Part shown: positions 1 to 38,134 of the stretch, piece after piece
Layout of the letters: each line of letters starts with the position of its first letter
Position numbering within the stretch: the first letter of the stretch is position 1
Source of the DNA: Phycisphaerae bacterium
GTDB lineage: Bacteria; Planctomycetota; Phycisphaerae; Phycisphaerales; SM1A02
Direction of reading: 5' to 3'
Assembly: GCA_016873335.1 (NCBI GenBank)
Contig: VGXN01000012.1
Coordinates: 1 to 38,134, forward strand
DNA: 38,134 bases
The notes under the pieces: generated by a model
The model's database searches: none
What the model saw: the letters and a program-made list of their open reading frames with translations, nothing else
Told to the model about the DNA's origin: nothing
Translations under genes and position numbers: made by a program

Positions 1-20
1 CACCAAACGCAACGCAACGA

Positions 21-1019
21 ATGGCCGCTGGTCTGTTCGCCTCGCTGATCCTCACTGCCTGTGCAACCACGGGTGGTGGGAGCGGCACTTCAGGATCATC
101 GGCACGCTCGTCGTCGATGTCTTGGGCGGAGGTGGTGGAACGCGCCCCGAATGCGACCGTCATCACCGACGCAGAGTGGCGTCAGCGCATCAGTGCAACG
201 GGGCTGCCGTGGCGCGTTCGGGACCGCGTGAGCGGAGTGGAGATGCTGCTGGTTCCTCCCGGCGAGTTCGTGATGGGCATGAGCCCCGGCGATACCGATG
301 CGATGGAAGATGAACGACCCGCGCATGTCGTTCGAATCACGAAGCCCTTTTACCTTGGACGCACCGAACTGACACAGGGTCAGTGGTCGTCGATCATGGG
401 ATACAACCAGAGTTTCTTTCAGGATGTGAACTACAGGATCATTTCCGAGCAAGAGGCGCCGCGTCGCGTTGCGACGCTCATGCTCGGAGGGATGACGCGT
501 GAGGAGGCGGAGCGGCAGGCGGGAGCGGGCACCCTGGAGGCAACGGGCGCATCGCAGTGGCCGCTGGAGACGATCACCCCAGATGAACTTCGCCCATACC
601 TGCTCAAGACGGGTCTTCGCCTGCCCACCGAGGCGGAGTGGGAGTACGCATGCCGTGCGGGCACGCGCACGCCGCGCTACGGCGAGCTCGATGCGATCGC
701 GTGGTACGCAGGCAATGCCAATGGCAGGACGTATCCAGTCGGACAGAAGTCTGCGAACGCGCTCGGCTTCTATGACATGATCGGCAATGTGTGGGAGTGG
801 TGTTCGGACTGGTACTCGGATACCTACTACGGCGACTGCGAGAACGGCGCAACCGATCCGCAGGGTCCGGGTGAAGGCAAGCCCGCGTACTTCCGCGTGG
901 CACGTGGCGGATCGTGGGATCATGTCGAGAAGAATTGCCGTGCGTCCTACCGCCAGAACCATTACATGCCAGATCCGCGCGTGACGGATTTTGGCGTCCG
1001 TTTGGCACGTGATCCGTGA
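21..1019 (+). CDS. SUMF1/FGE-family lipoprotein (first tandem copy, N-terminus possibly incomplete)
   Basis: The protein has the C-type-lectin-like SUMF1 (formylglycine-generating-enzyme sulfatase) fold signature: VPPGEFVMG near residue 80, LPTEAEWEYACRAGT near 200, YDMIGNVWEWCSDWY near 252, and RGGSW near 295. It starts with a hydrophobic stretch and a lipobox (LTAC, Cys14), so it is probably a lipoprotein facing the periplasm. The n-region after this ATG has no positive charge, and the frame stays open to the first base of the window. The true start may therefore lie upstream, outside the window. The Cys pair of the true oxidase (CHxSYC-type) is not visible: after RGGSW only one Cys (NCRASYR) remains. 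Sulfatase activation is therefore doubtful and a structural or binding role is more likely. Immediately downstream lies a clear paralogue (1083-2249), which suggests tandem duplication. Confidence 0.85.
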   Translation: MAAGLFASLILTACATTGGGSGTSGSSARSSSMSWAEVVERAPNATVITDAEWRQRISATGLPWRVRDRVSGVEMLLVPPGEFVMGMSPGDTDAMEDERPAHVVRITKPFYLGRTELTQGQWSSIMGYNQSFFQDVNYRIISEQEAPRRVATLMLGGMTREEAERQAGAGTLEATGASQWPLETITPDELRPYLLKTGLRLPTEAEWEYACRAGTRTPRYGELDAIAWYAGNANGRTYPVGQKSANALGFYDMIGNVWEWCSDWYSDTYYGDCENGATDPQGPGEGKPAYFRVARGGSWDHVEKNCRASYRQNHYMPDPRVTDFGVRLARDP

Positions 1020-1069
1020 TCGGCTTCGTGCCTGTTTCTTCGTTTGAATCTGTAACCGCACTTGCATCT

Positions 1070-1074
1070 GGAGG
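1070..1074 (+). promoter_or_regulatory. Ribosome binding site deciding the start of the second SUMF1 gene
   Basis: GGAGG stands 8 bases before the ATG at 1083. It falls inside the longer reading frame that would begin at TTG 1062, so translation most likely begins at 1083. Confidence 0.7.
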
Positions 1075-1082
1075 ATTTCAGA

Positions 1083-2249
1083 ATGAACACCTCGCCTGAT
1101 CGAAAGTCGCGCTGGTTCCTGCTCGCACCGCTCGCTCTTGCTCCCGTCATGTGGGCGGTTGCTGGGCATACCACGACTGCACCAAGTCCATCGAAGGCAG
1201 CCGGTGCTGCAGAGGTGGCTCTCGGTGCCTCATCTCCAGTGCCCGCAACTCCCGTGCAGCAAACGCAAAGTGGTGCGCTCGACGCGGCGAAAGCGGAGCA
1301 GGCGCGCATGGCTGGCTTGATCGCCTCCGTCGCGGGCGGCAAGAACATTCCCGTGAATGCGTGGGCGGACATCATCGAAGCGGAGTGCGATGCGCGCGTG
1401 GTGACCGACGAAAAACTGCGTGCGGACATCAAGGGCACGGGCCTGCCGTGGCGCATTCGAGAGAAGATTTCAGGCATCGAGATGCTGCTCATTCCGCCTG
1501 GGCAGTTCGTGATGGGCATGAGCGTGGGTGATGACGGCGCGAGCAGTGATGAGCGCCCATCACATGAAGTGATCCTGACGAAGCCCTTCTATCTCGGGCG
1601 AACAGAAGTGACGCAGGAGCAGTGGACCCGCATCATGGGTTGGAATGAGAGTTATTTCCAGGACTTCAACTTCGAGGCGATCCCCGCCGAGGACCGCGAA
1701 CAACGGGTTGTGGAGTTGATCGAGGCGGGATACACGCGGCAGCAGGCGGAAGAGAAGCTCGGTCCAGTCCTGATGAAGAAGGTGGAAACGGCGACATGGC
1801 CAGTGGAAACGGTGGAGCCCGACTCGATCGAAGTGTTCCTGAACAAGGCGGCGCTTCGTTTGCCGACGGAAGCGGAGTGGGAGTTCGCCTGCCGCGCGGG
1901 GACAATCACTTCTCGCTACGGCGATCTCGATGTCATCGCATGGCATTCGGGGAATTCGGAGGGGCGCACGCATCCAGTCGGCGCGAAGTTGCCAAACGGA
2001 TTCGGTCTTTACGACATGATCGGCAATGTGTGGGAGTGGTGTTCGGATTGGTACGGAAGTGACTACTACAGGAACTGCGAACTTGGCGCGACGGATCCGA
2101 AGGGTCCGGGGCCAGGTCCATTTCGTCTCTTGCGCGGTGGCTCGTGGGATCACTCAGGCGACAAGTGTCGTGCTTCGTTTCGCCTGAACCACTTCATGGG
2201 TGATCCCCGCGTGACAGACTTTGGATTCCGAGTTGCGCGTACTCCCTAA
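1083..2249 (+). CDS. SUMF1/FGE-family exported protein (second tandem copy)
   Basis: This 388-residue protein is a paralogue of the preceding gene. It has the same order of blocks: IPPGQFVMGMS, KPFYLGRTEVTQEQW, IMGWNESYFQDF, LPTEAEWEFACRAGT, YDMIGNVWEWCSDWYG and LLRGGSWDHS. The N-terminus has a basic n-region (DRKSR) and a hydrophobic segment at about residues 11-27, with no lipobox Cys, so it is probably a secreted or membrane-anchored protein. A spacer of roughly 75 residues rich in Ala, Pro and Ser precedes the domain. Both copies have a roughly 60-residue insertion between the IMG.N block and the RLPTEAEWE block that the compact SUMF1 domain usually lacks. The catalytic Cys pair of true FGE is missing here too. 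ATG 1083 was chosen because of GGAGG at 1070. I see no sulfatase gene nearby. Confidence 0.85.
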   Translation: MNTSPDRKSRWFLLAPLALAPVMWAVAGHTTTAPSPSKAAGAAEVALGASSPVPATPVQQTQSGALDAAKAEQARMAGLIASVAGGKNIPVNAWADIIEAECDARVVTDEKLRADIKGTGLPWRIREKISGIEMLLIPPGQFVMGMSVGDDGASSDERPSHEVILTKPFYLGRTEVTQEQWTRIMGWNESYFQDFNFEAIPAEDREQRVVELIEAGYTRQQAEEKLGPVLMKKVETATWPVETVEPDSIEVFLNKAALRLPTEAEWEFACRAGTITSRYGDLDVIAWHSGNSEGRTHPVGAKLPNGFGLYDMIGNVWEWCSDWYGSDYYRNCELGATDPKGPGPGPFRLLRGGSWDHSGDKCRASFRLNHFMGDPRVTDFGFRVARTP

Positions 2250-2341
2250 GGAACAAGCGGTCTCGTCTGCCGTGGTGCGGGGCGAGTTGTACGGGGGTCG
2301 CCTGAACGCTATCTGAACCGTGTTGCGATACCGTTTTCGAC

Positions 2342-3901
2342 ATGGCAGTGAGACACACTTCAAGACAGTGGGCGGGTCTCGTTGCGTCTGTCGGTCTGCT
2401 GTGCGTGAGCCGACTCGCTGTGGCTGTGCCGCAGTCGCCGCCTGCTGATTCCTCGGAGTTGCAGCGTGCCATCCGCGAGATCGAGGCACTTCGGTCGCGG
2501 CTGGACGCATTGGAGTCGCGACATCAGGCGGACATGCAGACCATGGAACGGCGACACGATGCGGAGTTGACCGCGCTTCGGAACTCGCAGGGTGACCGTT
2601 GGCTCTCGCAGGAGCGGGCGGCAGAAATCCGAGAGGTCGTGCGCGAAGTCATGGCTGATGCGTCCGCGCGCGGGCAACTGCAGAGCAACGATGTTCGGGC
2701 GCAGTTGGAGAATGGGAGCTTCGCTTTCCGCTCTGAGGATGGAAAGTTCCTCCTCAACATCGGCGGACAGATTCAGGCGAGGTTTGCGTACAACTATCAG
2801 GGACCTGAGAATCAGGCGCCATCCGAGCCTGGTGAGTTCAGCCTGTACGGATTCGGTCTTCGCCGTGTGCAACTCGTCTTCCGCGGGTATGCGCTCGATC
2901 CCAGCTGGACCTACCGCATCCAAATGAACTTCAGTCAGAACAACCCCACCTATCAGGGGCCGAACCAGATTCAGCAGACTGTGAATGGGGCGGTTCTCGA
3001 CAATGCGTTCATCCGCAAGGACCTTGGTGACGGGTTTGGCATCACCGTCGGACAATGGCGTTCGATGTACAACTACGAAGAGGTGCTTTCATCGAGGCAC
3101 CAGCAGTTCGTGGAGCGAACCATGGTGTCGCAGTACTTCACGACGAAGTTCATTCAGGGCATTCAGCTGGATTACAGCAACAACTTCTGGCGTACATGGC
3201 TGAATTACAATGACGGTGGCGGAAACAGAAACACGGGCATTGCCGGGGTGAATCAAGTCACGGAGTGGGCGGTCGCAGGTCGCGCACAGTACAAGTTCGT
3301 CGGAGAATGGGAGGACTTGCACCGCTTCTACGCGCCTCGCGGAACGCCGCTTGGGGTGATGGCGGGTGCGGCGTTCAATTGGCAGCGCGGACAGGATGGT
3401 CCAAACAACTCTTTCGATGGGGATTTCATAGGAAACTCGCCCGGCATGAACTTCTCATGGACGGCGGACACGCAGTTGCGGTTCGATGGCTTCAGTGCGA
3501 CCGCTGCGATCTATGGCAACGACTTTTACGCCCGTCCTGATGGTGAGGCGTCGCTCAAATCGTTCGGTACGGTCATACAGGGCGGTTACTTCGTGACGAA
3601 GGATGTCGAACTGACTGCGCGCTGGGAGTACTTGAATGTGTCCGGTGGCACGGACACGACCTACAGCAATCCGTCGGCGTCGAACGCGCAGAACTTCTCG
3701 ATCTATACGGCGGGGTTGAATTGGTACGTCGGCGGGGAGTGGGTGAAAATCAACATGGATGCAGGGTTGACGGTGGGAGGCATCATGTTTTCCAATGGCA
3801 TCTACAACCAGTCAGTGAACAGCGGCGATTTCCGAGCGGATACTCAGGCGGGCGCGTCTGGGCAGTTCGTTGCCCGTGTGCAACTGGTCCTGATGTTCTG
3901 A
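2342..3901 (+). CDS. Phosphate-selective porin O/P-like outer-membrane channel
   Basis: The 519-residue protein has a Sec signal peptide (about residues 1-28, cleavage after LAVA) and a charged coiled coil at about 38-95 with heptad-like Leu, Ile and Met (IEALRSRLDALESRH). Then follows a beta-barrel beginning at LLNIGGQIQARFAYN. That opening, the repeated aromatic amphipathic strands and the C-terminal strand ending VARVQLVLMF are typical of OprO/OprP-type porins of Gram-negative bacteria and planctomycetes. The coiled coil probably links the barrel to the periplasmic side. Diffusion of anions is the family role, but the substrate cannot be read from the sequence. The gene stands alone, 92 bp after the SUMF1 pair, and ends 11 bp from the convergent transglutaminase-like gene. 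Confidence 0.85.
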   Translation: MAVRHTSRQWAGLVASVGLLCVSRLAVAVPQSPPADSSELQRAIREIEALRSRLDALESRHQADMQTMERRHDAELTALRNSQGDRWLSQERAAEIREVVREVMADASARGQLQSNDVRAQLENGSFAFRSEDGKFLLNIGGQIQARFAYNYQGPENQAPSEPGEFSLYGFGLRRVQLVFRGYALDPSWTYRIQMNFSQNNPTYQGPNQIQQTVNGAVLDNAFIRKDLGDGFGITVGQWRSMYNYEEVLSSRHQQFVERTMVSQYFTTKFIQGIQLDYSNNFWRTWLNYNDGGGNRNTGIAGVNQVTEWAVAGRAQYKFVGEWEDLHRFYAPRGTPLGVMAGAAFNWQRGQDGPNNSFDGDFIGNSPGMNFSWTADTQLRFDGFSATAAIYGNDFYARPDGEASLKSFGTVIQGGYFVTKDVELTARWEYLNVSGGTDTTYSNPSASNAQNFSIYTAGLNWYVGGEWVKINMDAGLTVGGIMFSNGIYNQSVNSGDFRADTQAGASGQFVARVQLVLMF

Positions 3902-3912
3902 GGCACTCCGTT

Positions 3913-4953
3913 TCAGCGGACAGGCACGACCTTGTAGGGGCGCTTGAGGAAGTCGCTCCATTCCTTTCCGATGACGCCGAGCGGGGCAATGTCGCCATCG
4001 TTCGTGGCATCGATGCTCGCGGCCTCGGCGAGCACATAGGTGCGCCCCTCATGCTCAATCGTGCGGTCGCCTTCCCGAGTCGGGACTCGAATGCCGAGGA
4101 TCGCGTGTCCAGTGCCGTCCTTCATCTGAAGTGTGACGATGGCGCACTCGGCGAGGCATGCGGCGCGAAGCAGGGATGCCATCAGCACGGATTTCGAATC
4201 GCAGTCGCCGCCGCGAAGCAGCGTCAGCAGCGGTGTGCGGAGACCGCAACGGTCCTTGCCATCCGGCAAGTCGGGGATCGTTTCGTAGGGGATCGCCTGA
4301 ATGAATCGAAAGACGGCCTCCACGCGGTCGCGCACCGTGACAGGGCGGGCATCCCCGCGCTCACGAAGGACGCGATCCGTTTCCTTCAGGACGGCCTGCG
4401 CAACGGGGTTGATATCGGCGCGACTGCCATCGATCAGCCACTGAAAGTCGGGCTCGAGCATGCCAACCTGTGCGTCACTTGTGGGCAGGACGCGGAGCCC
4501 GTGTCGCGCAAGTTTGTCGTGCTCGAGCTTCTCGAGTCTGCTGCGTTCCGCTTCGGATCGGTAGGAGAACTGGAGCGCTTCCATGGGGACACCGAAGTGC
4601 TGCTCCACCGCTTCGGCGCGCGCGGCATCGATGCGGAGCGTGACCGTGAAACGCCAGGGCTCGATCGATGGATCGCGCATACGGCGACCATTCTCGTAGA
4701 CGATGGCTGGTGTGACGTCCGCCCATGCGATGGTGTGCCGCACCATGCGCGGCGAGACGGAGGGCATTTCGCTTGGCGTCTTCAGCCATGCCTCGAATGC
4801 GGCGTTGGAGGGCGGCGATGCGCTCGTCGGTCGTTCACGGTCGGGTGCGCTGCCGAGCAGGGGCGCGCACAGCAGCATGGTCGCTATGGCCCGAAGCGGT
4901 CGTGCAGGCGCACAACATTTCCGCAAATCGCGCAGCGCAAGTGGAAACCACAT
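3913..4953 (-). CDS. Transglutaminase-like (papain-fold) exported protein
   Basis: The 346-residue product has a hydrophobic N-terminal segment (around IATMLLCAPLLGS) suggesting export. An alternative start at ATG 4878 would leave a shorter leader. The C-terminal third has a transglutaminase-like core: LLRGGDCDSKSVLMASLLRA provides the nucleophilic Cys in the usual GDC(D/R) setting, GTGHAILGI provides the His, and VLAEAAS may provide the acidic third member (Glu where Asp is common). The preceding VEAVFRFIQAIPYET resembles the helix that precedes the active site in this superfamily. The activity could be proteolysis or amide transfer; the substrate is unknown. The gene is divergent from the FG-GAP protein, with only 32 bp between the starts. 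Confidence 0.65.
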   Translation of the reverse strand: MWFPLALRDLRKCCAPARPLRAIATMLLCAPLLGSAPDRERPTSASPPSNAAFEAWLKTPSEMPSVSPRMVRHTIAWADVTPAIVYENGRRMRDPSIEPWRFTVTLRIDAARAEAVEQHFGVPMEALQFSYRSEAERSRLEKLEHDKLARHGLRVLPTSDAQVGMLEPDFQWLIDGSRADINPVAQAVLKETDRVLRERGDARPVTVRDRVEAVFRFIQAIPYETIPDLPDGKDRCGLRTPLLTLLRGGDCDSKSVLMASLLRAACLAECAIVTLQMKDGTGHAILGIRVPTREGDRTIEHEGRTYVLAEAASIDATNDGDIAPLGVIGKEWSDFLKRPYKVVPVR

Positions 4954-4985
4954 GATTGCAGGATACGCTGCAAACTGTGTGGTCG

Positions 4986-7232
4986 ATGCGAGAAACAGCG
5001 CCTGGTGTCGTCGCGCTCGCGGGCGCTCTTGCGGTGGTGCACCCTTCGGGTGCCGCCATCACGCTCGCGAGCGCCGTGTCCTTCTCACTCGCTCCACTGA
5101 CCAATCCAACGCATGTGGTGGTGAAGGACATCGATGGCAACGGGGTCGTTGACCTGGTGATCACCTGCCGAGATGTGGACGGACGCATGTGTGTTGTGCG
5201 GGGGATCGGCGGGGGCGTCTTCGGTCCTGTGGAGATTCTTCCGATCGAGATGCAGACGGATTGGTGCGATGTGGTTGACGGCGATGGCGATGGGATCCTC
5301 GACATCTATGCGTCGGTCCGCAGCGGGTGGGGCCGAGTCGCGTTCCTGAAGGGGCGCGGTGATGGGACGTTCGAGCCGCCCGTCACGACAACGGCAGGCC
5401 GGAGCGGTGCCGGCTTGGTTGCGCGGGATTTCAGCGGTGATGGACGGATCGATGTTGCGATGGCGAACTACACATCGGGCAGCCTGCAGTGGTGGCACGG
5501 GACAGGCACGGGCGCGCTGATCGAGCGGGCGCGTGATCTGGTGACGCCGTGGGCCGTCGGCATCCCCTATCCGTTTCACGTCGCAAGCGGCGATTTCGAT
5601 GGGGATGGTGATGTGGATCTTGTGTGCAGCGCGACGGGCCCGACGCGGCTGGTGGTCTACCGAAATCAGGGCAACGGCAACTTTGGCGCTGGCGAGGTAT
5701 GGGATGTTCCGCCCGTGGGAAAGGAGCGTCCCGCTCTCTCGAACCTCGCGGTCGCGGACATCGATGCCGACGGTGATCTGGACATTCTTGCGAATGGACT
5801 GCTGCTGATGTCCCCGTCGGTCACTGTCCTTTGGAAGAACGATGGGCTCGGTGGATTCGCGGCGCGCGAGACGCGCCCCGCAAACATGGAGGGGTATGCA
5901 TGGACCGTGCAGGTCGGCGACTTGGACGGTGATGGTGATTCCGACGTGCTCGCGGGTTCCGCATTGCCGGGTCGGTTGACCATCGCCGAAGTCGATGCGC
6001 AGCAAGGGGGCGCGTACGTCGCCGTGACGACCAAGTCTGGCGGGACATTTCTGCGTGACATGGCGGTTGCGGATATCGATCAGGATGGAGATCTCGATGT
6101 GGTTGCGGTCGATATCGCCGCTGCGAGCGTGATGATCTATCGCAATCAGATGGGTGGTGTGGCTGGCGATGGAGGCGACGATGGTTCGCCCGCGACCCCG
6201 TCATTCGGCAGCGCCCAAGCAGCGGTGAGTTGGCTTGCCGCGTGGGAGAGTTCAGAGGGATCCGTGGCTGGCGAGCCACCTGCCGTATGCGGAACGGGTG
6301 CTGGTCTCTGCGAGGAAGTGCATGAGACACCTGGGTGCGTTCGCACGCTGTGCTGTGAAGCGGTCTGTGGGTTCAATCCACTCTGCTGCGAAGTGGCGTG
6401 GGACCAGCCATGTGTGGATGCAGAAGAGGAGTTGTGCGACAACTTCAACTGTCCGAGCGCGGGCAGTTGCACGGAGTTTCATCCGACGCTCGCCTGCGAT
6501 GACGAAGCGTGCTGCCTCTTCCTGTGCGACTTCGATCCGTTCTGCTGTTCATCGATATGGGATGCGATCTGCGCGCGGGAGGCGGTGGAGTACTGCGGCG
6601 CTGCGGCATGCGACATTGGCACGGTGCCAGGCGCCATTCAACTTCCCGAGCCCTGCTCTTCGCGGTCGGATGATGGATGCAATCCTGCGGGCGGCGAGAT
6701 CGATCCCATGTGCCCGGCCGTCTATGAGTCGACGCTGACGAGCGATGTGCCACGGGATACGGACTGGTTCAACTTGTCGGCGCTGCCACAGTCGTCCGTG
6801 CGCATCGAGTTCAACACTGAGTGTCCGCTGATGGTGCAGGTGGTGCAGGGGGTGTGCTCTGGTCCGCTGCAGGTGCGGCAACTGACCGAAGTGCCGCCAT
6901 GTGGGAGTGGTGCAATAGATGTGTCCGTGGAACCCAACCTATGGCTGGTGCTTGGTGTCGGCAACAGGGACCGCGTCATTCGGGGGGAGTTCCCCTGCGA
7001 TCTCACGGACCCCGATGATCCGCCGTTCGTTCCTGGGTACTTCGGGCTGAACTACCGCGTGCGCTTCTCGATTGGGGTGCGCCCAGGCGACTTGAACGGC
7101 GATGGTGTCGTCAGCGGGGTTGATCTGACCGTGCTGCTCGGGGCGTGGGGGGCATCGGGCAGCGCCGACCTGAACGGCGATGGGATCGTGGGCGGCAGCG
7201 ACCTGACGATCCTTCTGTCGAACTGGGGTTGA
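4986..7232 (+). CDS. Secreted FG-GAP/VCBS repeat protein with two Cys-rich modules and a dockerin-like C-terminus
   Basis: This 748-residue secreted protein begins with a signal-like segment ([17 protein letters not shown]). About six FG-GAP/VCBS-type repeats follow over residues 40-400, with repeated D-x-[DN]-G-[DN]-x-x-D calcium loops such as [36 protein letters not shown] and DLDGDGDSD. These are expected to form a calcium-dependent beta-propeller. A 43-residue Cys-rich module then occurs twice (6309-6437 and 6468-6596). A beta-rich region resembling a pre-peptidase-like domain follows ([17 protein letters not shown] onward). The C-terminus has two EF-hand-like loops, [13 protein letters not shown] and [13 protein letters not shown], spaced like a type I dockerin and common at the ends of secreted planctomycete proteins. 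The role is probably surface adhesion or recognition. ATG 4986 was chosen over an upstream TTG (4956) because it directly precedes the signal sequence. The exact fold count is uncertain. Confidence 0.8.
6309..6437 (+). repeat. Cys-rich 43-residue module, copy 1
   Basis: This encodes a 43-residue unit inside the FG-GAP protein. Nine cysteines lie at unit positions 1, 10, 15, 16, 20, 26, 27, 35 and 43, with Glu3, His5, Thr7, Phe22, Pro24, Trp31 and Asp32. It aligns without gaps to copy 2. Confidence 0.85.
6468..6596 (+). repeat. Cys-rich 43-residue module, copy 2
   Basis: This unit has exactly the same length as copy 1, 30 bases after it. All nine Cys and the invariant Glu3, His5, Thr7, Phe22, Pro24, Trp31 and Asp32 are kept, while most other residues differ. 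This points to an old duplication of a disulfide-rich or metal-binding module. Confidence 0.85.
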
Positions 7233-7240
7233 CGGGTCTG

Positions 7241-7564
7241 TCAGGTGCCGTTGGCGACCGCTTCGTACGCGATCCGCAGGCAGCGCTCCATCTCGGCGCG
7301 GATGTCCTTGTCGCTCACCGCGACCCCCTTGGACTTCAAGTCTGCGGCGAGTTTGCCCACCACGTCCTCGTCACCCGCCTTCTTCAGATCGTGGGCGATG
7401 AGTTCCTTGGCATACGCATCGATGCCGGCGGAGTCCAGTTTGGTCTTGCTCCCGAACCATTCCGCGAGCAGCTTGTTGCGCCGCGCCTCCGCCTTGAAAC
7501 GCTTTTCCGCATCGAATGCGAACTTGGACTCGAAACCTTCTTCGCGCCTGGAGAAACCGCTCAT
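7241..7564 (-). CDS. DUF1476 protein, similar to the F1-ATPase inhibitor zeta subunit
   Basis: The 107-residue protein has the hallmark N-terminus of the DUF1476 family: a short FSRREEGFESKFAFD segment, then RFKAEARRNKLLAEW. A helical body follows with DAYAKELIAHDLKKAGDEDV and a C-terminal helix (RAEMERCLRIAYEAV). In Paracoccus and other Alphaproteobacteria this family (zeta) inserts its N-terminus into F1 and blocks ATP hydrolysis. The same role here is inferred from similarity only. The start at 7564 was chosen because AAGGAGG lies five bases upstream; a longer frame to 7603 would begin with residues unlike the family. It converges with the FG-GAP gene with 8 bp between stops. No ATP synthase genes lie in the window. 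Confidence 0.75.
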   Translation of the reverse strand: MSGFSRREEGFESKFAFDAEKRFKAEARRNKLLAEWFGSKTKLDSAGIDAYAKELIAHDLKKAGDEDVVGKLAADLKSKGVAVSDKDIRAEMERCLRIAYEAVANGT

Positions 7565-7569
7565 CGAAA

Positions 7570-7576
7570 CCTCCTT
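7570..7576 (-). promoter_or_regulatory. Ribosome binding site of the DUF1476 gene
   Basis: On the minus strand a perfect AAGGAGG lies five bases before the ATG at 7564. It fixes this start in preference to the in-frame ATG at 7603. Confidence 0.75.
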
Positions 7577-7654
7577 CGGGGAGGCGGAGTGTAACGGACT
7601 CACTCATTGCATGCGGCATTCAACCATCGGAGATCGTTGCTGTAGTCGTTGTTC

Positions 7655-7692
7655 AAAAAGAAAACTGGCTAGGGCGTCCTGCCCTAGCCAGT
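7655..7692 (-). terminator. Intrinsic terminator of the small membrane-protein gene
   Basis: A perfect 12-bp inverted repeat (arms 7664-7675 and 7681-7692, ACTGGCTAGGGC and its complement) encloses a 5-base loop. Read on the minus strand, the hairpin is followed by TTTCTTTTT (7663-7655). Stem plus U-tract form a classical rho-independent terminator 31 bp downstream of the stop at 7724. Confidence 0.9.
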
Positions 7693-7723
7693 CGTGTGAT
7701 CCTGAGAAGCCTGATGGACTGGA

Positions 7724-7963
7724 TCAGGTCGTGGACTGCTTCTTGGTGAACACGGCAATGATCACCAGCAGGGCGATCAGACCGACGAATCCGCCGTTCC
7801 CAAGTTGACTGATGAACCCCGTCAAGTTGGAGGTAATGCCGCCGAAGAATGTGGTGTTCGAGGTACCGAAGATGATCTGCACTAGGACGCCTAGCCCGAT
7901 GAACAGAAGCATGATGTCCATAAGTTCGCGAGCCCAACCCTTGATCCAAGTGAATGCCTGCAT
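7724..7963 (-). CDS. Small two-helix membrane protein, unknown function
   Basis: The 79-residue protein has an amphipathic N-terminus (FTWIKGWARELMD) and two hydrophobic helices at about residues 16-33 (IMLLFIGLGVLVQIIFG) and 57-72 (GGFVGLIALLVIIAVF). A polar linker rich in Ser, Thr, Asn and Gly separates them, and the tail is basic (TKKQSTT). I do not recognise the family. ATG 7963 is preceded by AGGAG on the minus strand; a longer frame to 8026 gives an unlikely Cys/His/Trp-rich leader. It is a single-gene unit with its own terminator (7655-7692) and an AT-rich upstream region, unlike the GC-rich surroundings. It could be a small channel-like, scaffold or stress protein. The existence of the gene is well supported; its function is open. 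Confidence 0.7.
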   Translation of the reverse strand: MQAFTWIKGWARELMDIMLLFIGLGVLVQIIFGTSNTTFFGGITSNLTGFISQLGNGGFVGLIALLVIIAVFTKKQSTT

Positions 7964-8026
7964 GTCTTGAAGCTCCTGAGGATTCCTGAACGAGGCAGTC
8001 GCACCATGCCACTGCCAACAGAACAC

Positions 8027-8255
8027 TTATCGGCAAACCGACGGAGGTCGGCTTGGAAATCGCTATGAACGAAGGTCCTATAATACATTATGGAGGATCA
8101 GAACAGCCCGAAAGTGTCATTTTATCGATAGAAATCCACCTTTCGAGTGTTGAGGATGAATCCAAAATTCTTGCGGTCTTCCATCGCGGATGGCACCGAT
8201 TGGGCCGTGTTCTCTGCTGATATTCTTCCTCCCCGCATCGGAGTCCCGAGCGTCC
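8027..8255. other. AT-rich divergent intergenic region with candidate promoter
   Basis: About 290 bp separate the divergent starts at 7963 and 8256. The stretch around 8075-8150 is much more AT-rich than the rest of the window. It has an exact TATAAT on the plus strand at 8079-8084. The same bases give TATTAT on the minus strand (8085-8080), five of six to consensus. No convincing -35 at 17 bases was found on either side; TTGGAA at 8053-8058 stands 20 bases from the plus-strand box. An imperfect inverted repeat (CGAAAG 8109-8114 and CTTTCG 8140-8145) lies in what would be the leader of the ABC operon. Promoter activity is inferred. Confidence 0.45.
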
Positions 8256-9008
8256 ATGACATCACTCATTCGCGCTGAAAACCTGACGAAACGCTTCGGG
8301 CACATCGAGGCAGTCCGCGGCGTCACGCTTGAGGTTGCCGCCGGGGAAGTCGTTGGGTTCCTCGGTCCAAATGGCGCGGGCAAGACCACGACCATGCGGA
8401 TGATCACTGGGTTCCTTGAGCCAACACAAGGGCAGGTGACGCTGCAGGGCTTCTCTCTCGATGCGGCGCCGATTCAGGCTAGGCGCAGCTTTGGCTATCT
8501 GCCGGAAGGTGCGCCCGCCTATCCAGACATGAGCGTGCTTGAGTACCTGCAGTTCATTGGGCAGGTGCGCGGATTCGCAGGTCAGGCACTCCATGACCGG
8601 ATTGCCGCGGTGGTTTCTCAGGTGCATTTGGAGCGAGTCCAGCAACAGACCATCGAGACGCTGTCGAAGGGGTTCAAACGACGGGTCGGGATTGCGCAGG
8701 CGATCCTGCACGATCCGCCAATCCTGATCATGGACGAGCCGACCGATGGACTCGATCCCAACCAGAAGCACGAGGTGCGGCAACTGATCCGCAGCATGGG
8801 TTCAACCAAGGCCATTGTTCTGTCGACCCACATCTTGGAAGAGGTCGAGGCGGTCTGCACCCGGGTGATCCTGATTGCAGCGGGCAGGATTGTGTTTGAC
8901 GGGCGACCGGAGGAGTTCGAGGCTCGCGCGCCGGCCTCGGTGCAGCGGAACCGCATGGACCATGTCTTCCGTGAAATGACTGCCACCGGGCTAGAGGTGC
9001 GCTCATGA
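8256..9008 (+). CDS. Gld-type ABC transporter ATP-binding protein
   Basis: The 250-residue ATPase has Walker A GPNGAGKT at 37-44, a Q-loop region (YLPEGAPAYPDMSV) near 81-94, the signature LSKGFKRR at 136-143, Walker B ILIMDEPTDGLDP at 156-168 and the switch His in LSTHILEEVE at 189-198. The architecture and the YLPE.AP..PDMSV block match ATPases of the GldA/NosF/CcmA type that work with ABC-2 permeases. ATG 8256 was chosen because it directly begins the conserved TSLIRAENLTKRFG segment. It overlaps the permease start by four bases (ATGA), so the two are translationally coupled. Together with the next three genes it forms an export or remodelling complex of unknown substrate. Confidence 0.9.
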   Translation: MTSLIRAENLTKRFGHIEAVRGVTLEVAAGEVVGFLGPNGAGKTTTMRMITGFLEPTQGQVTLQGFSLDAAPIQARRSFGYLPEGAPAYPDMSVLEYLQFIGQVRGFAGQALHDRIAAVVSQVHLERVQQQTIETLSKGFKRRVGIAQAILHDPPILIMDEPTDGLDPNQKHEVRQLIRSMGSTKAIVLSTHILEEVEAVCTRVILIAAGRIVFDGRPEEFEARAPASVQRNRMDHVFREMTATGLEVRS

Positions 9009-9751
9009 CGGGGAGCGGTCAGCCATGGCGGGCGATCTTCCGGCGCGAGTTCCGCGCCTACTTCGCCACGCCGCTTGCCGCGGTATTCCTTGTTGTGTTC
9101 CTGTTTCTCGCCGGGATCTTCACCTTTTCCCTCGGTGGTCTCTATGAACGCGGTCAGGCAGATCTCCGCCCGTTCTTTGATTTCGCCCCGTGGTTGCTGC
9201 TGTTTCTTGCGCCTGCCATCTCGATGCGGTTATGGGCGGAGGAGCGTCGCCTCGGCACCATCGAGGTGCTGACCACGCTGCCGCTGCCGCTTTGGCAAGC
9301 GGTGCTTGGGAAGTTTCTCGCAGCGTGGGCGTTCAGCGTGGTGGGAATCGTGCTGACCGTGCCGCTCTGGATGACGGTGTCGTGGCTGGGTGATCCTGAT
9401 CAGGGAATGATCGTTGCAGGCTATGTCGCGACAGCGCTGATGGCCGGGCTGTTCCTTGCGCTTGGCGGCGTGGTTTCCGCACTGACGAAGAATCAGGTGA
9501 TCGCCTTCGTGGTGACGGTGGTGGCGTGCTTCCTGCTGATGGTCAGCGGCTTTCCCGTCGTGCTTGATTTTCTTCGCGGCTGGGCGCTGCCCGGCGTGGT
9601 CGATGCGGTCGCCAGCCTCAGCATCCTGACGCACTTCACGAGTCTGACGCGCGGGGTCCTTGATCTTCGCGACATCGCCTACTTCATCGTGGGCATTGCG
9701 ACCTTTGTGATGGCGACGGCGTTCCTGATCGATTGGAAGAAGAGTGCCTGA
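9005..9751 (+). CDS. ABC-2 type permease, GldF-like
   Basis: This 248-residue integral membrane protein has about six helices: roughly 24-44, 60-75, 103-125, 137-160, 165-188 and 221-241. A cytoplasmic amphipathic start (WRAIFRREFRAYFATP) and the loop RLWAEERRLGTIEVLTTLPL are signatures of ABC-2 permeases of the GldF/NosY/YadH group. It overlaps the ATPase gene by ATGA and is followed after one base by the GldG-like gene, which places it as the membrane component of the same complex. Confidence 0.88.
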   Translation: MTGSGQPWRAIFRREFRAYFATPLAAVFLVVFLFLAGIFTFSLGGLYERGQADLRPFFDFAPWLLLFLAPAISMRLWAEERRLGTIEVLTTLPLPLWQAVLGKFLAAWAFSVVGIVLTVPLWMTVSWLGDPDQGMIVAGYVATALMAGLFLALGGVVSALTKNQVIAFVVTVVACFLLMVSGFPVVLDFLRGWALPGVVDAVASLSILTHFTSLTRGVLDLRDIAYFIVGIATFVMATAFLIDWKKSA

Positions 9752-9752
9752 C

Positions 9753-11642
9753 ATGTCCCGATCGAGCAAGTCATCCTTGGCACTGAAGGCGAGCGCGCTG
9801 CTGCTCGTCGTGTGGGTTGCGCTGAGCGCATCCCTGTCGATCGTGCCGCTGCCCATTCGCATCGACCTGACCGAGGGTTCGGTGTACACGCTCTCGCCTG
9901 GGGTTCGCGCGATGCTGGCCTCGCTCGACGAGCCCGTGCGATTGGAGTTGTTCTTCACTGCGGAGGGCTCCCGCGATCTGCCGCAGATTCGCAATCATGC
10001 GCTGCGTGTGCAGGAGTTTCTTGAAAGCCTGGTGGCATCATCGAATGGCAAGGTGGATCTGAAGGTCGTCGATCCACAGCCATTCTCCGAGGCGGAGGAC
10101 ATCGCGAAGGCTGCGGGCATCGCCCCGATCACGGCAGATGGCGCGGGCCGAACGCTGATGCTCGGACTGTTGGTGTCTGGTGCCACGGACCAACGCGAGT
10201 GTCTGCCCTACCTGAACCCGCAGGAGGAGGCGTTCCTTGAGTACGACGTGTCCCGTGCGATCATCAGCGTCTCACGGGCGCAGCGTGCGAAGGTTGCCCT
10301 CGTGACGGGGCTGCCGATGGACAGCAGTTTCGATCCGCGATCACAGCGCATGACGCCTCCGTGGCAGGTGATGGCGCAACTGCGCAATCTCTTCGATGTG
10401 GAGGTCGTCCCGCCGAGCGCCGAGAAACTGCCGGATCAGTTCGATGCACTTGTTGTCGCACATCCCAAGGGGCTTGCGGAACCGCTCTTGCGCGCCATCG
10501 ATGCGTACGCGCTTGCTGGCGGGCGAATGCTGGTGTTCCTTGATCCGTTCTGCGAGAGCGACTCCGCACCGATGGGGCCCGGCGGATTCGGCTCGGGCGG
10601 AACGCCAAGCGATTTCGGCACGCTGCCCTCGTCATGGGGGATCGCATGGAAGGCGAACGAAGTCGTTGCGGACCGTACCTACGCGCAGCGCGTGCGTGCG
10701 CGCAGCGACACGGGGCTTGCCACGGTGGACTTCGTCGCGTGGCTGAACCTGAACAAGGAGGCGATCAACCGCGATGATCCGGCGTTTGGCGTGTTGCAGA
10801 CGCTGATCCTGATGTCTGCCGGTTCGCTCGATCGCACCGAGGGGTCGAAACTTGAGATGGTGCCGCTCGTGCGAAGTTCGGCGGACTCGATGCTGATCGA
10901 CGGGTCGAAGCTCGGACCCTTTGCCGATCCATCGGCGCTGCTTCGTGACTTCAAGGCGGATGGTGCGCAGCGCGTCATCGCCGCGCGTTTCACGGGTGTG
11001 GTGCGGAGTGCGTTCCCGCCTGCGGCGGCAGCCGCTGCCGATGGAAGTGCCGCCGCCCCCGCGCCTGTGGAAGGGACGGCACCCGCGAGCATCGTGGTCG
11101 TTGCCGACGCGGACATGCTGCGGGATGAGACATGGATTCAGGAAGAGCGGCTTGGCAACCTGAGTCTGGGGTGGCGTTCGTTTGCCGACAACGGTTCGCT
11201 GCTGCTGAACACCGTGGAGCAACTCAGCGGGAATCAGGCACTGCTTGGGCTGCGCGCGCGCGGCAGCAGCCAGCGACCCTTTGATGTGGTCCGATCGCTG
11301 AAGCGCGAGGCGGAGCAGCGGTTCCGATCGCGTGAAGACGAACTGCAGAAACGGATCACGGAGACGCAGCAGCGCATCACCAGCATGCAGCAGCAGAAGA
11401 CGCCCGATCAGATGCTGCTGCTGACGCCTGAGCAGCAGGCGCAGCTTGAAGGCTTGCAACAGGAGGTGATCGATGCGCGCAAGGAGCTTCGGCAGGTGCA
11501 GTTCAGCCTGCGCGAAGATGTGGAGGCGCTCGGTCATCGTCTGATGCTGCTGAACGTGCTCGCATGGCCAGCGGTCGTGGCGGTCGCGGCTGTCTTCCTT
11601 GGCATTCGTCGGCGGGGCAGGTCTGCGAGGGCTGCAGCATGA
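9753..11642 (+). CDS. GldG-like ABC auxiliary protein
   Basis: The 629-residue protein has an N-terminal membrane anchor at about 10-30. A large extracytoplasmic domain begins with the conserved RIDLTEGSVYTLSPGVRAML block of the GldG/Gldg_uncharacterised ABC family (PF09822-like), including VKVVDPQPF-type and ALVVAHPKGL-type segments. A Gln/Glu-rich coiled coil lies at about 505-595 and a C-terminal helix (PAVVAVAAVFLGI) is followed by a basic tail. ATG 9753 was chosen: a GGAAGAAGAG stretch lies just upstream and the permease stop is at 9751. Its usual companions, the ATPase and ABC-2 permease, are adjacent. In Bacteroidetes the relatives take part in gliding; in planctomycetes the cargo is unknown. 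Confidence 0.85.
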   Translation: MSRSSKSSLALKASALLLVVWVALSASLSIVPLPIRIDLTEGSVYTLSPGVRAMLASLDEPVRLELFFTAEGSRDLPQIRNHALRVQEFLESLVASSNGKVDLKVVDPQPFSEAEDIAKAAGIAPITADGAGRTLMLGLLVSGATDQRECLPYLNPQEEAFLEYDVSRAIISVSRAQRAKVALVTGLPMDSSFDPRSQRMTPPWQVMAQLRNLFDVEVVPPSAEKLPDQFDALVVAHPKGLAEPLLRAIDAYALAGGRMLVFLDPFCESDSAPMGPGGFGSGGTPSDFGTLPSSWGIAWKANEVVADRTYAQRVRARSDTGLATVDFVAWLNLNKEAINRDDPAFGVLQTLILMSAGSLDRTEGSKLEMVPLVRSSADSMLIDGSKLGPFADPSALLRDFKADGAQRVIAARFTGVVRSAFPPAAAAAADGSAAAPAPVEGTAPASIVVVADADMLRDETWIQEERLGNLSLGWRSFADNGSLLLNTVEQLSGNQALLGLRARGSSQRPFDVVRSLKREAEQRFRSREDELQKRITETQQRITSMQQQKTPDQMLLLTPEQQAQLEGLQQEVIDARKELRQVQFSLREDVEALGHRLMLLNVLAWPAVVAVAAVFLGIRRRGRSARAAA

Positions 11643-12658
11643 ATCGTCAGGCGGTGCGTGTGCTTGTGGTGGTGGCGGTCGCTGCGATCCTCGTCGCGGC
11701 GTTCATTCGGATGAGCCGGGGCGGCGGAACGCCCGATGTGGATCAACCACTCGTATCGTTCGCATCGGATGCGGCGGCGATCGACCGCGTCGAGATCGAG
11801 CAGGGCAGCGACCGAATCGATGTGCAGCGGAAGGATGGGCAGTGGGTTCTGGCTTCGCGCGATGGATTCCCCGCCAAGGCGGAGTCGGTGCAGGAAGTGG
11901 TGCGCGGACTCGACGGACTTCGGAAGTCACAGCGCATGACGGCGAAGCCAGAGCGGCACGCCGATCTTGACATTGGATGGCCTGATCCGAGCGGAAAGGC
12001 GCGGCGGGTTCGGGTCTTCGCGGCGGGCAAGGAGAAGCCGCTCGCCGATCTCGTGATTGGGCGGGCTGCATCGTCGCCTGCCGGTGTGTATGTGCGCGTT
12101 GGTGATGATCCGCAAGTATGGCGCTGCGCGGGCGTGTTGAATGTCCCCGCTGGTGTGTCCGGTTGGTTGGCGACGCCCGTCGCGGACTTTGCATCCGATC
12201 AGTTGCAGCGGATCACGCTCTCGGATGTCACGCTCACTCGTGCGGGGACTGAGTGGAAGATGACAGGACCTGATGGGCAACCCGCAGCATCGACGCCACG
12301 GCTCGACGCGATCAAGAGCACGCTGCCGTATCTGCTGACGGGGTTCGCGCCAGACGATGTGCGGCGTGAGGTTCCCGAAGATGCATCGCGTCCAGATTCG
12401 ATCGAGGCGCAAGCGTGGGTGGATGAGGCGAACGCTGTCGCCATTCGCATGTGGATGCAGGACGGCAGGGTGTGGGTGCGGTTGGCGCCGGGAGCCTGCG
12501 GTGCGCAGCATGACGCGCGGATTGATGCTGGGACGCCGAAGTGGAGCGGTTGGGTTTTCCAACTGCCTTCGTGGCGCAGCGATTACCTGAAGCCGATGTT
12601 CGGGGTCGTTGCGCCTGCGGATGCTCCACTGCCCGCGACACCTCCCGCTGTGCCATAA
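11639..12658 (+). CDS. DUF4340-type membrane-anchored protein
   Basis: The 339-residue protein begins with an N-terminal signal anchor (VRVLVVVAVAAILVAAF, about 7-23). Two repeated beta-rich segments of the DUF4340 kind follow: IDRVEIEQGSDRIDVQRKDG then WVLASRDGFPAKAESVQEVV, and later LQRITLSDVTLTRAGTEWKM. Proteins of this family are typically encoded directly behind GldA/F/G-like ABC genes, which is the case here. The ATG overlaps the stop of the GldG-like gene (ATGA, 11639-11642). Its role is probably that of a periplasmic partner of the ABC complex. Confidence 0.8.
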   Translation: MNRQAVRVLVVVAVAAILVAAFIRMSRGGGTPDVDQPLVSFASDAAAIDRVEIEQGSDRIDVQRKDGQWVLASRDGFPAKAESVQEVVRGLDGLRKSQRMTAKPERHADLDIGWPDPSGKARRVRVFAAGKEKPLADLVIGRAASSPAGVYVRVGDDPQVWRCAGVLNVPAGVSGWLATPVADFASDQLQRITLSDVTLTRAGTEWKMTGPDGQPAASTPRLDAIKSTLPYLLTGFAPDDVRREVPEDASRPDSIEAQAWVDEANAVAIRMWMQDGRVWVRLAPGACGAQHDARIDAGTPKWSGWVFQLPSWRSDYLKPMFGVVAPADAPLPATPPAVP

Positions 12659-12665
12659 TGGTGGC

Positions 12666-13412
12666 ATGGCACGATCCACAACACCCAGCGTGAAGAAGGC
12701 TGCGCCCGCCAGTGGCGGGGCTCGCGTGTACGAGGGCGATGGCGACCGTCTGGTCGAGATCCCCGCGGCTGGTCCCAAGGTGACGCTGCTTCCTGCGGGC
12801 GATCCGCGCGCCGCGGATGCGTCTCGTCGGATTCGGGTTCAGTGGGGGCAGCACCTTCTCGATGATCTGGTGGACGGTCGCTACCGCACGCTGATCTGCG
12901 GCGTGAATGAGCAGGACAACTCGCACGGCATCCTGGGCGAGATCCTGAAGCTCATTCCGACGAGCCAGTGGACGCTCAGTTCCGCGACGAGCTATGCGCA
13001 AATGTTCCGCAGTGCGGTGCAAGTCCACGCGAAGGAGGACCGCGAGCCATACATCCTGAAGTTCGACCTCGATCGCTTGTTGGTCCTTGCGCTGCTCCGA
13101 CCCCACGGGCGTGATCACTTCACGCTCGAAGACATCTATCGCGGATTCCGCACTGCAGCACGGATGCTTGAGGGTCGTTCGGATCGGCAACCCGTCGCCA
13201 CGATCTCATTTCTCGGCGCGAAGAGCAATCGTTTGCTGGACCATGCGGGTGACGAGCCAAGCCTGGAAGCTGTACTGAAGGCGATGCACGATGCGGGCTT
13301 CCACGGCGACTGCTATCCGCCCGTATCGCTCTGGGATTGTGCGCGGACAGGCGTGTTTGCGCGGTATCCGTTTCCTGCGGGCGTTGACCGCATGCGTGAA
13401 GGCAGCAGCTGA
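12666..13412 (+). CDS. Unrecognised 248-residue soluble protein
   Basis: I do not recognise this family. The protein has a flexible basic N-terminus (MARSTTPSVKKAAPASGG), no signal peptide and no membrane helix. It reads as a globular cytoplasmic alpha/beta protein. Segments that look conserved-like are YRTLICGVNEQDNSHGILGE, YILKFDLDRLLVLALLRP, HFTLEDIYRGFRTAARM and VATISFLGAKSNRLLDH. The gene lies 7 bp behind the DUF4340 gene and its stop overlaps the methyltransferase start (TGATG), so it is coexpressed with both. A link to the methyltransferase, such as a partner or substrate, is possible but unproven. Confidence 0.7.
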   Translation: MARSTTPSVKKAAPASGGARVYEGDGDRLVEIPAAGPKVTLLPAGDPRAADASRRIRVQWGQHLLDDLVDGRYRTLICGVNEQDNSHGILGEILKLIPTSQWTLSSATSYAQMFRSAVQVHAKEDREPYILKFDLDRLLVLALLRPHGRDHFTLEDIYRGFRTAARMLEGRSDRQPVATISFLGAKSNRLLDHAGDEPSLEAVLKAMHDAGFHGDCYPPVSLWDCARTGVFARYPFPAGVDRMREGSS

Positions 13413-14155
13413 TGTCCGGCCGGGCGCCGTTCAGCCTGCCGAGGGTCGCCTTTTTCGGACGGACGCTCGCCGAGTATCTGCAGTGTTTCTGCCTTGATGC
13501 GAAGGAACTTCGTGGGCTTCGAGTGCTCGACTGTCCTGGCGGACCAGGGTCGTTCGCAGCGGAAGCCGCGGCGTTCGGTTGCGAAGTGACTGCGGTGGAT
13601 CCCGCCTACGAAGCCAGTACCGATGACTTGGAGCGGCGCGCGAGTGCCGACATTGACGCGTGCATCGCGCAGATGCGTGCGAAGCCCTGGTCTGCGCCTG
13701 TGGGCGACCTCGAGACGTATGCGGCTGCGAAACGTGAGGCGCTCGGGCGCTTCATCGAGGACTTCCGAGCGAATCCTCAGCGTTACCGCGCTGCGTCGCT
13801 GCCCACACTTCCGTTTGCGGACCGACAGTTTGATATGGTTCTCTCGGGGCATCTGCTCTTCCTCTACGCGCCGCTTGCCGAGGATGGCTTCCTCGAGGGG
13901 CATCGTTTCGATCTCGCGTGGCACCATGAAGCGATCGGTGAACTCGCACGAGTGTGCTCGGCGGAGATGCGCCTGTATCCAACCTTGGCACTGAATACAG
14001 CGCCGCGCCGCCACTGCTACGCGTCACCGATCGAGGCGGACTTGGAGGCACGCGGATGGCGCTGCAGTTTCCTGCCGTCGGTCTACGCGCAGTATCCGCC
14101 AAGTTGGAACGATTGTCTGGTGGCTCGTCGCCTCAGCGCGGCGACACCGACATGA
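13412..14155 (+). CDS. Class I SAM-dependent methyltransferase
   Basis: The 247-residue protein has the Rossmann-type SAM-binding motif I (LRVLDCPGGPGSFAAEAAAF, about 33-52) and an acidic residue ending strand 2 (VTAVDPAYEA). A post-motif region follows with FADRQFDMVLSGHLLFLY near 138-155. The insertion between motif I and this block is rich in charged helices (DLERRASADIDACIAQMR) and may set the substrate. The substrate is unknown. It is the last gene of the plus-strand operon; its 3' end overlaps the convergent M28 peptidase gene by 23 bp. Confidence 0.75.
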   Translation: MSGRAPFSLPRVAFFGRTLAEYLQCFCLDAKELRGLRVLDCPGGPGSFAAEAAAFGCEVTAVDPAYEASTDDLERRASADIDACIAQMRAKPWSAPVGDLETYAAAKREALGRFIEDFRANPQRYRAASLPTLPFADRQFDMVLSGHLLFLYAPLAEDGFLEGHRFDLAWHHEAIGELARVCSAEMRLYPTLALNTAPRRHCYASPIEADLEARGWRCSFLPSVYAQYPPSWNDCLVARRLSAATPT

Positions 14156-15818
14156 TCAGCGCCGTTGCGGGGAGCGCCACGAGCGCGCCGCGCAGGCAAC
14201 TGACGATGCCGAGCGCCGTGCCGAACGCATCGTGAAACATTCCCTCGAGCGGCGCCCACGCGGCGATTGCCAAAAGGACCGCAGCGCAGGCTGCCGCATC
14301 GGGGAGGCGCGCGCGTCCAACGATGAGCAGAAGCACTGCGGAACCCGCGACAGCGGGGAGGAGCAGGGGATACACGGCGCCTGGCGCGATGATCAGCACG
14401 ACTGCTGCAAGCAGAATGGAGAGCGCATTCGCTGCGATCATTGTGCTCCAGAGCCCCACAACCGCTGGAACACTTCCTGCGGTTGCAGTGACACCGCTGC
14501 GCGGGTTCAGTCGCCACGCGATCAGTCGAGGTGCCCACGTGGCGACCGCGCCGAGTGCAACAGCCATCAGCACCCATGCGCTTGTTGCAGCTGGCCAAGG
14601 AAAGGAATCGGGGGCGATCCACCGGGACACGATGGAGAAGGTCCAGCCGATCGATGCGGCGAGCGCGAGTCCTGCCAAGAGCAGTAGCGCATCTCGCAGG
14701 ATCGCACACAGCGGGACATCGCTGCAGCGGCGCACTGCAGCGACCGTGCCGAGAACCGATAGCACGAGAAGCGCGATGGAGATCCACCCATCCCAGCGAA
14801 CGATCGGGCCGCCGAGCGCGTTGAACCAGACCGTGCCTCGCTGCAGGGGAACACCCGACGTGCGTGTCCACGCTGCGTGATCGCCGGATGTCGGCATCGG
14901 CGGTGACCCCGCTGCAAGGGACCGCAGCAGTGCGAGTGCGGTCGAGCCCATCTGTCCGATCGTCGCGATTTCCACTTGATCGACGCGGTCGTTCGCAGTG
15001 TGATAGTTCCGCGGCGATCCGATGAAGGCGATGTTGAACCCCGGTCGACCTGTGCGTACGGCGACGGTGAAGTCAGTGTTGTTTGGCATCAGCCGATACG
15101 CCTCTGCTGCAAGGCTGGTGGAGCACACGGGCGCGTCAACCGCCGCAATCAGGCGTGCGTGCGCTGCCGCATCAGCGCCTGTCTCGAAGAGGATCGCCGG
15201 ACCGCTGCTTCCACGTGCATCGAGATTGACGATGGCGCCTGCGCGCATCCACCATGGGTGTTCCTCCGCAAACCTCCGCGCTCCCCAGAGCCCGACCTCC
15301 TCGCCGTCCGTGAAGACGACGAGCACGGCACGTGGTGGCGGATTTGCCACGAGCGCACGGATCGATTCCAGTGCGCATGCGACGCCCACGCCATTGTCGC
15401 CAGCGGCAGGACCGCTCGGCACACCGTCCCAGTGAGCCCACAGCACCGGGAGTGGTGCCTCAGTGGCCTCACGACCCGGAACTTCAACAAGAATGTTGTG
15501 CATCTCGACGGCGCTTCTGTTCCACCCCCGTGCAAAGAAGCGGTGTGTCGTTGGCGCAGCGCCGATCTCGCGCAAGCGACTGAGCAGGCGCTCCTTCGCG
15601 GCACCATGTCCCGCGCTTCCCACCGAGCGCGGCGTTCCATCGCCAACGAAGCGCACCAACTCTTCATGAGCACGGCGCGCAGAGAAACGCGCGGGATCGG
15701 TTGGATCCTGTGGATGCGGTGGTGCCGACTCCTGCACGCACCACACGATCATCAACCAACAGAGCACGAGGGTCGCGAGGCGCCACGGACGCTCCAGCGG
15801 CGCGGGGCGCGTGCTCAT
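14133..15818 (-). CDS. M28-family zinc peptidase with C-terminal membrane domain
   Basis: This 561-residue protein has an N-terminal anchor (LATLVLCWLMIVWCV, about 14-28). An M28 aminopeptidase domain follows with all expected metal ligands: His129 (WAHWDG), Asp141 (AAGDNGVG), Glu173/Glu174 (TDGEEVG, base and ligand), Asp200 (NLDARG) and His273 (YHTANDR). From about residue 350 to the end there are several hydrophobic helices separated by basic loops. The layout recalls the Pff1/vacuolar-type membrane M28 proteases. Metal-dependent cleavage of peptides in the periplasm is likely. The start at 15818 overlaps the GH15 stop by four bases (ATGA), so it is probably translated from the fabF-GH15 transcript. 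Confidence 0.88.
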   Translation of the reverse strand: MSTRPAPLERPWRLATLVLCWLMIVWCVQESAPPHPQDPTDPARFSARRAHEELVRFVGDGTPRSVGSAGHGAAKERLLSRLREIGAAPTTHRFFARGWNRSAVEMHNILVEVPGREATEAPLPVLWAHWDGVPSGPAAGDNGVGVACALESIRALVANPPPRAVLVVFTDGEEVGLWGARRFAEEHPWWMRAGAIVNLDARGSSGPAILFETGADAAAHARLIAAVDAPVCSTSLAAEAYRLMPNNTDFTVAVRTGRPGFNIAFIGSPRNYHTANDRVDQVEIATIGQMGSTALALLRSLAAGSPPMPTSGDHAAWTRTSGVPLQRGTVWFNALGGPIVRWDGWISIALLVLSVLGTVAAVRRCSDVPLCAILRDALLLLAGLALAASIGWTFSIVSRWIAPDSFPWPAATSAWVLMAVALGAVATWAPRLIAWRLNPRSGVTATAGSVPAVVGLWSTMIAANALSILLAAVVLIIAPGAVYPLLLPAVAGSAVLLLIVGRARLPDAAACAAVLLAIAAWAPLEGMFHDAFGTALGIVSCLRGALVALPATALIMSVSPR

Positions 15819-17809
15819 GCGCGCGCCTGAACCCCGTGCTGGATGCCTGTGAGTTGCGTGTGCCGCTGCAGGTAGCGCAGCGCAGTCGTGATGAACGCCG
15901 CATGGGACCACGTGAGCGGGCTCACGGAAAGATGCGCGCCCGAATAGGGATCGAACTGTTCCGCGAGCACGCCCGAGGCGGAGGCGCGCTTGCAGACCCA
16001 CTCCAGCAGTGGAACGGCTTCCGCAAGTTCCTCCTCACTGTGTGCGCGCGCGATCAGCCACTGCGCGTACCACAAGGTGGTGATGATCCATGGATTGCCT
16101 GGAACCCGCTGCAGATCATGCCGTTCGATCTGGTGGTAATGATCGCCTGCGTACCGCGCCATGCCGCCAATGTCCGTGTGCACCCAGAGGTTCTCGCGCA
16201 GCATGCGCATATGACTAGTGACGCGTGGGTCATCCGCCTCGAGCGCTCCAAGTGCGAAGAGCCCACATGCGCTCGCATCGGGTGTGAAATCGAGGTGATA
16301 GCCACCGGCGCCATCGGGGGTCGCCATGCGTGCGAAGCAGCCACGCTCTTCGCTCCACAGATGGCGGATCATCGCCTCGCGCATGCGTTCAGCACCTTGA
16401 TCGAATTCTGCGGCACGGTCTGCGGCGCCCACCTCGATGGCGAATGCAGCGGCAGCCTTGAGTGCGCCGATCACGGAAGCGACTGTGAACAGATGGACTC
16501 CGCGTCGCTCCTCCCACAGGTCCCACGAGGGCTGCGGCAAGCCATTGGAGTCGCGGTAACGCAGCATCCAGCCGGCAGGTTCGATCACGAGCGGGTTGTA
16601 GAGATCACGCACGAACTCCACATCGCGGAATGCGACGAAGTGGCGACGCAACGCCCAGACCACGAGCGCTGTTTCATCCTCTTGAATCGGCAGGATGCGT
16701 TTTCCATCGAGGATCCACGGATGCCAGCTCGATGCCACGCTGCCCGTCGGGTTGTACTTGTGCAGGAAGTAGCCCGCGGACTCAATCACCTTCGCAGCAA
16801 AGCGGAAGAACGCCTGGGAGAGTTCGCCTTGCCCTGCAAGCACCAGTGCGTGCGAGACGAGCGCGCCATCCCGCGGCCAGAGGTAGGAATAGGTGTCGCC
16901 AGCGAACCGCGTGATGTCGTAGTCGTTGGCGGCGATGATCGCACCACCCTTGTCGATCTGCGTCCGGATGATGAGTTCACTTCGGATGAAGAGATCGCGG
17001 ACGGCTGTGGGAAGGGGAGAGAAGTCGATTCCCTCTTTGGTGGCCCAGAGCCGCCAGTAGGACTCGGTCCGCAGCATCATGCGCTGCGGGGTCTTCGCGC
17101 GCACCTTGTCGTCGAGGGCCTTGACCTCCGCGTAGTCGCGCCCGGCGCAGATCCAATAGGTCACAAGCGCGCTGCCACGCGAGGGGACGCTCAGCGTGAA
17201 TCCCACAGTGGAGTCGACCGAGCCCTGCGCGATGGAGTTGCGGCTGAGCACGCCATCCTCGGCATCGCGCCATGTGCCTTCCGCATCGCGGATGCGTTTC
17301 TGTCCTGTCGACCATGTGTCAACGCCAGTGGCTCGCGCGCCGAAGCCGTTGAAGAGGAAGTAGGTGTCGTCCTTGAAGTGCACGAGGCCGCCCGTCTGCG
17401 GGTCATAGTGCACCGTGTCGCCGACAGCGCTCTCGCCGATGGAGAGATCGTGGTGAAAGAAAAGACGCACATCGCGCGCTTGATCGTGGAGGTTGTGGAC
17501 GCGAACCTCGCGGAAGTAGACGGGACTCCAGAAGTCGACGGCATCGCGGCAATGCAGTCGCACACCCAGTCGGTCATTTCGCAGGTGGACTTCGGTGACG
17601 AGCGAATCGCGCGTGTACTCCAACTCTCGTGTCCAGCCAGGCGCGTCGACCCACGCGAACTGCCCATCGACCCAGACGCCAAACCGCTGCAGGTGCCCAC
17701 AGGTGTGGTTGGGCATGCCGACCCGCGGCCAATAGAGGTCGCGGATGCGGTAGAAGTCGTCGAAGGCAACGAGCATCTCTCCGTTGCCGACTGGAATGTT
17801 TCGCGGCAT
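15815..17809 (-). CDS. Glycoside hydrolase family 15-like enzyme (glucoamylase/trehalase type)
   Basis: The 664-residue protein has an N-terminal beta-sandwich (1 to about 255) and an (alpha/alpha)6 catalytic domain. Hallmarks are the substrate-binding block YLWPRDGALVSHAL, the general acid within SWDLWEERRG (Glu433/434) and the probable general base Glu617 in LAEQFDPYSG. No signal peptide is visible, so it is probably cytoplasmic and acts on glycogen-, maltodextrin- or trehalose-like alpha-glucans. It starts 6 bp behind fabF and overlaps the M28 peptidase start by four bases, which suggests cotranscription with fatty-acid genes. Which alpha-glucan is cleaved cannot be decided from the sequence. 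Confidence 0.88.
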   Translation of the reverse strand: MPRNIPVGNGEMLVAFDDFYRIRDLYWPRVGMPNHTCGHLQRFGVWVDGQFAWVDAPGWTRELEYTRDSLVTEVHLRNDRLGVRLHCRDAVDFWSPVYFREVRVHNLHDQARDVRLFFHHDLSIGESAVGDTVHYDPQTGGLVHFKDDTYFLFNGFGARATGVDTWSTGQKRIRDAEGTWRDAEDGVLSRNSIAQGSVDSTVGFTLSVPSRGSALVTYWICAGRDYAEVKALDDKVRAKTPQRMMLRTESYWRLWATKEGIDFSPLPTAVRDLFIRSELIIRTQIDKGGAIIAANDYDITRFAGDTYSYLWPRDGALVSHALVLAGQGELSQAFFRFAAKVIESAGYFLHKYNPTGSVASSWHPWILDGKRILPIQEDETALVVWALRRHFVAFRDVEFVRDLYNPLVIEPAGWMLRYRDSNGLPQPSWDLWEERRGVHLFTVASVIGALKAAAAFAIEVGAADRAAEFDQGAERMREAMIRHLWSEERGCFARMATPDGAGGYHLDFTPDASACGLFALGALEADDPRVTSHMRMLRENLWVHTDIGGMARYAGDHYHQIERHDLQRVPGNPWIITTLWYAQWLIARAHSEEELAEAVPLLEWVCKRASASGVLAEQFDPYSGAHLSVSPLTWSHAAFITTALRYLQRHTQLTGIQHGVQARA

Positions 17810-17815
17810 GAGGGA

Positions 17816-19072
17816 TCAGCCCCGCGGCGTTCCGAAGACGAGTGTGGTGTTGTGGCCGCCGAACCCGAAGGAGTTGTTGAGGGCGATGCGAACCGAACGC
17901 TGCTGCGCGGTGTTGGCGACAAAGTTCAGATCGAAGCCGTCATCGGGCTGGTCGAGATTGATCGTCGGCGGAAGGGTGCCTGTTTGCAATGCCTTGATGG
18001 TGGCGATGCTCTCCACTCCACCCGCCGCGCCGAGTGCATGCCCCATCACCGACTTTGTGGAACTCATCGCCAGCGCATGCGCGTGACTGCCGAAGAGGCG
18101 CTTCACGGCGCTCACTTCGGCCGCATCGCCAAGCGGCGTGCTCGTGCCGTGCGCGTTGATGTAGCCGACATCGGTGGCGTTCACTTGGGCATCGGCAAGG
18201 GCGTTCTGCATCGAACGGAACGCGCCGGCACCCTGTTCCTCGGGCGCGGCAATGTGGAACGCATCTCCCGAACAGCCGTAGCCAAGCAGTTCCGCATAGA
18301 TGTTTGCGCCGCGCCTTCGGGCGTGTTCGAATTCCTCAAGCACGATCACCGCCGCCCCCTCGCTCAGCACGAACCCGTCGCGATCCTTGTCGAAGGGGCG
18401 GCTCGCCAAGGCGGGCGCCTCATTCCGTGTCGAGAGCGCCTTCATCGATGCGAATGCGCCGATACAAAGCGGGGTGACCGCCGCTTCCGCGCCGCCTGCG
18501 AGCATCACATCCGCGTCACCGCGTTGAATGGTCTGGAATGCCGCGCCGATTGCATGCGACCCAGTGGCGCAGGCGGTCGCCGTCGCGATGTTGCTGCCGC
18601 GCAGGTTGAACCGGATGGAGACCTGTCCCGCACCTGCGTTGACCATCAGGCGCGGAACGGTGAACGGATTGATCTTTCGGTTGCCCGATGTGACCATGCC
18701 ACGAACGCCCGTCTCGATCGTTCCGATGCCGCCAATGCCTGATCCGATCGCGACGCCGTGGCGGTAGGGATCGCCCGCCTGAAAGTCGATGCCGCAGTCG
18801 CGGACAGCCTCGTGCGCCGCGCCGAGAGCGAAGATCGCGAAACGATCGATACGGCGCTGCTCGCGGACATCAAGGAACGACGAGGGATCGAAGTTGCGCA
18901 CTTCGCCAGCGAAACGGACCCCCCAGTCCTCGTTCGCGTCGAACTGCGTGATGCCTGCGATGCCCGAACGTCCGTGGATGAAACTGTCCCACGTCTCCGC
19001 GGCACTATGACCAACGGGCGTAATGGCACCGAGCCCGGTCACAACCACGCGTCGGAGTGTGATGGTCCTCAC
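17816..19072 (-). CDS. fabF: Beta-ketoacyl-ACP synthase II
   Basis: FabF condenses malonyl-ACP with acyl-ACP in fatty-acid elongation. The thiolase-fold protein has the Cys-His-His triad at Cys168 (ATACATGSHAIG), His308 (INAHGTSTPLGD) and His345 (SVMGHALGAAGG), and the C-terminal NNSFGFGGHNTTLVF block. GTG 19072 gives 418 residues, close to the usual length. TTG 19090 would add six residues, and neither has a strong ribosome binding site. It lies 27 bp behind acpP, as is common, and 6 bp before GH15. Confidence 0.95.
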   Translation of the reverse strand: MRTITLRRVVVTGLGAITPVGHSAAETWDSFIHGRSGIAGITQFDANEDWGVRFAGEVRNFDPSSFLDVREQRRIDRFAIFALGAAHEAVRDCGIDFQAGDPYRHGVAIGSGIGGIGTIETGVRGMVTSGNRKINPFTVPRLMVNAGAGQVSIRFNLRGSNIATATACATGSHAIGAAFQTIQRGDADVMLAGGAEAAVTPLCIGAFASMKALSTRNEAPALASRPFDKDRDGFVLSEGAAVIVLEEFEHARRRGANIYAELLGYGCSGDAFHIAAPEEQGAGAFRSMQNALADAQVNATDVGYINAHGTSTPLGDAAEVSAVKRLFGSHAHALAMSSTKSVMGHALGAAGGVESIATIKALQTGTLPPTINLDQPDDGFDLNFVANTAQQRSVRIALNNSFGFGGHNTTLVFGTPRG

Positions 19073-19099
19073 AGCAGGAATGCGCTGCAAAGGCGCAGA

Positions 19100-19372
19100 T
19101 CAGCCGGTCTTCGCTGCGCCGCCCTTGCCACTGCCAAAGTTGGTCTTGATGTAGTCAATCGCGGAACCGACGGTCTGGATCTTGTCGCCCTGATCGTCGG
19201 GAATCGATGTTCCGAACTGGTCCTCAAACTCCATCACCAATTCAACGATATCGAGGCTGTCGGCATTGAGGTCGTTGGTGAAACTGGTTTCGCGCTTGAT
19301 CTCAGCCTTGTCCACCCCCATCTGCTCTGCAACGATGGCGATGACCTTCTCTTCGATCTCTTTTTCAGTCAC
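19100..19372 (-). CDS. acpP: Acyl carrier protein
   Basis: The 90-residue acidic protein has the phosphopantetheine attachment site Ser39 in the [15 protein letters not shown] block and the helical pattern of ACP. It carries the growing acyl chain in type II fatty-acid synthesis. It begins with GTG at 19372, preceded by AGAGGAG eight bases upstream. The C-terminus has an extra Gly/Lys-rich tail ([11 protein letters not shown]) beyond the usual roughly 78 residues. It heads a minus-strand unit with fabF and is divergent from fabG. Confidence 0.95.
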
Positions 19373-19545
19373 TGGAGGGCTCCTCTAGAGGTGTTGGAAG
19401 TTGCTGTTGATCCGTCGAACGACCAAGAACATCGGCAGTTTGTGCCGCCGAGGAGTATAACCGCTGAGCGGACTTCTGTGCGGACGCGGCAAAGGTTGTT
19501 CGTCCATCGGGATAGCTATGATCCGCGCGCTGCAAGGAGGCAACC
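19373..19545. promoter_or_regulatory. Divergent acpP/fabG control region
   Basis: Both transcripts must start here. On the minus strand TATACT (19459-19454) is a good -10 for acpP, but no clear -35 was found. On the plus strand TATGAT (19517-19522) is a possible -10 with TTGTTC (19496-19501) 15 bases upstream. It would put the fabG mRNA start near 19530, just before AAGGAGG. These are inspection-level matches. Confidence 0.4.
19534..19540 (+). promoter_or_regulatory. Strong ribosome binding site of fabG in front of an ATC start
   Basis: A perfect AAGGAGG is followed after five bases by ATC (19546). In the fabG frame a TGA lies at 19519-19521, so the start must lie between that stop and the conserved TGASRGIG motif. 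No ATG, GTG or TTG occurs in that interval. Confidence 0.75.
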
Positions 19546-20280
19546 ATCGAAAAGCGTGTCGCCATCGTTACTGGAGCCAGCCGCGGAATCGGTCGTGCCA
19601 TCGCTCGGCGGCTTGCCGCAGATGGGAAGCATGTGGTGGGAGTGGCGCGCAATGCCGAGCATTTGGCTGCACTGCAGGGTGAAATCGCCGCGGCGGGGGG
19701 GAGTTGCGAGGTGGCCGCGTGCGATGTGGGTGATGGGGCTGCGCTTGCCGCGCTCATCGATGGCGTTGCCGAAAGGCTCGGGCGACTCGACATCATGGTG
19801 AACAATGCGGGCATCACCAAAGATGGTCTGGTGCTTCGCATGAGCGACGAGGATTTCGATGATGTGATCCGCGTGAACCTTCGTTCCGCATTCGTGGCGT
19901 GCCGATCCGCGGCGCGACCGATGATGCGTGCGCGCTTCGGGCGCATCATCAATATGAGCTCGGTCGCGGGCATCATGGGAAACCCAGGGCAGGCGAACTA
20001 CGCCGCCGCGAAAGCAGGGTTGATCGGCATGACCAAGTCGATCGCAAAGGAACTTGGCGGGAAGGGGATCACCGCAAATGTCATCGCGCCCGGGTTCATC
20101 GATACGGACATGACTGGAGCGCTCGGCGCGGCGGTCAAGGAGGCAGTGCTCCCGCACATTCCCCTGAAGCGCTTTGGGCAAGTCGACGACATCGCGGCAG
20201 CGGTGTCCTATGTGGCATCAGATGGCGGCGGCTATCTGACAGGGCATGTCCTGTCGGTGGACGGTGGCCTCGCCATGTGA
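19546..20280 (+). CDS. fabG: 3-oxoacyl-ACP reductase with apparent ATC start
   Basis: FabG reduces 3-oxoacyl-ACP with NADPH. The short-chain dehydrogenase has the cofactor motif TGASRGIG (residues 9-16), NNAG (86-89), the catalytic Ser139, Tyr152 and Lys156 in INMSSVAG...NYAAAKAGL, and PGFIDTDM. From ATC the product is 244 residues, exactly the common FabG length, and reads xEKRVAIVTGASRGIG. The first ATG/GTG/TTG in frame is GTG 19633, which would delete the whole cofactor motif. Either an AUC initiation codon is used, or one base (ATG read as ATC) is a sequencing error. The gene faces against all other fab genes around it. It ends 126 bp before the convergent lipoprotein stop. Confidence 0.93.
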   Translation: MEKRVAIVTGASRGIGRAIARRLAADGKHVVGVARNAEHLAALQGEIAAAGGSCEVAACDVGDGAALAALIDGVAERLGRLDIMVNNAGITKDGLVLRMSDEDFDDVIRVNLRSAFVACRSAARPMMRARFGRIINMSSVAGIMGNPGQANYAAAKAGLIGMTKSIAKELGGKGITANVIAPGFIDTDMTGALGAAVKEAVLPHIPLKRFGQVDDIAAAVSYVASDGGGYLTGHVLSVDGGLAM

Positions 20281-20282
20281 GG

Positions 20283-20309
20283 TGCGCACGAGAAGTGCGT
20301 CAGTGCGCA
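20283..20309. terminator. Possible bidirectional hairpin between convergent fabG and lipoprotein genes
   Basis: TGCGCAC (20283-20289) and GTGCGCA (20303-20309) form a 7-bp stem around a 13-base loop right after the fabG stop. No T-tract follows, so termination is only a guess. I see nothing else in the 126-bp gap. Confidence 0.3.
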
Positions 20310-20406
20310 GTCGGCGCCTTCCTGCCCATCGGCAACGCAGCGAAAGTCCGTGACCGCTCAACCGGTGGGTCGCCCGGAGGTTCGGCGAGAGGCATTGGGC
20401 TGAAAA

Positions 20407-21210
20407 TCAGTCAGGAATCGGCGGACGCTTCTGCTTCTTGAGTGCGCCGCCGCCTGTACCGCCTGGAGGTGTCGGGGTGTTGCCGCCACCGCTGCCGCCG
20501 TCACTCGACTCTTCGCTCTCCTCAGTCTTCGACTGTGGAATCTCGACTTCCTCATCGGGGAGGTTGGCGTACTTCTCGAACATGTCGTTCACATACTTCT
20601 TCCACGCGGCGATCGAGTCGGTGCCTGAAAGGTGATCGAGAATGTCTGGAGGACCGGGGAACGATGTGAAGAGGATCTTGCCGTCTTCCTCGGAAGCGTC
20701 CCACAGCAGAGCGCGATCGGGCAACTCGCTGGTGATGAGCGCGAAGGTCGCGAAGCCGTTCGAGTCATTCTTGCACTGCACCTCGATGGACTTGATACCC
20801 ACGGTCGACTTCGCCCATCCACCACCTTCGGTCAACTTCTTCAGCACCTTGGCATCGCGTTCCGACATCATTCCGCCAGCTGCAGCCTCGTCACCCTTGG
20901 CAAATGCGTTCCAGAACAGCAGCACAGCCTTGCGCTCTTCCGTGGTCTTTGGAGCGAGATCTTCGGGCAGGCTGACGCGCTCATCGATCGAGAGCGACTT
21001 CATCAGTGAGGCAATGTCTTCCACCGTTGGCTCAGGTGGCGGTGGCGGCGGCGGCGGCGGCGCCTGAACGACTGGTGCGGCTTGCTGTACTTCTTCATCG
21101 CCGCAGGCGCCGAGCAACAGGATCGCGGCGCCGCACGCGCCCCACACCGCGGAGCGCAACATCGGGCTTGGGTCAGACTTTCGTCGCATCGGCAATCTCT
21201 GGCTTGTCAT
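20407..21210 (-). CDS. Proline-rich lipoprotein, unknown function
   Basis: The protein has a hydrophobic segment ending in the lipobox LLGAC, so it is probably lipid-anchored. A run of nine Pro follows (VQAPPPP..., encoded by a GGT/GGC tract on the plus strand at 21035-21062). Then comes a globular helical region of about 150 residues with no recognised domain (MSERDAKVLKKLTEGGGW, LLWDASEEDGKILFTSFPG) and an acidic, Gly-rich tail (EESEESSDGGSGGGN) ending with basic residues. ATG 21210 has GAGGTGA upstream but overlaps the fabD 3' end by 38 bp. ATG 21162, 10 bp behind the fabD stop, is an alternative that gives a more usual short n-region (MLRSAVWGACG). It is coexpressed with fabD by position. 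Confidence 0.6.
   Translation of the reverse strand: MTSQRLPMRRKSDPSPMLRSAVWGACGAAILLLGACGDEEVQQAAPVVQAPPPPPPPPPEPTVEDIASLMKSLSIDERVSLPEDLAPKTTEERKAVLLFWNAFAKGDEAAAGGMMSERDAKVLKKLTEGGGWAKSTVGIKSIEVQCKNDSNGFATFALITSELPDRALLWDASEEDGKILFTSFPGPPDILDHLSGTDSIAAWKKYVNDMFEKYANLPDEEVEIPQSKTEESEESSDGGSGGGNTPTPPGGTGGGALKKQKRPPIPD
21035..21062. repeat. GGT/GGC trinucleotide tract coding a Pro9 run
   Basis: A short imperfect trinucleotide array (GGTGGCGGTGGC, then repeated GGC) encodes nine prolines in the minus-strand lipoprotein. It is a spot where slippage could change linker length. Confidence 0.6.
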
Positions 21211-22132
21211 GAGTTGTCACCTCGCATGTTCGGTCGATACGCCGCATCAGCCCCTTGAGCACCGAGCCGGGAGCCAATTCGTGCAAACTCGGTCGGGTCT
21301 CACCCGAAGGAAGTCCCGCCGAGAGAGCAGCCATGCTCTGACTCCACTGTACAGGGCGGACGATTTGGTCCACAAGCAGCGTCCGAAGAAGTGCGGCGTT
21401 CGCGGGATCATGCGGCCGCGCAGTGACATTGCTCCAGACGGGCACTTTCAGCGGTTGCAGCGGGACGCGATCGAGCACGGCAGCCATTGCCTCGGCGGCG
21501 GGCGCCATCAGCGGCGAGTGGAACGCACCTGCGACCTGCAACTTCGTTGCGCGGCAGCCGACTGTTGCGGCTGCCTCGAGCGCACGATCGCATGCCGAGG
21601 CGTGCCCTGAGAGCACGATTTGTCCTGGCGCATTGAAGTTTGCGCAGACGAGCACTTCGCCCTGCGCGGCGGCATCGCACACCGCCTGCGCCTGCGCTTC
21701 GTCCGCACCAATCAGCGCGACCATGCCGCCCTTGCTCGCCTGTGCCGCGGCCTGCATCTGCCGTCCACGCTCGGCCACGAGTTGCAATCCATCCTCGAAT
21801 GAGAACGCTCCCGCAATGTGCAGCGCGGTGTACTCCCCGAGCGAAAGCCCCGCCGCACTGCAGATGTTCGTGCAGACGCCGCGCTCCTGAAGTGCGTGCA
21901 ACGATGCGATGGCGCAGGTGTAGAGCGCAGGCTGACTGACATCGGTGCGGTGCACTGTTTCGGGCGCTCCCTCGAACGCGACCTTCGACAGCGGTTCACC
22001 CCCGATGCGCACGATCGCGTCCGCGCGCCGAAAGATCGTTGCGGCCGCCGTGCTGGAATCGAACCATGCGCGACCCATGCCGGGCGTTTGCGCTCCTTGA
22101 CCTGGGCACAGGATGATCTGCTGATGTGTCAT
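21173..22132 (-). CDS. fabD: Malonyl-CoA:ACP transacylase
   Basis: FabD loads malonyl onto ACP. The 319-residue protein shows CPGQGAQ (residues 9-15), the nucleophile Ser97 in the elbow AAGLSLGEYTAL and the catalytic His205 in VAGAFHSPLM, plus an oxyanion/Arg region around TDVSQPALYT. The elbow reads GLSLG where most family members read GHSLG. ATG 22132 starts the conserved TxxQIILCPGQGAQ segment; no good ribosome binding site precedes it. It follows fabH after 84 bp and precedes the lipoprotein gene. Confidence 0.95.
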   Translation of the reverse strand: MTHQQIILCPGQGAQTPGMGRAWFDSSTAAATIFRRADAIVRIGGEPLSKVAFEGAPETVHRTDVSQPALYTCAIASLHALQERGVCTNICSAAGLSLGEYTALHIAGAFSFEDGLQLVAERGRQMQAAAQASKGGMVALIGADEAQAQAVCDAAAQGEVLVCANFNAPGQIVLSGHASACDRALEAAATVGCRATKLQVAGAFHSPLMAPAAEAMAAVLDRVPLQPLKVPVWSNVTARPHDPANAALLRTLLVDQIVRPVQWSQSMAALSAGLPSGETRPSLHELAPGSVLKGLMRRIDRTCEVTTHDKPEIADATKV

Positions 22133-22216
22133 ATGGAGATCAAAGGTCTGCGATGAACGGGGAGTCGGTTGTCTCTGCACACGTTGTACCGCACAGGGGG
22201 CCGTTCGAACGACTGC

Positions 22217-23221
22217 TCAGACTCGCCACACGGAACTTGCCCATGTGAGCCCGCCGCCAAAGGCAACCATCACGAATGGTCGCTCGCGCTCGATCTTGCC
22301 GGCTCGCCAGAGTTCATCGAGGGACAGTCCGACGCTCGCTGCCGATGTGTTGCCATACTTGTCGATGTTGATGTGGACCTTTTCCTGCGGCAAACCGAGA
22401 CGCTCCCGTGCGGCTTCGATGATCCGCAAGTTCGACTGATGGCAGATCACCTGACCGACGGAATCGGGCGTCAGGTTGGTGTGTCGCATCGCGTCTTCGA
22501 GCACCTCGCGGAACTTGGTGACGGCGAAGCGGAAGACTTCCCTGCCGTTCATGCGGATTTTGCCGAGGCGGATGGGATTGTCCGCATCCGAGGCGGGGAC
22601 GTCCCGCTCCTGCCGAGGCAGGTAGAGCGAATGCCATCCCGTGCCGTCCGCCCCCATGGTCTGGTAGAGGCACCCGATGCGAGGGTTGGGATCGCGCTGC
22701 AGGATCACCGCGCCCGCCGCGTCGCCAAACAGGATCGACACGGAACGGTCCGTGTAATCCACGATGCTGCTCATGTGTTCCGCGCCGATCACGCCGATCG
22801 TGCGGAACATGCCTGCACGGATCAAGCCTTGCGCAAGATTGACTCCGTAGACGAAGCCGCAGCATGCGGCGGAGACGTCGAACGCGGCGGCGGGCACCGC
22901 ACCGACAGCGGCACCGATGCGCGCAGCCACGGAAGGACATGTCATGTCGGGCGTGACGGTGCCAACGATGATGAGATCGAGATCGGAGCCCTTCATCTTG
23001 GCGCACTCAAGCGCACGCTCGAGCGCGGTTCGCGCCATGTCGAAGGTGCTCTCGCGCGCCGAATCGCAGATCCGCCGTTCACGGATGCCCGTGCGCTGGG
23101 TGATCCACTCGTCGCTGGTGTCAAGGATCTTCGCGAAGTCCTCGTTCGTCATGCGACGCTCGGGCACATACGACCCGGTCCCGCAGATGCGGACTCCGCA
23201 CGCGGGCAGGTCGCTGCTCAT
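22217..23221 (-). CDS. fabH: Beta-ketoacyl-ACP synthase III
   Basis: FabH starts fatty-acid synthesis by condensing acetyl-CoA with malonyl-ACP. The 334-residue protein has the Cys-His-Asn triad: Cys120 (DVSAACCGF), His261 (VICHQSNLRI) and Asn291 (DKYGNTSAAS), and the EWITQRTGIRERR block. Its ATG overlaps the plsX stop by four bases (ATGA), a common plsX-fabH coupling. Confidence 0.96.
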   Translation of the reverse strand: MSSDLPACGVRICGTGSYVPERRMTNEDFAKILDTSDEWITQRTGIRERRICDSARESTFDMARTALERALECAKMKGSDLDLIIVGTVTPDMTCPSVAARIGAAVGAVPAAAFDVSAACCGFVYGVNLAQGLIRAGMFRTIGVIGAEHMSSIVDYTDRSVSILFGDAAGAVILQRDPNPRIGCLYQTMGADGTGWHSLYLPRQERDVPASDADNPIRLGKIRMNGREVFRFAVTKFREVLEDAMRHTNLTPDSVGQVICHQSNLRIIEAARERLGLPQEKVHINIDKYGNTSAASVGLSLDELWRAGKIERERPFVMVAFGGGLTWASSVWRV

Positions 23222-24234
23222 GCGATGAGGTGCTGCGCGGCCGCGAGCCGCTGGACGATTGTGTCGTTGATGCCGAGGTCGACGAAACTTCGTGCGCGAC
23301 GGATGGCACTCGTGATGGTGCGTGCCACGCTGGAGCCGTGGGAGATCAGGCACACGCCGTTGACGCCCATCAGCGGGGCGCCGCCATGCTCGTGATAGTC
23401 GTACTTCGCATAGAGGCTCTTGACCACAGGTTCGAGCCGCGAGGCGAGCGTCGGATCAATCGCAAAGACCTCCTTCGCGAGCGCCTTGAAGATGCCTGAC
23501 GAGAGCCCTTCCGCCATCTTCAGCATGACGTTGCCGACGATGCCGTCGGTGATCACCACATCAGCCTCGCCGTCGAACACGCCACGACCCTCGACGAAGC
23601 CGCTGAACTGAAGCCCGTCCGTCATGCGCAGCAGATCGCGTGCGTCGCGCATCTCCTGCGTTCCCTTCTGCTCCTCACCGCCCACATTCATCAGTGCGAT
23701 GCGGGGGTTGGCGATGCCCAGCACCCGACGCGCGTAGATGTCGCCCATCACGCCGTACTGCGCGAGATGCTGCGCCTTCGGTTCGATGTTCGCGCCCACA
23801 TCGATGAGCACGATCGGCCCGGCGAAGGTCGGCACGGTCACTGCGATGCCTGGTCGGATCACTCCCTCGAGGCGACGCATGTGCAACTGCGCCGCAGCCA
23901 CACATGCCCCGGTGTTCCCGGCAGAAATCACCGCGTCGAGGCGTTTGGGCTGCTTCGGCGATGCCATGCGGCCCATCACCACGATGGAGGAGTCCTTCTT
24001 CGCCCGAACCGCATCGACCGGCGGCTCGTCCATCCCGATGACTTCGGTGGTTGGAACGATGTCGATCACGGCGCGGTCGACACCGCGCTCGCTGATCGCC
24101 TCCTCGATCATTGGACCGTCGCCAATGAGCACCAACTGATCCCCCTGGGGCAACGCCGGGACGGCGGCGAAGCAGCCTTTGAGGATTTCATCGGGGGCGT
24201 TGTCGCCACCCATCACATCAATGCCGATGCGCAT
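23218..24234 (-). CDS. plsX: Phosphate acyltransferase
   Basis: PlsX makes acyl-phosphate from acyl-ACP for phospholipid synthesis. The 338-residue protein begins MRIGIDVMGGDNAPDEILKG, the family hallmark, and contains SAGNTGACVA, LIDVGAN and VITDGIVGNVMLKMAEG blocks. It lies between rpmF and fabH, the usual bacterial order rpmF-plsX-fabH-fabD. No Shine-Dalgarno sequence is apparent; the rpmF stop is 10 bp upstream, so reinitiation is likely. Confidence 0.96.
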   Translation of the reverse strand: MRIGIDVMGGDNAPDEILKGCFAAVPALPQGDQLVLIGDGPMIEEAISERGVDRAVIDIVPTTEVIGMDEPPVDAVRAKKDSSIVVMGRMASPKQPKRLDAVISAGNTGACVAAAQLHMRRLEGVIRPGIAVTVPTFAGPIVLIDVGANIEPKAQHLAQYGVMGDIYARRVLGIANPRIALMNVGGEEQKGTQEMRDARDLLRMTDGLQFSGFVEGRGVFDGEADVVITDGIVGNVMLKMAEGLSSGIFKALAKEVFAIDPTLASRLEPVVKSLYAKYDYHEHGGAPLMGVNGVCLISHGSSVARTITSAIRRARSFVDLGINDTIVQRLAAAQHLIA

Positions 24235-24244
24235 CAGGAGGTCG

Positions 24245-24430
24245 TCAGGCGTTCGCCTGGAAGCCCTTCAGCTGCAGCCCGGGGCGGACATAGCCGCAGG
24301 AGTTGCACGCGTGATGGGGACGCTTGGCTGCGCCGCAGTTCGGGCAGGTGACCGCATGGGCCGCACGAAGCGCCTGATGGTTTCGGCGTCGGCGGGTTCG
24401 TCCTGGGCTGGTTCGAAAGACGGGATTCAT
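24245..24430 (-). CDS. rpmF: 50S ribosomal protein L32
   Basis: The 61-residue protein has a basic N-terminus ([11 protein letters not shown]), then a zinc ribbon with two CxxC pairs ([18 protein letters not shown]). This matches L32 of the four-Cys type. ATG 24430 begins [10 protein letters not shown]; a much longer upstream frame is not L32-like. It heads the plsX-fabH-fabD operon behind a sigma70-like promoter at 24474-24501. The arrangement links ribosome and lipid synthesis as in many bacteria. Confidence 0.93.
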
Positions 24431-24473
24431 GGGGGGTGTGCCTCGTGAGGCCCCTTTGTAGGGGGGAGGGGAG

Positions 24474-24501
24474 AGTCTATCGGAACGCCCCATGCTGTCA
24501 A
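24474..24501 (-). promoter_or_regulatory. Sigma70-type promoter of rpmF-plsX-fabH-fabD
   Basis: On the minus strand TTGACA (24501-24496, perfect -35) is followed after 16 bases by TAGACT (24479-24474, four of six to TATAAT). The expected RNA start is about 35 bases before the rpmF ATG. Confidence 0.6.
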
Positions 24502-24520
24502 GATTGTGCAGGGCAGCGGG

Positions 24521-24549
24521 TTGCCGCCGCGGGCGCACTCCTGTACCTT
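24521..24549 (+). promoter_or_regulatory. Candidate promoter of rpsL
   Basis: TTGCCG (24521-24526) and TACCTT (24544-24549) are spaced by 17 bases, about 28 bases before the rpsL ATG. The match to consensus is moderate. Confidence 0.4.
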
Positions 24550-24576
24550 GCGCGGCTCCCCATTTGGGAAGTCCTC

Positions 24577-24969
<393 letters not shown>

Positions 24970-25126
24970 GTGCGTCCTGCCGCGCAGCCGCTTGACGGCA
25001 GCCGGCAGTCCGCATCAGGTGCGCCGATCACCTTCCTCGGCTGCGGGACGGACGGTCCGCCTGCAAGGCAGTAATCGGGTCGCCTCGCTCCGGAGATGCC
25101 CAACCTCCAGCGACTCGGTGAACACC

Positions 25127-25144
25127 GCGTGCCTTTGCGCACGC
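25127..25144 (+). promoter_or_regulatory. Hairpin in the rpsL-rpsG intercistronic leader
   Basis: GCGTGC (25127-25132) and GCACGC (25139-25144) form a 6-bp stem with a 6-base loop nine bases before the rpsG ribosome binding site (GGAGAG from 25154). Further upstream, CTGCCG (24977-24982) can pair with either of two CGGCAG copies (24996-25001 or 25003-25008). The 195-base gap is the place where S7 controls translation in E. coli; the same here is a guess. Confidence 0.35.
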
Positions 25145-25164
25145 AAGCCCCGAAGGAGAGTTTC

Positions 25165-25659
25165 ATGCCAAAGCAGTTCACAGCCAGCGAATCGCAACTC
25201 AAGCCCGACCCGCGCTATCAGGATCTCACGGTCGCCAAGTTCATCAATTGCATGATGCGTGGCGGCAAGAAGGCGACCGCGCAGCGCGTGGTGTACGACG
25301 CCTTTGATGCGTTGCAGGTGCGCCTCGACAAGGAGAAGAGCGATGCGCTGCCCAAGACATCGATCGAGTTGTTCCACAAGGCGATCGAGAATGTGCGCCC
25401 AAGCGTGGAAGTTCGCTCCAAGCGAGTGGGCGGTGCCAACTATCAGGTTCCGATGCAGTTGAACCGCCGTCGCGCGCAGAGCCTGACATTCCGATGGATC
25501 ATCGAAGCTGTCCGTGAAGAGAAGGGGAAGCCTGTGGCGGTCCGCCTCGCGAAGGAACTCTTTGATGCCGCGAAGAATGAAGGCAAGGCTGTGACCACGC
25601 GCGAGAACACACATCGCATGGCGGATGCCAACAAGGCGTTCGCGCACTTCGCCTGGTGA
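25165..25659 (+). CDS. rpsG: 30S ribosomal protein S7
   Basis: The 164-residue protein has the S7 signature: KFINCMMRGGKKATAQRVVY, RRVGG-like block (SKRVGGANYQVPMQL), RRAQSLTFRWIIEAVR, and the C-terminal TRENTHRMADANKAFAHF. It organises the 16S 3' domain of the ribosome. ATG 25165 is preceded by GAAGGAGAG. It follows rpsL as in the str operon, but fusA and tuf are not next. Confidence 0.97.
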   Translation: MPKQFTASESQLKPDPRYQDLTVAKFINCMMRGGKKATAQRVVYDAFDALQVRLDKEKSDALPKTSIELFHKAIENVRPSVEVRSKRVGGANYQVPMQLNRRRAQSLTFRWIIEAVREEKGKPVAVRLAKELFDAAKNEGKAVTTRENTHRMADANKAFAHFAW

Positions 25660-25683
25660 CGTCCGATTGATGCCCGTCCGAGT

Positions 25684-25717
25684 CGCGGCTGCACACCTCG
25701 CAGGTGTGGCTGCCGCG
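25684..25717 (+). terminator. Hairpin behind rpsG, possible terminator
   Basis: The stem consists of CACACCT (25692-25698) with AGGTGTG (25702-25708) around a CGC loop, extended by CGCGGC (25684-25689) with GCCGCG (25712-25717) across small internal loops. It is a strong GC-rich structure 25 bp after the stop, without a T-run, so it may end the rpsL-rpsG message or stabilise it. Confidence 0.5.
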
Positions 25718-25766
25718 GTGGTGATCACTCGGTCTGCCGATGCACTCATCGATGTAGCCTTTGGGC

Positions 25767-26261
25767 ATGAACCTCGGCCCCGCCATCGCCCCTTCGCTTC
25801 GGATGACGCTTGGTTACGCCGACGAGATCGTTCGCACCATCCCTGCAGATCGCTTTTCGCACATGCCGTGTGCGGACATGAACAGCCCTGCGTTCTGCAT
25901 TGGGCATCTGGCGATTTACGCGTCGCGCGCGGGTGAGGCGATGGGCGTGAAGATCGCCCCCGCTCCGAGCGCCTGGATGGACCTGTTCAAGAATGGGGCG
26001 CCGTGCGTTGACAAGGCGGGGCACTATCCGGCAAAGGACGTGCTGATGACGGAATTCATGCGTGGTTGGAGCGAAGTGGCGGAAGCACTGCCATCGGTTC
26101 CCGATGCGACCTTCGCCGCTCCGAACCCCGTTGCATCGCTCGCACAGCGGTTGCCGACGACGGGGGCGCTGCTCACGTTCCTGTGTCTTGCGCACAACAT
26201 GGTTCACTTGGGGCAGGTCAGTGCATGGCGCCGCGTTGTGGGGCTCGGGTCCGCGATGTGA
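25767..26261 (+). CDS. DinB-like (four-helix) putative metalloprotein
   Basis: The 164-residue protein has the helical pattern and three His of the DinB/YfiT-type superfamily: His47 in FCIGHLAIY, and His143 and His147 in CLAHNMVHLGQVSAWRR. Family members bind a divalent metal and include thiol-dependent transferases; the reaction here is unknown. ATG 25767 was chosen over TTG 25761. Its stop (TGA 26259-26261) overlaps a GTG start (26258) of the next gene, so the two are probably coupled. Confidence 0.65.
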   Translation: MNLGPAIAPSLRMTLGYADEIVRTIPADRFSHMPCADMNSPAFCIGHLAIYASRAGEAMGVKIAPAPSAWMDLFKNGAPCVDKAGHYPAKDVLMTEFMRGWSEVAEALPSVPDATFAAPNPVASLAQRLPTTGALLTFLCLAHNMVHLGQVSAWRRVVGLGSAM

Positions 26262-28792
26262 GTGTGCGTGCGCCCGAGCGTTGTCGCTTGCGGCGCGCAT
26301 GGTCGCGCGTGTCCCTCGGTCTTTGGTGTGTGTTCCTGAGTGCCGCGCTCGGGTGGCAGTCTGCGCCGCAACGGTGGTTCCTCGATCCGATCTCGCTGCG
26401 CGACCTCATCACGCTGCTGGAGCGCGCAGGAGCCGGCGAGGTCGCGCGCGCCGCGGCTGTCGATGCGGCACACGCGCAGTATGAGCAGGCGTGGAAGACT
26501 CTGCGAAGCGGCATCGTCGGCCGATTCGAGTCGTCAAGTGCGGATGTGCCCCGCAGCATGGTCGGCGTGGATGCGGAGCGGCTTCGTTCGGTTGTGCCTC
26601 AGTGGCAGGCGATCTGTGCGAGCCGGGACCGCATCGAGTCGGCGCTCTTTGACGCCGTGCAGCGTGTTGCCGATGCGACAGAGCGCAATGCTGTCGAGGC
26701 TGTGCGCGCTGCACGGCGTCGAGCTGTGCTGCGTGCAGATGTGCAAGTCGATCCGCCGACACTGACGCGACTGGTGGACTTCAATGAACTTCTGTGGACG
26801 CTCCCGACGCTGAACTGGGACGCACAAGACTCGGCTGTACGACAGGCGTGTACGGCGGAGATTCGAAAGAGTGAAAGGAACCTCGCGTGGTTTGAGGGGC
26901 GGTCGAGGGCGCTTGGCGAGGGGGTGCTTCAGTACGCGGGTGATCCGAGGAACAAGCCGCTGCCTGATGACGCGAAGGAAGACGAGGCACGAGTCCGCGA
27001 GTGGATGAACGGTCGTCGTGCTGCGTTCGAGGAAGCGTTTGATGGAGTCAGCCGACAGGAAGCCAACATCCTGCAAGACAACAGCAGGCTGCTCGCGGCG
27101 GTGGAGGTCGCCATCAAGTCGCTGCCGATCTCGCTGCAGAGTGGCGTGCGAGATGGCTATCTGCAGGTCGCGCATCCCTCGATACGGACGCCAACGTCCC
27201 TCGGTGTGCAGGCCTGCGCTGCGCGGGCGATCCGCGCAAAGTCGCTCTCCGATTCCTCGCGTGCAACCATCCGCCAGTTGCTTCTTGATTGGTCGATGCA
27301 GGATCGTCGCCTGACGGATGCGCTCATCAAGTTGGACATTTCGCTCCAAACGCCTGCGCGGTACGTGCTCATTCCCGATGGCGCTCGGCTGCAGCCCGAA
27401 ATGGATCCGCAGTGGCAGGCACTCGAGGATCGGCGCACGACTGCCGCGAAGGTCGTCATGGACCAAATGCAGGGGCTGCTCAGTGCTGCGGAGCGCGGAG
27501 CGTTCGATGCCGCATTGTCCCCTGAGCAGGATGTGCATTTCGTCTCTTCGGATGTGGTTTCACTCGATGCGGCTGCGGTCAAGGCTCCCGGGGCTGTACC
27601 CGAGGTGCCCACACGTCCGATCATGCCAGAACCAGAAGGTCGCGATGTGTCGCAAATCCCGATCACGCGTCCGATGGGTTCCGAGTGGGTTTCGTGCATC
27701 GCGGCGGCACTGCAAGCGGATGCCGCTTCCCACGAGGTGCTCGAAGCGCTCCACCGCGACTACATCGGGGAGTGGGAGCAGCGTCTGAAGGAGCGCGTGA
27801 AGACGCTCGAGGACGCCACACGAGACGAATCGATGCGATCGGAGGAGGAGGTGGAGCAGCGCATGGAAGATGCGCGGCTGCTCGCGCTTGAGCAGCGTGC
27901 GCTCGACGAGGGGCTGCTCACGGATGCATCCGTGGCGCTGCCAAAGCGCGGTGACGAGCCGATCGTGGAACTCATGCGAGTGGCGCGAGTCTGCGGAGAA
28001 CCGCAGTGGGGAATCGATACCGTGTTCGATCGGCAATCGGGTGGCGAAGAGAACTGCAACGTTGCACTGATCGTGCTGTCCGTCGGGCTCGACCACGATG
28101 CGCTGCTCCGCGCGGCGCATGTGATCGAGTCGGAGCGAGTCGCGCTGGAGACTTCGGCTGCAAAGTTTCGTGCGATGCAGGAGCGATACTGGATCTGGAA
28201 GACGCAGGCACCGATCTTGTGGCAGCGGGGATCGCAACTCAGGGACCCTGGTCGCTGGGGCGCGATGCAGCGGCAGTTGAACGCACGCGAGGAGCAGTTG
28301 ATGTCGGAGGGCAGGGCGGCGGCGAAGGCGAAGGCAGCGGCGCAGCGCCACGCCCTGGAGTCGGTCCTGTTGGTGATCCCCGCGACCACGCGTCCTGTTG
28401 TCGAGACGAGATTCCTGAGGGTCGCCTATCCGAGCGCGTTCTCCACGACGGAAGCGGCGGCGGTTGCGATCAGGAAGGCGCTGCAGATTGAGGGCTTGAC
28501 CGAGGGGCAACGGGTCGCGCTCGCGGTGGCACGCGATGCCTTCGAGGAGGAGCGAGCGGTGTTGACCGCGCGGCTGTTGACGCTCGTGAGTGAGGAGAGT
28601 TTGAGCAAGAGCACTGGAACGGATGCGGCATCGGTTGCAGCTGCGCTTCAGGAACGCGTGTTGGCGATCGAGCAGGTCACGGTCAAGCGGGATCAGGCGT
28701 GCATGCGAGCGATCGATGCCGTGTGCAAGGCATTGAACGCGGAACAATTGCGGCAGATCGACCTGAAGTGTGCGGCGCGACCGCAGGAGTGA
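26258..28792 (+). CDS. Large exported protein with internal duplication, unknown function
   Basis: This 844-residue protein has a basic n-region and one hydrophobic segment (VSLGLWCVFLSAALGW, about 18-33), then a very long, charged, mostly helical body rich in Arg, Glu and Ala, probably periplasmic. An internal repeat is visible. The segment around GYLQVAHPSIRTPTSL...AIRAKSLSDSSRATIRQ (27089-27351) resembles RFLRVAYPSAFSTTEA...ALQIEGLTEGQRVALAV (28345-28600), each followed by a helix ending in LT(D)A-type residues. I do not recognise a family. GTG 26258 overlaps the preceding stop (GTGA); the frame is open further upstream but overlaps the DinB-like gene. glpK follows after 9 bp, so it shares a transcript with glycerol genes or reads through into them. 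Confidence 0.6.
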   Translation: MSVRAPERCRLRRAWSRVSLGLWCVFLSAALGWQSAPQRWFLDPISLRDLITLLERAGAGEVARAAAVDAAHAQYEQAWKTLRSGIVGRFESSSADVPRSMVGVDAERLRSVVPQWQAICASRDRIESALFDAVQRVADATERNAVEAVRAARRRAVLRADVQVDPPTLTRLVDFNELLWTLPTLNWDAQDSAVRQACTAEIRKSERNLAWFEGRSRALGEGVLQYAGDPRNKPLPDDAKEDEARVREWMNGRRAAFEEAFDGVSRQEANILQDNSRLLAAVEVAIKSLPISLQSGVRDGYLQVAHPSIRTPTSLGVQACAARAIRAKSLSDSSRATIRQLLLDWSMQDRRLTDALIKLDISLQTPARYVLIPDGARLQPEMDPQWQALEDRRTTAAKVVMDQMQGLLSAAERGAFDAALSPEQDVHFVSSDVVSLDAAAVKAPGAVPEVPTRPIMPEPEGRDVSQIPITRPMGSEWVSCIAAALQADAASHEVLEALHRDYIGEWEQRLKERVKTLEDATRDESMRSEEEVEQRMEDARLLALEQRALDEGLLTDASVALPKRGDEPIVELMRVARVCGEPQWGIDTVFDRQSGGEENCNVALIVLSVGLDHDALLRAAHVIESERVALETSAAKFRAMQERYWIWKTQAPILWQRGSQLRDPGRWGAMQRQLNAREEQLMSEGRAAAKAKAAAQRHALESVLLVIPATTRPVVETRFLRVAYPSAFSTTEAAAVAIRKALQIEGLTEGQRVALAVARDAFEEERAVLTARLLTLVSEESLSKSTGTDAASVAAALQERVLAIEQVTVKRDQACMRAIDAVCKALNAEQLRQIDLKCAARPQE

Positions 28793-28801
28793 TCCGACGC
28801 C

Positions 28802-30295
28802 GTGAGCCACTTCATTCTCGCGATGGATCAGGGCACCAGCAGTTGCCGAAGCGTGGTCGTCGATGCCGCGGGCGTCATCCGAGCGCGTGCGCAGGAGGAG
28901 TTGGCGACGCGGTTCCCAAAGCCCGGCTGGGTTGAGCACGACGCGCAGGAGATTTGGTCGCGGCAACTGTCGACGGCACGAGCGGCGCTGCGGTCGTGTG
29001 GAGCCGATGCAAAGCATGTCGCCGCAATCGGCATCACGAATCAGCGGGAGACGGTTGTGGTGTGGGATCGGCGGAGTGGCGTTCCCATCCATCCGGCTTT
29101 GGTGTGGCAGGATCGCCGTACCGCGGATGCGATGGAGCGTCTTGCAACGGAGGGCAAGGGTGATTTCGTGCAGCAGCGCAGCGGACTCGTGCTGGATCCG
29201 TACTTCAGCGCATCGAAACTGGCGTGGGTGCTGGACCATGTCCCGCAGGCGCGCGCGCGCGCCGAGCGCGGCGAGTTGGCTGCGGGCACCATCGATGCAT
29301 GGCTCGTGTGGCAGTTGACCGGCGGGCGTGTGCATGCGACGGATGTGTCGAATGCTTCTCGGACGATGTTGATGAATCTGCACACGCTTGACTGGGATGA
29401 CGAGCTGCTTGATCTGCTGCGGGTCCCGCGAGCGGTGCTGCCGCGCATCGTGGATTCGAGTGGCGTGTGTGCAGAGACCGATGCATCGGTGCTCGGCGCG
29501 TCCGTTCCTGTCGCCGGCATCTGCGGCGATCAGCAGAGCGCGCTCTTCGGGCAGGGCTGTACGGAGCGGGGACAAGCCAAGATCACCTTTGGGACTGGGT
29601 GCTTTCTTCTGGTCGGCACGGGATCGGAAGTCGTGATGAGCCGCAGCAGATTGCTGACGACGGTCGCGTGGCGGCTTCAGGGACAGTCCGCCGCATTTGC
29701 GCTCGAGGGCAGCGTCTTCATGGGTGGCGCGGCGGTGCAGTGGCTGCGTGATGGGCTCGGGATCATTCGCACGGCACCCGAGGTGAACGACCTCGCAGCC
29801 AAGGTGACCGACTGTGGCGGCGTGATGATGGTGCCGGCGTTCACGGGGCTTGGTGCGCCCCACTGGGATCCGACGGCGCGCGCGTGCGTGCTGGGAATGA
29901 CGCGCGGCACGACTGCGGCGCATCTGGCGCGCGCGACGCTCGAGGGCATCGCGCTGCAGGTGTGCGATGTGGTGGAGGCGATGGAGGCGGATCTCGGGTC
30001 GCGCCTTCGCATGCTGCGCGTCGATGGCGGCGCGTGTGCGAGTGATCTGCTGATGCAACTGCAGTCGGACGTTCTGGATGCCGCCGTGGAACGCCCTCGG
30101 CAACTGGAGACCACCGTGATGGGCGCGGCGTTTCTTGCCGGTCTTGGCGTTGGTCTGTGGAAGCGTGTGGCGGATGTTGCGGCGATTCGGTCCGTGGACC
30201 GGACATTCACGCCATTGCTTGATCCGACGATCCGTGCCACCATGCGCCGACAGTGGCGACGAGCAGTCGAGTGCGCGAAGGGTTGGCAGACATGA
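28802..30295 (+). CDS. glpK: Glycerol kinase
   Basis: GlpK phosphorylates glycerol to sn-glycerol 3-phosphate. The 497-residue FGGY-family enzyme has the phosphate-1 motif MDQGTSSCRSVVVD, the glycerol-binding NQRET (Arg-Glu), DPYFSASKLAW (Tyr) and GDQQSALFGQ (Asp), plus LEGIALQVCDVVEAM and the adenosine-site region RVDGGACASDLLMQLQSD. It starts with GTG at 28802. Its stop overlaps the glpD ATG (ATGA). Placement next to glpD supports glycerol use. Confidence 0.95.
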   Translation: MSHFILAMDQGTSSCRSVVVDAAGVIRARAQEELATRFPKPGWVEHDAQEIWSRQLSTARAALRSCGADAKHVAAIGITNQRETVVVWDRRSGVPIHPALVWQDRRTADAMERLATEGKGDFVQQRSGLVLDPYFSASKLAWVLDHVPQARARAERGELAAGTIDAWLVWQLTGGRVHATDVSNASRTMLMNLHTLDWDDELLDLLRVPRAVLPRIVDSSGVCAETDASVLGASVPVAGICGDQQSALFGQGCTERGQAKITFGTGCFLLVGTGSEVVMSRSRLLTTVAWRLQGQSAAFALEGSVFMGGAAVQWLRDGLGIIRTAPEVNDLAAKVTDCGGVMMVPAFTGLGAPHWDPTARACVLGMTRGTTAAHLARATLEGIALQVCDVVEAMEADLGSRLRMLRVDGGACASDLLMQLQSDVLDAAVERPRQLETTVMGAAFLAGLGVGLWKRVADVAAIRSVDRTFTPLLDPTIRATMRRQWRRAVECAKGWQT

Positions 30296-31884
30296 CGGAC
30301 ACGCAGGCGTTTTCTCGTGGCGCGATGCTCGCGCGATGTGATGGCGCGTCCTTTGACGTGCTGGTGATTGGTGGTGGTGCGTCGGGTCTTGGTGTCGCGG
30401 TCGATGCGGCGCAGCGCGGCTACAGCACGTGCCTGCTCGAAGCGGAGGACTTCGCCAAGGGCACATCGAGCCGCAGCACCAAGTTGGTGCACGGCGGCGT
30501 TCGCTACCTCGAACAGATGGACATCGCGCTCGTCATCGAGGCGCTTCGAGAGCGTGGGCTGATGCACGAGAACGCGCCGCACCTCGTGCACGATCTTGCG
30601 TTCATCGTTCCTCGCTACAGCTGGTGGGAGGCGCCGTTCTATGGGATTGGGCTGAAGTTGTACGACCTGCTCGCTGGGAGGCGCAATCTGGCTCCGAGCC
30701 GCATCTTGTCCCGCGAAGACACGCTCGCGGCGATCCCGAACGCCTCGATGGAGGGTCTGCTCGGCGGCATCGAGTACCACGATGGGCAGTTCGATGATGC
30801 GCGCATGGCGATCTCGCTGGCGCGCACTGCCGCGTCGCTGGGTGCTGTGCTGGTCAATCACTGTCGTGTGACCGCACTCGTCCAGGGCGCGGATGGGGCT
30901 GTGCGTGGTGCTCGCGCAACCGATACGGAGTCGGGGCGCGCGTTTGATCTCCGTGCGAAGGTGATCGTGAACGCCTGCGGCATCTTTGCGGATTCGGTGC
31001 GAGCGATGGCGGACGCGGGCGCTCGACCGATGGTCGAACCTGCGCAGGGCGTTCATCTGGTGCTCGACCGCTCGTTCCAGCCGAGTGACCGCGCGATCAT
31101 GGTTCCGCATACCGATGATGGGCGCGTGCTGTTCGTGATTCCGTGGCATGGTCGGATCGTGATGGGCACGACGGACACGCCGATGGAGAACGCGCTCATC
31201 GAGCCGCGTGCGCTGCCAGAAGAGATCGACTTCATCCTTCGCAATGCAGGCCGCTACCTCGAGCGGCAGCCGCAGCGCAGTGATGTGCGTGCGGTGTTCG
31301 CGGGGATGCGTCCGCTCGTCCACGAGGGCGGGCGCGGTGGCGCGACCAAGTCCATCTCGCGGACACACAAGGTGCTCGTCGATCCGAGCGGGCTGGTGTC
31401 GATCCTTGGCGGAAAGTGGACCACGTATCGCAAGATGGCGGAAGACACGCTCGACCGCGCGATCGATGTCGGGATGCTTGATCGGCGTCCGTGCGCCACC
31501 GAGTCGCTGCGCATTCATGGTTGGATGTCGCGCACCGATCCGGCGCTTCCTTCCGAGGATTGGTTGCGCGTCTTCGGCGCGGATGCGGCGCAGGTGCGTG
31601 CCGTCTGCGCGGAGCGAGCCGAGTGGAAGGCGCCGCTGCATGCGAGCCTGCCGATTCCTCTTGGAATCGCCGCGTATGCGGTGCGGCATGAGATGGCGCG
31701 GACGGTGGATGATGTGCTCGCGCGTCGGACGCGCTGCCTGCTGCTCGATGCGCGCGCGGCGCGTTCCTGCGCTGGGGCGGTGGCGCGCGTGATGGCGCAG
31801 GAACTCGGGTGTGATTCGGCGTGGGTGGACCGTGAGCGTGCGTCGTTCGAGTCGCTTGCCGATGGCTACATACTCAGCGGCTGA
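30292..31884 (+). CDS. glpD: Glycerol-3-phosphate dehydrogenase (FAD)
   Basis: GlpD oxidises glycerol 3-phosphate to dihydroxyacetone phosphate and passes electrons to quinone. The 530-residue protein has the FAD-binding VIGGGASGLGVAVDAAQRG near the N-terminus, the GlpD hallmark TSSRSTKLVHGGVRYLE, the VNACGIFAD block, PWHGRIVMGTTDTPM and GGKWTTYRKMAEDTL. A C-terminal helical domain follows. ATG 30292 overlaps the glpK stop. Confidence 0.95.
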   Translation: MTDTQAFSRGAMLARCDGASFDVLVIGGGASGLGVAVDAAQRGYSTCLLEAEDFAKGTSSRSTKLVHGGVRYLEQMDIALVIEALRERGLMHENAPHLVHDLAFIVPRYSWWEAPFYGIGLKLYDLLAGRRNLAPSRILSREDTLAAIPNASMEGLLGGIEYHDGQFDDARMAISLARTAASLGAVLVNHCRVTALVQGADGAVRGARATDTESGRAFDLRAKVIVNACGIFADSVRAMADAGARPMVEPAQGVHLVLDRSFQPSDRAIMVPHTDDGRVLFVIPWHGRIVMGTTDTPMENALIEPRALPEEIDFILRNAGRYLERQPQRSDVRAVFAGMRPLVHEGGRGGATKSISRTHKVLVDPSGLVSILGGKWTTYRKMAEDTLDRAIDVGMLDRRPCATESLRIHGWMSRTDPALPSEDWLRVFGADAAQVRAVCAERAEWKAPLHASLPIPLGIAAYAVRHEMARTVDDVLARRTRCLLLDARAARSCAGAVARVMAQELGCDSAWVDRERASFESLADGYILSG

Positions 31885-31906
31885 ACGCCTTCAGTATCTT
31901 CGCCGC

Positions 31907-33994
31907 ATGGTGGTGAACAAGAAGCGTCCGTTGTGGCGAAGTGTGTTGCTGGTCTGTGCTGTGGCGGTCATCGCTACGGTGCGTGTGCAAGGGCAGGGGG
32001 CGTTGCCTTCGCAGGATGGCGCATCGGGTGCGGGGGCTGCAAGCGCAGGACCTGCGCAGGCGACGCAGGTGCAAGGTCAGCAGATTCCGATGCCATGGCC
32101 AATGAAGATCGGGCTGCAGTCCTTTCAGGTGTCGATGCGATTGCCTGTGGTGGATCACGTGGTCCTCGTGCCTGATGCGGCGACCTACCTCGATGAGATC
32201 GGTCGGTGGGATCTCCGTGGTCGTTGGCCTGTGCTGATCGAGGACGCGAAGTATGCGCCCATGTTCGTTCGGGCGTTCAAGCCAGCGCGCGTCGTACGCC
32301 GTGCATCGGTTGGGAGTCTGCCCGCAGGTCGCGCCGAACGCGAGGCGTTGGCTCAGCAGGCGATCATGCACGCGTGGACGGTGCCCGGCAAGGACATGGC
32401 GCCGAAGACGCCCGCCGAGGCGTATGCAGCCGTTGGATTCCAGCCATTTGGTGCCGTGTTCGCGAGCATGGACGATCCCGCATGGACCGCCGCCGTCGCG
32501 CTGACCGCAGGACGCGGGCAGGCACCATTCTGGGTCAGCGGATCGCTCGGCCAGCCGAGCGACACGCTCGGTTCGGAACAGTATCGCACCCTCGCGCAGC
32601 AGGTGGAGGATGCGGTGCGTTCCACTGGACTTCCCTCGATGCAACTCGGCGATGCGATTGATGCGGTGACGATCTGCCTGTCGATGCCGCTCAAGGCGGA
32701 TCCTCCGCGCGGGAGCCGTGCGCAGGCGGTACCGCAGGGACTTCCATCGAAGCCTGGTGAACCCGTCGCGACGGTCGATGGACTGTGCCGAAACGAGGAT
32801 GGCAGCCGCTGGGCTGTCGCCTCGAACATCTTTGGCGACGAAGTGCGCAGCGCGTATGTGGCGATGAGCAGCCTGTTTCTCGCGCCGCGTTCCGCCTGGC
32901 TTGTCAACACATACGCGTCGGATGGCGACTGGGCGAAGTACGGACTGACGAACGCTGCATCGCTGCTTCGCACGGCGCAGTTCGATGTGTTTGAACTGTC
33001 GGGCGCGAAGGCGTCGGTGGTCGGTTGGCTGAACATGCTCATGAGCGGGTGCAAGGCGGAAGTGCTCTTCATGAACTCGATGGGGAACATGGACTTCTTC
33101 AAGATGTGGCAGGAAGTCGAGTGTTGGCCGGAGGATGTTCCCGTGCTGCACCATCCACTTGCGCTGCACCTCATCCACTCGTGGAGCATGACCAGTGCGC
33201 AGGCGCGCGAGACGGTCGGCGGGCGATGGTTGGAGAGCGGTACCTACGCGTATGCAGGGAGCGTGTACGAGCCCTATCTCGTCGCGTTCGTGCCGCCTGA
33301 AGTCGTCGCTGCGCGCGCAGCGGATCTGACGCCGTTCCTTGTGGCGAGCCGCTGGTTGGAGGGGCCGATCGATGCGACATGGCGCGTGACGCTCTTCGGT
33401 GATCCGCTGATGGTGCTGCCACCGCCTTCGCAGCCGCGACTACCGCGTGTGCCGCCGCCTGAACTGGATGCGGCGAAGGGAGAGAAGGATCTTCGCGCTG
33501 CGGCGCGTGCTTCTCTGGTTGCGGCGAAGGGATCAGGCGCTGCGGCGGACTATGCCGCGGCGATGTCCGATGTCGTGCGCGGTGGCGACGATGCGCTGGC
33601 GGTTCAATTGTGGGCACTGGTCTCGAGCCAGGGGGATGACGTTCGCGCGGCGTGCGCTTCATCGGCGCTCGGTCCGCTCTTCCGTGCGCGGGAGTCGGAT
33701 GCGTTTCTCAGCGCCTACAAGGCACTCGCATCGCCATCGCCCGTGGAGCAGGACATGCTGTGGCAACTGTGGACGCAGCAGCTCGGATCGATCAAGGATG
33801 CACAGACGCTTGCGTGGTTCGCGAAAGAGGTGCGACCTGTGCGACCCTTCGTGGATCTTGGTCGACTTGCCCCCGAAATCAAGCGGGTGAGTGGATCCAA
33901 TGCGGCGCTCGAAGCGGTGGGCGCCTGGCTGCTGAAGGAGCAGTCCGAGTCGAATCGAACGCGCCTCAAGGAACTGATGGCGAAGATTCCTTGA
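31907..33994 (+). CDS. Exported protein of unknown function, possible caspase-like fold
   Basis: The 695-residue protein has a signal peptide (KKRPLWRSVLLVCAVAVIATVRVQG) and an Ala/Gln/Pro-rich linker. The central part has ESGTYAYAGSVYEPYLVAF and RVTLFGDPLMVLPP, the type of sequence found in C25/gingipain-like and TIGR03790-type secreted proteins. LMSGCKAEVLFMNSMGN precedes it, but no clear His-Cys dyad is visible. A helical C-terminal part with Ala-rich stretches and no recognised domain follows. ATG 31907 begins the basic n-region; ATG 31862 would lie within glpD. It is 22 bp behind glpD and its 3' end overlaps the SGNH gene by 29 bp. The fold proposal is tentative. Confidence 0.55.
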   Translation: MVVNKKRPLWRSVLLVCAVAVIATVRVQGQGALPSQDGASGAGAASAGPAQATQVQGQQIPMPWPMKIGLQSFQVSMRLPVVDHVVLVPDAATYLDEIGRWDLRGRWPVLIEDAKYAPMFVRAFKPARVVRRASVGSLPAGRAEREALAQQAIMHAWTVPGKDMAPKTPAEAYAAVGFQPFGAVFASMDDPAWTAAVALTAGRGQAPFWVSGSLGQPSDTLGSEQYRTLAQQVEDAVRSTGLPSMQLGDAIDAVTICLSMPLKADPPRGSRAQAVPQGLPSKPGEPVATVDGLCRNEDGSRWAVASNIFGDEVRSAYVAMSSLFLAPRSAWLVNTYASDGDWAKYGLTNAASLLRTAQFDVFELSGAKASVVGWLNMLMSGCKAEVLFMNSMGNMDFFKMWQEVECWPEDVPVLHHPLALHLIHSWSMTSAQARETVGGRWLESGTYAYAGSVYEPYLVAFVPPEVVAARAADLTPFLVASRWLEGPIDATWRVTLFGDPLMVLPPPSQPRLPRVPPPELDAAKGEKDLRAAARASLVAAKGSGAAADYAAAMSDVVRGGDDALAVQLWALVSSQGDDVRAACASSALGPLFRARESDAFLSAYKALASPSPVEQDMLWQLWTQQLGSIKDAQTLAWFAKEVRPVRPFVDLGRLAPEIKRVSGSNAALEAVGAWLLKEQSESNRTRLKELMAKIP

Positions 33995-35042
33995 CGGGCT
34001 GGCGCGGCGGTTTCGCCGCCTTCGCCTCGAGGATCTTGCGGCGGATCTCGTCTGGGTCGAAACGGAACGGCGCGGGGGCATCCGAGTCGAACGCGCGCGC
34101 GATGTCGATGAGCGCGGACGCGATCGCGACCGTGCCGACGAAGGTCGGATGCAGCTGATCGTTCTGCAGCAGGGGAACGTCATGGGTGGGAGTCCACTCG
34201 CGTCCGCCGAGTTGCACGGGTCTTCGCTCGCGGAGTCCGACCTGCAATTCCGAGAGTGGAAGCAGTCGCGTGGACGGACGCTCGCGGACCCACGTTCGGA
34301 TGCGTTCATTCGCCTTGGCGATCGTCTCGACGTCGGGCACTTGCGCCTTCGAGAGCATGCGCCCGATCGACTCTCGCATGTCTGGGATGTCGCCGAGCAC
34401 GATCGGCGCCCCCGCATCGATGATCCGCTGCAACTGCTGCAGACCGCGTTCGAGATTCTCAAGTCGCTGCGCACCGTCGCGCATCGGTTCACCTTCGGCG
34501 TTCACGGTGCCATAGGCGAACCAGAAGAGGTAGTCGAGTGCGAGAACCAGTGTCGGCTGCGCATCGATCGCGCGGTCGACTTCGCTTCGGGCGACGGGAC
34601 CTGGGTTGGCGAAGAAGAACCCGCTGGTGAAGTGGCGTATGGTCGGAAGGGCACTCGCAGCGGTTGGTGTGGATGCATCTGGCGCAGCGGGAGTGGAACG
34701 TGTGCCGGCTTGCCGGAGGATTGCCGCGAGCGAAACGCTCACGGGTGGCGCGCGCCGTGGCTTCGCGGTGTCCGCGTTCTCGGGCTGCGCCTTCGGATCT
34801 GTTTCCGCTGGCGACTCGGTGGGGCGGATGAAAACGCCAAAGCCATCGGACGCGCTTGCGCCGATCACGACGATGCGCTCGTAGAGGTCGCGCTTCTCCG
34901 CCGCAGGCGCGCTCGCGGGGGGATCGGTGCGCGGCGTCTGCGCAGGAAGCGCGACGGCGATGGTCGCAGCAAAGGCGAGAGCAGACAGCGCGGCAGCGCG
35001 CCAAGGCGTGCGTGGAGCGGCATTCAAGGTGTGCCGTGTCAT
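33966..35042 (-). CDS. SGNH/GDSL-type hydrolase, exported
   Basis: The 358-residue protein has a signal peptide ([19 protein letters not shown]). The SGNH block I appears as [12 protein letters not shown], with the nucleophile Ser63 (GAS in place of GDS), and block V as [10 protein letters not shown], with Asp295 and His298. The middle part ([23 protein letters not shown]) fits the family's strands. Ester or acyl-chain hydrolysis in the periplasm is likely; the substrate is unknown. ATG 35042 overlaps the sucD stop by four bases. Confidence 0.8.
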
Positions 35043-35986
35043 GTGAGCGCGGGTGCGTTCCTCTGCAGTGCCTCTGCGGTGAGGCGCCCGATGTCCGCGG
35101 GGCTCTCCGCCACAATCGCGCCGCATGCGCGCAGTGCTTCGATCTTCGCCTGCGCTGTGTCTTCGGCACCACCGATGATCGCGCCGGCGTGTCCCATGCG
35201 TCTGCCGGGCGGTGCGGTGCGACCTGCGATGAAGGCGATGACGGGCTTGCGCGAATGAGCGCGGATCCAGCGGCCGCCGATGACTTCGGCGTTGCCGCCG
35301 ATCTCACCGATCATCACGATCGCATCGGTCTGCGGATCGGCTGCAAACAGTTCGAGCACATCGAGGAAGTCGAGTCCCTTCACAGGGTCACCGCCGATGC
35401 CGACACAAGTGCTCTGTCCGATGCCACGCGCCGAGCACTGCCAGACCGCTTCGTAGGTCAGCGTGCCCGATCGGCTGACGATGCCAACGGACTTGCCGCT
35501 CGGCGCATCGTCGCGGTGCGTGTGGATGTAGCCGGGCATGATGCCGATCTTGCAGCCGCCCGCGAAGCGCCCATCGGTGGTTTTGCGACCGGGGGTGATC
35601 ACGCCGGGGCAATTCGGTCCCACAAGCGTGACACCCGGATAGTGTTGGAGCATCGAGCGCACGCGGATCATGTCCTGCACCGGGATGCCTTCGGTGATCG
35701 CGCAGATGAGCGAAATGCCCGCGTCGGCCGCCTCCAAGATCGCATCGCCCGCGAGTGGCGGCGGCACGAAGATCATGGTCGCGTTCGCGTCGATCGCCTT
35801 CACCGCGTCGTGCACCGTGTCGAAGATCGGCAGTCCGTTCGGGTCGCGCTGCCCTCCCTTGCCGGGCGTGGTGCCGCCGACCATCTGTGTTCCGTAGTCG
35901 AGGCAGCCCTTGGTATGAAACGCGCCCGCTGCGCCCGTGATGCCCTGGCAAATCACGCGAGTATTGCCATCAATCAATATGGACAT
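35039..35986 (-). CDS. sucD: Succinate-CoA ligase subunit alpha
   Basis: The alpha subunit carries the phosphohistidine and the CoA site of the TCA enzyme. The 315-residue protein has [63 protein letters not shown] and the active His266 in [12 protein letters not shown]. sucC, usually directly upstream, is not here: the upstream neighbour is purM on the other strand. The SGNH hydrolase is translationally coupled behind it. Confidence 0.95.
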
Positions 35987-36054
35987 GGGACGGAAGAGGA
36001 TAACGGCTGCCGCGCCCGTAGACCGATCCGCCCTGCATCGTGTGTAATGCGGTC

Positions 36055-37161
36055 ATGACGGCGATCCCAGCCCGCAAGGGCCTGACCTACCGCGATGCGG
36101 GTGTGAACATTGATGCGGGTGATGAGGTGGTCGAGCGGATCGGACCTGTGCTGAAGCGCACGCAGGATGCGCGCGTGCTCGGTCGGCATGGTGGATTCGC
36201 AGGGATGTTCCGCTTGGTGCGCCGCAAGGGGAGCGGCAAGGGTTCGCGTCGCTGGCGCAAGCCCGTCCTGGTCGGTTGCACGGATGGTGTCGGCACGAAA
36301 GTGCTGCTGGCGGTCGAGCGACGATCGTTCGCAGGCATCGGCATCGACTGCGTGGCGATGAATGTGAACGATCTCATCGTGCAAGGTGCGGAGCCGCTGT
36401 TCTTCCTCGATTATCTCGGGCTGTCGCGGCTGCAACCTGATGAGACGGCGCAACTGATCGAGAGCGTGGCGCGTGGCTGTGAGATCGCCGGATGTGCGCT
36501 GCTTGGCGGTGAGTGTGCGGAGATGCCCGACATCTACAAGCCCGGCGACTTCGACATTGCTGGCTTCTGCGTCGGCGTGCTCGAAGCGGACAGGATCATC
36601 GACCCCGACCGCGTGAAGCGCGGCGATGTGGTGATCGGGCTCGCCAGTTCGGGCGTTCACTCGAACGGCTACACGCTTGTGCGCCGCATCGTGCGAGATG
36701 CGGGGCTTGACCTCGGCGCTTCCTACCCGGAACTCGCAGCCAAAGAGGGACGCGAAGGCGCCACCACGCTCGCGGATGTGCTGCTCGAGCCGACGCGCAT
36801 TTATGCGCGCACGGTGCTCGATTTGCTTGACGATTCACGCCTTCGCAAGGCGATCACGGGGATGGCGCACATCACAGGGGGTGGGCTTCCCGGCAATGTG
36901 TGTCGAGCGTTGCCATCACACATGGATGTGGTGATCGATCCGAAGTCGTGGGAGCCGCCCACGATCTTCCCGTTCCTGCAGTGGCATGGACAGGTCGACA
37001 CCGAAGAGATGTTCCGCGTGTTCAACATGGGCATCGGCTACACGATCATTTGCCGCGCGGATGCGGCGCGGCGCGTTCTGAAGAGGCTGAACCGACTCGA
37101 GGAGAAGGCGTGGGTGATCGGCGAAGTCGTGAAGGGGAAGGGCGAGGCGCGGATCGGCTGA
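36055..37161 (+). CDS. purM: Phosphoribosylformylglycinamidine cyclo-ligase
   Basis: PurM closes the imidazole ring of AIR in purine synthesis using ATP. The 368-residue protein has LTYRDAGVNIDAGDEVVERI, LVGCTDGVGTKVLLA, VAMNVNDLIVQGAEPLFFLDY, LLGGECAEMPDIY, SSGVHSNGYTLVRRI, AHITGGGLPGNV and EMFRVFNMGIGY. A basic insertion (RRKGSGKGSRRWRK) sits in the N-terminal region before the TDGVG motif. ATG 36055 gives the normal family start. It is divergent from sucD (68 bp) and convergent with the arfB-like gene. Confidence 0.96.
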   Translation: MTAIPARKGLTYRDAGVNIDAGDEVVERIGPVLKRTQDARVLGRHGGFAGMFRLVRRKGSGKGSRRWRKPVLVGCTDGVGTKVLLAVERRSFAGIGIDCVAMNVNDLIVQGAEPLFFLDYLGLSRLQPDETAQLIESVARGCEIAGCALLGGECAEMPDIYKPGDFDIAGFCVGVLEADRIIDPDRVKRGDVVIGLASSGVHSNGYTLVRRIVRDAGLDLGASYPELAAKEGREGATTLADVLLEPTRIYARTVLDLLDDSRLRKAITGMAHITGGGLPGNVCRALPSHMDVVIDPKSWEPPTIFPFLQWHGQVDTEEMFRVFNMGIGYTIICRADAARRVLKRLNRLEEKAWVIGEVVKGKGEARIG

Positions 37162-37199
37162 TTCGCGTCGTGCACTCTGCACTCTCCCTGTCGCGCTCG

Positions 37200-37694
37200 T
37201 CAGCCCGCATCGCCACCGCGCATTCGCTTGCGCTGCGACTGGATGCGCTTGGTCTCGAGTCTGCGCTCGCGTGATGCCCGTGTTGGTTTCGTCTTTCGTC
37301 GGCGTTTCGGCGGGATGGCGCCCTGCAGCACGAGTAGGCGTAGGCGGTCGATGCACAGGTCATGGTTCGCGCGCTGTGAGCGGTGCTCGTCACAGGCGAA
37401 GAGGAGTTCTGCACCAGCGGGTGCGGGCGAACCATCGGGCGGCGCATCCGCACCAACGAGATGCGAAGCTGCGAGACGAGCGATCCGTGCGCGTGCCGCA
37501 TCGTCGATTCCCGCAATGTCGGCAAGTGCCACGCGCAACTGCGCGCGCGACTCGATCTTGTTCACATTCTGTCCGCCTGGGCCGCCCGATCGTGAGAAGG
37601 TGAATCGGAGATCGTGCGGGCGAACCCACGCGCGTGGACCGAGCGCGATGGCGTTCGGTGGTCGATCGGCTGGCGGTAGGCTCACGATGTGCAT
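37200..37694 (-). CDS. arfB: ArfB/ICT1-type peptidyl-tRNA hydrolase
   Basis: ArfB rescues stalled ribosomes by hydrolysing peptidyl-tRNA. The 164-residue protein has the GGQ loop in SRSGGPGGQNVNKIESR (GGQ at about 40-42) and a basic, flexible C-terminal tail (KRRRKTKPTRASRERRLET, then KRIQSQRKRMR) for the mRNA entry channel, with no codon-recognition domain. These features separate it from RF1/RF2. ATG 37694 gives the usual short N-terminus, though some 15 residues longer than E. coli YaeJ. Its first codons overlap the GTG start of the divergent neighbour. Confidence 0.85.
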   Translation of the reverse strand: MHIVSLPPADRPPNAIALGPRAWVRPHDLRFTFSRSGGPGGQNVNKIESRAQLRVALADIAGIDDAARARIARLAASHLVGADAPPDGSPAPAGAELLFACDEHRSQRANHDLCIDRLRLLVLQGAIPPKRRRKTKPTRASRERRLETKRIQSQRKRMRGGDAG

Positions 37695-38134
37695 TGGAGC
37701 AGCAAATCGTCGGTGCTGTCGGCTCTTCGTGCCCGCGCACATGCGGTCGCGCCTGCACTGGTGTGCGGCGGTTTCGCGGTCCCGCTGGCACATGCGCAGC
37801 AAGAGACGCAGGCTCCGCACGGGGCGCAGGCGCCATCCGATGCCGCGTTCAAGAGCGATGTGACCACGATGAACAGCGTGCCGCTGCTCGGACCGAAGGA
37901 AGATTCCGCGCTGCACATTGATTTTGCCCCGGCCGTATGGGCGGCGCGTGTTCGGGCAGACAGCGCGCTCGGTGGACCGACGTTCAGCGTCGATGGTGAC
38001 CTCGGGTTGAACGGCTACGAAGCGGCGTTCAATGGCGAGTTGGCGATCTCGTGGGATGAGTTCTGGCGTGTGCAACTGACGGGTTGGACCTTCTCGACCG
38101 ATGCTTCGATCACTTCCACGGTGTCCGGTGCATT
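37689..38134 (+). CDS. Secreted probable outer-membrane protein, 3' end cut by the window
   Basis: The frame opens after a TAG at 37677 and runs to the window end (148 full codons). GTG 37689 starts a signal peptide: a basic n-region (SSKSS...RARAH) and a hydrophobic core (VAPALVCGGFAVPL), with likely cleavage after AHA (before QQETQ). A Gln/Pro/Ala-rich linker follows. Next come alternating residues typical of beta-barrel strands (FSVDGDLGLNGYEAAFNGEL, DEFWRVQLTGWTFSTD). I do not recognise the family. It overlaps the arfB start by six bases, so both promoters must lie inside the opposite gene. The alternative ATG 37869 would lose the signal peptide. Confidence 0.6.
   Translation, partial: MHWSSKSSVLSALRARAHAVAPALVCGGFAVPLAHAQQETQAPHGAQAPSDAAFKSDVTTMNSVPLLGPKEDSALHIDFAPAVWAARVRADSALGGPTFSVDGDLGLNGYEAAFNGELAISWDEFWRVQLTGWTFSTDASITSTVSGA

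Follow-up and report, generated by a model that had tools for sequence, protein, structure and literature searches.

The fabG gene in a 38,134-nucleotide stretch of DNA from a Phycisphaerae bacterium (hereafter the window; contig VGXN01000012.1) appears to be translated from an AUC codon at position 19546, and this assignment is strongly supported by comparison with related genomes. AUC is a very rare start codon. We favor a model, to which we assign a probability of about 0.8, in which this predicted and conserved AUC start is subject to discrimination by initiation factor IF3, where the proposed role of IF3 is drawn by analogy with the infC and Streptomyces sigR genes. The conservation of the codon points to a fabG gene whose translation would be deliberately weak or regulated, rather than to a sequencing error.

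The fabG gene and its start site

The features of the window that define the start site are the following.

19517 to 19522, plus strand: TATGAT, a -10-like hexamer, with 23 nucleotides between it and the fabG ATC
19519 to 19521, plus strand: in-frame TGA upstream of the ATC, which closes the fabG reading frame
19534 to 19540, plus strand: Shine-Dalgarno (SD) sequence AAGGAGG, seen in the window sequence
19546 to 19548, plus strand: ATC start codon of fabG, assigned from the sequence and from comparison with relatives
19546 to 20280, plus strand: fabG, coding for 3-oxoacyl-ACP reductase, 244 amino acids plus stop
19633 to 19635, plus strand: GTG, the first canonical codon in the fabG frame (codon 30)

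This gene was singled out by an earlier sequence-only reading, whose description of the site is borne out by the window. As it had stated, the TGA at 19519-19521 is in frame, and ATG, GTG and TTG are all absent from the frame ahead of the cofactor motif TGASRGIG. The first canonical codon is the GTG at 19633. The ATC is located five nucleotides (CAACC) after AAGGAGG, again as described, and the product counted from this codon has the 244 residues that had been given for it, ending at the TGA at 20278-20280. Thus, the window carries a non-canonical codon at SD distance without a canonical alternative, which is the arrangement expected of starts of the infC and sigR kind. Initiation at GTG 19633 would yield a product of 215 residues that lacks the TGASRGIG motif.

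The further claim that the gene codes for a full and motif-complete FabG protein also stands. The product matches the NCBIfam equivalog model TIGR01830 across residues 6-242 with 317.3 bits (cut-off 297.75), but falls short of the cut-off for more specific FabG equivalog models, for example NF004197 (304.9 versus 332). Hallmarks of an active FabG are the cofactor motif TGxxxGIG and a catalytic N-S-Y-K set. Both are present in an alignment of 15 FabG sequences, in which T9, G10, G14, I15, G16, N111, S139, Y152 and K156 are invariant. Named relatives at 60-64% identity belong to Phycisphaeraceae, Phycisphaerae and Phycisphaerales, which suggests a Phycisphaerales-type planctomycete for the window.

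Conservation of the ATC codon in the genus and family

Matches to fabG were sought in the genome that carries the window (G000) and 60 relatives, and then in 161 genomes of the same family. Sixteen of the 161, in which no match reached E<=1e-80, were left out. The remaining 145, together with six extra members of the genus, make up the 151 family genomes in which the start region was read. The same region was read in 15 genomes from other families of the order. One genome of the genus (G017) has no fabG match at 1e-60, and our genus counts use the 18 genomes with the gene.

The same ATC is present in 15 of these 18 genomes, namely that of the window and 14 others. This comparison with close relatives had been proposed as a check by the sequence-only reading, which named a misread ATG as the main alternative. 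The general rarity of AUC starts is the one point in favor of a single-base sequencing or assembly error, but such an error is ruled out by the recurrence of this ATC in other genomes: 14 within the genus and, at codon 1, at least one genome in each of 30 genera of the family. We consider the chance that the true codon is ATG to be virtually nil.

Of the 151 family genomes, 89 have ATC at codon 1 and one has ATT. For 47 of these 90 starts, distributed over 21 genera, the frame contains no canonical codon between codon 1 and the preceding stop (if the frame had no such stop, 60 codons were considered, or as many as the available sequence provided). A canonical codon occurs only more than nine codons upstream for another 31, and within nine codons for the remaining 12. 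An SD match of at least four bases precedes 82 of the 90, and eight have no recognizable SD. A second test called for an SD match of at least four bases, no canonical codon within nine codons, and no SD-bearing canonical codon within 20 codons. It was passed by 68 of the 151 genomes, from 22 genera. Of the other codon-1 starts, 14 face competition from a canonical codon and eight have no SD.

An additional 13 genomes (genera g5, g8, g14, g19 and g54) have ATC or ATT located 3-10 codons upstream of codon 1, with no canonical codon within nine codons upstream, and 12 of the 13 have an SD match of at least four bases. Less clear examples in this group are L149, which has no SD, L214, where codon 2 is a GTG accompanied by a 6-base SD, and L226, which has a GTG with an SD 20 codons upstream. 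A canonical fabG start is found in 48 of the 151 family genomes. It is an ATG at exactly codon 1 in all 14 genomes read from genera g40 and g43, and an ATG, GTG or TTG one to nine codons upstream in 34 others. These 48 genomes indicate that the non-canonical start is dispensable.

When tallied by genus from our lists, at least one genome with an ATC or ATT fabG start is found in 35 of 42 genera. A conserved non-canonical codon of the infC and sigR kind is present at codon 1 itself in 90 of 151 genomes and 30 of 42 genera. On these comparative grounds, the fabG ATC is conserved across many species beyond what chance would give.

The position where coding begins

We compared the 15 genus members with ATC codon by codon, giving 105 pairs whose counts are not independent due to shared ancestry. 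On this basis, synonymous changes make up 10% of the differences in codons -8 to -1 (50/516) and 86% in codons 2-29 (1398/1626), against an expectation of 28% for random changes. All 105 pairs agree at codon 1, and the synonymous share is 52% for codons 30-60 and 77% for codons 61-200. Thus, as judged from the substitution pattern, the coding signature starts directly after the ATC and spans the stretch that would be untranslated if the start were GTG 19633. The isoleucine codons of the gene offer another comparison. The ATC triplet occupies codon 1 in 89 of the 90 genomes with ATC or ATT there, versus 73 of 89 for Ile7, 66 of 82 for Ile15, and 1244 of 1544 for the other isoleucine codons.

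These data bear on the possibility that a canonical start exists elsewhere, either upstream with a frameshift or downstream with a shorter protein. An ATG within TATGAT lies 28 nucleotides before the ATC in the window (first base to first base), and some relatives have in-frame canonical codons further upstream, as this explanation would need. However, the ATG of TATGAT does not share the fabG frame in the window, is in frame in L006 and not in L005, and is replaced in L007, which reads TATAAT. We have rejected it as the fabG start since its frame is not kept among relatives. In addition, the examined frame is free of canonical codons in 47 of the 151 family genomes, and the leader has no coding pattern whereas codons 2-29 have a strong one. 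The latter pattern also opposes a start at codon 30, and we have rejected GTG 19633 for this reason. Overall, a canonical start at another site appears very improbable.

Other families and the origin of the non-canonical start

FabG proteins from other families of the same order and class are the same enzyme with the same N-terminal motif, but their genes differ from that of the window in how they start. A canonical codon is present near the expected place in 44 of 45 genomes outside the family. This total comprises 14 of 15 genomes from the first outgroup set (15 of 24 other-family genomes were read) and all 30 of a further set, which was read out of many outgroup matches and comes from nine families within the order and class. 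The exception, L240, has no canonical codon within nine codons and has a repetitive leader with an ATG at -15.

A FabG tree of 166 rows was built by a quick method that left 62 of 161 inner branches unresolved. With all start classes taken together, the ATC/ATT state requires at least 15 changes on this tree, of which eight are forced by well-supported branches, compared with a mean of 49.6 for shuffled labels. The tree alone cannot separate gain from loss. We read the pattern as an ATC/ATT start that was gained early in the family and was then replaced several times by canonical codons.

One public record, CAMAXY010000033.1 (L032), carries an ATC-started fabG gene and is labeled Singulisphaera sp. 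GP187. Its leader sequence equals that of G011:C33 from the genus of the window, and the Singulisphaera label looks wrong.

Non-canonical starts elsewhere in these genomes and initiator tRNAs

We scanned the genome of one relative, G010, for other genes of this type. An initial scan of 20 stretches with 224 gene-like ORFs was blunt, in that it flagged the control fabG gene and missed infC. Its first filter returned 41 ORFs, none with a convincing ATC or ATT start, and its second filter returned five matches, of which two were read whole and the others were judged from the listed peptide. A larger scan covered 80 stretches in 46 pieces, with a total of 1,495,807 bases or about 62% of the approximately 2.4 Mb genome. 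Among its 1,103 gene-like ORFs, 575 have a canonical codon with an SD, 337 have a canonical codon nearby without an SD, and 167 have neither. The remaining 24, which include fabG and infC (the classic example), have only an ATC, ATT or ATA candidate with an SD.

The fabG gene has the longest SD match of these 24 ORFs (seven bases) and has no canonical codon in the range examined. Judged solely by visual inspection of their listed entries, the other 22 mostly have a canonical codon slightly farther away or a weak SD, or are likely to be false ORFs. Of the 1,103 gene-like ORFs of G010, fabG gave the clearest case of a non-canonical start. ATC and ATT starts are apparently not a general habit of these genomes, as far as G010 represents them, and more cases are possible. 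We found no paper on an AUC start for fabG among the open-licence papers listed by our searches, which is weak evidence of absence.

A special initiator tRNA with a GAU anticodon, which would read AUC directly, could in principle serve fabG. We found nothing that supports this idea, although the tRNA sets are incomplete: no GAU initiator was found in 21 genomes with a pattern that missed the initiator in six of them, including G000 and G010. The initiator-type arm with CAU gave 15 matches in 15 of the 21 genomes, all within tRNA-Met genes, whereas the same arm with GAU or AAU gave six matches in four genomes, none within a tRNA. The window's own genome yields 36 tRNA matches, and among the 30 that were read the single one with GAU is called tRNA-Ile. 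We have rejected this candidate because its pattern matches in the 21 genomes were not tRNAs, and regard a dedicated initiator tRNA as exceedingly unlikely.

The leader and neighboring genes

Two genes on the opposite strand precede fabG.

17816 to 19090, minus strand: fabF-like gene for 3-oxoacyl-ACP synthase, beside acpP; named from its translation, start tentative
19100 to 19372, minus strand: acpP-like gene for acyl carrier protein, with a GTG start and divergent from fabG; named from its translation

An acpP-type motif is located upstream of fabG on the opposite strand in 18 of 18 genus genomes, and this divergent orientation led us to reject translational coupling of fabG in the genus. 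The -10-like hexamer is kept in 17 of the 18 (by eye), reading TATGAT in 16 and TATAAT in L007, and is absent from L008. Its retention suggests that TATGAT at 19517-19522 might function as the -10 element of a promoter that produces a very short fabG leader. A consensus promoter scan of positions 19330-19600 did not find a full promoter. When three fabG leaders were folded, no notable RNA structure emerged (z-scores of 0.99, -0.74 and 0.93).

Between the divergent genes, the minus strand carries a stem-loop of seven base pairs followed by a T-rich stretch (19432-19451), in what is presumed to be the acpP leader. Further away, an open frame of 1013 residues on the plus strand (15701-18742) runs antisense to a 664-residue ORF (15815-17809) and to the fabF-like gene. 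This frame probably arises as a side effect of G+C-rich codon usage.

Comparison with infC and sigR

Very few non-canonical start codons are described as having been characterized experimentally (PMC5472188). The infC gene, which codes for IF3, starts with ATT in E. coli and ATC in Streptomyces, and the same report describes how IF3 represses the non-canonical starts of infC and of Streptomyces sigR (PMC5472188). IF3 is reported to destabilize initiation complexes on such codons (PMC5472188), and the role of IF3 together with codon-anticodon strength is treated in PMC10158994. The sigR start is GTC in 32 of 34 Streptomyces species and GTT in the other two, and it is preceded by the long SD sequence AGGAGGTG (PMC5472188).

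The fabG gene shares with infC an ATC, ATT or ATA start behind an SD. However, infC controls its own expression through AUU or AUC, whereas fabG is a metabolic gene without a known tie to initiation factors. It resembles sigR in having a conserved non-canonical start and a long SD on a gene other than infC. The sigR start differs in that it is GTC, occurs in one genus, belongs to a sigma factor gene and has an IF3 dependence established by experiment, whereas that of fabG is ATC, is kept across much of a family, and would depend on IF3 as judged from its codon class only.

We examined 60 infC loci by eye: 30 from a first search, in which 36 of 37 genomes gave a match, and 30 from a second. ATC, ATT or ATA is present at the conserved start place in 57 of the 60, a count that includes at least two less certain starts, in L261 and L375, where TTG or ATG is located two codons ahead. 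Genera with ATG-started fabG genes (g6, g40, g43, g52 and g53) keep an ATC or ATT infC start, which indicates that fabG is not obligatorily tied to an infC circuit. Strict coupling of the two start codons is thus rejected, since the ATC, ATT or ATA of infC persists where fabG begins with ATG.

The three genus members that lack the fabG ATC form a subclade in which both genes have changed. In G005, G006 and G018, the codon is replaced by ACC, ACT and ACC, respectively (loci L014, L016 and L010). Codon -1 in these genomes is ACA, ATG and ACG, and a TTG at codon -5 is common to all three. Their infC genes (L259, L264 and L262) read CTG, whereas other members of the genus have ATT or ATC. A joint change of the fabG and infC start codons was seen nowhere else in the genomes read.

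A weak start codon and its possible control by IF3

We propose that the ordinary initiator tRNA starts fabG translation at AUC 19546, aided by the strong SD located a few bases upstream. Because AUC would pair imperfectly with the CAU anticodon, IF3 should reject most initiation attempts. FabG output would then be low, and it should rise as IF3 activity per ribosome falls, as is the case for infC. The family has kept the weak codon despite several replacements by ATG, GTG or TTG, suggesting that low or IF3-responsive FabG production is probably useful. Conservation at codon 1 in 30 of 42 genera argues for tuning by a weak start, and the ATC may set the level of FabG in this manner.

It is also quite possible, if short of probable, that AUC is simply an unchanging weak start that holds FabG at a low level, such that changes in IF3 have no regulatory use. 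This explanation shares the AUC start with the model of IF3 discrimination and differs from it on regulation. In its favor, the comparison shows a conserved codon and not a conserved response, and, in the genomes read, joint changes of the infC and fabG start codons are confined to a single subclade. However, AUC belongs to the class of codons reported to be discriminated against by IF3 (PMC5472188), and some IF3 dependence is to be expected anyway.

If IF3 discrimination does act on fabG, one possible use would be to make membrane lipid synthesis dependent on the status of translation initiation. A more specific proposal, which we offer tentatively and consider somewhat doubtful, is that fabG and infC constitute a two-gene translational circuit, both with AUC or AUU starts, where free IF3 sets FabG output. 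If this proposal is true, fatty-acid and therefore membrane synthesis would be coupled directly to initiation capacity and not via a transcription factor.

The fabG gene is an addition to the conserved non-canonical starts, and it is unusual both as a core metabolic gene and in the breadth of its distribution. It would be a central metabolic enzyme gene that keeps a non-canonical start in at least 30 genera. For the window, gene finders limited to ATG, GTG and TTG should lose the first 29 residues of FabG, including the cofactor motif. The ATG-started fabG genes of sister genera constitute natural, built-in controls, and with fabG one can test concretely whether genes other than infC are governed by IF3 outside model bacteria.
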